Source of the DNA: Balneolaceae bacterium
Lineage (GTDB): Bacteria > Bacteroidota > Rhodothermia > Balneolales > Balneolaceae
Direction of reading: 5' to 3'
Length of the DNA stretch: 38,857 nucleotides
NCBI GenBank assembly: GCA_017643365.1
Contig: JAEPNO010000025.1
Span: 1 to 38,857, forward strand
Below, one piece after another: positions 1 through 38,857 of this stretch; position 1 is the first letter of the stretch; every line of letters starts with the position of its first letter. Under the pieces are notes generated by a model. That model worked only from the letters and a program-made list of their open reading frames with translations, had not been told where the DNA came from and did not search any database. The position numbers were made by a program, and so were the translations under genes.

Positions 1-75
1 CTTACCGTGATCTACGTGACCAATGGTGCCCACATTCACGTGGGGCTTGGTGCGTTGAAAGGTCTCTTTTGCCAT
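1..75 (-). CDS. tuf: Elongation factor Tu, 5' end only (cut by window edge)
   Basis: The minus strand from the ATG at 75-73 reads MAKETFQRTKPHVNVGTIGH, then VDHGK. This is the start of EF-Tu, including the first GTPase loop motif (GHVDHGK). EF-Tu delivers aminoacyl-tRNA to the ribosome as a GTP complex in the cytoplasm. Only 25 codons are inside the window; the rest lies to the left. Four tRNA genes lie immediately upstream on the same strand and probably share its transcript. Confidence 0.97.
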   Translation of the reverse strand, partial: MAKETFQRTKPHVNVGTIGHVDHGK

Positions 76-124
76 TGCTTAAATGTATTGTTGTGTATAG
101 TTAAAAAATCTTCCGATACCAGTG

Positions 125-196
<72 letters not shown>

Positions 197-203
197 TTGG
201 CTG

Positions 204-276
204 AGCGAGCGACCGGGATCGAACCGGCAACATTCAGCTTGGAAGGCTGACACTCTACCAATTGAGTTACGCTCGC
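204..276 (-). tRNA. tRNA-Gly (anticodon TCC)
   Basis: Acceptor stem GCGAGCG/CGCTCGC, anticodon stem TCAGC/GCTGA with loop CTTCCAA (anticodon TCC), and T-arm GGTTCGATCCC. The gene is 73 nt with no encoded CCA. It lies only 7 nt from the tRNA-Thr(GGT) gene, so both are processed from one precursor. Confidence 0.97.
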
Positions 277-294
277 TGGTGTTCAGTAAGTTTG

Positions 295-377
295 TGGGGA
301 GAGCAGGATTCGAACCTACGAAGTCGAAAGACAACAGATTTACAGTCTGCCCCAGTTGGCCACTTTGGTATCTCCCC
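295..377 (-). tRNA. tRNA-Tyr (anticodon GTA)
   Basis: At 83 nt this is a class II tRNA with a long variable arm, as expected for bacterial tRNA-Tyr. Acceptor stem GGGGAGA/TCTCCCC; anticodon loop CTGTAAA (anticodon GTA); discriminator A. Its GTA anticodon is a normal target for queuosine, and queA, a queuosine enzyme, lies about 2 kb away at 2358-3413. Confidence 0.97.
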
Positions 378-391
378 ATTCCACAAAATCG

Positions 392-464
392 AGCCAGTGA
401 CCGGATTCGAACCGATGACCGACGGTTTACAAAACCGTTGCTCTACCAACTGAGCTACACTGGC
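392..464 (-). tRNA. tRNA-Thr (anticodon TGT)
   Basis: First tRNA of the cluster. Acceptor stem GCCAGTG/CACTGGC, anticodon stem ACGGT/ACCGT with loop TTTGTAA (anticodon TGT), and T-arm GGTTCGAATCC. It is 73 nt with no encoded CCA. Its 5' end lies 17 nt downstream of a strong -10 element. Confidence 0.97.
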
Positions 465-480
465 TTTTTGCGAAAGACTT

Positions 481-511
481 CAAAAATACCCATAGATCGA
501 AAAATTGTCAA
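481..511 (-). promoter_or_regulatory. Promoter of the tRNA-tuf operon
   Basis: On the minus strand a consensus TTGACA (511-506) is followed after 17 nt by TATTTT (488-483). The extended form TATTTTTG also fits the Bacteroidota TAnnTTTG -10 pattern. The predicted start of transcription is near 475, just before tRNA-Thr(TGT) at 464. This is the only strong promoter seen upstream of the four tRNAs and tuf. Confidence 0.7.
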
Positions 512-540
512 CATTTTCTGCAACAAAAATTTCACTCTGG

Positions 541-1182
541 CTATTTTTTTTTCGATCGCTTATTTCTACGCCTCCAATGCTTATAAAATAGCACTGCACA
601 AAGCAAGGCAATAACAACCAAAATCAGCTTCCCATAGGTCGATAGATAGCTTCCTATCACTTGCCAGTTCTCTTTAATCAACCAGCCCGCACCTATCAAG
701 AGCCCATTCCATAACATCGAACTTATGAGCGAATTCACTACCGTTTTCCACATACTAAGGTGAGACATACCCGCAGTTAATGAAATTACTGAGCGTGTAC
801 CGGCCAAAAAGCGATTTGAAACTACAACCCATTGTCCGTATTTCGACATCCAAAAACGACCGATTCGGATATAATCGTAATTTATGAAACGAAGTAGAAT
901 ATGATCATGTCGATTTGCTGAAATTTGATTTTCCAGCTTATTACCAATCCAATACATATTCATAAATCCGGCAACCGACGCTACAACCGTTAATCCCCAA
1001 ATCGGGAATAATCCAATTACTCCTTCAGCAGCCAAATACCCACTAAACGCAACTAAAACATCGCCGGGTAAAGGTGGCACAACATTTTCTAAATAGGCAA
1101 TTAGCGTAAAGATCAAATACACACTTACCGGACCTGCGAGAGAGATCCAATCAACTACTTGTTGTATGAATTCATCTACCAT
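541..1182 (-). CDS. DedA/VTT-family membrane protein
   Basis: This 213-residue integral membrane protein is of the DedA (SNARE-associated, VTT domain) family. Members move or flip lipids such as undecaprenyl phosphate or phosphatidylethanolamine across the cytoplasmic membrane; which one applies here cannot be told. Visible hallmarks are the acidic re-entrant motif ENVVPPLPGD near residues 32-41 and the FLAGTRS segment (near residues 123-129) with its conserved Arg, between several hydrophobic helices. The tail is very basic (RRRNKRSKKK). The start codon abuts the ispF stop, so it is the last gene of queA-ispD-ispF-dedA. No clear terminator follows before the tRNA promoter region. Confidence 0.9.
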   Translation of the reverse strand: MVDEFIQQVVDWISLAGPVSVYLIFTLIAYLENVVPPLPGDVLVAFSGYLAAEGVIGLFPIWGLTVVASVAGFMNMYWIGNKLENQISANRHDHILLRFINYDYIRIGRFWMSKYGQWVVVSNRFLAGTRSVISLTAGMSHLSMWKTVVNSLISSMLWNGLLIGAGWLIKENWQVIGSYLSTYGKLILVVIALLCAVLFYKHWRRRNKRSKKK

Positions 1183-1659
1183 TTATGTAATCGGCAAAAG
1201 TAGCGCGACCGCGCTTACAGTTATTCCTTCTTCACGACCGACAAACCCCATTTTTTCGGAGGTAGTCGCCTTTACAGATATTTGATTCAGGTTCACCTCC
1301 AAATCATCCGCAATGGTTTGCCTTATGGCGGGCATGAAAGGCATCAATTTTGGGCGCTGTGCTACCACGGTTGCATCAATATTTCCCAAGATGTAGCCTT
1401 CTTTTTTTACTAACTGATAACAATGTGTTAGCAGTTTTCTACTATCTGCATCTTTGAATTCGGGGTCGGTATCCGGGAAATGCTGACCTATATCACCTAG
1501 AGCTACTGCCCCGAGTAAAGCATCGGTAATTGCGTGGAGCAACACGTCTGCATCTGAATGACCCAGCAATCCTTTTTCGAAAGGAATTTCTACTCCTCCG
1601 AGAATCAACTTTCGACCTTCAACTAATTTGTGGGTATCAAAACCGTAACCGATTCTCAT
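1183..1659 (-). CDS. ispF: 2-C-methyl-D-erythritol 2,4-cyclodiphosphate synthase
   Basis: Fifth step of the MEP isoprenoid pathway: it cyclises CDP-methylerythritol 2-phosphate to MEcPP and releases CMP. It is a cytoplasmic, Zn-dependent trimer. At 158 residues it has the family's normal length. The metal ligands are visible as D8 and H10 (GFDTHKL) and H42 in the [11 protein letters not shown] motif; the C-terminal TTSEKMGF motif is also present. The start overlaps the end of ispD by 4 nt (ATGA), a sign of translational coupling. The adjacent or fused ispD-ispF arrangement is common in bacteria. Confidence 0.97.
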
Positions 1660-2354
1660 TGATTTGCTCTTTGCTTCAGTATTAATTCCGCTATTTCCAG
1701 ATCAACAGGATAGGTAATTTTCAAATTCTCCCGATCACCTTCAACAACTTTCACCGTTTTGCCGAGACGCTCAACTAGTGAGGCGTCATCTGTTCCAACA
1801 AAACCGTCAGCTATCGCTTCAGAATAAGCCCGACTTAAGATCGATTTTTCAAATACCTGAGGGGTTTGCGCCTGCCATAAATACTTTCGATGAGGGGTTT
1901 CTTTTATTGATCCGTCACCATCTACTTTCTTAATGGTGTCTTTTGCAGGAACCGCAATAATTGCCCCGCCAAATTGCTTGGCCACTGAACTACATTCCAT
2001 TATTAGTGCAGGATTTATAAATGGTCTTACCGCATCGTGCACTGCAACTACTTCCACAGCATCCAACACCAAACTCAATCCATTTGCGATAGAAAATTGT
2101 CGTTCAGCTCCACCTTCAATCACATTAAACTGAACGGCACCCTCTGGCAAAGTAGAGACAATCTTCTCAACCTCAGAAATCCAATATTTTGAAGTCGGAA
2201 TTATGACTTGAACAACACTTGGCACCTTTAGAAAAGCCTGAATGGTGTGCCAAAGTATAGGCTCATCACCCAGCGGTAAAAATGGCTTAGGCAGGTCTGA
2301 TTGCATTCTTGAACCAGAACCTGCTGCCGGAATAATTACCGCGAGTTTCGCCAC
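1656..2354 (-). CDS. ispD: 2-C-methyl-D-erythritol 4-phosphate cytidylyltransferase
   Basis: Third step of the MEP pathway: CTP + MEP gives CDP-methylerythritol + PPi. At 232 residues the length is typical. The N-terminal nucleotide-binding loop AAGSGSRM with the later KPFLPL lysine is clear, as are VHDAVRPF and the DDASLVE segment of IspD. It begins 3 nt after the queA stop and overlaps ispF by 4 nt, so it is the second gene of a four-gene operon. IspE, the enzyme between IspD and IspF, is not in the window. Confidence 0.97.
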
Positions 2355-2357
2355 TTT

Positions 2358-3413
2358 TTAAATAATCAGCATTGCATCGCCAAAGGAAAACAGGCGATAA
2401 TCTTGCTCTTTTGCTTCTTCGTACGCTTTCATCAAGAAATCGTAGCCTGCAAACGCCGCGCCTAACATCAACAAGGTAGACTCAGGGCGATGAAAGTTAG
2501 TTACCAATGCTTCGGTAATCTTAAACTGGTAAGGCGGGTAGATAAACTTATCAGTCCAACCTGTTCCCATTTTCGACATACCGCTAGCCATCACTGAAGT
2601 CTCGATAGCTCGCACAACACTAGTACCGATAGCAACCACTTTATTCTGCTTTTTGTTAAGAGCAGTGTTGATTTTATCAGAGGTGTCTTTCGAAATGAAA
2701 TAGTTTTCAGAATCCATACGGTGTTTGGTCAAATCTTCAACCTCAACATTTCGGAACGTTCCCCAACCGATATGCAGGGTAACAGGCAAGAATTCGATTC
2801 CTTTTGCCTTCACTTTTTCGATAAGCTCTTCGGTAAAGTGCAAGCCCGCCGTTGGTGCAGCAACCGCGCCTCGTTCTGTGGCAAAAACAGTTTGATATTG
2901 CTCCTTATCTTCGTCGCGTGGCTCCCGCTCGATGTATGGAGGGAGTGGCATTTTCCCTAGAATATCTAGTTTGCTATAAAGATCTTCGTTTGCGCCATCA
3001 TGCAGAAATCGAATAGTTCTACCTCTCGAGGTTGTGTTATCAACCACTTCGGCCATTAGCTCATTCTCGCCTTCGCCAAAATACAGCTTGTTACCGATAC
3101 GAATTTTACGCGCCGGCTCAACCAACACATCCCAAAGCATATTTTCAGGCTGAAGCTCGCGAAGTAAAAACACTTCGATATCCGCTTCGGTCTTTTCCTT
3201 TTTACCGTTTAAACGAGCAGGAAATACTTTAGTATTGTTATAGATTACAACATCACCTTCATTCAAATACTCGTGTATATCAGAAAACTTTTTGTGTTCT
3301 ATAGTTTGTTCGGCACGATTAAGCACCATTAAGCGAGCATCATCTCGTTTATTAAGTGGAGTATCGGGAATGTTTAGACCTTCAATTTCGTATCTAAAAT
3401 CGGTGAGTTTCAT
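2358..3413 (-). CDS. queA: S-adenosylmethionine:tRNA ribosyltransferase-isomerase
   Basis: QueA transfers and isomerises the ribosyl part of SAM onto 7-aminomethyl-7-deazaguanine at position 34 of tRNAs, making epoxyqueuosine. At 351 residues it has the normal family length. Family segments include DVLVEPARK, AAPTAGLHFT, HIGWGTF and TNFHRPESTLLML. The ATG at 3413 is preceded by a short purine-rich GAGAG and by a plausible promoter. It heads the tight minus-strand operon queA-ispD-ispF-dedA. Queuosine substrates read NAU/NAC codons, and the tRNA-Tyr(GTA) gene lies nearby. Confidence 0.97.
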   Translation of the reverse strand: MKLTDFRYEIEGLNIPDTPLNKRDDARLMVLNRAEQTIEHKKFSDIHEYLNEGDVVIYNNTKVFPARLNGKKEKTEADIEVFLLRELQPENMLWDVLVEPARKIRIGNKLYFGEGENELMAEVVDNTTSRGRTIRFLHDGANEDLYSKLDILGKMPLPPYIEREPRDEDKEQYQTVFATERGAVAAPTAGLHFTEELIEKVKAKGIEFLPVTLHIGWGTFRNVEVEDLTKHRMDSENYFISKDTSDKINTALNKKQNKVVAIGTSVVRAIETSVMASGMSKMGTGWTDKFIYPPYQFKITEALVTNFHRPESTLLMLGAAFAGYDFLMKAYEEAKEQDYRLFSFGDAMLII

Positions 3414-3464
3414 CTCTCGGAATTGGTTAAATTGAGATTTATCTTAATATCTTTCAAAAGAGCG

Positions 3465-3496
3465 CAAATATATGCTTTTTGAGGGCGTAATTCAAT
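3465..3496 (-). promoter_or_regulatory. Probable promoter of the queA operon
   Basis: The minus strand shows TATATTTG (3472-3465), matching the Bacteroidota -7 pattern TAnnTTTG, with ATTG (3496-3493) 20 nt upstream as the -33 element. It lies about 50 nt before the queA ATG in an AT-rich gap. Only pattern matching supports it. Confidence 0.4.
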
Positions 3497-3587
3497 GTTA
3501 AAAGCTATATATGGCATTTTACTTCATATATTCAAATTATTATACTAAGTGTTCTTAGCAATCGTTCGATTGGAAACTATTATCACA

Positions 3588-4097
3588 ATGAAAAAAATCT
3601 ATTCCCTCTTATTTGTAGTAGCACTGGTTAGCTCAACCGCTTTTGGGCAATTAAGATCTGATTTGCCCGGGTACTACGATTTTACCGGCCCACTTATTAA
3701 TGAAAGCGCTCCAACTGTTGAAACCGGTTTGAATCGATTTTTTAGCCGAGTTAAAATGCAACATTCTTATAGCATGTCTTTTAACTCATTTGGTGGCAGT
3801 TATCAAAATGTAAATGCCTACACAAATACCCTACTGTTCGACATAAGCCCAAGAATGAATGCCCGTGTGGATGTTTCTTTTTTACATTCTCCTTTTGGCG
3901 GATCACAAAATATTGCCGGCACCAGTAACTTTCAGAATCAAGTACTTATCCGAAATGCAGAGCTGAATTATAAAATCAGCGATAAGGCTTTTATTCACAT
4001 TCAATATCAGCAGTTACCTTCGGGATTTGGGTATGGATATAATCCTTACGGCTACAACAGATATAACCGATTCAGCAATAATCGCTTTTGGTACTAA
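3588..4097 (+). CDS. Small secreted or outer-membrane-like protein, function unknown
   Basis: The reading frame is open from 3549, but the ATG at 3588 is preferred because it begins a clear signal peptide (MKKIYSLLFVVALVSSTAFG, cleavage before Q). This gives 169 residues. The mature part alternates polar and hydrophobic residues in a way that suits beta-strands, with NPYGYNRYNRF near the end and a terminal aromatic pair (RFWY), as seen in some outer-membrane proteins. I do not recognise the family. It is followed after 10 nt by the LytR_C gene, so it may lead that operon. Confidence 0.75.
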   Translation: MKKIYSLLFVVALVSSTAFGQLRSDLPGYYDFTGPLINESAPTVETGLNRFFSRVKMQHSYSMSFNSFGGSYQNVNAYTNTLLFDISPRMNARVDVSFLHSPFGGSQNIAGTSNFQNQVLIRNAELNYKISDKAFIHIQYQQLPSGFGYGYNPYGYNRYNRFSNNRFWY

Positions 4098-4107
4098 ACT
4101 TATTTGA

Positions 4108-4575
4108 ATGACCGAAAACTCGCCTGACTCGAAAAACCTGTCGGTTAATCCCTTATTCTTAAATGCAGCGATTGGCTTTTTAAGTGTTTTGCTTATCGCT
4201 TTATTAATCGCATTAACAACACGAATTATTTATCCGCGCATTCTTAATTCCAGAACCGAAAGTAACTCGCAGTTAATTAGTAGTGTAATTCAGCTTGAAG
4301 TTTTAAATGGAAGTGGCGTTGCTGGAATTGCGAATAGATTTACTGGTGTGTTACGTAAAAATGGATTTGATGTAGTTGAAACCGGGAACTTTGATCATTT
4401 TAATCTAGAAGAAACCATCGTAATTTCACGTAGCGGAATTATGGAAAACGCCAAACATGTTGCTGCGGCACTTGGCATAAACGAAAAGAATATTCTAAGA
4501 GAAGAATCTCAAGATTTTTATTTAGATGTAACCGTGGTAATTGGCCACGATTTTGAAAAGCTTAATACTGAATAA
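4108..4575 (+). CDS. Membrane-anchored LytR C-terminal domain protein
   Basis: This 155-residue protein has one N-terminal transmembrane helix (about residues 18-42) followed by a LytR_C-like domain. The diagnostic part is LEVLNGSGVAGIANRFTGVL at about residues 64-83, then a GFDVVETGNFD segment and a C-terminal DVTVVIG strand. The domain is found at the end of LytR-CpsA-Psr cell-wall ligases and alone in single-pass proteins; a stand-alone copy has no known catalytic activity. The stop codon overlaps the next start (TAATG), indicating coupling to rsfS. Confidence 0.85.
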   Translation: MTENSPDSKNLSVNPLFLNAAIGFLSVLLIALLIALTTRIIYPRILNSRTESNSQLISSVIQLEVLNGSGVAGIANRFTGVLRKNGFDVVETGNFDHFNLEETIVISRSGIMENAKHVAAALGINEKNILREESQDFYLDVTVVIGHDFEKLNTE

Positions 4576-4970
4576 TGGTAAATATTAAAGAACCTGCTAA
4601 CGATCAATTTCAAACCAAACCCGACTCTAAGAGCTTGGTTGAAGTTGTAATCGAAGGCATGAAAGAAAAAAAAGCAACCGACATTACTGTGATGGATGTG
4701 TCGGATTTAACAACACTGACCGACTACTTCGTAATTTGTAGTGGTACTTCTGATACGCAAATTAAAGCAATTGCCGACTCAGTGGAGGATGCCTTGCTGA
4801 AGCAAACCGGTGAAAAACCTTGGAAAAAAGAAGGGCTTCAAGCACGCAATTGGATTATTCTCGATTTCATTAATATCGTAGTACATGTGATGAGCAAAGA
4901 AAAAAGAGAATACTACAGCATAGAACGGGTTTGGAACGATGCCCGCATCACCAACATAGAGAATGAGTGA
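4575..4970 (+). CDS. rsfS: Ribosomal silencing factor RsfS
   Basis: RsfS (DUF143/Iojap family) binds ribosomal protein L14 on the 50S subunit and blocks subunit joining in starvation. At 131 residues it fits the family (about 105-135), with a short extra N-terminus. Characteristic stretches are DVSDLTTLTDYFVICSGTSD, KPWKKEG and WIILDFINIVVHVM. It starts by TAATG overlap with the LytR_C gene and its last 8 nt overlap the start of the dehydrogenase gene, so all are one transcript. Confidence 0.96.
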   Translation: MVNIKEPANDQFQTKPDSKSLVEVVIEGMKEKKATDITVMDVSDLTTLTDYFVICSGTSDTQIKAIADSVEDALLKQTGEKPWKKEGLQARNWIILDFINIVVHVMSKEKREYYSIERVWNDARITNIENE

Positions 4971-5946
4971 ACACCAATTTAACATCCTTGTAACCGAGCC
5001 CATCCCCGAGAAGGTAATCCAATATCTTGGGGAATTTGGCAATGTTACGGTTGGCGAAGTTGGTACTTATCAAAACGAACAAGCACTTATTGATGATATT
5101 GGGAGCTACCACGCACTGCTCTGCATGTTATCAAACCCCATCTCAAAAAATGTATTGCAAGCCGGAAAAAAGCTACAAATAGTAGCAAATTTTGCGGTAG
5201 GCTATAACAATATCGATGTTGCCGCAGCTCAGGAATTATCTATCAAAGTGGCAAACACACCCGATGTGTTAACCGAAGCTTGCGGAGATTTTGCCATGGG
5301 CTTGCTGATGGCTACTACCCGACATTTTTATCAGGCGGAGAAATACCTTCGGGAAGGAAATTTTAAAGGCTGGGAACCCATGGGATTCCTTGGACCGGAA
5401 CTACGTGGACGAAGTTTAGGCATTGTAGGAATGGGTCGCATCGGGCAGGCATTTGCGCATCGAGCTAGAGCTTTTGGGATGAATATTTTCTATCACAATC
5501 GTCGCCAGGTAAGTGCCGACATCGAAGAAGCGTTGCAGGCTACCTATTTTGATGATTTAAACACCATGGCTGCACAAGCAGATGTATTGAGTTTAAATTG
5601 CCCGCTCACTCCCGAAACGCATCACTTAGTTGATTCGAATTTGCTCAATATGATGCCAAATCATGCAGTGTTGATAAATATTTCGCGGGGGCCCGTAGTT
5701 GATGAAGCTGCATTGGCAGAAGCTCTTCAAAACGGAACCATTTACGCAGCGGGGCTTGATGTGTTTGAGGAAGAGCCCAAAGTACACCCTAAATTGCTGG
5801 AAGCACCTAATTGCACCATACTTCCACATATTGCCAGCGCCACTTTCGAAACACGAAATGCCATAGGTATGCTTGCGGCAAAAGCGATTGTTCAAGTTTT
5901 ACAAGGTGAGAAGGAACAGAATATCCCAAATCTTGTTTCCTTATAG
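4963..5946 (+). CDS. NAD(P)-dependent D-2-hydroxyacid dehydrogenase (glyoxylate/hydroxypyruvate reductase type)
   Basis: This 327-residue D-isomer-specific 2-hydroxyacid dehydrogenase is closest in appearance to glyoxylate/hydroxypyruvate reductases. The nucleotide-binding loop is GIVGMGRIG. The catalytic triad is visible as R242 (ISRGPVVDE), E271 (DVFEEEP) and H289 (LPHIASAT). The substrate-loop sequence VANFAVGYNNID is also typical. These cytoplasmic enzymes reduce 2-oxoacids with NAD(P)H; the exact substrate cannot be read from sequence. The start overlaps rsfS by 8 nt, so the two are co-translated. Confidence 0.93.
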   Translation: MSEHQFNILVTEPIPEKVIQYLGEFGNVTVGEVGTYQNEQALIDDIGSYHALLCMLSNPISKNVLQAGKKLQIVANFAVGYNNIDVAAAQELSIKVANTPDVLTEACGDFAMGLLMATTRHFYQAEKYLREGNFKGWEPMGFLGPELRGRSLGIVGMGRIGQAFAHRARAFGMNIFYHNRRQVSADIEEALQATYFDDLNTMAAQADVLSLNCPLTPETHHLVDSNLLNMMPNHAVLINISRGPVVDEAALAEALQNGTIYAAGLDVFEEEPKVHPKLLEAPNCTILPHIASATFETRNAIGMLAAKAIVQVLQGEKEQNIPNLVSL

Positions 5947-5975
5947 TAACTTAACTCCCTCGTAACAGAGGCCTT

Positions 5976-8900
5976 ATGCTAAACCAGCTGAAATCGATTA
6001 CCGCACTTTTATTTGGGGTATTAGCCATATTGGCTATATCGTTTTTTGTATTCGAATGGATGCAATTAAATCGGTCTATTGATGAACAAGTCGTTCAATC
6101 TGAAGCTGAAACAGCAACCATTCAGGCTTACAATAATTTCAGCACCTATGTATATAATTTCACGTCTGCATCAGCCGAATTCGTAGAGGACTTGAAAACG
6201 CAATTGGTTTCAGGTGCACAACTTGATTCCGAATCGTTTGATTATCGCGATTATGGATTTTGGGGCTTTACAGTTTTTAGAGGGGGGAAATCATTTTTCT
6301 GGGATGGCTTTTCTACAACTGAAAATGAAGACTATTTCTTTGAAGAAATCGATGATATTCAGGTGAATTTACAGCGAGATGGTAATGTCAGATACATTGA
6401 ATCTATTATTCCATTCCAACTTTCCAGTACAACCGATACCACTCGTTATCATGTATTAACACGAGCAAAAGTTCATCAAACAAATACTTCTGATATTGGC
6501 ACTGAAAGCCAGCTTGATGCCTCAGAGTTTTTTAAAGGCCCTTCTCTATATCCGGTTCGATTTAGCTTCTCGACGGTTAACAACGATTCGTTGCTAGCAG
6601 CCTCAACTTTTACTTCGATTTCGGGTGATAATCTGGCAACCATTTATACTACCGGTAACGATATTGATCTATATTCGCAATCATTACAGGACAAAGTAAT
6701 CCGATTACGAAGTTTCTTTGTTGGCTCATTTGTATTCGTTTTTCTTCTTCTATTGATTTGGACTTCAAGAAACTCCCATCCTTATTTACGCTTTTTAGTG
6801 CAGGTAATTAGCGCCGGAGCCGTTTATTGGTTGTTAAGTACTCAGTTAATAGTTCAGGTACTATCCGAAACAGCACTTTTTACCGGCTACAATTTCGAAT
6901 GGTTTACTATCATCGTGCCATTAATGTTTTTGTATGTAGCCTTACATCTTGTTATAAAAACCAGGTTGAGCGATCTAACACTAAATGATCAAAGAGAATA
7001 TAATCTCCTCAGTTTCATACATGGTACATCTATTGGGGTATGGTTAATCATCATTTTCAACTTCTCAAGTGATATCCTTTCTACTACACAATTTAACCTG
7101 TTTAATCAAACCCTTACCAGCTCGCTCAGCACCACTTTTTGGCTTTTATTTATGGGAGGGGCGGCATCTTTAGTGTTAACAATTGGCAATAGAACTTTTT
7201 ATAGGATATGGGAGAATCAAGAATCTTTGCCATGGAATTGGCTATGGTTTTCAATACTTGGTTCATCACTTGTCTTGCTGATAACCTGGTTCTTTAAATC
7301 AACCTTTTACATAGATGCCTGGACTCCTGTATTAGTTGCCCTTTTATGCGGGGGAATCCACACAATTACCATTATTCAATGGAAATTTAAGGTCAAAAAA
7401 TACAGGTCTTCGTTACTAAGGCTTTACCTTTTAATAAATCTGATTGCTGCACTCGGTTTCACCGCGAATCTATATTTAACCTATCAACAAGAGTTGCAAC
7501 TTAGGCTCTATACCGAGGCGCAGAATTTTGTGGTTGATAACGAAGAGCGTATTGAAGCGGTTACTACTAATCTATTGATGAAAGCACATCGACAAGTGCC
7601 CAGCATTTCGCTTTTCAACGTTTCTAATTTTGAACAGATCGTATCTCAAATAATCGAAGATGACTGGCTCAACTACTCGTTTTCCATTCAATTGATCGAC
7701 AGAAATGGCAACCCTCTAGCAGAATACAATACCAACCTTTCTGCTCCACAATGGTCGACCAACTTTCGAGTACAGGAGCTCATCATTCCTTTCGAAGACG
7801 AACGCATCCGTAGAGAGAATCTACGTCCCGTTTTGCGTGATAAACCCATAAATACGGTAAACGCACAGTACTCATTTTTTAGCCGAGGCTGGGTTCCCGT
7901 TTATCGAAATTCGAGATCAGAAGACATCACCGGTTGGATACTCGCATCCGTGTATCGAGAAATCCCCGAAATTAACCGTCCGTTTCGAAGTTTTGTAAAT
8001 GCCACCATTAAATCGTTCGACGAAACTGCTTTTTCGCTCACCGAATTTAACGAAGGCAAACCCATCCGTAGTTCGGTAATTGGTACACTAAACTCCGTTC
8101 CCGATTACGGTGTTTTACCTCAATCGGTGATCAACAAATTAAAGACTGATTCCGGCTATTCAGAGCGCAATACAATTCAAGAAGTAAATGTAAATGAGTT
8201 GTTTATGCGCACGCAAAAAGATCGAATAGTTAGAGCGGCGTACCGCAATATTTCAAACACGCAAATACTCTATACATTTCTACGTATCTATTTCACTATT
8301 ACCATCCCGTTTATTCTTTGGATGTTATGCGTGCTTGGCTACCTGCTTTTCACCCATCAGTCAGAAACACGCCGAATTCGTGACCGACTTCTAGATCGAC
8401 TGATCATGGCCAGTTTACTATGTCTCATTATTTTGGTGGCCGTTACCTACGAGGTATTAGAGCAACAGAATAAGCTGCAAATGCAGGAAGAACTACGCAC
8501 CAAATTAAAAACGCTTGTTTCCAGCATTGAAACTGCCAACGAACAAGAAATTTACTCAGAATCTTATCTCGAAAACCTTACCGACATCATTGGCGTTGAC
8601 GCCACTCTTTTTATTGATGGAAGCCTGATCAACTCAACTACCCCGCAAATTTATTCGAAGCATTTAGTTTCGGAAATCATCCCATGGAATGTGTACTCAA
8701 GCATTGTATATGGCGGATTTGAACAAGAAATCAATGTAATTCAGCTGGACGATCTTGAGCTCATGATCGGGTACCAACCTTGGCTAAATCAAAACCAACA
8801 AATGGTGGGAATTGCAGCAATTCCAACTTTCCTGAAAACCCCGCGATTCTACGAACAACTGCTAACCACAACCAGTTACCTTTTGGCTATCTATACATTG

Positions 8901-9794
8901 ATATTTGGCATTCTGATTGTGATAATTGGAATCATTTCCGCGCGAATCACCTCGCCGTTGGAAGAACTTGAACGCGGACTCGAAAAGATTTCTCAAGGTA
9001 ACCTGAACACCCGATTACCGGTAAGCACTGTGGATGAAATTGGGCTGCTAACCAAAGCTTACAATACCATGGTTGCCAAGCTAAAAACCTTGCAAGAAGA
9101 ACTCGCCGATCGAGAGCGACAAGCAGCGTGGCAACAAATGGCGCAACAAGTAGCACACGAAATTAAAAACCCACTCACCCCAATGAAGTTGAATCTGCAG
9201 CATCTTGAACGGCAACTGCAGCAAACCGGCGACGACCTCCAACAAAACAAACCGCGAGTAGTTGCGATCACCAAAAGCATGATCGAACAAATTGATGCCC
9301 TCAGCAAAATTGCTTCTGATTTTTCGAAATTCGCGCGTCCATCAAAACAGGAATTTCACGACATAAAAATTAACCAGCTCATCAAATCGGTAACTGATTT
9401 ATATGCCGAGGACGACATCAAGCTCATTACTTTGCTTTCGAATGACGAGATCACCATTTCAGGCATTCAAGACGAACTGCGTAGGGTGTTCGTTAACCTC
9501 ATCAAAAACGCTCAAGAAGCGATCGACGATGATGGACAGGTAACCATCGAAAGCCACATAACCGCTGATCGTAAACGCATTTTGATAACCATCACTGATA
9601 CCGGAAAAGGCATCGACAGCGAAACTGCTGAAAGTATTTTTATGCCGAATTTTTCCACTAAAACCTCGGGAACCGGCTTAGGGCTGGCCATCACCAAAAA
9701 AATTGTAGAAGAGCATAAAGGCGCAATCACTTTCCAGAGCACACTGGGTTCCGGAACCTGCTTCACCCTCGATTTCCCGCTAAAAAATAGCTGA
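5976..9794 (+). CDS. Very large multi-pass NtrY-like sensor histidine kinase
   Basis: 1272 residues. One N-terminal helix (about 7-28) is followed by an extracytoplasmic domain to about 240, a run of about eight membrane helices (about 245-505), a second sensor region (about 510-770), two more helices (about 775-835), a third outside loop, and a final helix (about 960-985) leading into HAMP (about 985-1040). The kinase core has the H-box VAHEIKNPLTPMKL with phospho-acceptor H1061, the N-box with N1174/N1178, the G1 motif DTGKGID at D1208, and G2 TSGTGLGLAI. The HEIKNPLTPMKL form is typical of NtrY kinases. AGAGG precedes the ATG by 7 nt. No response regulator is adjacent, so its partner is unknown. 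It lies 29 nt after the dehydrogenase gene. Confidence 0.93.
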   Translation: MLNQLKSITALLFGVLAILAISFFVFEWMQLNRSIDEQVVQSEAETATIQAYNNFSTYVYNFTSASAEFVEDLKTQLVSGAQLDSESFDYRDYGFWGFTVFRGGKSFFWDGFSTTENEDYFFEEIDDIQVNLQRDGNVRYIESIIPFQLSSTTDTTRYHVLTRAKVHQTNTSDIGTESQLDASEFFKGPSLYPVRFSFSTVNNDSLLAASTFTSISGDNLATIYTTGNDIDLYSQSLQDKVIRLRSFFVGSFVFVFLLLLIWTSRNSHPYLRFLVQVISAGAVYWLLSTQLIVQVLSETALFTGYNFEWFTIIVPLMFLYVALHLVIKTRLSDLTLNDQREYNLLSFIHGTSIGVWLIIIFNFSSDILSTTQFNLFNQTLTSSLSTTFWLLFMGGAASLVLTIGNRTFYRIWENQESLPWNWLWFSILGSSLVLLITWFFKSTFYIDAWTPVLVALLCGGIHTITIIQWKFKVKKYRSSLLRLYLLINLIAALGFTANLYLTYQQELQLRLYTEAQNFVVDNEERIEAVTTNLLMKAHRQVPSISLFNVSNFEQIVSQIIEDDWLNYSFSIQLIDRNGNPLAEYNTNLSAPQWSTNFRVQELIIPFEDERIRRENLRPVLRDKPINTVNAQYSFFSRGWVPVYRNSRSEDITGWILASVYREIPEINRPFRSFVNATIKSFDETAFSLTEFNEGKPIRSSVIGTLNSVPDYGVLPQSVINKLKTDSGYSERNTIQEVNVNELFMRTQKDRIVRAAYRNISNTQILYTFLRIYFTITIPFILWMLCVLGYLLFTHQSETRRIRDRLLDRLIMASLLCLIILVAVTYEVLEQQNKLQMQEELRTKLKTLVSSIETANEQEIYSESYLENLTDIIGVDATLFIDGSLINSTTPQIYSKHLVSEIIPWNVYSSIVYGGFEQEINVIQLDDLELMIGYQPWLNQNQQMVGIAAIPTFLKTPRFYEQLLTTTSYLLAIYTLIFGILIVIIGIISARITSPLEELERGLEKISQGNLNTRLPVSTVDEIGLLTKAYNTMVAKLKTLQEELADRERQAAWQQMAQQVAHEIKNPLTPMKLNLQHLERQLQQTGDDLQQNKPRVVAITKSMIEQIDALSKIASDFSKFARPSKQEFHDIKINQLIKSVTDLYAEDDIKLITLLSNDEITISGIQDELRRVFVNLIKNAQEAIDDDGQVTIESHITADRKRILITITDTGKGIDSETAESIFMPNFSTKTSGTGLGLAITKKIVEEHKGAITFQSTLGSGTCFTLDFPLKNS

Positions 9795-9851
9795 CCCCAA
9801 CCGTATTCTTACGCCGAACTGTTGTATCATTAGCCCTCTCAAAAAATAGCT

Positions 9852-11219
9852 ATGAAACACGGCATCGACGAAATAAAAAAGGAAAGTTCTACCCTGCTCA
9901 CTATTGGGTTACCGATTGTGGGCACTCAATTATTGGGCATGGGGTTAAACGTTACCGATACCATCATGGCGGGGAACTTATCGGCAGCTGATCTTGCTGG
10001 CGTAGCCGTTGGGAACGCACTTTATTTTCCGGTTTCTCTTTTTGGCATGGCGATTTTAGTGGCCATCAATCCAATCGTTTCGCATTATTTAGGCGCAAGA
10101 AAATTCGACGAAATTGGTAAGTCAGCGCGGCAAACTTTGTGGATGGTTGCATTTTTAACTATTCCTTCGATTGTTGTGATCCAAAACCTGGATGTGTTGA
10201 TGCAGTGGATTGGCGTAGATCCCGAGATCATCCCAAAAGCCTCAGGATACATGAATGCCGTTGCTTGGGGAATTCCCGGTCTGCTCACTTTTGCCGGACT
10301 CCGATACTTCAGCGAAGGGCTCGCCATAACAAAACCGGCCATGTACATCGCTCTGCTAATGTTAATCATTAACATTCCTGCCGATTACATTTTGATGTAC
10401 GGGAAATTCGGCTTCGAAGAAATGGGTGCTCGCGGTACCGGCTACGCAACCACAGTTGTACAAACTGCTGGTGGTTTAGCCATGATCATTTTTACGGCAA
10501 CCTATAAACCTTTTAAACGCTTCCATGTATTCGCTCGAACCAAAGGTCCCGACTGGTTTTACGTGAAAGAAATTGTGCGAATTGGGGTGCCAAACGGCAT
10601 CAGTTCAACACTCGAAGTGTTGTTATTTGCTGCGGTTAGTGTGTTGATGGGAACGTTATCGGTAACGGCATCGGCCGCTCATCAGGTTGCGCTCAATATT
10701 GCAGCAACGGTATTTATGATCCCATTCGGGTTATCGATGGCGATTTCGCAACGGGTAGGTCGTGCGGTTGGTCAAGGCTCGATGGATGAAGCTCGATTTC
10801 GAGGATTTCTGGGAACCGGAGTTTGTACGTTGATTATGATCGTCACCGCATTTCTGATTTTCACCTTCCCCGAATTGATCGTAAGTATTTATTCAAACGA
10901 TCCGGAGGTGATGGCGCTGGCTGTTTCTCTCATTTTCTATGCTGGGGTTTTTCAAATCTCCGATGGACTACAAGTGGGTGGCTTCGGCTCCCTTCGCGGC
11001 CTAAAAGACACCCGAATGCCTATGGTGTTTAATTTTATTTCTTATTGGTTGATTGGCTTTTCGGTTGGCTATTATCTCGGCATCGTAAAAGATGTAGGTC
11101 CCGGCGGTTTATGGATGGGATTAATCTCCGGCTTAACTGTAGCAGCAGTACTGCACAACACCCGATTTCATTTGCTTACAAAGAGAAAAAGCATTGCCAC
11201 AAAATCACAAACACACTAA
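9852..11219 (+). CDS. MATE-family multidrug/cation efflux transporter (NorM-like)
   Basis: This 455-residue, about 12-helix inner-membrane antiporter comprises two MatE repeats. Family signatures include the N-terminal GLPIVGTQLLGMGLNVTDTIMAG, the GVAVGNALYFP segment, and in the second half the matching SASAAHQVALNIAATVFMIPFGLSMAISQRVGRAVGQG. MATE proteins export cationic drugs in exchange for Na+ or H+. It follows the sensor kinase gene by 57 nt and may be co-transcribed with it. The substrate is unknown. Confidence 0.95.
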   Translation: MKHGIDEIKKESSTLLTIGLPIVGTQLLGMGLNVTDTIMAGNLSAADLAGVAVGNALYFPVSLFGMAILVAINPIVSHYLGARKFDEIGKSARQTLWMVAFLTIPSIVVIQNLDVLMQWIGVDPEIIPKASGYMNAVAWGIPGLLTFAGLRYFSEGLAITKPAMYIALLMLIINIPADYILMYGKFGFEEMGARGTGYATTVVQTAGGLAMIIFTATYKPFKRFHVFARTKGPDWFYVKEIVRIGVPNGISSTLEVLLFAAVSVLMGTLSVTASAAHQVALNIAATVFMIPFGLSMAISQRVGRAVGQGSMDEARFRGFLGTGVCTLIMIVTAFLIFTFPELIVSIYSNDPEVMALAVSLIFYAGVFQISDGLQVGGFGSLRGLKDTRMPMVFNFISYWLIGFSVGYYLGIVKDVGPGGLWMGLISGLTVAAVLHNTRFHLLTKRKSIATKSQTH

Positions 11220-11274
11220 AGGACTGACTAGTTTGAATTTTGAATTCTTGAACTTTCCCAACCTTTGGAATTTT

Positions 11275-11299
11275 AAAACTGGAATTTGGAGCTTATTTG
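11275..11299 (+). repeat. 25-bp direct repeat, copy 1
   Basis: A 25-nt sequence starting AAAACTGGAATTTGGAGC is repeated exactly at 13139-13163. Both copies run into GGA/TTT-rich degenerate sequence ending in a CTTACC/TTTACC-like motif. The two copies bracket the Cys-rich peptide and beta-propeller genes. Confidence 0.9.
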
Positions 11300-11326
11300 G
11301 AATTTGGAATTTGGAATTTGGAATTT
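11299..11326 (+). repeat. Tandem 7-bp repeat (GGAATTT)4 in a 445-bp gene-free stretch
   Basis: Four perfect copies of GGAATTT stand head to tail, with a further copy at 11281-11287 and degenerate relatives (TTTGAATTT, CTTTGGAATTTT) from 11233 on. The gap 11220-11664 has no gene that I can support. Besides this array it holds the 25-bp direct repeat, AT-rich unique sequence, an (AT)17 tract and a promoter-like TATAAT. Confidence 0.95.
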
Positions 11327-11589
11327 AAAACTTACCTCACCTATTCACCAAACGTAAATAGCTCTTCTCTCGCTACATTGATATTAGCTTATCCTATAAC
11401 CGCACTGTTTGATTTTCCCTCACACGCTCAATGCTGCACAGAAACACAATAACTTCAACTTGAAAACTGAAAACCATTTTTGAATATATTAGATGGATAT
11501 CAAATTGAGGGTTTCAGTAATCAATAATTCTTTGTAGGTAATTAATTCTCTAGGTATAAACTCAGGTCCTACTTTCACAACTCATTTGT

Positions 11590-11627
<38 letters not shown>

Positions 11628-11629
11628 TT

Positions 11630-11635
11630 TATAAT
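11630..11635 (+). promoter_or_regulatory. -10 promoter element (TATAAT) next to the AT tract
   Basis: A consensus TATAAT lies 29 nt before the ATG at 11665, giving a predicted transcription start near 11642. The expected -35 position falls inside the (AT)17 tract. A TTTGTTG lies on the far side of the tract (11585-11591), 38 nt from the -10. Confidence 0.45.
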
Positions 11636-11664
11636 CCTGTTCAAAATTAACTTACCCAAATATT

Positions 11665-11898
11665 ATGCCCAAAAAATTATTACTCACACCCATTGTAATC
11701 AGTTTTTTATTTACGTTGGCTTCTCTGAGTCCAACTCAAATGGATTCAAAAGACTCTGAAGAAGAAGTCTGTGCTGATTGTGCCTTAAACTCGACCTGCC
11801 TAGTAGTTTGTCGGCAAAATGAAAATGGATCTGAAACTCCAATTTGTTCAAATTATGGTCAACAATCTTGTGCCTGCGAAGCACCAGTTTTTTTATAG
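11665..11898 (+). CDS. Small secreted cysteine-rich peptide
   Basis: 77 residues. An N-terminal signal-like segment (KKLLLTPIVISFLFTLASLS) is followed by an acidic linker (DSKDSEEE) and a C-terminal part with seven cysteines (VCADC, STC, VVC, ICSNYGQQSCAC). The pattern recalls the small secreted Cys-rich or NVEALA-type peptides that in Bacteroidota sit just before 6-bladed beta-propeller genes, and such a gene follows 4 nt later. The NVEALA motif itself is absent. The function is unknown. Confidence 0.7.
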   Translation: MPKKLLLTPIVISFLFTLASLSPTQMDSKDSEEEVCADCALNSTCLVVCRQNENGSETPICSNYGQQSCACEAPVFL

Positions 11899-11902
11899 TT
11901 TT

Positions 11903-12964
11903 ATGCGAATTTTAAAGTATCTATTGCTAATAAATATTGTTTTTAGTTCTAGCATTAATGCACAACTCAAGTTATCTGCCTCAGATACTTACAGTATAAT
12001 TATTGACGATAGTAAATACCTTTTACCACAATTACATAAAGCAAGTTTTTCAAAAGATGGTGATTTATTTTACTGTGATTTGAATCAAATACTAAAATTC
12101 GATTCTAAGGGGAATTTCGTTGTATCGATTTCACCAATGGGACGCGGTCCAGGAGAATTTCAAGTGCTTGCTGATTGCATTACTACGAACTCACATTTAG
12201 TTGTTCTGCCCTACAATGAATTTAAATTGATATTGTACTCATTAAATGATTTAACATTTATAGAAGAATACAACCTTGGTTCAATTAGAGCTCGAAGAGT
12301 TGAAGCGCTATCTGACTCAGCATTTGCTATTCAACACGATGCAGAAAAATCACAATATAGCTCAGCAATTACATATTTAAAGATTAAACAAAATGGTAAG
12401 ATGCACTCTCAACCCATAAACGTAATACCGGAAATGGGTTATGTAGGTTCTACTACTTTTTTTACTGGAGGATTAGCAACTATCGATAATACTATATTTT
12501 ATAACTACGTCTCATACCATGAGATTACGAAATTTAATATTGATACCGAGTCCGGACATACACTTAATGATAAGCCACAAAATTTTAATATATCCTTTAT
12601 TGATGAGCTAAATGAACTCAAACAACCCTTTGATCATAGATATTATCGCGGCTATATGTATTCGAGATCTCGTTCTATGGGTTTATTTAGTACAGATTCA
12701 TTATTGATTCAACAAATTGAGTACAACAATCCGTGGGAAGGAGGTACTTTTGACTCTTCAGTAATTGAAAGAAGCTTGGAATTTTGGGATGTTAGTTCAT
12801 CTCAAAAAATTATTGGCGGTTTATCTGTAGATGACAAAAGGCTTCAAATTGTACAAAACAATAAATTTTATTTTAATAGTGGATTAAAGTTTTCAGAAGA
12901 GAGTGCAAAAATTCAAAATGGTAATAGATTAGTATTATTTGATATTTACTTATTAGAACGTTGA
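11903..12964 (+). CDS. Secreted 6-bladed beta-propeller-type protein
   Basis: The open frame extends back to 11819, but the ATG at 11903 begins a signal peptide (MRILKYLLLINIVFSSSINA) and lies 4 nt after the peptide gene, so it is the likely start. That gives 353 residues. The segment ILKFDSKGNFVVSISPMGRGPGEF is characteristic of the Bacteroidota 6-bladed beta-propeller (NHL/DUF4934-like) proteins. Blade-like repeats continue (SLNDLTFIEEYNLG, NKFYFNSGLKF). The protein is presumably periplasmic or surface-exposed, and its ligand is unknown. The gene is clearly richer in A+T than the core genes nearby, which suggests acquisition. Confidence 0.8.
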   Translation: MRILKYLLLINIVFSSSINAQLKLSASDTYSIIIDDSKYLLPQLHKASFSKDGDLFYCDLNQILKFDSKGNFVVSISPMGRGPGEFQVLADCITTNSHLVVLPYNEFKLILYSLNDLTFIEEYNLGSIRARRVEALSDSAFAIQHDAEKSQYSSAITYLKIKQNGKMHSQPINVIPEMGYVGSTTFFTGGLATIDNTIFYNYVSYHEITKFNIDTESGHTLNDKPQNFNISFIDELNELKQPFDHRYYRGYMYSRSRSMGLFSTDSLLIQQIEYNNPWEGGTFDSSVIERSLEFWDVSSSQKIIGGLSVDDKRLQIVQNNKFYFNSGLKFSEESAKIQNGNRLVLFDIYLLER

Positions 12965-13047
12965 AATTTCATGACTTTTCCCAATTATTAATTGAGACAA
13001 AAGCGTCGAAGTTAGATAACATAGTTCTTACCTCATTAAAGCTTGGC

Positions 13048-13073
13048 TAATCCTTCGCTCCGTTTTGGATGAC
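13048..13073 (-). repeat. Interspersed GTCATnnnnAACGGAGCGAAGGAT-type repeat
   Basis: Read on the minus strand this is GTCATCCAAAACGGAGCGAA followed by GGATTA. It resembles the repeats near 28156, 28832 and 28887 (GTCATTnCGAnCGGAGnGAG). It lies in the 224-nt gap between the propeller and DinB-like genes, which otherwise holds only AT-rich sequence and direct-repeat copy 2. Confidence 0.55.
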
Positions 13074-13138
13074 TTTTTTTCAGTTGTTTTGATTATGCCA
13101 CTAAAACTCAAAAGCACTAAATGTGTGATTGGGCTTTG

Positions 13139-13163
13139 AAAACTGGAATTTGGAGCTTATTTG
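13139..13163 (+). repeat. 25-bp direct repeat, copy 2
   Basis: This is an exact second copy of the 25-nt sequence at 11275-11299, in the same orientation. It ends 25 nt before the stop codon of the convergent DinB-like gene. Confidence 0.9.
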
Positions 13164-13188
13164 AACATTGGATTTTGGATTTTGAAAT

Positions 13189-13737
13189 TTACCCCACTAA
13201 CCTCCCAATCTGCCCCAAGTGCCTCTTCGTGTGCGCCGCATGAATTGCCAAACACGCACTAATACTCATCTTCAAAAATTTCACCACCGGATTGCGCACT
13301 TTAATTTTATCCAGATCTAACGAATGCGATTCCGCCAATTCCACGATCCTTAAAAACCGATCCATATTTTGATTGTAGTGATCCACCAATGCCTGTCGAT
13401 CTAATTCCACTTTCTTATCAGGGAAGAAAACGGGAAATGTTTTCACTTTAGGATTAAAATCCGGGCTTACCACTTTCACAAACATTCGCATTGTCCATGG
13501 CAGCGAATAGGGACCTGTACCTTTAGGTAATGCGCTTAAATCACCTTTAAAAGCAGGTTCCATCTGCCCCAAATACAAATCCGTAGTTTTGTTGATGTGA
13601 CTTATTACCTCCCCCACACACCATCCGCCATTGGCCGGCAAGCTCACAAATAAATCGTCATCAACACGCTCAAGCATCGAGTCTAAATCCGTTTTCAGAT
13701 TATTAAAGCTGTTTCTAAAATATTGATTGGTGTACAT
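13189..13737 (-). CDS. DinB-like (DinB_2 superfamily) protein
   Basis: 182 residues, four-helix-bundle DinB/YfiT type. The usual three metal-binding histidines are plausible at GEVISHIN (near residue 48) and in the C-terminal helix HAAHTKRHLGQIGRL. Members include thiol-dependent S-transferases and many proteins without assigned activity. It is transcribed away from the polyketide operon; the 143-nt gap between them is divergent and may hold both promoters. Confidence 0.8.
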   Translation of the reverse strand: MYTNQYFRNSFNNLKTDLDSMLERVDDDLFVSLPANGGWCVGEVISHINKTTDLYLGQMEPAFKGDLSALPKGTGPYSLPWTMRMFVKVVSPDFNPKVKTFPVFFPDKKVELDRQALVDHYNQNMDRFLRIVELAESHSLDLDKIKVRNPVVKFLKMSISACLAIHAAHTKRHLGQIGRLVG

Positions 13738-13828
13738 GGCTATTACATAGGTGGTTGATTCGCTTCCATCACGTGAACATCATCATGAAGTTTCATAAAT
13801 AAAATAACCGATACAAAAGTGAACTTTT

Positions 13829-13846
13829 AACGGATAAATAACCGTT
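13829..13846. promoter_or_regulatory. Inverted repeat AACGG-N8-CCGTT between divergent genes
   Basis: AACGG (13829-13833) and CCGTT (13842-13846) form a 5-bp inverted repeat with an 8-nt AT-rich spacer, 35 nt before the polyketide synthase start. Placement and symmetry suit an operator, but the arms are short and chance is possible. Confidence 0.25.
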
Positions 13847-13880
13847 TTCCTAGCACATAATAAAGCAGTATTCTTTTCCC

Positions 13881-14978
13881 ATGCCCGTATACATTAACGA
13901 CATAGCCACCGCAGTACCAACTTCATTTGGCGAACAACAAACTGTTCGCGAAATCATGAAAGAAAGTGTGCCCGGAGACCGAAAAACGCGATCCATCATC
14001 CATCGAATTTATAGCCAATCGGGCATAGAAAAGCGCCATGCAACCAATTACGACTTAGATTCGGGAGACGACGGATTCTTTCAGCGTGTGTTCAAGAACG
14101 AAAAGCCACCCTCGACGGGTGAGCGAAATCAAATCTACCAGCAAGAATCGAAGAAGCTCTTTTGTTCGGTGGCCGAGCAATTACTTGAAAATTCTCCCGA
14201 GTTTGAAAAGTCGGATATCACCCATGTAATCACTGTTTCCTGTACCGGTTTTTATGCGCCCGGACCTGATTTCGAAGTGGTTCGTCACCTCGGGCTCTCT
14301 CCTTCCACTCAACGTTTTCATATTGGATTTATGGGCTGCTACGCGGCTTTCCCTGCACTCAAAATGGCACAATCTTTTTGTACGGCCAATCCTGATGCCG
14401 TGGTATTAGTCATTACTTGTGAACTGTGCTCGTTGCATCTCCAAATCGAAGACGACATCGACCAAATTCTTGCCGCTTCTGTATTTGCTGATGGAGCTTC
14501 AGGCGTTCTCGTTTCTACAAGAAAGCCAACTAAAGCAGGATTCCGACTAGATGAGTTTTCTTCCGCTTTGGCTTACGAAGGCGAGAAAGACATGACATGG
14601 ACTATTAGTGATACGGGATTCAAAATGGTGCTTTCCAGTTACATACCGTCGATAATCGAAGCTAATATCGATGGAATTATGCAACCCATGTTCGATGCGC
14701 TGCACATCAACAAAGAAGACATCGATTTGTGGGCGGTGCATCCCGGTGGTCGGGCAATCATCGACAAGGTAGAGCAAGGCATGGGCGTTGCGCCGGAAAA
14801 GGTGATTCCATCTAGGAATGTTCTGGCTAACTACGGCAACATGAGCAGCGCTACTATTTTATTTGTGCTGGACGAAGTACGCAATGGTTTTGTAGAAAAC
14901 GAAGCTAAAGTGTTACCAATCGCTTTTGGTCCGGGGCTCACCATCGAAACCGGAATTTTCACTTACATTTCTTCTTAA
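13881..14978 (+). CDS. Type III polyketide synthase (chalcone/stilbene synthase family)
   Basis: 365 residues. The catalytic Cys-His-Asn triad is visible as C153 (GFMGCYAAF), H287 (WAVHPGGRAII) and N320 (NYGNMSSAT). The N-terminal ITVSCTGFYAPGPD segment and GPGLTIETGIF near the end are also standard. The enzyme extends an acyl-CoA starter with malonyl-CoA and cyclises the chain into alkylpyrones or alkylresorcinols; the starter cannot be read here. Its stop overlaps the methyltransferase start (TAATG), so it heads a tight operon with methyltransferase and monooxygenase genes. Confidence 0.95.
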   Translation: MPVYINDIATAVPTSFGEQQTVREIMKESVPGDRKTRSIIHRIYSQSGIEKRHATNYDLDSGDDGFFQRVFKNEKPPSTGERNQIYQQESKKLFCSVAEQLLENSPEFEKSDITHVITVSCTGFYAPGPDFEVVRHLGLSPSTQRFHIGFMGCYAAFPALKMAQSFCTANPDAVVLVITCELCSLHLQIEDDIDQILAASVFADGASGVLVSTRKPTKAGFRLDEFSSALAYEGEKDMTWTISDTGFKMVLSSYIPSIIEANIDGIMQPMFDALHINKEDIDLWAVHPGGRAIIDKVEQGMGVAPEKVIPSRNVLANYGNMSSATILFVLDEVRNGFVENEAKVLPIAFGPGLTIETGIFTYISS

Positions 14979-15673
14979 TGGAAGGATTTCTTGCACATCG
15001 CCAACAAGATCTTATAGAATGGATGGAAAAGGAAGATTGTGATCCCGAAAAACTGCACCGAACGTATCAGCAATTTAAAACCATTAACCGACTGCTTTCC
15101 GGGTGGAAACGAATTTACAAAAGCAGAATCCGGCCGAAGCTCGAACGTGAACAAATAAACACGATGCTGGACATCGGCTTTGGTGGAGGTGATATTCCTA
15201 TCGCGATCACGAAATGGGCAAACCGCGACGGTTTCGATCTTGAAATTCTGGCGATCGAGTTGGATGATCGAGCTTTGGAATTTGCCCAACAACTTGATGC
15301 ACCCAAATCCATCACCTTCGAAAAAAAACATGCCAAAGAGCTAATCGCTGAAGATTGCCGATTCGACTTTGTGATCTCTAATCACGTATTGCATCATTTA
15401 TCGGATGAAGAAATTCCTGTTCTGTTGAATGAGTCCGATGAGCTGGCAAAAAAGTCGGTCATTTTTAACGATATTGAGCGCAATGCCGTGGGCTACACTT
15501 TATTTGCTTCGATTACACCGCTGCTTTTTCGAGATTCTTTCATAACGGTTGATGGCTTGATTTCGATCAAACGGAGTTTTAAAAGCGAGGAGTTGGAGCG
15601 TATCATCCCCAAAAAATGGAAGATTGATCAAATGCCGCTTTTTCGAATTTTGCTAACCTTAGACAAATCATGA
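14978..15673 (+). CDS. SAM-dependent methyltransferase of the polyketide operon
   Basis: This 231-residue class I methyltransferase has motif I MLDIGFGGGDIPIAI (about residues 63-77), an acidic residue at the end of strand 2 (AIELDD), and FDFVISNHVLHHL, the usual motif before the active site. It probably methylates the polyketide product on O or C, an inference from its position. It overlaps the synthase by 1 nt and the monooxygenase by 4 nt, so the three proteins are made together. Confidence 0.88.
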   Translation: MEGFLAHRQQDLIEWMEKEDCDPEKLHRTYQQFKTINRLLSGWKRIYKSRIRPKLEREQINTMLDIGFGGGDIPIAITKWANRDGFDLEILAIELDDRALEFAQQLDAPKSITFEKKHAKELIAEDCRFDFVISNHVLHHLSDEEIPVLLNESDELAKKSVIFNDIERNAVGYTLFASITPLLFRDSFITVDGLISIKRSFKSEELERIIPKKWKIDQMPLFRILLTLDKS

Positions 15674-16827
15674 ATATTAAAGACGTTGTTATAGTCGGTG
15701 GCGGTCCGGTTGGACTTTTTATGGGATTGTGCTTACATCATCGAGGAATTCCATTTACCATCATCGAAAAACGTACCGAAATCATCAGCGGCTCTCGATC
15801 GCTAGGCATTCATCCGGTTTCGCTTGAATTATTTGCGGAGCTGGGAATTGCGGAAACGTTTATCGATGCTGGTTTGAAAGTAGAACGTGGTCATGCACAC
15901 TCTGGAGAAAAAATTCTTGGCACTATCGATTTTAAGGATTGCCCAAAGCCCTTCAATTTTATTTTACTGTTAGCACAAAGCGAAACCGAACGCCTCCTCA
16001 AAGAGCGATTGCTGGAAGTTGCACCTGATTCGTACATCGAAAATGCAGAGGTTTCCTCCCTCGATCAGCAAGATGATTTTGTGCGGCTGGACATCAAAAA
16101 AGATGGAAAAACTCATTCGGTTGAAACCGGTTATGTAATCGGTTGTGATGGTAAAAACAGCTTTGTTCGGGAAGCGTTGGGGATTCGTTTTAAAGGTGAA
16201 AATTATCCCGACACTTACATTATAGGCGATTTCGAGGAATCCACCGAATTTGGAAAGGATGCCGTTGTTTATCTCCCAAAAGAAGGACTCATCGAATGTT
16301 TCCCTCTACCGAATAACATGCGCCGCTGGGTGGTTAAAACGGATTCGTATATAAACGAGCCATCTCCGGAGTTGATCGCAGACTTGGTTTCTAAAAGAAT
16401 CGCAGCCTCTGTTGATCCTTCAACTTGCACCACGCACAGCAGTTTTGGAGTGCAGCACTTTATAGCCGATCGATTTATTGTGGATCGCGTGCTACTCGCC
16501 GGTGATGCTGCCCATGTGGTAAGCCCAATCGGCGGACAAGGCATGAACCTTGGTTGGATCGATGCTTGGCATCTAGCTAACGTGATGAGCTTCTGTAGAG
16601 GAATTTCGAAAGACTTGCCTATTGCGGATATGTTTGTGTATGAAACCAAACAAAAGCCGATGGCTAAAAAAGTAGCGAAACGCGCTGAGTTGAATATGAA
16701 ACTTGGTCGGTCGACAGCTTTTCCTACGCTAAAGCATCAGTTTGTATCATCTATGCTTAAATCACCGCTTCAAAATAAAATGGCCGAGTTTTTTACCATG
16801 CGTGGACTTGAGACTTGGTGGATTTAA
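15670..16827 (+). CDS. FAD-dependent aromatic-ring-type monooxygenase
   Basis: 385 residues of the PHBH/UbiH-like flavoprotein hydroxylase family. The N-terminal dinucleotide fold is VVIVGGGPVGLFMG followed by the E of IIEKR. The DG motif is YVIGCDGKNSFVRE, and the FAD-ribityl GD motif is VLLAGDAAHVVSPIGGQGMN. Such enzymes hydroxylate phenolic rings with NAD(P)H and O2. In this operon it would oxidise the polyketide phenol, possibly toward a quinone. The start overlaps the methyltransferase end (ATGA). Confidence 0.93.
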   Translation: MNIKDVVIVGGGPVGLFMGLCLHHRGIPFTIIEKRTEIISGSRSLGIHPVSLELFAELGIAETFIDAGLKVERGHAHSGEKILGTIDFKDCPKPFNFILLLAQSETERLLKERLLEVAPDSYIENAEVSSLDQQDDFVRLDIKKDGKTHSVETGYVIGCDGKNSFVREALGIRFKGENYPDTYIIGDFEESTEFGKDAVVYLPKEGLIECFPLPNNMRRWVVKTDSYINEPSPELIADLVSKRIAASVDPSTCTTHSSFGVQHFIADRFIVDRVLLAGDAAHVVSPIGGQGMNLGWIDAWHLANVMSFCRGISKDLPIADMFVYETKQKPMAKKVAKRAELNMKLGRSTAFPTLKHQFVSSMLKSPLQNKMAEFFTMRGLETWWI

Positions 16828-16866
16828 CACTTTATTGTATCCAATATTCATCAACAGAAGGAAAGC

Positions 16867-17523
16867 ATGCCCGAAAAAATCTACACCTACGAATCGGACG
16901 AGATAACGGTAACCTGGGATAAATTTAAATGCATCCACGCTAAAGAATGTGTGCATGGGCTTCCCGGCGTATTTAATATCAATGAAAAGCCCTGGATTCA
17001 ACCCGGTAAATCAAACGCTGATAAAGTTGCCGAAGTGGTTATGAAATGCCCGACCGGTGCGCTTCAATTTACCAGAAATGATGATGGTGCGGAAGAACCA
17101 GCGCCGGATGTGAACACACTTACCATCGTAGAGGATGGGCCCATTTATATCAAAGGCGACATTAAACTAAAAAACGCCGATGGCGAAATTGTTGCTGAGG
17201 AGACTCGAATGGCGATGTGCCGTTGTGGGGCTTCCCAAAATAAACCCTATTGCGATAATTCGCACATTAAAGCAGGTTTTGAAGCCGGAACTGAGTTTAA
17301 TCCAGAGCGATTACAACTCGAAGAAACGGAAGAAAAAGGTGGCGAGTTGTCGATAAAAATCAGACCAAACTCTGCCTTGTTTATCGAGGGGAAGTATACA
17401 CTTCAGGGCTCTGATCAAACCATCTCCACTGAAAAGAAAATGAGTTTCTGCAGATGCGGTGCATCAGCAAATAAACCCTTTTGTGATGGCGCTCATAAAA
17501 CGGTTGTATTTACATCCGAGTAA
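16867..17523 (+). CDS. Iron-sulfur protein: Fer4_19 (YjdI-like) domain plus two CDGSH domains
   Basis: 218 residues in three modules. Residues about 1-70 resemble the YjdI mono-cluster ferredoxin-like domain (KCIHAKECVHG, then MKCPTGALQF). Then come two CDGSH modules: CRCGASQNKPYCDNSH (about 119-134) and CRCGASANKPFCDGAH (about 199-214). Each shows the C-X-C-X2-S-X3-P-X-C-D-X2-H pattern that holds a [2Fe-2S] cluster with three Cys and one His. AAGGAAAG precedes the ATG. It lies 39 nt after the monooxygenase and likely belongs to the same transcript, perhaps as a redox partner (inference). Confidence 0.92.
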   Translation: MPEKIYTYESDEITVTWDKFKCIHAKECVHGLPGVFNINEKPWIQPGKSNADKVAEVVMKCPTGALQFTRNDDGAEEPAPDVNTLTIVEDGPIYIKGDIKLKNADGEIVAEETRMAMCRCGASQNKPYCDNSHIKAGFEAGTEFNPERLQLEETEEKGGELSIKIRPNSALFIEGKYTLQGSDQTISTEKKMSFCRCGASANKPFCDGAHKTVVFTSE

Positions 17524-17528
17524 ATTCT

Positions 17529-18662
17529 TTAGGTATAAAACAGAATTGAAAAAGTGGTTCCCCCGCCCTCGTTTTCACGTTGTGTGAGTGTAGCACCCAA
17601 TTTTTGTGCAAGGGTTTTGATGATAACTGAACCGAGCGAATCTTCCACACTGCCGTCTAGCAAATCATCGAGTCCTTGCCCATCGTCTGAAATGTTAATG
17701 AGTACACAATTACTCTCATCTTTTTTTACCGCTAGGCTGATTTTACCATATTCGGCAAATTGAAATGCATCACGATACATGTGAACAAGCACCTCGTTTA
17801 CGATCAAACCAACCGTAAGGGCTACGCTGGCTTTTAAAGAAATCTTGTCCATATCAACCAGCAAGCTGATTTCTTTGCCTTCTTCTTCAAAGATTTCTGA
17901 AACGATGGAAGTGAGGCGACCTAAATAAATGCCCAAATCCATGTTTTCGAATTCATCCTGATTGTACAAAATATGATGTGCATTCGAGATGGTTTCGATT
18001 CGGCTACCGGTAGCTTTCAAAATGAACTGTGCCGCTATATCGTCGATGTGTGGTACTTCAAGCTGAATCAGTGCATTAATTGCAGCAAGATTTCCTTTCA
18101 TGCTAGAATGCACTTCCTTCAGGCGATCTTCTTTTTCTTTCACTCTTTTTTTCAGGTCATCTACTTCACGCACTTTCTCAATAGAAAGAGCGATATGGCC
18201 TGCAAGAGATTCAAAAACAGGAATTTCACTTTCCTTAAAGTCTTTTCCGTCTTTTTTATTCAACACCTGAATTACGCCAATGGCTTCATCTTTCGAATTG
18301 ATGAGCGGTACACAAATAATGTTTTTGGTTTTAAATTCTGAACTGAGTTCTTCCCAGAATATCTTATCGTCTTTGAGCGAATTGGATAAGTATGGTTTCT
18401 TATTCTTTAGCACCCATCCGGCAACACCTTTGTCTTTCGGAATGCTCATCCCGGTAATCTTATCCTTTATAGGACCTGTTGGAATGCTTACGTGTAATTC
18501 GCCAGACAGTGCATCTAATAACATTAATGAACTTGCTTCAGCTTCCATCACCAAACTGGCAGAATTCATGCATTTCAGGAGCAATGCTTTCAGCTCCATT
18601 GTTCGGTTAATACCTTCGATAGCATGTAATAGGAGCTGCATGTGTTTGAAATTTTCTGCCAT
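17529..18662 (-). CDS. Cytoplasmic GAF-domain sensor kinase with atypical H- and N-boxes
   Basis: 377 residues without membrane helices. Residues about 20-165 form a GAF domain (DKGVAGWVLKNKKPYLSNS, CVPLINSKDEAIGVIQVLNKKDG). A coiled-coil linker follows, then a HisKA_2/HWE-like segment KEVHSSMKGNLAAINALIQL (H185) and a GHKL ATPase region with DDGQGLDD. Compared with the usual HHRxKNN and VNELxTNAxKHAF motifs, several residues differ (HSSMKGN; VNEVLVHMYRDAF), so activity is uncertain. It converges on the CDGSH gene with a 5-nt gap. No partner regulator is nearby. Confidence 0.82.
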   Translation of the reverse strand: MAENFKHMQLLLHAIEGINRTMELKALLLKCMNSASLVMEAEASSLMLLDALSGELHVSIPTGPIKDKITGMSIPKDKGVAGWVLKNKKPYLSNSLKDDKIFWEELSSEFKTKNIICVPLINSKDEAIGVIQVLNKKDGKDFKESEIPVFESLAGHIALSIEKVREVDDLKKRVKEKEDRLKEVHSSMKGNLAAINALIQLEVPHIDDIAAQFILKATGSRIETISNAHHILYNQDEFENMDLGIYLGRLTSIVSEIFEEEGKEISLLVDMDKISLKASVALTVGLIVNEVLVHMYRDAFQFAEYGKISLAVKKDESNCVLINISDDGQGLDDLLDGSVEDSLGSVIIKTLAQKLGATLTQRENEGGGTTFSILFYT

Positions 18663-18723
18663 GATTTAGGCTAGCTTGATGTTAAGCGATGTGAACTAAG
18701 ATGATGAACTGTAACTAAAAAAC

Positions 18724-18752
18724 AAAAAATCCCCACCGAAATCGGTAGGGAT
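18724..18752 (-). terminator. Rho-independent terminator of acnA
   Basis: On the minus strand ATCCCTACCG-ATTT-CGGTGGGGAT forms a stem of ten positions with one mismatch and a 4-nt loop, followed by TTTTTT. It begins 10 nt after the aconitase stop codon. Confidence 0.85.
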
Positions 18753-18762
18753 TTGCAAAATT

Positions 18763-21468
18763 TTAGGATTTGCTCTTTTTGAGGTAATCGCGAAGTACGG
18801 TGTGCAGGATTCCACCATTGCGGTAGTAATCTACCTCAACCGGTGTATCAATTCGGCATTTGGTCATGAACTCAATCACGGTGCCATCTTCTTTAGTGGC
18901 TGTAACTTTGATTTCCTGACGGGCTTTTACGCTGTCATCTACATGAATATCAAATGTTTCTGAACCATCTAAACCAAGGGCATCTGCGCTGTCACCATCT
19001 TTAAATTGCAATGGCAACACTCCCATCTGGATAAGGTTTGAACGGTGAATACGCTCGTAAGAAACAGCAATCACACATTTCACACCCAGCAGATTGGTTC
19101 CTTTAGCCGCCCAATCACGTGAAGATCCCGTTCCATATTGAGTTCCAGCAAGGGCAACTAATGGAGTACCGCTTTCTTTGTATTTAAGGGATGCATCAAA
19201 AATAGTAGTGATTTCACCGGTTGGATGATATTTAGTAAATCCACCTTCGGTTCCCGGTGCCAGCTGATTTTTGAAACGAACATTGGCGAAAGTTCCTCGA
19301 GTCATTACTCGGTCGTTTCCACGGCGAGATCCGTAACTGTTGAAATCTTCTTTGGCAACTCCTTTCGATTTCAGGAATTCACCGGCCGGTGCATCTTCTT
19401 TGATGTTTCCAGCAGGAGAAATATGATCGGTAGTGATAGAATCGCCTACTTTTACCAAAGTTCTTGCGCCTTTAATTGGAGTGATAGTTCCCGGCTCTTC
19501 ACCCATCCCCACAAAGAATGGAGGCTCTTGGATATAGGTTGAATTTTCATCCCAACTGAATAAATCGCCACCAGAAACAGGGATTTCTTCCCAGGCTGGA
19601 GAATCAAAAATATCGCTGTACATCGCTTCGAATAAATCAGGTCTGATTGCATTGTCCAGCTCTACCGCGATTTCTTCGGTTGTTGGCCAGATGTCTTTCA
19701 AGAAAACGTCGTTGCCGTCTTTATCTTTACCCAGAGGCTCGGTTGATAAATCGATATCAACAGTTCCGGCGAGTGCATAAGCAACTACTAATGGTGGTGA
19801 AGCAAGGAAGTTCGCTTTTACCCAAGGGTGAATTCGACCTTCAAAGTTTCTGTTTCCCGATAGAACACCGGCAGCAATCAAATCGCCTTCCTTGATAGCA
19901 GTTTCTACAGGCACCGGAAGTGGACCTGAGTTACCGATACAGGTCGTACAACCATATCCAACTAAGTTGAAGCCTAGTTTATCCATGTATTCGGTGAGCC
20001 CGGCTTCTTTCAAATACTCAGTTACCACACGTGAGCCTGGAGCTAGTGAAGTTTTCACATATGGAGGAACTGTTAAGCCTTTTTCAACAGCTTTTTTGGC
20101 AACAATTCCGGCACCCAACATCACGCTTGGGTTCGATGTGTTGGTACAAGAAGTGATCGCAGCGATAACCACATCGCCATGCTTCATCTCAATTTCTTGT
20201 CCGTTTTTGTACAAGCCTTTGTTCGCAAGTTTTTCCTGAGCCAAATTGAATCCCATAGTAGGATTGTCGCTGGTTAAGGAAGACTGGAATGTCTTTTTCA
20301 TGTTTCTCAACACGATGCGATCATGCGGAAGCTTTGGTCCGGCAAGTGAGGTCTCAACAGTACCTAAATCTAAATGCAAAGTTGAGGTAAATTCCGGATC
20401 TGGAGTGTCATCGGTACGGAAAAGCCCTTGAGCTTTGGTGTAATTTTCAACCAAGCTCACTAAGTCGGCTTCTCGTCCTGTTCGGCTCATATATCGTAGC
20501 GACTCAGAATCGATCGGGAAAAATCCCATAGTTGCGCCATACTCAGGTGCCATATTTGCGATGGTTGCACGATCAGGCAAGCTCATGTTGCTGATTCCAT
20601 CGCCATAAAATTCTACGAACTTACCAACCACACCGTGCTGGCGAAGCATCTGCGTTACAGTAAGAGTTAAATCGGTTGCCGTAACACCTTCTTTAAGTGC
20701 ACCGGTAAGTTTCATTCCCACAACTTCGGGCACTAACATCGAAATGGGTTGGCCAAGCATAGCTGCTTCCGCCTCAATTCCGCCAACGCCCCATCCTAAA
20801 ATTCCAAGACCGTTAATCATCGTGGTGTGCGAATCGGTACCAACCAAAGTATCCGGATATGCCGTTTCGGTACCATCTTCCTCGGTACGCTTGAATACAC
20901 CACGAGCTAAATACTCTAAATTTACCTGGTGAACGATACCACGTCCGGGAGGCACTACGCGGAAATTATCGAAGGCTTCTTTCCCCCACTTCAAAAACTC
21001 ATAACGCTCGCGGTTACGCTCCATTTCTTTTTCTACGTTGAACATGAAGGCGTATTCCTGCCCGAATGCATCAACCTGAACCGAGTGATCAATTACCAAA
21101 TCAACCGGAACTTGCGGGTTGATATCAGTTGGCTTACCACCCATGCGTTTCATCGCAGAGCGAAGTGCGGCCAAATCAACAACCGCTGGCACCCCTGTAA
21201 AATCCTGAAGCACCACGCGCGAAGGCTTAAATGGAATTTCGCCTTGTGGATTTTTAGCATCGTAACCGGCAAGTGCTTCGATGTCACTTTCAGTAATCGC
21301 ATAACCATCGAATTCCCGAAGTACGGCCTCCAGTAAAATCTTGATAGAAAACGGAAGTTTATCAATGTTTCCATATCCCATCTCTTTCAATTTCTCTAGA
21401 CTATATAAATAGGCTGAACCGGAACCTGTTTCAAAGGCTGTGCGTGTTTTTTTGAATGCTTCGCTCAT
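18763..21468 (-). CDS. acnA: Aconitate hydratase A
   Basis: Interconverts citrate and isocitrate through cis-aconitate in the TCA cycle, using a [4Fe-4S] cluster. At 901 residues it has the normal length of the AcnA/IRP1 branch. The cluster ligands are C441 ([13 protein letters not shown]), C507 and C510 ([13 protein letters not shown]). Other family motifs are DHSVQVD and the C-terminal swivel-domain [11 protein letters not shown]. It stands alone on the minus strand with its own terminator at 18724-18752. Confidence 0.98.
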
Positions 21469-21668
21469 GGACTCTTTTATTTTAGGATTTTAAGGGGCGG
21501 GAAAATACAAAATCTGAGACGAATTTTCTTGCAGATCGGCAGGGTTTTTAATTTGGAGTGAATCCAAATATGGAAATCAAATTAGGAAGGAAAATTGATT
21601 TTGCATTGTCAATTCATCGAAAGATCGTATGTGATTTTAACAATGTTGGATGAAAATAGATTCGCATT

Positions 21669-21698
21669 GGTAGGGTCAATTCATGAATTGACCCTACC
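21669..21698. repeat. 30-bp perfect palindrome, REP-like
   Basis: GGTAGGGTCAATTCA is followed directly by its exact reverse complement, ending 16 nt from the stop of the CotH gene. As RNA it would form a strong hairpin, but no T-tract follows on either strand, so a classical terminator is unlikely. From memory, GTAGGG..ATTCATGAAT..CCCTAC palindromes recur between genes in distant phyla. Confidence 0.85.
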
Positions 21699-21714
21699 AT
21701 GAAATTCATTATCC

Positions 21715-24276
21715 CTATTTCACCAACAACATTTTTCTTGTTAGCATCTGATCACCGAGTTCTAATCGATACAGATATATCCCGCTTGCGAGATCGTTAC
21801 TTGCTGCATCCCATCGAACAGAATAAGTGCCTGGAACTTTAAACTCGTTCACCAACTCGGATACTAACCGACCGGTTACATCATAAATGGAAAGGCGCAC
21901 AGAACCCGGAGTATTTAGCGTGTATTGAATGTTCGTTTCCGGATTAAAGGGATTCGGGTAGTTTTGGCTTAAAGTGAAATCCTTTGGTTGATCTTCAGAC
22001 TCTTCAACTTCGTTGTTAACTAGCACATCTGAGTTTTCAGCACCCGGTGTTCCATTTCCTGAGGAAGCTGCCCAATTCTCAGCAAGTGTATTATCAAGTC
22101 CGGGGTGCGTGAGCGAAAGTGTTGCTCCATTTCCATCCGCTTCGATGGGCCACGGAGCATTATCTGAATAGGTAACTTGATCGATTAGTTCGTCTTGTGC
22201 ATTAAAAACCCGAAGCAACTCACCGCTACCTGAAAGCCCAAAATCCATATCACCAACCACATTCGACACATTTGGAAATACCGCTTGAAATGCTGCTTTA
22301 TCTCGACTGATGACCACATATTCCGATGCATCAAGTGTGAAACCATCCGCAAAGAAAAATTGATGGGTATCGTCAGAATCCGAAAAATACCACCCGCTTA
22401 AATCTATGCTCGACGAAGTGTTATTATACAACTCCACCCAATCTTTTGGATCAAAATCGTCGGAGGAATTATAGTTGATTTCGTTGATGACAACATCGCT
22501 ACCATTATCTAACGAGTTGGGTTTAAAATTGGCAGTGACTACGCTGTTTACGGTGAGCACAATTTCTTTTTCCGACTCGCTGCCTGTCACATCGCCACTC
22601 CATCCTGTAAATGAATAACCGGGTTGGGCTTCGGCGGTAATCGTAACCGGCAGTGAATTGTAAACCAGCGCATAATGCGTAGTATCGGTACGCAGGCCTT
22701 CCACTTTGATAATTCCGGCATCTGCAGGCTCGCTGACGGTTTCCAAACTATTAAGCCTGATCAAATCGAAAAAACTGTACAAATTCTGCCTTGCTATGGT
22801 ATTACGGTTTTGGACGAAATCTTCGACTACCTCAACATGTTTCTCCCAATCCATACCTCCACCAAGCCGAAACGATTTCTGCCAACGCTCCATATGTCGC
22901 GGCACTTCCGATTCAATCAATACTTTTGTGCTATCGATGATTCCCCGTAATCGACTGCGTTCAAAAGTATGCTGTAAATGTACGCTATATCGCTGAATGA
23001 AGGTGCTTTTGAACTCCTCATTTTCGAGCAATTTCCGAAACAACAAGGTAGACCAAGCCGGATGCTCGTAATCGGTATTGGTGGTTTGATGCAGCTTTTG
23101 CAACATGTTTGTGGAAACGGTTCCCCGCGAATGGCTCCCCATGGTCATATCGGCATCGTAGAGAATCCAACGCCATTTTCCAGCTTCGGTTTGCGGTCGC
23201 CAGTATTTGATGTTATTTGCCGGCCAATCCCCATTTGCCACAAAAATTTCGGTCATCATATAATCCATGTACTGCTCAACATCCATCTGCTGGGTAACCC
23301 ACTCATAATTCACCGGATCACTCATATCGTTTTCGCTGATAAAATCAATCATAGCCTCATAATGGTCTGAACTACCCTCTCCAACCGATGCATTTCCCGA
23401 AAGTATATCCACCGAGTCTTCATCAAAACCATACATCGACTCTATAAAATCCTCTTGTTGTTTCTCGCGCAGAATATGGATGCCCCAATATTCGCCGTTT
23501 AAGAAAACCACCACCGGTTTAAAGGCTTGATACCCCAAATCCATTCGTCCTTTCACAAAACTTTGCACTGCCGCATTTCGAATCATAGCGCGATACCAAT
23601 CCTGCCCACCACTGCGCAACGATAGCCGATCGAAACTGTCGTATGGCTTATCAGGGAATAACGGGTAGTTCAGTTTACTCGCGCCGTATTCTCCCCGAAA
23701 GTAAATATCCAGCGATTTCTGATCATACAAACGAGTACAGCCTCCTCCAATTTTAACTCCTGCGTTTTCAGCAAAGCCTAGACTTCTGTCTTTCTCGAAC
23801 AGCGTTATATTAACTTCGCGCTCCCAATCCTGATTCCAGTTTTTAGGCGTGCTTCGGCAATAGCCCGGAATTCCGTTAGTTCCTTCTACATATATACCCG
23901 CTGTATCCGAGAAAAACCCAGCTGGCTCTGTGGTAATCGAAAGTACCGGCATTTCTGTAGGCTCGTCGATTAAATAATGACGGAAATAATGAGTGGTGTC
24001 GTTTACGGAATTGATCACGCTCACTCTCAACGCGGTTGTTTTTTTGATGTGGATTTCACCGCTTAACTCGCTCCCGGATTCGGTTGGGTTCGTTCCATCC
24101 AGAGAAAAAAATACTTGCTCATAGATGGATGCTCCGGATACAGATACCGCAACAGAATCAGTATAAAAGCCTTGATCGGGAGAAAATATTAGATTTTGAG
24201 CGTTTGCAGGAAAGGCAAAGATCAAAAACAGAAAAAATAGTACACAGAAATTTAACTGTAGATTGTTGTAGCGCAT
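21715..24276 (-). CDS. Secreted CotH-kinase/lamin-tail protein with C-terminal sorting domain
   Basis: 853 residues. In order: signal peptide (to about residue 26, FAFPANA); a chitobiase-C-like beta domain (FSPDQGFYTDSVAVSVSG, about 31-95); a CotH protein-kinase-like domain (about 130-500) with WRWILYDADMTMGSH around residue 370, the metal-binding DxD region; a bacterial repeat domain (PGYSFTGWSGDVTGS); a lamin-tail domain (VINEINYNSSDDFDPKDWVEL, about 600-730); and a C-terminal T9SS-type sorting domain starting NYPNPFNPETNIQY. It is probably exported to the cell surface. What it phosphorylates or binds is unknown. Confidence 0.9.
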   Translation of the reverse strand: MRYNNLQLNFCVLFFLFLIFAFPANAQNLIFSPDQGFYTDSVAVSVSGASIYEQVFFSLDGTNPTESGSELSGEIHIKKTTALRVSVINSVNDTTHYFRHYLIDEPTEMPVLSITTEPAGFFSDTAGIYVEGTNGIPGYCRSTPKNWNQDWEREVNITLFEKDRSLGFAENAGVKIGGGCTRLYDQKSLDIYFRGEYGASKLNYPLFPDKPYDSFDRLSLRSGGQDWYRAMIRNAAVQSFVKGRMDLGYQAFKPVVVFLNGEYWGIHILREKQQEDFIESMYGFDEDSVDILSGNASVGEGSSDHYEAMIDFISENDMSDPVNYEWVTQQMDVEQYMDYMMTEIFVANGDWPANNIKYWRPQTEAGKWRWILYDADMTMGSHSRGTVSTNMLQKLHQTTNTDYEHPAWSTLLFRKLLENEEFKSTFIQRYSVHLQHTFERSRLRGIIDSTKVLIESEVPRHMERWQKSFRLGGGMDWEKHVEVVEDFVQNRNTIARQNLYSFFDLIRLNSLETVSEPADAGIIKVEGLRTDTTHYALVYNSLPVTITAEAQPGYSFTGWSGDVTGSESEKEIVLTVNSVVTANFKPNSLDNGSDVVINEINYNSSDDFDPKDWVELYNNTSSSIDLSGWYFSDSDDTHQFFFADGFTLDASEYVVISRDKAAFQAVFPNVSNVVGDMDFGLSGSGELLRVFNAQDELIDQVTYSDNAPWPIEADGNGATLSLTHPGLDNTLAENWAASSGNGTPGAENSDVLVNNEVEESEDQPKDFTLSQNYPNPFNPETNIQYTLNTPGSVRLSIYDVTGRLVSELVNEFKVPGTYSVRWDAASNDLASGIYLYRLELGDQMLTRKMLLVK

Positions 24277-24395
24277 GAGTGAATAGCGGATTTACTTCGT
24301 TCTTAATGCCCGGTAACACACCAAGCGCCTTTAACTTACTGAAGCGCATCCAAAAAGCTAATCCTAGAAATGAAAAATGATGTATTCAGATTGAG

Positions 24396-24488
24396 TAATT
24401 CAAAATTTAAAATTCAAGATTCAAAATGATTGGCGCTGGCACATAGCGGTTGATCAATCTGGAATTTTTCATCGTTCATTTTGAATTA
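24396..24488. repeat. Inverted repeat within a 309-bp gene-free stretch
   Basis: TAATTCAAAAT (24396-24406) and ATTTTGAATTA (24478-24488) are exact 11-bp inverted copies. Just outside and inside them lie further related AATGAAAAAT/ATTTTTCAT words. The gap 24277-24585 holds no gene I can support: AT-rich sequence, this repeat, and presumably the promoter of rplM near its right end. Confidence 0.6.
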
Positions 24489-24585
24489 TTGAGGCTTCAA
24501 TTCTTTTTTAATTTCTAATGTTGATAACTACGATTATTTGCCGTAATTTTTAGGTCTTTCCCAAAAAGCAAAAACACACAAAACC

Positions 24586-25029
24586 GTGGATACTTTAAGT
24601 TTTAAAACATACTCAGCTAGGCCCAGCGATATCGAAAAGAAATGGGTACTAGTTGACGCCGAGGACGTTCCTTTAGGGCGTTTGAGTACTGTTGTAGCAT
24701 CTATCCTGAGAGGCAAAACCAAGCCCACTTTTACTCCACATATGGATACCGGCGATAACGTAATTGTTATCAATGCAGAAAAAGTGAAATTGACCGGTAA
24801 AAAAATGACGGACAAAATGTACTTCCGTCACACCTTTTACCCTGGTGGTGAGCGCTTCACTAGCGCTGAAGACATGTTGGCAAAAGACCCAACTTCTTTA
24901 GTTATGAAAGCCGTTAAAGGTATGCTTCCAAAAAACAGACTTGGACGCAAATTGCTAACCAACTTGCGTGTATACGCAGGCCCGGTACATCAACAAACTG
25001 CTCAGAATCCTGAAATCATCGAGCTTTAA
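24586..25029 (+). CDS. rplM: 50S ribosomal protein L13
   Basis: 147 residues, close to the usual 142-150, with the L13 core [50 protein letters not shown] and [19 protein letters not shown]13 is an early-assembly protein of the large subunit. The start is GTG at 24586 after an AT-rich leader; no ATG suits the conserved N-terminus. It is followed after 12 nt by rpsI, the universal rplM-rpsI pair. Confidence 0.98.
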
Positions 25030-25041
25030 TCGATTTTATAC

Positions 25042-25428
25042 ATGGCACAAGCTAATTACATCGGACGAAGAAAAACCTCAACTGCTCGCTTATACATTAA
25101 GCCGGGTTCAGGTAACATTCTTATCAACAACACTCCGTTTGACGAATACTTTCCAATCAAAGCGATTCAAAACATCGCTTCACTACCTCTTTCGGTAACA
25201 GAAACCGAAGGCAAGTACGACATTAAAGTTACTGTACGTGGTGGTGGTAAATCAGGTCAGGCAGGCGCGGTACAACACGCTCTTGCTCGCGCTATTGATG
25301 GCGAAGAGACCGACGCACACAGTATTCTCAAAGAACACGGACTTCTAACTCGTGATGACCGTATGGTTGAGCGTAAGAAGCCAGGACAGCCTAAGGCTCG
25401 TAAGAAGTTCCAGTTCAGCAAGCGTTAA
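25042..25428 (+). CDS. rpsI: 30S ribosomal protein S9
   Basis: 128 residues, with YIGRRKTSTARLYIKPGSG, VRGGGKSGQAGAVQHALARA and the C-terminal GQPKARKKFQFSKR tail whose last Arg reaches the P-site tRNA. Length and start are standard. It is co-transcribed with rplM. Confidence 0.98.
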   Translation: MAQANYIGRRKTSTARLYIKPGSGNILINNTPFDEYFPIKAIQNIASLPLSVTETEGKYDIKVTVRGGGKSGQAGAVQHALARAIDGEETDAHSILKEHGLLTRDDRMVERKKPGQPKARKKFQFSKR

Positions 25429-25463
25429 TACCTACGCTACACAATTTAATAACACACATATGT

Positions 25464-25514
25464 GGCGACTCATCGCCTGGTGTTCTGGTAAGTGTACCGG
25501 GATTGGATGATGAG
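25464..25514 (+). promoter_or_regulatory. Structured leader upstream of rpsB (two hairpins, possible pseudoknot)
   Basis: In the 126-nt gap before rpsB, GGCGA-CTCA-TCGCC (25464-25477) and CTGGTA-AGTG-TACCGG (25485-25500) form consecutive hairpins with 4-nt loops. CTCATC (25469-25474, the first loop plus two stem bases) is complementary to GATGAG at 25509-25514. In E. coli S2 controls rpsB-tsf through its mRNA leader, so an autoregulatory element is plausible here. The structure is read by eye only. Confidence 0.5.
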
Positions 25515-25554
25515 GTTGACCCGCATAGAGGACAAACCTAACACATATCTAAAT

Positions 25555-26424
25555 ATGCCTAAAGCAGCTTCAATAGAAGAACTATTAAAATCGGGTGCGC
25601 ATTTTGGCCACCTAACCCGCCGTTGGAATCCGAAAATGAAGGAATTTATCTTCATGCAACGCAACGGAATCCACATCATCGACCTTAAGAAAACGCAGAA
25701 ATACCTGCAGGAAGCTCTTGATCAAATTCAAGAACTATCACGTGCCGGTAAAACCATTCTGTTTGTAGGTACAAAAAAACAATCTACCGACATCATTAAA
25801 ACGGAAGCCGTTCGCGCAGGAATGCCATTTGTAACGCACCGTTGGTTAGGTGGTATGTTAACGAACTTTTCTACCGTTCGTAAGAGCATCTCTCGTATGG
25901 AAGAGATCGAGCGCATGAAAACCGACGGCACCATGGCCGAGCTTACCAAAAAAGAAGGTTTGATGCTTTCTCGCGAGCAGCAAAAACTGGAAGACACTCT
26001 TGGCGGTATCGCTAATATGACTCGTCTACCGGGCGCTATCTTTGTGGTTGATATCATTAAAGAGCACCTTGCAGTAAGCGAAGCTATTAAGCTTCACATC
26101 CCGATCATCGCTATGGTTGATACCAACAGTGATCCTGATGTTCCTGATTTCATCATCCCTTGTAATGATGACTCTGCACGTACGATCCAATTAGTGGCTT
26201 CTCAAGTTGCTGATGCGATTATCGAAGGATCTGCGGAGCGCGAAGCTCATGCAGAAGAAGAAGTAATGGAAGCAGCGGCTATTGAAGCAAAAGATGTTTC
26301 CGACGAAGAAGTAGCAGAAGCTAAAACTAAATTACGTTCTCGCAGAAAGAAGCAGTCAGAACCTGATTTAGCACCGGCTGATGAAGCTACCGAAGACAAG
26401 AAATCTGGCGACGAAGAAGAATAA
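25555..26424 (+). CDS. rpsB: 30S ribosomal protein S2
   Basis: The frame is open back to 25492, but the conserved N-terminus ([20 protein letters not shown]) starts at the ATG at 25555; the upstream part belongs to the leader. This gives 289 residues, longer than the usual 225-260 because of a charged C-terminal tail (about residues 232-289) rich in Glu, Asp and Lys. Family motifs are [24 protein letters not shown] and DTNSDPD. It is paired with tsf 27 nt downstream. Confidence 0.98.
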
Positions 26425-26451
26425 ATTATAAACGACTAAAATCAGAAAGAC

Positions 26452-27285
26452 ATGAGCATTTCTGCTGCTGACGTAAAGAAATTAAGAGACATGACCGGCG
26501 CAGGCATGATGGACTGTAAAAAAGCCCTTGCCGAAGCTGAAGGCGATTTCGATAAAGCTGTTGAGATCCTTCGTAAAAAAGGTCAAAAAGTAGCTGACAA
26601 ACGTGCCGACCGTGAAGCAAAAGAAGGGTTAGTTTTAACCCGCATCAGCGATGATGCAAAGAAAGCGGTTGTTATCGAAATTAATTGCGAAACCGACTTC
26701 GTTGCTCGTAACGACGATTTCCAGGCTCAAGCCGACAAATTCCTAAACGCTGCTTACGATAACGATATCGAAAGTGCTGAAGCGTTGATGGATATTGAAG
26801 TTGACGGTGAGACCATCGGTATGCATCTACAAAATATGACCGGTACCATCGGTGAGAAGATTCAAATCAGCAAAGTAGTGTTAGCTAAAACTGACGGTTC
26901 TTTGGTTGATTACATCCACCCGGGTAACCAGTTAGGCGTGTTGGTTGAGTTCGACGGAAAAGTTGAAAACCACGAAGTAGCTAAAGATGTTGCAATGCAA
27001 ATTGCTGCAATGAAGCCACTAGCCGTAACTCAGGACGAAGTTGACGCTTCTCTTGTAGAAAAAGAATTGGAGATTGCTAAAGAGCAATTGATCAACGAAG
27101 GCAAGCCTGCTGAGATCGCTGAAAAAGCGGCCAAAGGTAAGCTTCGCAGATTCTACGAAGAGCGTGTACTTCTAAACCAGAAGTTTGTAAAAGACAACGG
27201 AGTAACTGTTAAGCAATACTTAGAGCAAAACAACACTCCTCTTGCAACTGCTTTTCACCGTATTCAATTAGGTGAAGAGGCTTAA
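26452..27285 (+). CDS. tsf: Elongation factor Ts
   Basis: 277 residues. The N-terminal UBA-like domain and signature LRDMTGAGMMDCKKAL are clear, followed by the core NCETDFVARN motif that acts on EF-Tu for GDP release. AGAAAG precedes the ATG. The rpsB-tsf operon ends at the strong terminator at 27304-27337. Confidence 0.98.
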   Translation: MSISAADVKKLRDMTGAGMMDCKKALAEAEGDFDKAVEILRKKGQKVADKRADREAKEGLVLTRISDDAKKAVVIEINCETDFVARNDDFQAQADKFLNAAYDNDIESAEALMDIEVDGETIGMHLQNMTGTIGEKIQISKVVLAKTDGSLVDYIHPGNQLGVLVEFDGKVENHEVAKDVAMQIAAMKPLAVTQDEVDASLVEKELEIAKEQLINEGKPAEIAEKAAKGKLRRFYEERVLLNQKFVKDNGVTVKQYLEQNNTPLATAFHRIQLGEEA

Positions 27286-27303
27286 ATCTTTTTTGATTAC
27301 CTT

Positions 27304-27337
27304 AGGCTGTCTCGAATTTCGGGACAGCCTTTTTTTT
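27304..27337 (+). terminator. Rho-independent terminator after tsf
   Basis: AGGCTGTCTCG-AATTT-CGGGACAGCCT is an 11-bp stem with one T-G wobble and a 5-nt loop, followed directly by a run of T. It lies 18 nt after the tsf stop and separates rpsB-tsf from pyrH. Confidence 0.95.
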
Positions 27338-27367
27338 GATCTATAATTTTCAGAATCAATATATACC

Positions 27368-28087
27368 GTGGCAAATAAGTACAAGCGTATACTACTCAAG
27401 TTAAGTGGAGAAGCTCTTTTAGGTGAACAAGGGCATGGCATCGATGGTGATATTTTAACCAGCTATGCCAACGAAATTAAAGCCGTTCAACGCGAGGGAA
27501 TTGAGGTTTCTATCGTGATTGGAGGCGGGAATATCTTCCGTGGCGTTAAAGGAGCAACCGAAGGCATGGATCGCGTACAAGGCGATTACATGGGTATGCT
27601 TGCTACCATGATCAACGCTATGGCGCTGCAAGATGCGCTGGAACGTCAGGATGTTAAAACGCGCTTACTTTCTGCTATTCGGATGGAAGCCATTGCCGAG
27701 CCATATATTCGTCGACGTGCCGTTCGTCACTTAGAAAAAGGACGTGTGGTAATTTTCGGCGCCGGAACCGGAAACCCTTATTTCACTACCGATACGGCCG
27801 GAGCTCTCCGCGCTATCGAAGTGGAAACCGATGTAATTCTAAAAGGCACCCGAGTGGATGGCATCTACGATTCTGATCCCGAGAAAAACCCGGAAGCCGT
27901 AAAATTTGATGTAATCACCGGCGATGAAGTACTCAAACGCCGACTTTCAGTGATGGATTTAACCGCATTTACCCTTTGCCGCGAAAACGAAACGCCGATC
28001 ATCGTGTTCAATATGAATGAAAAAGGTGCATTGAAAAAGATCGTGTGTGATGGTGAAGATCTGGGCACAACGGTTGTTTGGGAATAG
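27368..28087 (+). CDS. pyrH: Uridylate kinase
   Basis: UMP kinase of the amino-acid-kinase fold: UMP + ATP gives UDP + ADP in pyrimidine synthesis, acting as a hexamer. At 239 residues the length is typical. Motifs are [41 protein letters not shown] and [13 protein letters not shown]. The start is GTG at 27368. It follows the tsf terminator, so it must have its own promoter. In many bacteria frr follows directly; here frr lies 2.1 kb away, behind an insertion. Confidence 0.98.
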
Positions 28088-28155
28088 TTTCAATTAGGAA
28101 TTAGTGCCATAGGCATCCCTTCGGGAGAATAGGTGAATTAGGAATAATTCAAGTT

Positions 28156-28181
28156 TGTCATTACGAACGGAGTGAGAAACC
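28156..28181 (+). repeat. Interspersed repeat TGTCATTACGAACGGAGTGA-type
   Basis: This word, continuing GAAACC, is close to the repeats at 28832-28859 (same strand) and 28887-28912 (opposite strand), and loosely to 13048-13073. From memory, GTCATTTCGAnnGGAnnGAGAAATCT words are widespread between genes in Bacteroidota. Confidence 0.7.
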
Positions 28182-28193
28182 TAACTCTCTGCC

Positions 28194-28228
28194 TTCAAAG
28201 TTCAATTGTTGGAAGTTCAATGTTCGAC
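28194..28228 (+). repeat. TTCAATTGTTGGA-type repeat, left copy
   Basis: Positions 28198-28220 match 28931-28953 at 22 of 23 bases (core AAGTTCAATTGTTGGA). The two copies lie on either side of the DUF559 unit, in the same orientation. Confidence 0.85.
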
Positions 28229-28285
28229 ACTCTATAAGTGAGACTCTCTAAATTGCTATTTCAAAATTCTGAGCACTCATTAAAT

Positions 28286-28714
28286 TCATAAGTGCTTCGT
28301 GTTAGTCCTCCCTTGAGGGAGGTGGCATCCGCGAGTCAGCGGATGACGGAGGGTGTCCACTTTTTGGCTAACGTGTAGCATTACCGAATTCATGTACTTT
28401 TTAACATCGATATCATCAATTCTTAGTACATGAATGCCAAGTTGACTCAATTGATAATCTCTTTTCAAGTCTTTAGAATATTGTGCTGGATTTGAGTGAG
28501 AGCAGCCATCAACCTCAATAACCAATTGTAATTCGTGGCAGTAAAAATCTACGATATATTCATGAATTGGAACCTGTCGATGGAATTGTACTCCTAATTT
28601 TCTGCATTTGATCTGATTCCACAGCAAAATCTCCCCTAAGGTCGAGTTCTTTCTCAGTTCCCGAGCTCTTTGTCTTAGTTTTGGGTTGTATGGAAATATT
28701 ACATTTCGTGACAT
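28286..28714 (-). CDS. DUF559 (Vsr-like) endonuclease-domain protein
   Basis: 142 residues. The DUF559 core is clear: RARELRKNSTLGEILLWNQI, GVQFHRQVPIHEYIVDFYC and LQLVIEVDGCSH, with PD-(D/E)XK-type acidic residues E28, D56, E67 and D69. Relatives share the fold of Vsr very-short-patch-repair nucleases, but their role is generally not established. The last about 24 residues (from RHPLTRGCHLPQGRTNT) are encoded by a two-hairpin repeat at 28302-28358, and an inverted relative of that repeat lies upstream of the gene. The gene sits on the minus strand inside the pyrH-frr interval. No partner gene is linked to it. Confidence 0.88.
   Translation of the reverse strand: MSRNVIFPYNPKLRQRARELRKNSTLGEILLWNQIKCRKLGVQFHRQVPIHEYIVDFYCHELQLVIEVDGCSHSNPAQYSKDLKRDYQLSQLGIHVLRIDDIDVKKYMNSVMLHVSQKVDTLRHPLTRGCHLPQGRTNTKHL
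28302..28358 (-). repeat. Two-hairpin palindromic element, left copy
   Basis: Read on the minus strand: ACACCCTCCGTC, hairpin CATCCGC-TGACTC-GCGGATG, spacer CCA, hairpin CCTCCC-TCAA-GGGAGG, then ACTAAC. It has the same layout and much of the same sequence as the copy at 28771-28826, but inverted. It overlaps the 3' end of the DUF559 gene. Confidence 0.85.
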
Positions 28715-28770
28715 ACCTGTAAGAACACTTAAAACACTATTCCTTACAAATTTTTTGGGATTCGAAACAC

Positions 28771-28826
28771 AACACCCCTCACCATCCGCCCGTTGGCGGA
28801 AGGCACTCCCCTCAAGGGGAGACTTG
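28771..28826 (+). repeat. Two-hairpin palindromic element, right copy
   Basis: Read on the plus strand: ACACCCCTCACCA, hairpin TCCGCC-CGTT-GGCGGA (28785-28800), spacer AGGCA, hairpin CTCCCC-TCAA-GGGGAG (28806-28821), then ACTTG. It lies 57 nt upstream of the DUF559 start and points outward, opposite to the left copy. Confidence 0.85.
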
Positions 28827-28831
28827 TTTCT

Positions 28832-28859
28832 TTGCCATTACGAACTGAATGAGATATCC
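28832..28859 (+). repeat. Interspersed repeat (GCCATTACGAACTGAATGAG)
   Basis: Same family and strand as 28156-28181, sharing CATTACGAAC-GA-TGAGA. It follows the right two-hairpin element by 5 nt. Confidence 0.65.
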
Positions 28860-28886
28860 AATCCCCAACTTTGATCTATATCTCTA

Positions 28887-28912
28887 GATTTCTCGTTCCA
28901 CTCGAAATGACA
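28887..28912 (-). repeat. Interspersed repeat (TGTCATTTCGAGTGGAACGA), inverted
   Basis: The minus strand reads this word followed by GAAATC. It is the inverted partner of 28832-28859, 27 nt away, so the pair can form an imperfect stem. Confidence 0.65.
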
Positions 28913-28921
28913 ACGGAAGAT

Positions 28922-28969
28922 CAACGTTCGAAGTTCAATTGTTGGATGTTCAAAGTTCAATTGTTCGAC
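28922..28969 (+). repeat. TTCAATTGTTGGA-type repeat, right copies
   Basis: Contains AAGTTCAATTGTTGGA once and AAAGTTCAATTGTTCGAC once more in tandem. It reaches to within 4 nt of the stop codon of the YHYH lipoprotein gene. Confidence 0.8.
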
Positions 28970-28973
28970 TGTT

Positions 28974-29987
28974 CTAATGTTCATGATGCCAAGCTTGTAC
29001 TTCTTTAAACTTCCCCTGCCCTTTTAGAAATGATGGATCCGGCGTTCCTGAGTGGCAGCCGATAATCCATGGATATGCATCCGTAACGTAATAACTGTAC
29101 TGTCCATTAAGCGTCATTCCGTTGCATTCGTCCAGATCGCCGGCGTTGGTGAATTCGTAATCATCCACATACAAACCATTGTACGCTCCACCGGGGTTGT
29201 TGTCATCGGGGCCGGGACGACCCCCATCTTTCAGCGAATATCCGGAAACTGCTTTGCGAACCGAATTCGTTTGGGGATCTAAAAAGTAGGATCCATAAAT
29301 CGGGAAACCATCCGCAGCAAAACCAATTACCGGTGATCCATTCGGACCGGGTTCATCATCGAACATCGCATTAGGATTACCGTGGTAATGATAGGTTCCA
29401 TCAGGCTGAGTGTGCGCATTGTTGGCATCTGCACCGAATTTCGAATCGCTACCCAATGGATCTACCAGCCAAGGATCGTTTGGCGTACATCCTACTGGCA
29501 CGTTTCCGTCTTTATCGGCTTGGGCTCCATTTGGGCGATAGCATCCTGCTGAAAGCATATCCACAACCACCCCGTTGAGCATCACCGCATCAAAATACTG
29601 CTGACTCAGAGCTGTTGGCTCTGCCGCCTTTTCCGGATTTCTGGGAATCGTAAACGTTCGATTTACATCCTCCACCTGATTCGCAAAATTCGCACTTTCA
29701 TCGTTAAAATCGTGATTTGGAATCCCATTTACCGATATGGTACAATCATCCAAAAAAGTAACCACCGTTACCGAACCTTGAAACCGCTCGTTTCTTTGGA
29801 TGTCTGTTACCAACGAGGCATACCTTTCGGCATATTCGGTACAATCGGAAGTGGTTCGAGTAAAAATAGCATCGGTAATATCGGTTAAGCCTTCAGGCTC
29901 CAGGTTATTTGTGTTGTTAGATTGGCAACCAATAAAGAGGATAGAACAAATAAATATCGGTAGAAATCGAAGATTGTTGGCGGGCAT
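28974..29987 (-). CDS. YHYH-domain lipoprotein
   Basis: 337 residues. A lipoprotein signal peptide with lipobox ILFIGC (lipidated C21) places it on a membrane surface. The YHYH-domain hallmarks are visible: HTQPDGTYHYHGNP, VIGFAADGFPIYGSY and DAYPWIIGCHSGTPD. The many His and Tyr suggest metal binding, but the family's function is unknown. The gene lies between the DUF559 unit and frr on the strand opposite to both pyrH and frr, so it is part of an insertion into a usually compact region. Confidence 0.88.
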   Translation of the reverse strand: MPANNLRFLPIFICSILFIGCQSNNTNNLEPEGLTDITDAIFTRTTSDCTEYAERYASLVTDIQRNERFQGSVTVVTFLDDCTISVNGIPNHDFNDESANFANQVEDVNRTFTIPRNPEKAAEPTALSQQYFDAVMLNGVVVDMLSAGCYRPNGAQADKDGNVPVGCTPNDPWLVDPLGSDSKFGADANNAHTQPDGTYHYHGNPNAMFDDEPGPNGSPVIGFAADGFPIYGSYFLDPQTNSVRKAVSGYSLKDGGRPGPDDNNPGGAYNGLYVDDYEFTNAGDLDECNGMTLNGQYSYYVTDAYPWIIGCHSGTPDPSFLKGQGKFKEVQAWHHEH

Positions 29988-30198
29988 ATTGAGTAGATGT
30001 TAGAAATTTTGATCAAGCTATCAGCATCTGTAGAAATACTCAAGGGAAAACCTGCTTAAGCGAAACTATATTGCTCAAATTCGGTTGTTTAGTTGGATTT
30101 CAATCTCCCTATTTCATTAAGAATTAATGTGCACTTTTAGTAACTTCACGCCATTGCAAAAAAGGCGAATACTGATCTTTTAAACAAACCGTGTAGAC

Positions 30199-30768
30199 AT
30201 GATAGGCGAAGAATTACAAGAAATTATCGACGAAGCAGATATGAAGATGGACGACTCCATCCAATTTCTGAAAAAAGAATTTTCACACATCAGAACCGGA
30301 AAAGCTAGTCCGGCTTTAATCGATGGAGTTAAAGTTGAGTATTACGGTTCTCAAACTCCGCTGCAACAGCTTGCCAACATCTCGGTGCCTGAAGCGCGCA
30401 TGTTAATGGTTTCTCCTTATGATAAGTCGACCTTGCAGGACATTGAGAAAGCTATAATGGCTGCCGGATTAGGCTTAAACCCGATGAACGATGGCGACTT
30501 CATCCGCATCCCGCTACCAATCCTAACCGAAGAGCGCCGCAAGGAATTAGTAAAAGTTGCTCGCGATAAAGCCGAACAAGCTCGAATCGGAATCCGAAAT
30601 GCCCGCCGCGATGCCAACGATCAAATCAAAAAATCCGTAGAAGAACATTCTCTTCCTGAAGATTCAAAGTATGAAGCAGAAGAAAATGTGCAGGAAATAA
30701 CCAACACGCACACCAAAACTGTTGATGATATTCTTGCACAAAAGGAAGACGAAATCATGACGGTTTAA
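30199..30768 (+). CDS. frr: Ribosome recycling factor
   Basis: With EF-G it splits post-termination ribosomes. At 189 residues it has nearly the family's 185. Motifs: LKKEFSHIRTGKASPALIDGVKVEYYG near the start and RKELVKVARDKAEQARIGIRNARRDAN in the helical domain. The ATG at 30199 is preceded by GTGTAG, a start-stop pair 8 nt upstream that could not make a product. Its classical partner pyrH is 2.1 kb upstream. Confidence 0.98.
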   Translation: MIGEELQEIIDEADMKMDDSIQFLKKEFSHIRTGKASPALIDGVKVEYYGSQTPLQQLANISVPEARMLMVSPYDKSTLQDIEKAIMAAGLGLNPMNDGDFIRIPLPILTEERRKELVKVARDKAEQARIGIRNARRDANDQIKKSVEEHSLPEDSKYEAEENVQEITNTHTKTVDDILAQKEDEIMTV

Positions 30769-30900
30769 ATTGGAAATTCCAATCGTCAAATTCCAACATT
30801 CAAACAATCGTTAAACTGATAATGCTTAATGATCGAATCATTGAGGTCTCATAAGTTTTTAAAATTGTTTACCGGAATTTGAAATTTATGCGAAGCATCA

Positions 30901-33900
30901 TTGTATATATCTGAACTAAATCTCCACGGGTTTAAAAGTTTTGCCCACAAAACGAAGGTTTCTTTCGATAGCGGGATTACATCCATCGTTGGCCCGAATG
31001 GGTGTGGTAAATCAAATATTGTAGATGCACTGCGTTGGGTTCTGGGCGAGCAACGTCCGTCTTTGCTCCGCTCATCCGCCATGAGCAACGTGATTTTTAA
31101 CGGTACTGCTAAGAAAAAAGCGTTGGGGATGGCTGAAGTTTCCCTCACTTTTGTGAACGACAAAGACATCCTCCCCATCGAATATAGCGAAGTTACCATC
31201 ACTCGACGATTGTTCCGCTCCGGGGATTCTGAATACCTGATTAATAACACTTCTTGTCGCCTTAAAGACATCATGGAGCTGTTTATGGATACCGGGATGG
31301 GCTCGGATGCATATTCGGTGATCGAGCTGAAAATGGTGGAAGAGATTCTGAACGACAAGAATAACGATCGTCGCCGTTTGTTTGAGGAAGCTGCCGGAGT
31401 AACTCGGTATAAAGATCAACGCAAGAAAACGCTGCGAAAGCTCGATGAAACCCGCAAAGATTTGCAGCGGGTTGATGACTTGCTGATTGAACTCCGGAAG
31501 AAAGCTCGATCCCTAGAAATTCAGGCCGAAAAAGCAGAGAAAGCCAAGAAATACAAAGACGAACTCGAAACACTCGACAAGGCACTTACACTTCACGATC
31601 TGAATAAAATTGAGGAGGAATTGATTCCGCTGAGTGAGCGAATCAAAAATGCCGAGAAGGAAAAGAAAGAGATCACAGTAACGGCTGAAAAGCTGGAAGC
31701 CGAAGACGAACGAGCTCGCAATCAGCTCATCCAGAAAGAGCGAAATCAATCGGATGCTCAACGTTTGGTGAGCCAGCTGCATAACGCCATCCGCGAAGCC
31801 GAAACAAATATTCGTATCACCAAAGAGAAGATCGAGAACGAGAAAAAGGTGATTGGTGAGTATTCGAAGGACATCACACAAGGTGAAAAAGACCTGAAAG
31901 AATTGATGGATTTGCTGAGCACGAGCCGTAAGAATCTGGAAGGTTTTGATGCTGAGCTGGATAAGTCGGAGCGAACGCTGGAGGAATCGAAAAAGAAATA
32001 CAATCAGATTCAGCAGCAGTACAACAAAGAACGAAATGAGCTGTACGAAATTGAAGTGCAGTTTTCGGCCACCAACAATGAGCTAACCCAGCTGCAGACT
32101 AAGCAGATCAAGATTGAAAGTCGCCTTGAAAATACGGAAGGCGATTTAGAGCGCATCAACAACGAAATTGTTGATCTGAACGACGAGATTGATACGCTGA
32201 ACTCTGATCAAAAATCGACAGAAAAAACACTCGAAAAGTTGGTTAGCGATCGGGATGATCTGGAAAAAGAATTAGAAGGTGCTCGCGAAAAGAAAGAGGG
32301 TTTTTCCACTAAACAGAACGAGATTAAAGACGAACTTCGCACGCTGCACAGCGAACATTCCAGCTTGCTAAATGAAATTCGTTTGATGAATGATCTGGCG
32401 AATTCGAACGAGGCATTCCCTAGCTCGGTAAAGTACCTGCTCGAAAATCACCGTTTTGAGTTTAAGGAGATGTTCACGGTTTCGGAGGTGTTTGATACCG
32501 ACGAGAAACACGCGGTTGCCCTTGAATCGTTGCTGGGTGGAGCGTTGAATAACATCATTGTGCCAACGCTGGAAGAAGGTAAACGTGCCGCTGAGATTTT
32601 GAAGAAACATCGTAAAGGAAAAGCCACGTTTATTCCTTTGGATAAGCTGTCGGCCAAGTATGAGGTTAAGGATGGCTCGCTCTTTCATTTTGTGAAATCA
32701 AAGCCTCAATATTCGGCGTTAAAGCAATTGCTATTGGGCAATGTGTTGGTGTTTGATTCTGTGGAGCAGGCGTACAAAGAGCTTCGCAAAACCAACGCCA
32801 TGGGGGTGACTTACGATGGCGAAGTGATCACCAAAACGCGTTTTTTCAAGAGCGGAAGCAAGAATAAGAATGTTGGGATGCGGGTTGGCTTGAAGGATAA
32901 AATCACCCGACTTGAAAAAGAAAAAGCCGCTACTCTCAAAGAAATTGATAAGCTCACCGAGTATCTGAATCAGATTATCGAGAAGCATAAAGCCATCGAT
33001 ATTTCATCGATGAACAATCAGCTGAAGCAGAAAGAGCAGGAAGTACGACGACTGGAACAGCAACAGCACAGTTTAAGCTCGAAAGTGCAGGTGTATCAAA
33101 AGAACATCAGCGAGCTGGTGAATCGAAAGGATAACCTTAAGAGCAACGAAGGAAATGCCCAGGAAGAACTTGAGGATATCCTGCCAAAGCAGAAAGAGCT
33201 AGAAAAGAAAAAAGCCGATCTCGATAAAGAACAAAAGGCCAAAAAAACGCTGCTCGAAGATCTTGAAGAACAACGGTCGCTGGCACAAAGCCGATACAAT
33301 GATGCACAGCTGACGCATCAGGATTTGCGCAATAAAGTGGATAACCACGAAAGGGATGTACGTCGCGCCGAAACGGGTATCGACAGTGTACAAGCCCGAA
33401 TCGAAAATCGGAATAAACTCACCGGCCAGTCGAAAAAGAATATCCAGGAATACTCGATCTACATTGAAGAGATGGAAGCAGATTTGGCAACCAGTAAAGA
33501 GAAGAAAGCTGAAGCCGATGAAGCGCTGAAAAAGGCCGAAGAAGATTCGGCAAAACAGCGTGGGGCTATCAATGAGCTGGAAAAGAATCTGAAAGAAATT
33601 CGCAGCCAAAAAGAAGTGAACATTGAGTTGGTGCATCACCTGGCGATGGCAAAAGAGAAAATGGAGATGCAGATTCAGGGACTTTCGGATCACATTTGGG
33701 AGACTTACGGCATCTTGATGAAGCAGATCGAAGGCGTGGAAATGCCCGAGGATAAAACACCGGATGAGGTAAAACAACGCATTGGTTGGTTGCGCCAGAA
33801 ATTGAACTCAATCGGGGATGTTAACCCGTTGGCGATTGACCAATACAAGGAAGAGAAAGAGCGCCTCGATTTTTATGAAGAGCAAATCGAGGATCTGAAT

Positions 33901-34428
33901 AAAGCCGAAGAGCAGTTGCTGCAAACCATCGACGAGATTAACACAACGGCGACTAAACGATTTAACGAAACTTTTGAAAAAGTAAGAGAGAACTTCCAAA
34001 AAGTGTTTAAAACCCTCTTTTTTGAGGATGATTACTGCGATTTACTGATCGAGGAAGATGTGGATGATCCGCTCGAAGCTCGCATCGAAATTAAGGCACA
34101 GCCCCGGGGTAAGCGTCCGAGCGGAATTTCCCAGCTTTCGGGTGGTGAGAAAACATTGACTGCCATCGCCCTTCTGTTTGCCATTTATCTGGTTAAACCT
34201 TCACCATTCTGTGTGTTGGATGAGGTGGACGCTCCGCTTGATGATGCCAACATTGAGCGCTTTGCCAAGATGATCAAAAATTTCAGTAACGACACCCAGT
34301 TTATCATCATTACGCATAACAAAAAGACGATGAGTAAAGCCGAGATGATGTACGGCGTTACTATGCCGGAGACGGGCGTGAGTAGGTTAGTTGGCGTGAA
34401 GATGGATGATATTGGGGATGCGGCTTAG
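30901..34428 (+). CDS. smc: Chromosome segregation/condensation ATPase SMC
   Basis: 1175 residues, a full-length bacterial SMC. The Walker A motif is GPNGCGKS (31-38), followed by two very long coiled coils with a hinge at about residues 500-650. The C-terminal head has the signature LSGGEK (1079-1084) and Walker B VLDEVDAPLDD with D1107/E1108. SMC dimers with ScpA/ScpB extrude DNA loops. The conserved N-terminus YISELNLHGFKSFA begins at TTG 30901; an in-frame TGA at 30880-30882 with no ATG between makes TTG the start. It follows frr by 132 nt. Confidence 0.97.
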   Translation: MYISELNLHGFKSFAHKTKVSFDSGITSIVGPNGCGKSNIVDALRWVLGEQRPSLLRSSAMSNVIFNGTAKKKALGMAEVSLTFVNDKDILPIEYSEVTITRRLFRSGDSEYLINNTSCRLKDIMELFMDTGMGSDAYSVIELKMVEEILNDKNNDRRRLFEEAAGVTRYKDQRKKTLRKLDETRKDLQRVDDLLIELRKKARSLEIQAEKAEKAKKYKDELETLDKALTLHDLNKIEEELIPLSERIKNAEKEKKEITVTAEKLEAEDERARNQLIQKERNQSDAQRLVSQLHNAIREAETNIRITKEKIENEKKVIGEYSKDITQGEKDLKELMDLLSTSRKNLEGFDAELDKSERTLEESKKKYNQIQQQYNKERNELYEIEVQFSATNNELTQLQTKQIKIESRLENTEGDLERINNEIVDLNDEIDTLNSDQKSTEKTLEKLVSDRDDLEKELEGAREKKEGFSTKQNEIKDELRTLHSEHSSLLNEIRLMNDLANSNEAFPSSVKYLLENHRFEFKEMFTVSEVFDTDEKHAVALESLLGGALNNIIVPTLEEGKRAAEILKKHRKGKATFIPLDKLSAKYEVKDGSLFHFVKSKPQYSALKQLLLGNVLVFDSVEQAYKELRKTNAMGVTYDGEVITKTRFFKSGSKNKNVGMRVGLKDKITRLEKEKAATLKEIDKLTEYLNQIIEKHKAIDISSMNNQLKQKEQEVRRLEQQQHSLSSKVQVYQKNISELVNRKDNLKSNEGNAQEELEDILPKQKELEKKKADLDKEQKAKKTLLEDLEEQRSLAQSRYNDAQLTHQDLRNKVDNHERDVRRAETGIDSVQARIENRNKLTGQSKKNIQEYSIYIEEMEADLATSKEKKAEADEALKKAEEDSAKQRGAINELEKNLKEIRSQKEVNIELVHHLAMAKEKMEMQIQGLSDHIWETYGILMKQIEGVEMPEDKTPDEVKQRIGWLRQKLNSIGDVNPLAIDQYKEEKERLDFYEEQIEDLNKAEEQLLQTIDEINTTATKRFNETFEKVRENFQKVFKTLFFEDDYCDLLIEEDVDDPLEARIEIKAQPRGKRPSGISQLSGGEKTLTAIALLFAIYLVKPSPFCVLDEVDAPLDDANIERFAKMIKNFSNDTQFIIITHNKKTMSKAEMMYGVTMPETGVSRLVGVKMDDIGDAA

Positions 34429-34573
34429 TCTACTATTTAAATAAGTTTCTTTGTAGCTAAATTTTTTTTGTAACAATTCTATCGCAAAAATCTCAATAGT
34501 AATAATTAGCCATAAGTCGCTGTCTTACATTAGGGTATTTTAAAGCACTGGGGTCCAATTAAATATTAAAGAG

Positions 34574-37147
34574 ATGTGTGCCAAAGGAATATTGATACTG
34601 CTTTTTATGTGGGTACTACGTGCTTCACTAGCCGCTCAAGTAGTAGATTTGAATGAAAGATTACAGACAATTGAAACTCAATTTGAAAATGAAATTGAGT
34701 TAACTAGCCATTTGATCAATTCTAACGAGTATAAAACCTATTTAGATAATTTTATCAAGATAAAAAATACAAGAAATTTCCAACGAGATTATACTATTGG
34801 AATTCGAGACACATTCTTTGTACGTAATATTTTAGATCAAAGTAGTTGGCTTAATCGTGAAGCAACCTTAGTACAACTTATCGATGATTATGCAATTTGG
34901 ATTGAATCAGATATTCTAAGTGAGCTAAAACTCGCAAACCAAATCGATCAATTCAAACAAGTTCTTCAAACATATCTCCTTTATGAGACTGATCCATACT
35001 CAATAAATCCCAATAAAGGGATAATTGAGATTTTAGAAAACTATGTTGGAGATTTCCCTAATTCAGATGGGGATGGAATTACCGATATATTATACTTGGA
35101 CATCATAGATGAATTCGAATCAACTGGACAATACGTAGCTGGATTTTTTGACCCTGTTAACTTGAGTACTCACGAATATTCGAATCAAAGAGATATGGTG
35201 TATATGGATGTATATCCAACTTTGATCGAAAATGATTCATTACAATCGAAACGATCTTTATCAACCTTAGTTCATGAATTACAACATTTAATTCATGCCG
35301 GTTATGAAGGAACAGAGATAGAAGATGTGTTTGTAAATGAAGGATTCTCAGAAGCAGTTGAAATTCTTTGCGGTTTTGATCCAAGAAATCCAATACCATA
35401 TTTATCAAACACATCAAAGTCGTTACTTAGTTGGGACTTCTCTTATCCCATTTCAGACTATTCTAGAGCTTCACTTTGGACACAGTATTTAATTGAACAA
35501 TTTGGTAGTAAAGTTCTTAAAGACCTTATTAAAAATGAAAAAACCGGTATTCAAGGTTACAAGGAAAGTATCCAAAAGGTAAGTGGCTTTAGTTTTGAGG
35601 AAGTCTTTCAAAACTGGGGAATTGCAAATATTGTTAATGACAGAATTATATCCGAACAATTTGGTTACCAACACCCTCTATTAAGTAGTATAAATATACC
35701 TTTAACAACTACCGCACACCATGTTCCAGCTGTTATTTCCGGTGTACTGCCCCCCTTAAGTTATTCCGTTATTCATGTACCATACATACACAATCTAAAA
35801 CTCGAATTTGGAGAAAATCATGATAAACTTATTAAATCGAGCGGGGTGATTCATTATCCGAATACTGGTTTCAATAGAGTTCAATTGGTAACAAACCAAG
35901 CTGAACAGATACAATCAAACGACTTTGAATACGGTAGTATTTCAGTTCTACTTTCAAATCAATCGATTCAAGCCGATACTGTATTGAGCCCTATTAATGT
36001 TTTAATTGAAGGGAATAAATCGGCCTCGAATAAAACAATAATATATGGTGATGGTATTAATAACACTTTTTACTCGAATGCTTCATTTTTATCGCTATCT
36101 AGTATAGATCAAAAAATTGGCCTCATTATTCCAAAACAGTCTGAAAGCTATTGGCTGAAAAGTATTACACTTAGTGCCGTTTTTGACTCCGAACTTATCG
36201 GTAATGATCATATTACATCCAATGAAAGAGACTTCAATCTATCTATTGTCAAGATCAACAACGGAAAGATTGGTGAGCCTTTACTTTTAAATAATAAAAT
36301 TAGTTCAAATCGGGAAAGCGGAAAACTAGTTCTAGAAAAATTCTCACTTACCGAATATTACAGCAGATTTTCGAGTATTGATGATACTCTAGCTGTTATT
36401 ATTGAAAACGATCCAGATGATGACAATTTTATTTCCATTGGTCTGGATTTCAGTGAGTTAAAACATGGTATCATCTTTAATAATTCAAGTTGGCAACCTT
36501 TAGGGGAAATTAATATTGGTGGAAGCAGTTTAAAAGGATTCACTCCTAATATATCAATAGATATAGTTGAGTCGGGTCATCAATTAGTGGAACCCCCCCT
36601 GATCAAATCAATTCAACATGATTTTTCGAATGTGACTGTTGATTTAGAAATTCCAATCGAGTCTTCACCATCAGAAGTTCATTTAATTACGAAACTTCCA
36701 GATGGAAGTTTTCAAAAATTTCTTCCTACTGACTCCAACTCGTCAGGTTATTCGTTTAATATTCCTGTTCAAGTGGATGGCACGTACACGTTCAAAAGTG
36801 TAGTGCATTCAAACGATGGCTCAACCACCTTTATAGATGAAGAACAATGGTTAATTGAACTGCCGAATGGAATTAAAATTAGCCAGAATTACCCCAACCC
36901 TTTTAACCCAAGCACTACTATTCCCTTTACCATACTTGAAGAAGCTTCAGTTGGTTGGGAGGTTTTTGATGTGTTGGGAAGAACCATTTTAACTATTGAG
37001 CCTAAAAACATTAAAAGTGGCGAACATACACTTCAACTTGATATGCAAGCCAATTCAAGTGGTCTATATTTTTTACGAGCAATCATTGGTCGTGAAAGAT
37101 CCCATTCGTCTTATACCAAACCCATTAAGATACTTATGATAAAATAG
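34574..37147 (+). CDS. Secreted putative zinc metalloprotease with C-terminal sorting domain
   Basis: 857 residues. A signal peptide (cleavage near LAAQ, residue 22) is followed by an N-terminal helical region, DSDGDGITDILYLDI-like Asp-rich sequence near residue 165, and a gluzincin-type zinc site: HELQH (H234, E235, H238) and NEG with E256, i.e. HExxH-X17-E. The remainder is beta-rich and not recognised. The last about 90 residues form a T9SS-type sorting domain starting NYPNPFNPSTTIPF. It is likely surface-attached or secreted. The gene is visibly more AT-rich than smc, which suggests a different origin. Confidence 0.78.
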   Translation: MCAKGILILLFMWVLRASLAAQVVDLNERLQTIETQFENEIELTSHLINSNEYKTYLDNFIKIKNTRNFQRDYTIGIRDTFFVRNILDQSSWLNREATLVQLIDDYAIWIESDILSELKLANQIDQFKQVLQTYLLYETDPYSINPNKGIIEILENYVGDFPNSDGDGITDILYLDIIDEFESTGQYVAGFFDPVNLSTHEYSNQRDMVYMDVYPTLIENDSLQSKRSLSTLVHELQHLIHAGYEGTEIEDVFVNEGFSEAVEILCGFDPRNPIPYLSNTSKSLLSWDFSYPISDYSRASLWTQYLIEQFGSKVLKDLIKNEKTGIQGYKESIQKVSGFSFEEVFQNWGIANIVNDRIISEQFGYQHPLLSSINIPLTTTAHHVPAVISGVLPPLSYSVIHVPYIHNLKLEFGENHDKLIKSSGVIHYPNTGFNRVQLVTNQAEQIQSNDFEYGSISVLLSNQSIQADTVLSPINVLIEGNKSASNKTIIYGDGINNTFYSNASFLSLSSIDQKIGLIIPKQSESYWLKSITLSAVFDSELIGNDHITSNERDFNLSIVKINNGKIGEPLLLNNKISSNRESGKLVLEKFSLTEYYSRFSSIDDTLAVIIENDPDDDNFISIGLDFSELKHGIIFNNSSWQPLGEINIGGSSLKGFTPNISIDIVESGHQLVEPPLIKSIQHDFSNVTVDLEIPIESSPSEVHLITKLPDGSFQKFLPTDSNSSGYSFNIPVQVDGTYTFKSVVHSNDGSTTFIDEEQWLIELPNGIKISQNYPNPFNPSTTIPFTILEEASVGWEVFDVLGRTILTIEPKNIKSGEHTLQLDMQANSSGLYFLRAIIGRERSHSSYTKPIKILMIK

Positions 37148-37258
37148 AAATTAGGAGTCATCCTAAAAGTGGTGAAGGATAGGAAGCACCCTACCCTCCA
37201 CCTGTAACTAAAACCCTTGGACAGAACTGACCAAGGATAATCGATAAATAATAATACC

Positions 37259-38197
37259 ATGAAAACACACGAAAAAACAGCGATTACTGTACATTTATGT
37301 AGTTTTGCAGTTATGTTCACCTATCTGATTTTTATAGCCGGTTGTAGCGGTTCAAATAATCCATTTAGTAGCGAACATTCAGAATCATCGAGTATTTCAA
37401 TTGATGATTTAAACATCAATGTGAAATATGCAGAGTCTTATGACGAGACTAGAATTACTTTTTCTAGGCATTGGCCTCAATCCATATCACAAGGTTTAGC
37501 CAAAAATGTTGATGAAAGTGGAGAGATCATGCTCGACTATGAAAGAATTAGTAAAATAATAGCATTCGATGATGATGGGAATTTGTTCACCTCAACCGAA
37601 TATTTGGAGGGCGATTCCCAAATGAACATGCCGGAATCAATTTATGAAGAAGTTAAACATCAAAAACCAGCCGAAGACATAAATAAAGATCCAATTGTTC
37701 GTATTGAATTTTCAAATGGCATATTAAAGCAATTTGGAAGGTCAGGAAAGTTATTATCCGAACATACATTTAATCCGGAAGATTATCGATTAGATGAAGA
37801 AACCCTCGAGACGTTAACTTCTTATCTTGAAAAATCTATATCGGAAGATGAAACCGTCTCAAGTTCTATAGAAGTTTTAGATGCATCGGGTCTTCAATAT
37901 AATATTAAAGGTAAGTTCTATGCAGATGTAGTAGAACCTAGTTCAATTAATGAAAGTAGCAAGATATCAAAATATACATATCGCGTTGACTTAAGAACCG
38001 GAGTAAAAATTGAAGAGGTTGCTTATGATCTTCAAAATAGACCATTGCACTATCGTGTCTCAAATTATGTAACTATTGAAGGAAGACATTTGCTACAGCG
38101 AGAACTGTTTTACGAATACGGTGACCTAAATAATAACTGGGAAGTGATAGGACGGAAGGTCACTACCAGAACCAATCATAAAATCATCAGACAGTGA
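37259..38197 (+). CDS. Lipoprotein of unknown function
   Basis: 312 residues with a lipoprotein signal: a hydrophobic stretch to FIAGC, giving lipidated C29, followed by a Ser/Asn-rich linker. The mature part is acidic and probably beta-rich (IEFSNGILKQFGRSGKLLSEHTF, YTYRVDLRTGVKIEEVAYD), somewhat like YD-repeat strands, but I do not recognise a family. It lies 111 nt after the protease gene and 7 nt before the lipase-like gene, so it forms a pair with the latter. Confidence 0.75.
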   Translation: MKTHEKTAITVHLCSFAVMFTYLIFIAGCSGSNNPFSSEHSESSSISIDDLNINVKYAESYDETRITFSRHWPQSISQGLAKNVDESGEIMLDYERISKIIAFDDDGNLFTSTEYLEGDSQMNMPESIYEEVKHQKPAEDINKDPIVRIEFSNGILKQFGRSGKLLSEHTFNPEDYRLDEETLETLTSYLEKSISEDETVSSSIEVLDASGLQYNIKGKFYADVVEPSSINESSKISKYTYRVDLRTGVKIEEVAYDLQNRPLHYRVSNYVTIEGRHLLQRELFYEYGDLNNNWEVIGRKVTTRTNHKIIRQ

Positions 38198-38204
38198 GGG
38201 TATC

Positions 38205-38807
38205 ATGAAATTACGAATCTTATTTATTTATTTTTTCTTATTACTAGGAACTACAACGTTACATGCACAAAAGAAAATCGGAGTATATATACACGGATTT
38301 CAAGGAGGTATAGAGAAATGGTCCCAGGAAAGTTTAGCCCCAGAAAAATTAATTCTCTCAGATCATATTCTTGATCAATATGTTTTACTAAGTTACGAAA
38401 CAGGAGAACTTGAATCAGATAATAGATTATCTCTACTTAATAAGTTTATTGATCAAATTAAGAATAAGACTTGTACTCCAAGTAGTAACGGTGACTGTAC
38501 TTTCGAGGAACCTAATTTACAGACTGACCAATTTATATTAATAGGACATAGTTTGGGAGGGCTTGTAGCAAGAGTTTTATATCCAGCACTTGTAAATCAC
38601 CCAATAAACCCCTCAAATAATGTAAATGTTGTCGGTGTCATCAGTATTGGTAGCCCAATGCAAGGAACAGGTGCTGCAAACGTAACTACTGATGATGTTA
38701 GTGCAGTCTTTACTAGTCTTGAAAATAAATTAGAAGATGCTTGGGAAATTCGAAGCTCAGTAATTGATAAGGTAATTACTAAGGGTCTAGGGAAGCTAAG
38801 GAACTAA
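38205..38807 (+). CDS. Secreted alpha/beta-hydrolase (lipase-like), short or truncated
   Basis: 200 residues. Signal peptide to about residue 22 (TTLHAQ), then IGVYIHGFQGG (oxyanion-hole HG) and the nucleophile elbow ILIGHSLGGLVARV with S116, followed by VVGVISIGSPMQGTG. This is the N-terminal half of a PGAP1/lipase-type fold. The catalytic Asp and His normally found further on are not evident before the TAA at 38805. The frame stays open after that stop to the window end, so an interrupted gene is possible. Confidence 0.7.
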   Translation: MKLRILFIYFFLLLGTTTLHAQKKIGVYIHGFQGGIEKWSQESLAPEKLILSDHILDQYVLLSYETGELESDNRLSLLNKFIDQIKNKTCTPSSNGDCTFEEPNLQTDQFILIGHSLGGLVARVLYPALVNHPINPSNNVNVVGVISIGSPMQGTGAANVTTDDVSAVFTSLENKLEDAWEIRSSVIDKVITKGLGKLRN

Positions 38808-38857
38808 ATTGGATCATTTCTTAGTCGCTTAAGCATGACTTTATATAAGTTATCATT

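Follow-up and report, generated by a model that had tools for sequence, protein, structure and literature searches.

A DUF559 nuclease gene between two distinct palindromic ends: a likely single-gene mobile element in Balneolaceae

The unit between pyrH and frr

The window analyzed here is a stretch of 38,857 nt from a Balneolaceae bacterium (contig JAEPNO010000025.1). Within its pyrH-frr gap, two inverted two-hairpin repeats enclose a gene for a DUF559 nuclease, with the G-rich tails of the repeats on the gene-ward side (Table 1). The first-pass annotation had placed two such copies, inverted around the gene, at these positions, and the sequence bears this out. The minus-strand copy (28356 to 28304) reads ACACCCTCCGTC-ATCCGC(TGACTC)GCGGAT-GCCA-CCTCCC(TCAA)GGGAGG-ACT, and the plus-strand copy (28772-28824) reads ACACCCCTCACC-ATCCGCCCGTTGGCGGAAGGCA-CTCCCC(TCAA)GGGGAG-ACT. 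The folding of both repeats beats that of 200/200 shuffles (z -3.2 and -3.6).

Table 1. Features of the DUF559 unit in the window
Feature	Position	Strand	Description	Basis
A end, 5' of gene	28772..28824	-	outside to gene: AGTCTCCCCTTGAGGGGAGTGCC, second hairpin, GTGAGGGGTGT	sequence, fold, sub-threshold whalefall-1 match; same end in L371 and solo copies
B end, 3' of gene	28304..28356	+	outside to gene: AGTCCTCCCTTGAGGGAGGTGGC, second hairpin, GACGGAGGGTGT	sequence, fold; same end in L371, L009/L010 and L253
DUF559 nuclease gene	28286..28714	-	142 codons	Pfam PF04480 (1e-26); residues; PDB relatives 3hrl, 3r3p
Promoter-like motif	28719..28748	-	TGTAAGGAA-N15-TCTTAC, 4 bases before the start codon	common to other DUF559, GIY-YIG and S23 genes of the family

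A single layout had also been claimed for both copies, and this held only in part. The two-hairpin plan is indeed shared, but the repeats are two distinct ends, A and B, rather than equal copies. The A end can be written CTCCCC-TTGA-GGGGAGTGCC...GAGGGGTGT and the B end CCTCCC-TTGA-GGGAGGTGGC...GACGGAGGGTGT. A 65%-identical DUF559 unit from another Balneolaceae genome (L371) shares both ends and their order, and the asymmetry recurs in gene-less A-B pairs (dimers), two of which lie in the window's own genome (L009/L010) and which also occur in genome G013 (L253). When flanks are simply compared for an inverted match, the window unit scores just 11, owing to the difference between its A and B ends; this search was replaced by a hairpin test together with an A/B end test.

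The DUF559 reading frame crosses the downstream repeat and reaches its stop codon beyond it, with the last ~25 codons supplied by the B end and the sequence that follows. An ORF runs into the repeat in 24 of 76 DUF559 cases. In a pattern search of the window's genome, CTCCC-N6-GGGAG is found at 10 places, versus 1 for the reversed control. The window repeat type is also found alone in this genome, without a gene, and each of the five full DUF559 genes present there lies near its own kind of palindromic repeat.

Outside the DUF559 unit, GTCATTACGAACGGAGTGAGAAA-type and TTCAAAGTTCAATTGTTGGAAGTTC repeats are present on both sides (window 28157-28225 and 28829-28958). The pyrH-frr gap is therefore a nest of several repeat classes.

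The DUF559 protein

DUF559 is a large family whose biological role is unassigned in most annotations. In a profile search, the window protein is a single-domain member (PF04480, 93.4 bits versus a curated cut-off of 20.6, E 1e-26), and its catalytic-type residues E28, D56, E67, D69, and H73 are invariant among 10 diverse relatives. The closest relatives in the PDB are 3hrl, an endonuclease-like protein (4.6e-28), and 3r3p, a "mobile intron protein" (4e-7), with PvuRts1I as a weak match. As 3r3p is the EDxHD endonuclease I-Bth0305I, the fold family of DUF559 takes in an EDxHD homing endonuclease.

The family is not uniform, and some of its members have host roles. VsrA of Caulobacter, a DUF559 protein, acts in mismatch repair with a cytosine methyltransferase and causes SOS when the partner methyltransferase is lost (PMC12907096). 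In Legionella, recombination hotspots include segments that contain a transposase together with a DUF559 gene (PMC12308824); this is compatible with a mobile DUF559 unit, although it is not specific to it.

Association of palindromic repeats with DUF559 genes

The association was assessed at 102 distinct DUF559 sites from the same taxonomic family, with 290 ORFs from twenty random 20-kb stretches as a control and a score of at least 12 defining an inverted flank match. Such a match is present at 65% of the 102 DUF559 sites versus 2.8% of the random ORFs, and GC hairpins lie on both sides of the gene at 58% and 0.7%, respectively. When left and right flanks are shuffled among the DUF559 sites, the inverted match is 9.7%. 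The random ORFs that score highest for inverted flanks are S23 four-helix and RAYT-like genes. Since the DUF559 sites are not independent, some being orthologous, effect sizes weigh more than p-values. The starts and stops of the control ORFs are crude.

Of the DUF559 flanks, 74.5% contain a hairpin with an all-C/T 5' arm, and about a quarter are without a recognizable hairpin; the corresponding figure is 1.7% for random, 3.4% for GIY-YIG, 0% for S23, and 1.9% for PIN flanks. From the outside to the gene, the common architecture seen across phyla (see below) consists of CCCCTC-nnnn-GAGGGG, a short linker (TTA, ATTTA or a second hairpin), and then GGGGTGGGT or GGGGTGT. Of 152 family flanks, 92 have the G-tail facing the gene, compared with 43 that have a C-tract facing outward.

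Across phyla, a score of at least 12 is reached at 76% of 75 scorable GTDB loci, compared with 3.6% of 110 neighboring ORFs. Among the 23 loci outside Bacteroidota, which according to record titles come from Planctomycetota, Cyanobacteria, Nitrospirota, Ignavibacteria, Neomarinimicrobia and others, 83% have an inverted match and 93% of the flanks contain a hairpin. These cross-phylum loci were not sampled at random but are those that best match an alignment headed by the window protein. A lack of enrichment beside DUF559 genes, which would have refuted the proposal of a mobile element in the first-pass annotation, was not seen: the enrichment is very strong and specific both in the family and across phyla.

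It could be argued that repeats merely collect around small genes that are dispensable and of recent acquisition. REP-like repeats usually lie between genes, and 4/4 hairpins in 400 kb of random sequence are intergenic, as this explanation would have it. However, PIN toxin-type genes give 0/27, GIY-YIG and S23 genes have other repeats, and the DUF559 repeat co-varies with the protein sequence (see below), which makes such gathering highly improbable.

GIY-YIG genes do have inverted flanks, with repeats of their own (for example, the GTCATCCTGAA...TTCAGGATGAC type), and S23 four-helix genes are accompanied by the AT-rich repeats TAGTATTGAGTA and CAGAATTCAG (L161-L190 and L191-L220 sets for both). 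The idea that any small gene would do, which these inverted flanks suggested, was rejected, as their repeats differ; each gene family seems to own a repeat class.

The promoter-like motif TGTAAGGA(A/T)-N-TCTTAC is found at 9/102 DUF559, 5/29 GIY-YIG, 4/30 S23, 0/27 PIN, and 1/290 random genes. Its presence upstream of three unrelated kinds of repeat-flanked gene looks as if one alternative sigma factor might serve them all.

Co-variation of repeat and protein

Co-variation was measured in 5073 non-orthologous pairs of DUF559 loci, in which the outer flanks share no relationship. A palindrome score of >=16 is obtained for 2-4% of pairs at 30-50% protein identity, 23% at 50-60%, 55% at 60-70%, and 85% above 70%. 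The Mantel r for repeat versus DUF559 protein similarity is 0.47, with a maximum of 0.065 in 999 permutations. Since palindrome similarity tracks protein identity at unrelated loci, the gene and its repeats travel together.

The repeats also depend on the genome. The CCCCTC-N4-GAGGGG core is present in 336 copies in 58 family genomes, compared with 4 for the reversed control, and its count per genome correlates with the number of DUF559 genes (Spearman 0.76). Core density is 2.12 per Mb in the 43 genomes with DUF559 versus 0.085 in the 15 without, a contrast that persists (p 0.002) when only genomes of 2.6 Mb or more are compared. These counts include copies that adjoin DUF559 genes, and genome kinship is uncorrected.

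In a passenger model, the spread of the palindromes is the work of a RAYT/HUH transposase or of general recombination, and DUF559 is simply cargo carried between them. RAYT elements share the layout, RAYT-like genes are present in these genomes (L144, L064), and a small ORF within the dimer at site C of G028 indicates that dimers can carry cargo. However, pyrimidine hairpins are found in 0/8 flanks of RAYT-like (Y1) genes in the DNA examined, albeit a small sample, and the hairpin is nearly missing from GIY-YIG, S23, and PIN flanks. In addition, the repeat type follows the DUF559 type, and genomes free of DUF559 are nearly without the repeats. The passenger model thus seems unlikely.

Relationship to whalefall-1

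The whalefall-1 motif (RF01762) was described by Weinberg et al. 2010 as an RNA and is listed there from whale-fall samples alone (PMC2864571). The window A end matches the full RF01762 model weakly, at 14.9 bits, and does not reach the gathering score of 37. DUF559 ends of relatives pass this score: the best copy adjacent to a DUF559 gene reaches 73 bits, and the best one elsewhere 75 bits. Eight genomes were examined, and whalefall-1 copies adjoin 7 of their 34 DUF559 genes, where 0.07 would be expected; G024, G052, G028, G013, G017, and G003 each have one DUF559 gene with an over-threshold copy next to it, and a weaker copy, counted among the seven, lies beside one in G005. Away from DUF559, whalefall-1 copies are mostly gene-less dimers. 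Of 14 solo pairs that lie close together, 11 are convergent and separated by 26-32 nt, and a gene-less dimer in the pyrH-YHYH interval of G013 is a whalefall-1 pair of 46.4 and 45.4 bits.

As the whalefall-1 entry would suggest, the repeats could instead be RNA regulators or terminators of the DUF559 transcript. This is a curated RNA family, its hairpins lie near gene ends, and the ORF enters the repeat in the 24/76 cases mentioned above. However, most copies are away from DUF559, many of them as convergent dimers; the gene is flanked by both orientations, which puts one of its repeats in antisense; and copies are present or absent at orthologous sites. We consider the RNA explanation very improbable; whalefall-1 shows the behavior of a DNA repeat that belongs to DUF559 units.

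States of orthologous sites

No DUF559 gene is present in the 1.5 kb downstream of pyrH at 29/29 other pyrH loci read. In G013, which belongs to another genus than the window, the pyrH-YHYH interval contains a B end, 27 bp, and an A end, without a gene and in the same orientation and place as in the window; the pyrH locus of G010, which is of the same genus, contains one different palindrome. Vertical conservation of DUF559 at this locus, the other outcome that would have counted against the mobile-element proposal, is therefore not what is observed (0/29 loci with DUF559, and the gene-less dimer in G013).

The era locus (site A) is found in three states: bare (G042, G005, G024, G034), with one dimer (G048, G028, G036), and as dimer-DUF559-dimer (G017, G052, G057). 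The spacer of the first dimer is kept in G028 and that of the second in G036, as two gene losses by dimer-dimer recombination would predict. In the more distant G048, the single dimer is of the first type, suggesting that the dimer preceded the gene at this site. The direction of change is partly ambiguous; one gain with two losses is a history that fits the pattern. At site E, G052 has a single dimer and G017 has dimer-gene-dimer. At sites B and C, gene-less genomes are without any palindrome; therefore, either whole-unit insertion (transposition-like) also occurs or the flanks have been replaced. In the few empty sites that could be aligned, a non-systematic inspection revealed no clear target-site duplication. 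While some DUF559 sites are polymorphic, many others are inherited within the genus.

Two observations concern individual copies. In G057, the first dimer at site A is inverted relative to that in G017 and G052, and the immediate flanks of the gene differ (L304 versus L306); this copy may thus stem from a separate acquisition at site A. In G028, a small ORF at site C (L314, G028:C63) lies between two hairpins to the left of DUF559, as if it were cargo; judged from sequence alone, it might encode a membrane protein.

Alternatively, DUF559 could be a host Vsr-like repair or policing nuclease that acts on palindromes (e.g., on mismatches or cruciforms) and is kept near them without moving them. 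Its Vsr-related fold and the SOS effect of methyltransferase loss with Caulobacter VsrA (PMC12907096) are points in favor. However, this leaves unexplained the presence or absence of the gene plus an extra dimer at orthologous sites, the several unrelated DUF559-repeat pairs in one genome, and the spread across phyla. A host nuclease of this kind is thus a remote alternative.

A model for the DUF559 unit

The best explanation is a single-gene mobile element of ~0.5 kb, which probably consists of two distinct palindromic ends and a DUF559 nuclease, with the gene-less dimers (spacer about 25-50 bp) as its non-autonomous relatives and empty sites. Such a unit probably works like a REP/RAYT element, but with a nuclease of the Vsr/EDxHD type. 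In the proposed mechanism, the nuclease would recognize the hairpin or tail of its own repeat type and nick or cut there. Repair or recombination with a gene-bearing copy would then place the gene inside a resident dimer or next to it, in the manner of a homing endonuclease gene, and dimer-dimer recombination would take the gene out again, leaving one dimer.

Comparison establishes that the gene and repeats form a unit, that the repeat type follows the protein type, that the repeats concentrate in genomes with DUF559, and that the gene comes and goes at dimer sites. The mobile-element appearance of the locus, with its palindromic ends, is thus supported by association, co-variation, and site states. 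In contrast, DUF559 as the acting enzyme, its action on the hairpin, and a homing-like route rather than transposition are inferred, there being no cleavage or transposition data. The enzyme role is inferred because of the family, specificity, and co-variation; the spreading of the repeats by a Vsr-like nuclease, as the first-pass annotation proposed, is supported by the last two and, without an activity assay, is still an inference. A homing-like route through resident dimers could explain sites A, E, and pyrH-YHYH, but at sites B and C the whole unit must have been inserted or lost. It may also be objected to the model that a gene-bearing copy could move just as a passenger of homologous recombination.

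A bolder reading, which we can neither favor nor dismiss, is that DUF559 genes between repeats are a widespread, undescribed class of mobile element, in which a Vsr-type nuclease, not a transposase, would spread palindromes through cuts in its own type of hairpin, with the repeats, whalefall-1 among them, as its ends and non-autonomous relatives. No link between DUF559 and palindromes was found in the open-access literature searched. If DUF559 proteins encoded between palindromes are indeed mobile-element nucleases, very many genes would gain a role; a repeat class that is common in Bacteroidota and present in many phyla would gain an engine; one Rfam "RNA" would be reclassified as DNA; and a second, unrelated enzymatic route to REP-like repeats would stand beside that of the HUH transposases. 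The pairing of protein type with repeat type makes this idea directly testable with purified proteins.

Comparison with known systems

The DUF559 unit resembles several known systems, each in part. The ends of DUF559 units in relatives match RF01762 above its gathering score; however, whalefall-1 is catalogued as an RNA and behaves here as a DNA repeat, and the window copy is just a distant match. Caulobacter VsrA belongs to the same protein family, but it works with a cytosine methyltransferase in repair, and no palindromic ends are reported for it (PMC12907096). As in the relation of MITEs to parent transposons, both ends of the gene-bearing unit are retained in the gene-less copies, although the DUF559 unit is without a transposase and no target-site duplication is recognized.

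Free-standing homing endonuclease genes (EDxHD, I-Bth0305I, 3r3p) encode a related nuclease domain (E 4e-7), and they too are found within or next to a sequence of which uninterrupted copies exist; for DUF559, the dimer as its own uninterrupted target is inferred from sites A, E, and pyrH-YHYH. Palindromic targets would suit a dimer. Unlike these genes, DUF559 units are intergenic, rather than in introns or conserved genes; their target would be a dispersed repeat, and homing has not been shown.

REP/RAYT elements (REPtrons) and REPINs differ from the DUF559 unit in enzyme and in tag. DUF559, a PD-(D/E)XK/Vsr-like nuclease, is the only gene of the window unit, in which an HUH tyrosine transposase is absent. 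The GTAG (or CGTC) tag is missing beside its palindromes; where REP sequences have GTAG (PMC3733652), the tail of DUF559 units is GGGGTGGGT or GGGGTGT, and the ends carry AGTC and GGGGTGT/GGGTC. The parallel with REP and RAYT drawn in the first reading of the locus nevertheless holds for the layout and the gene-less dimers: in both systems, one small gene lies between inverted palindromes, gene-less dimers are found elsewhere, and repeat types have a gene of their own.
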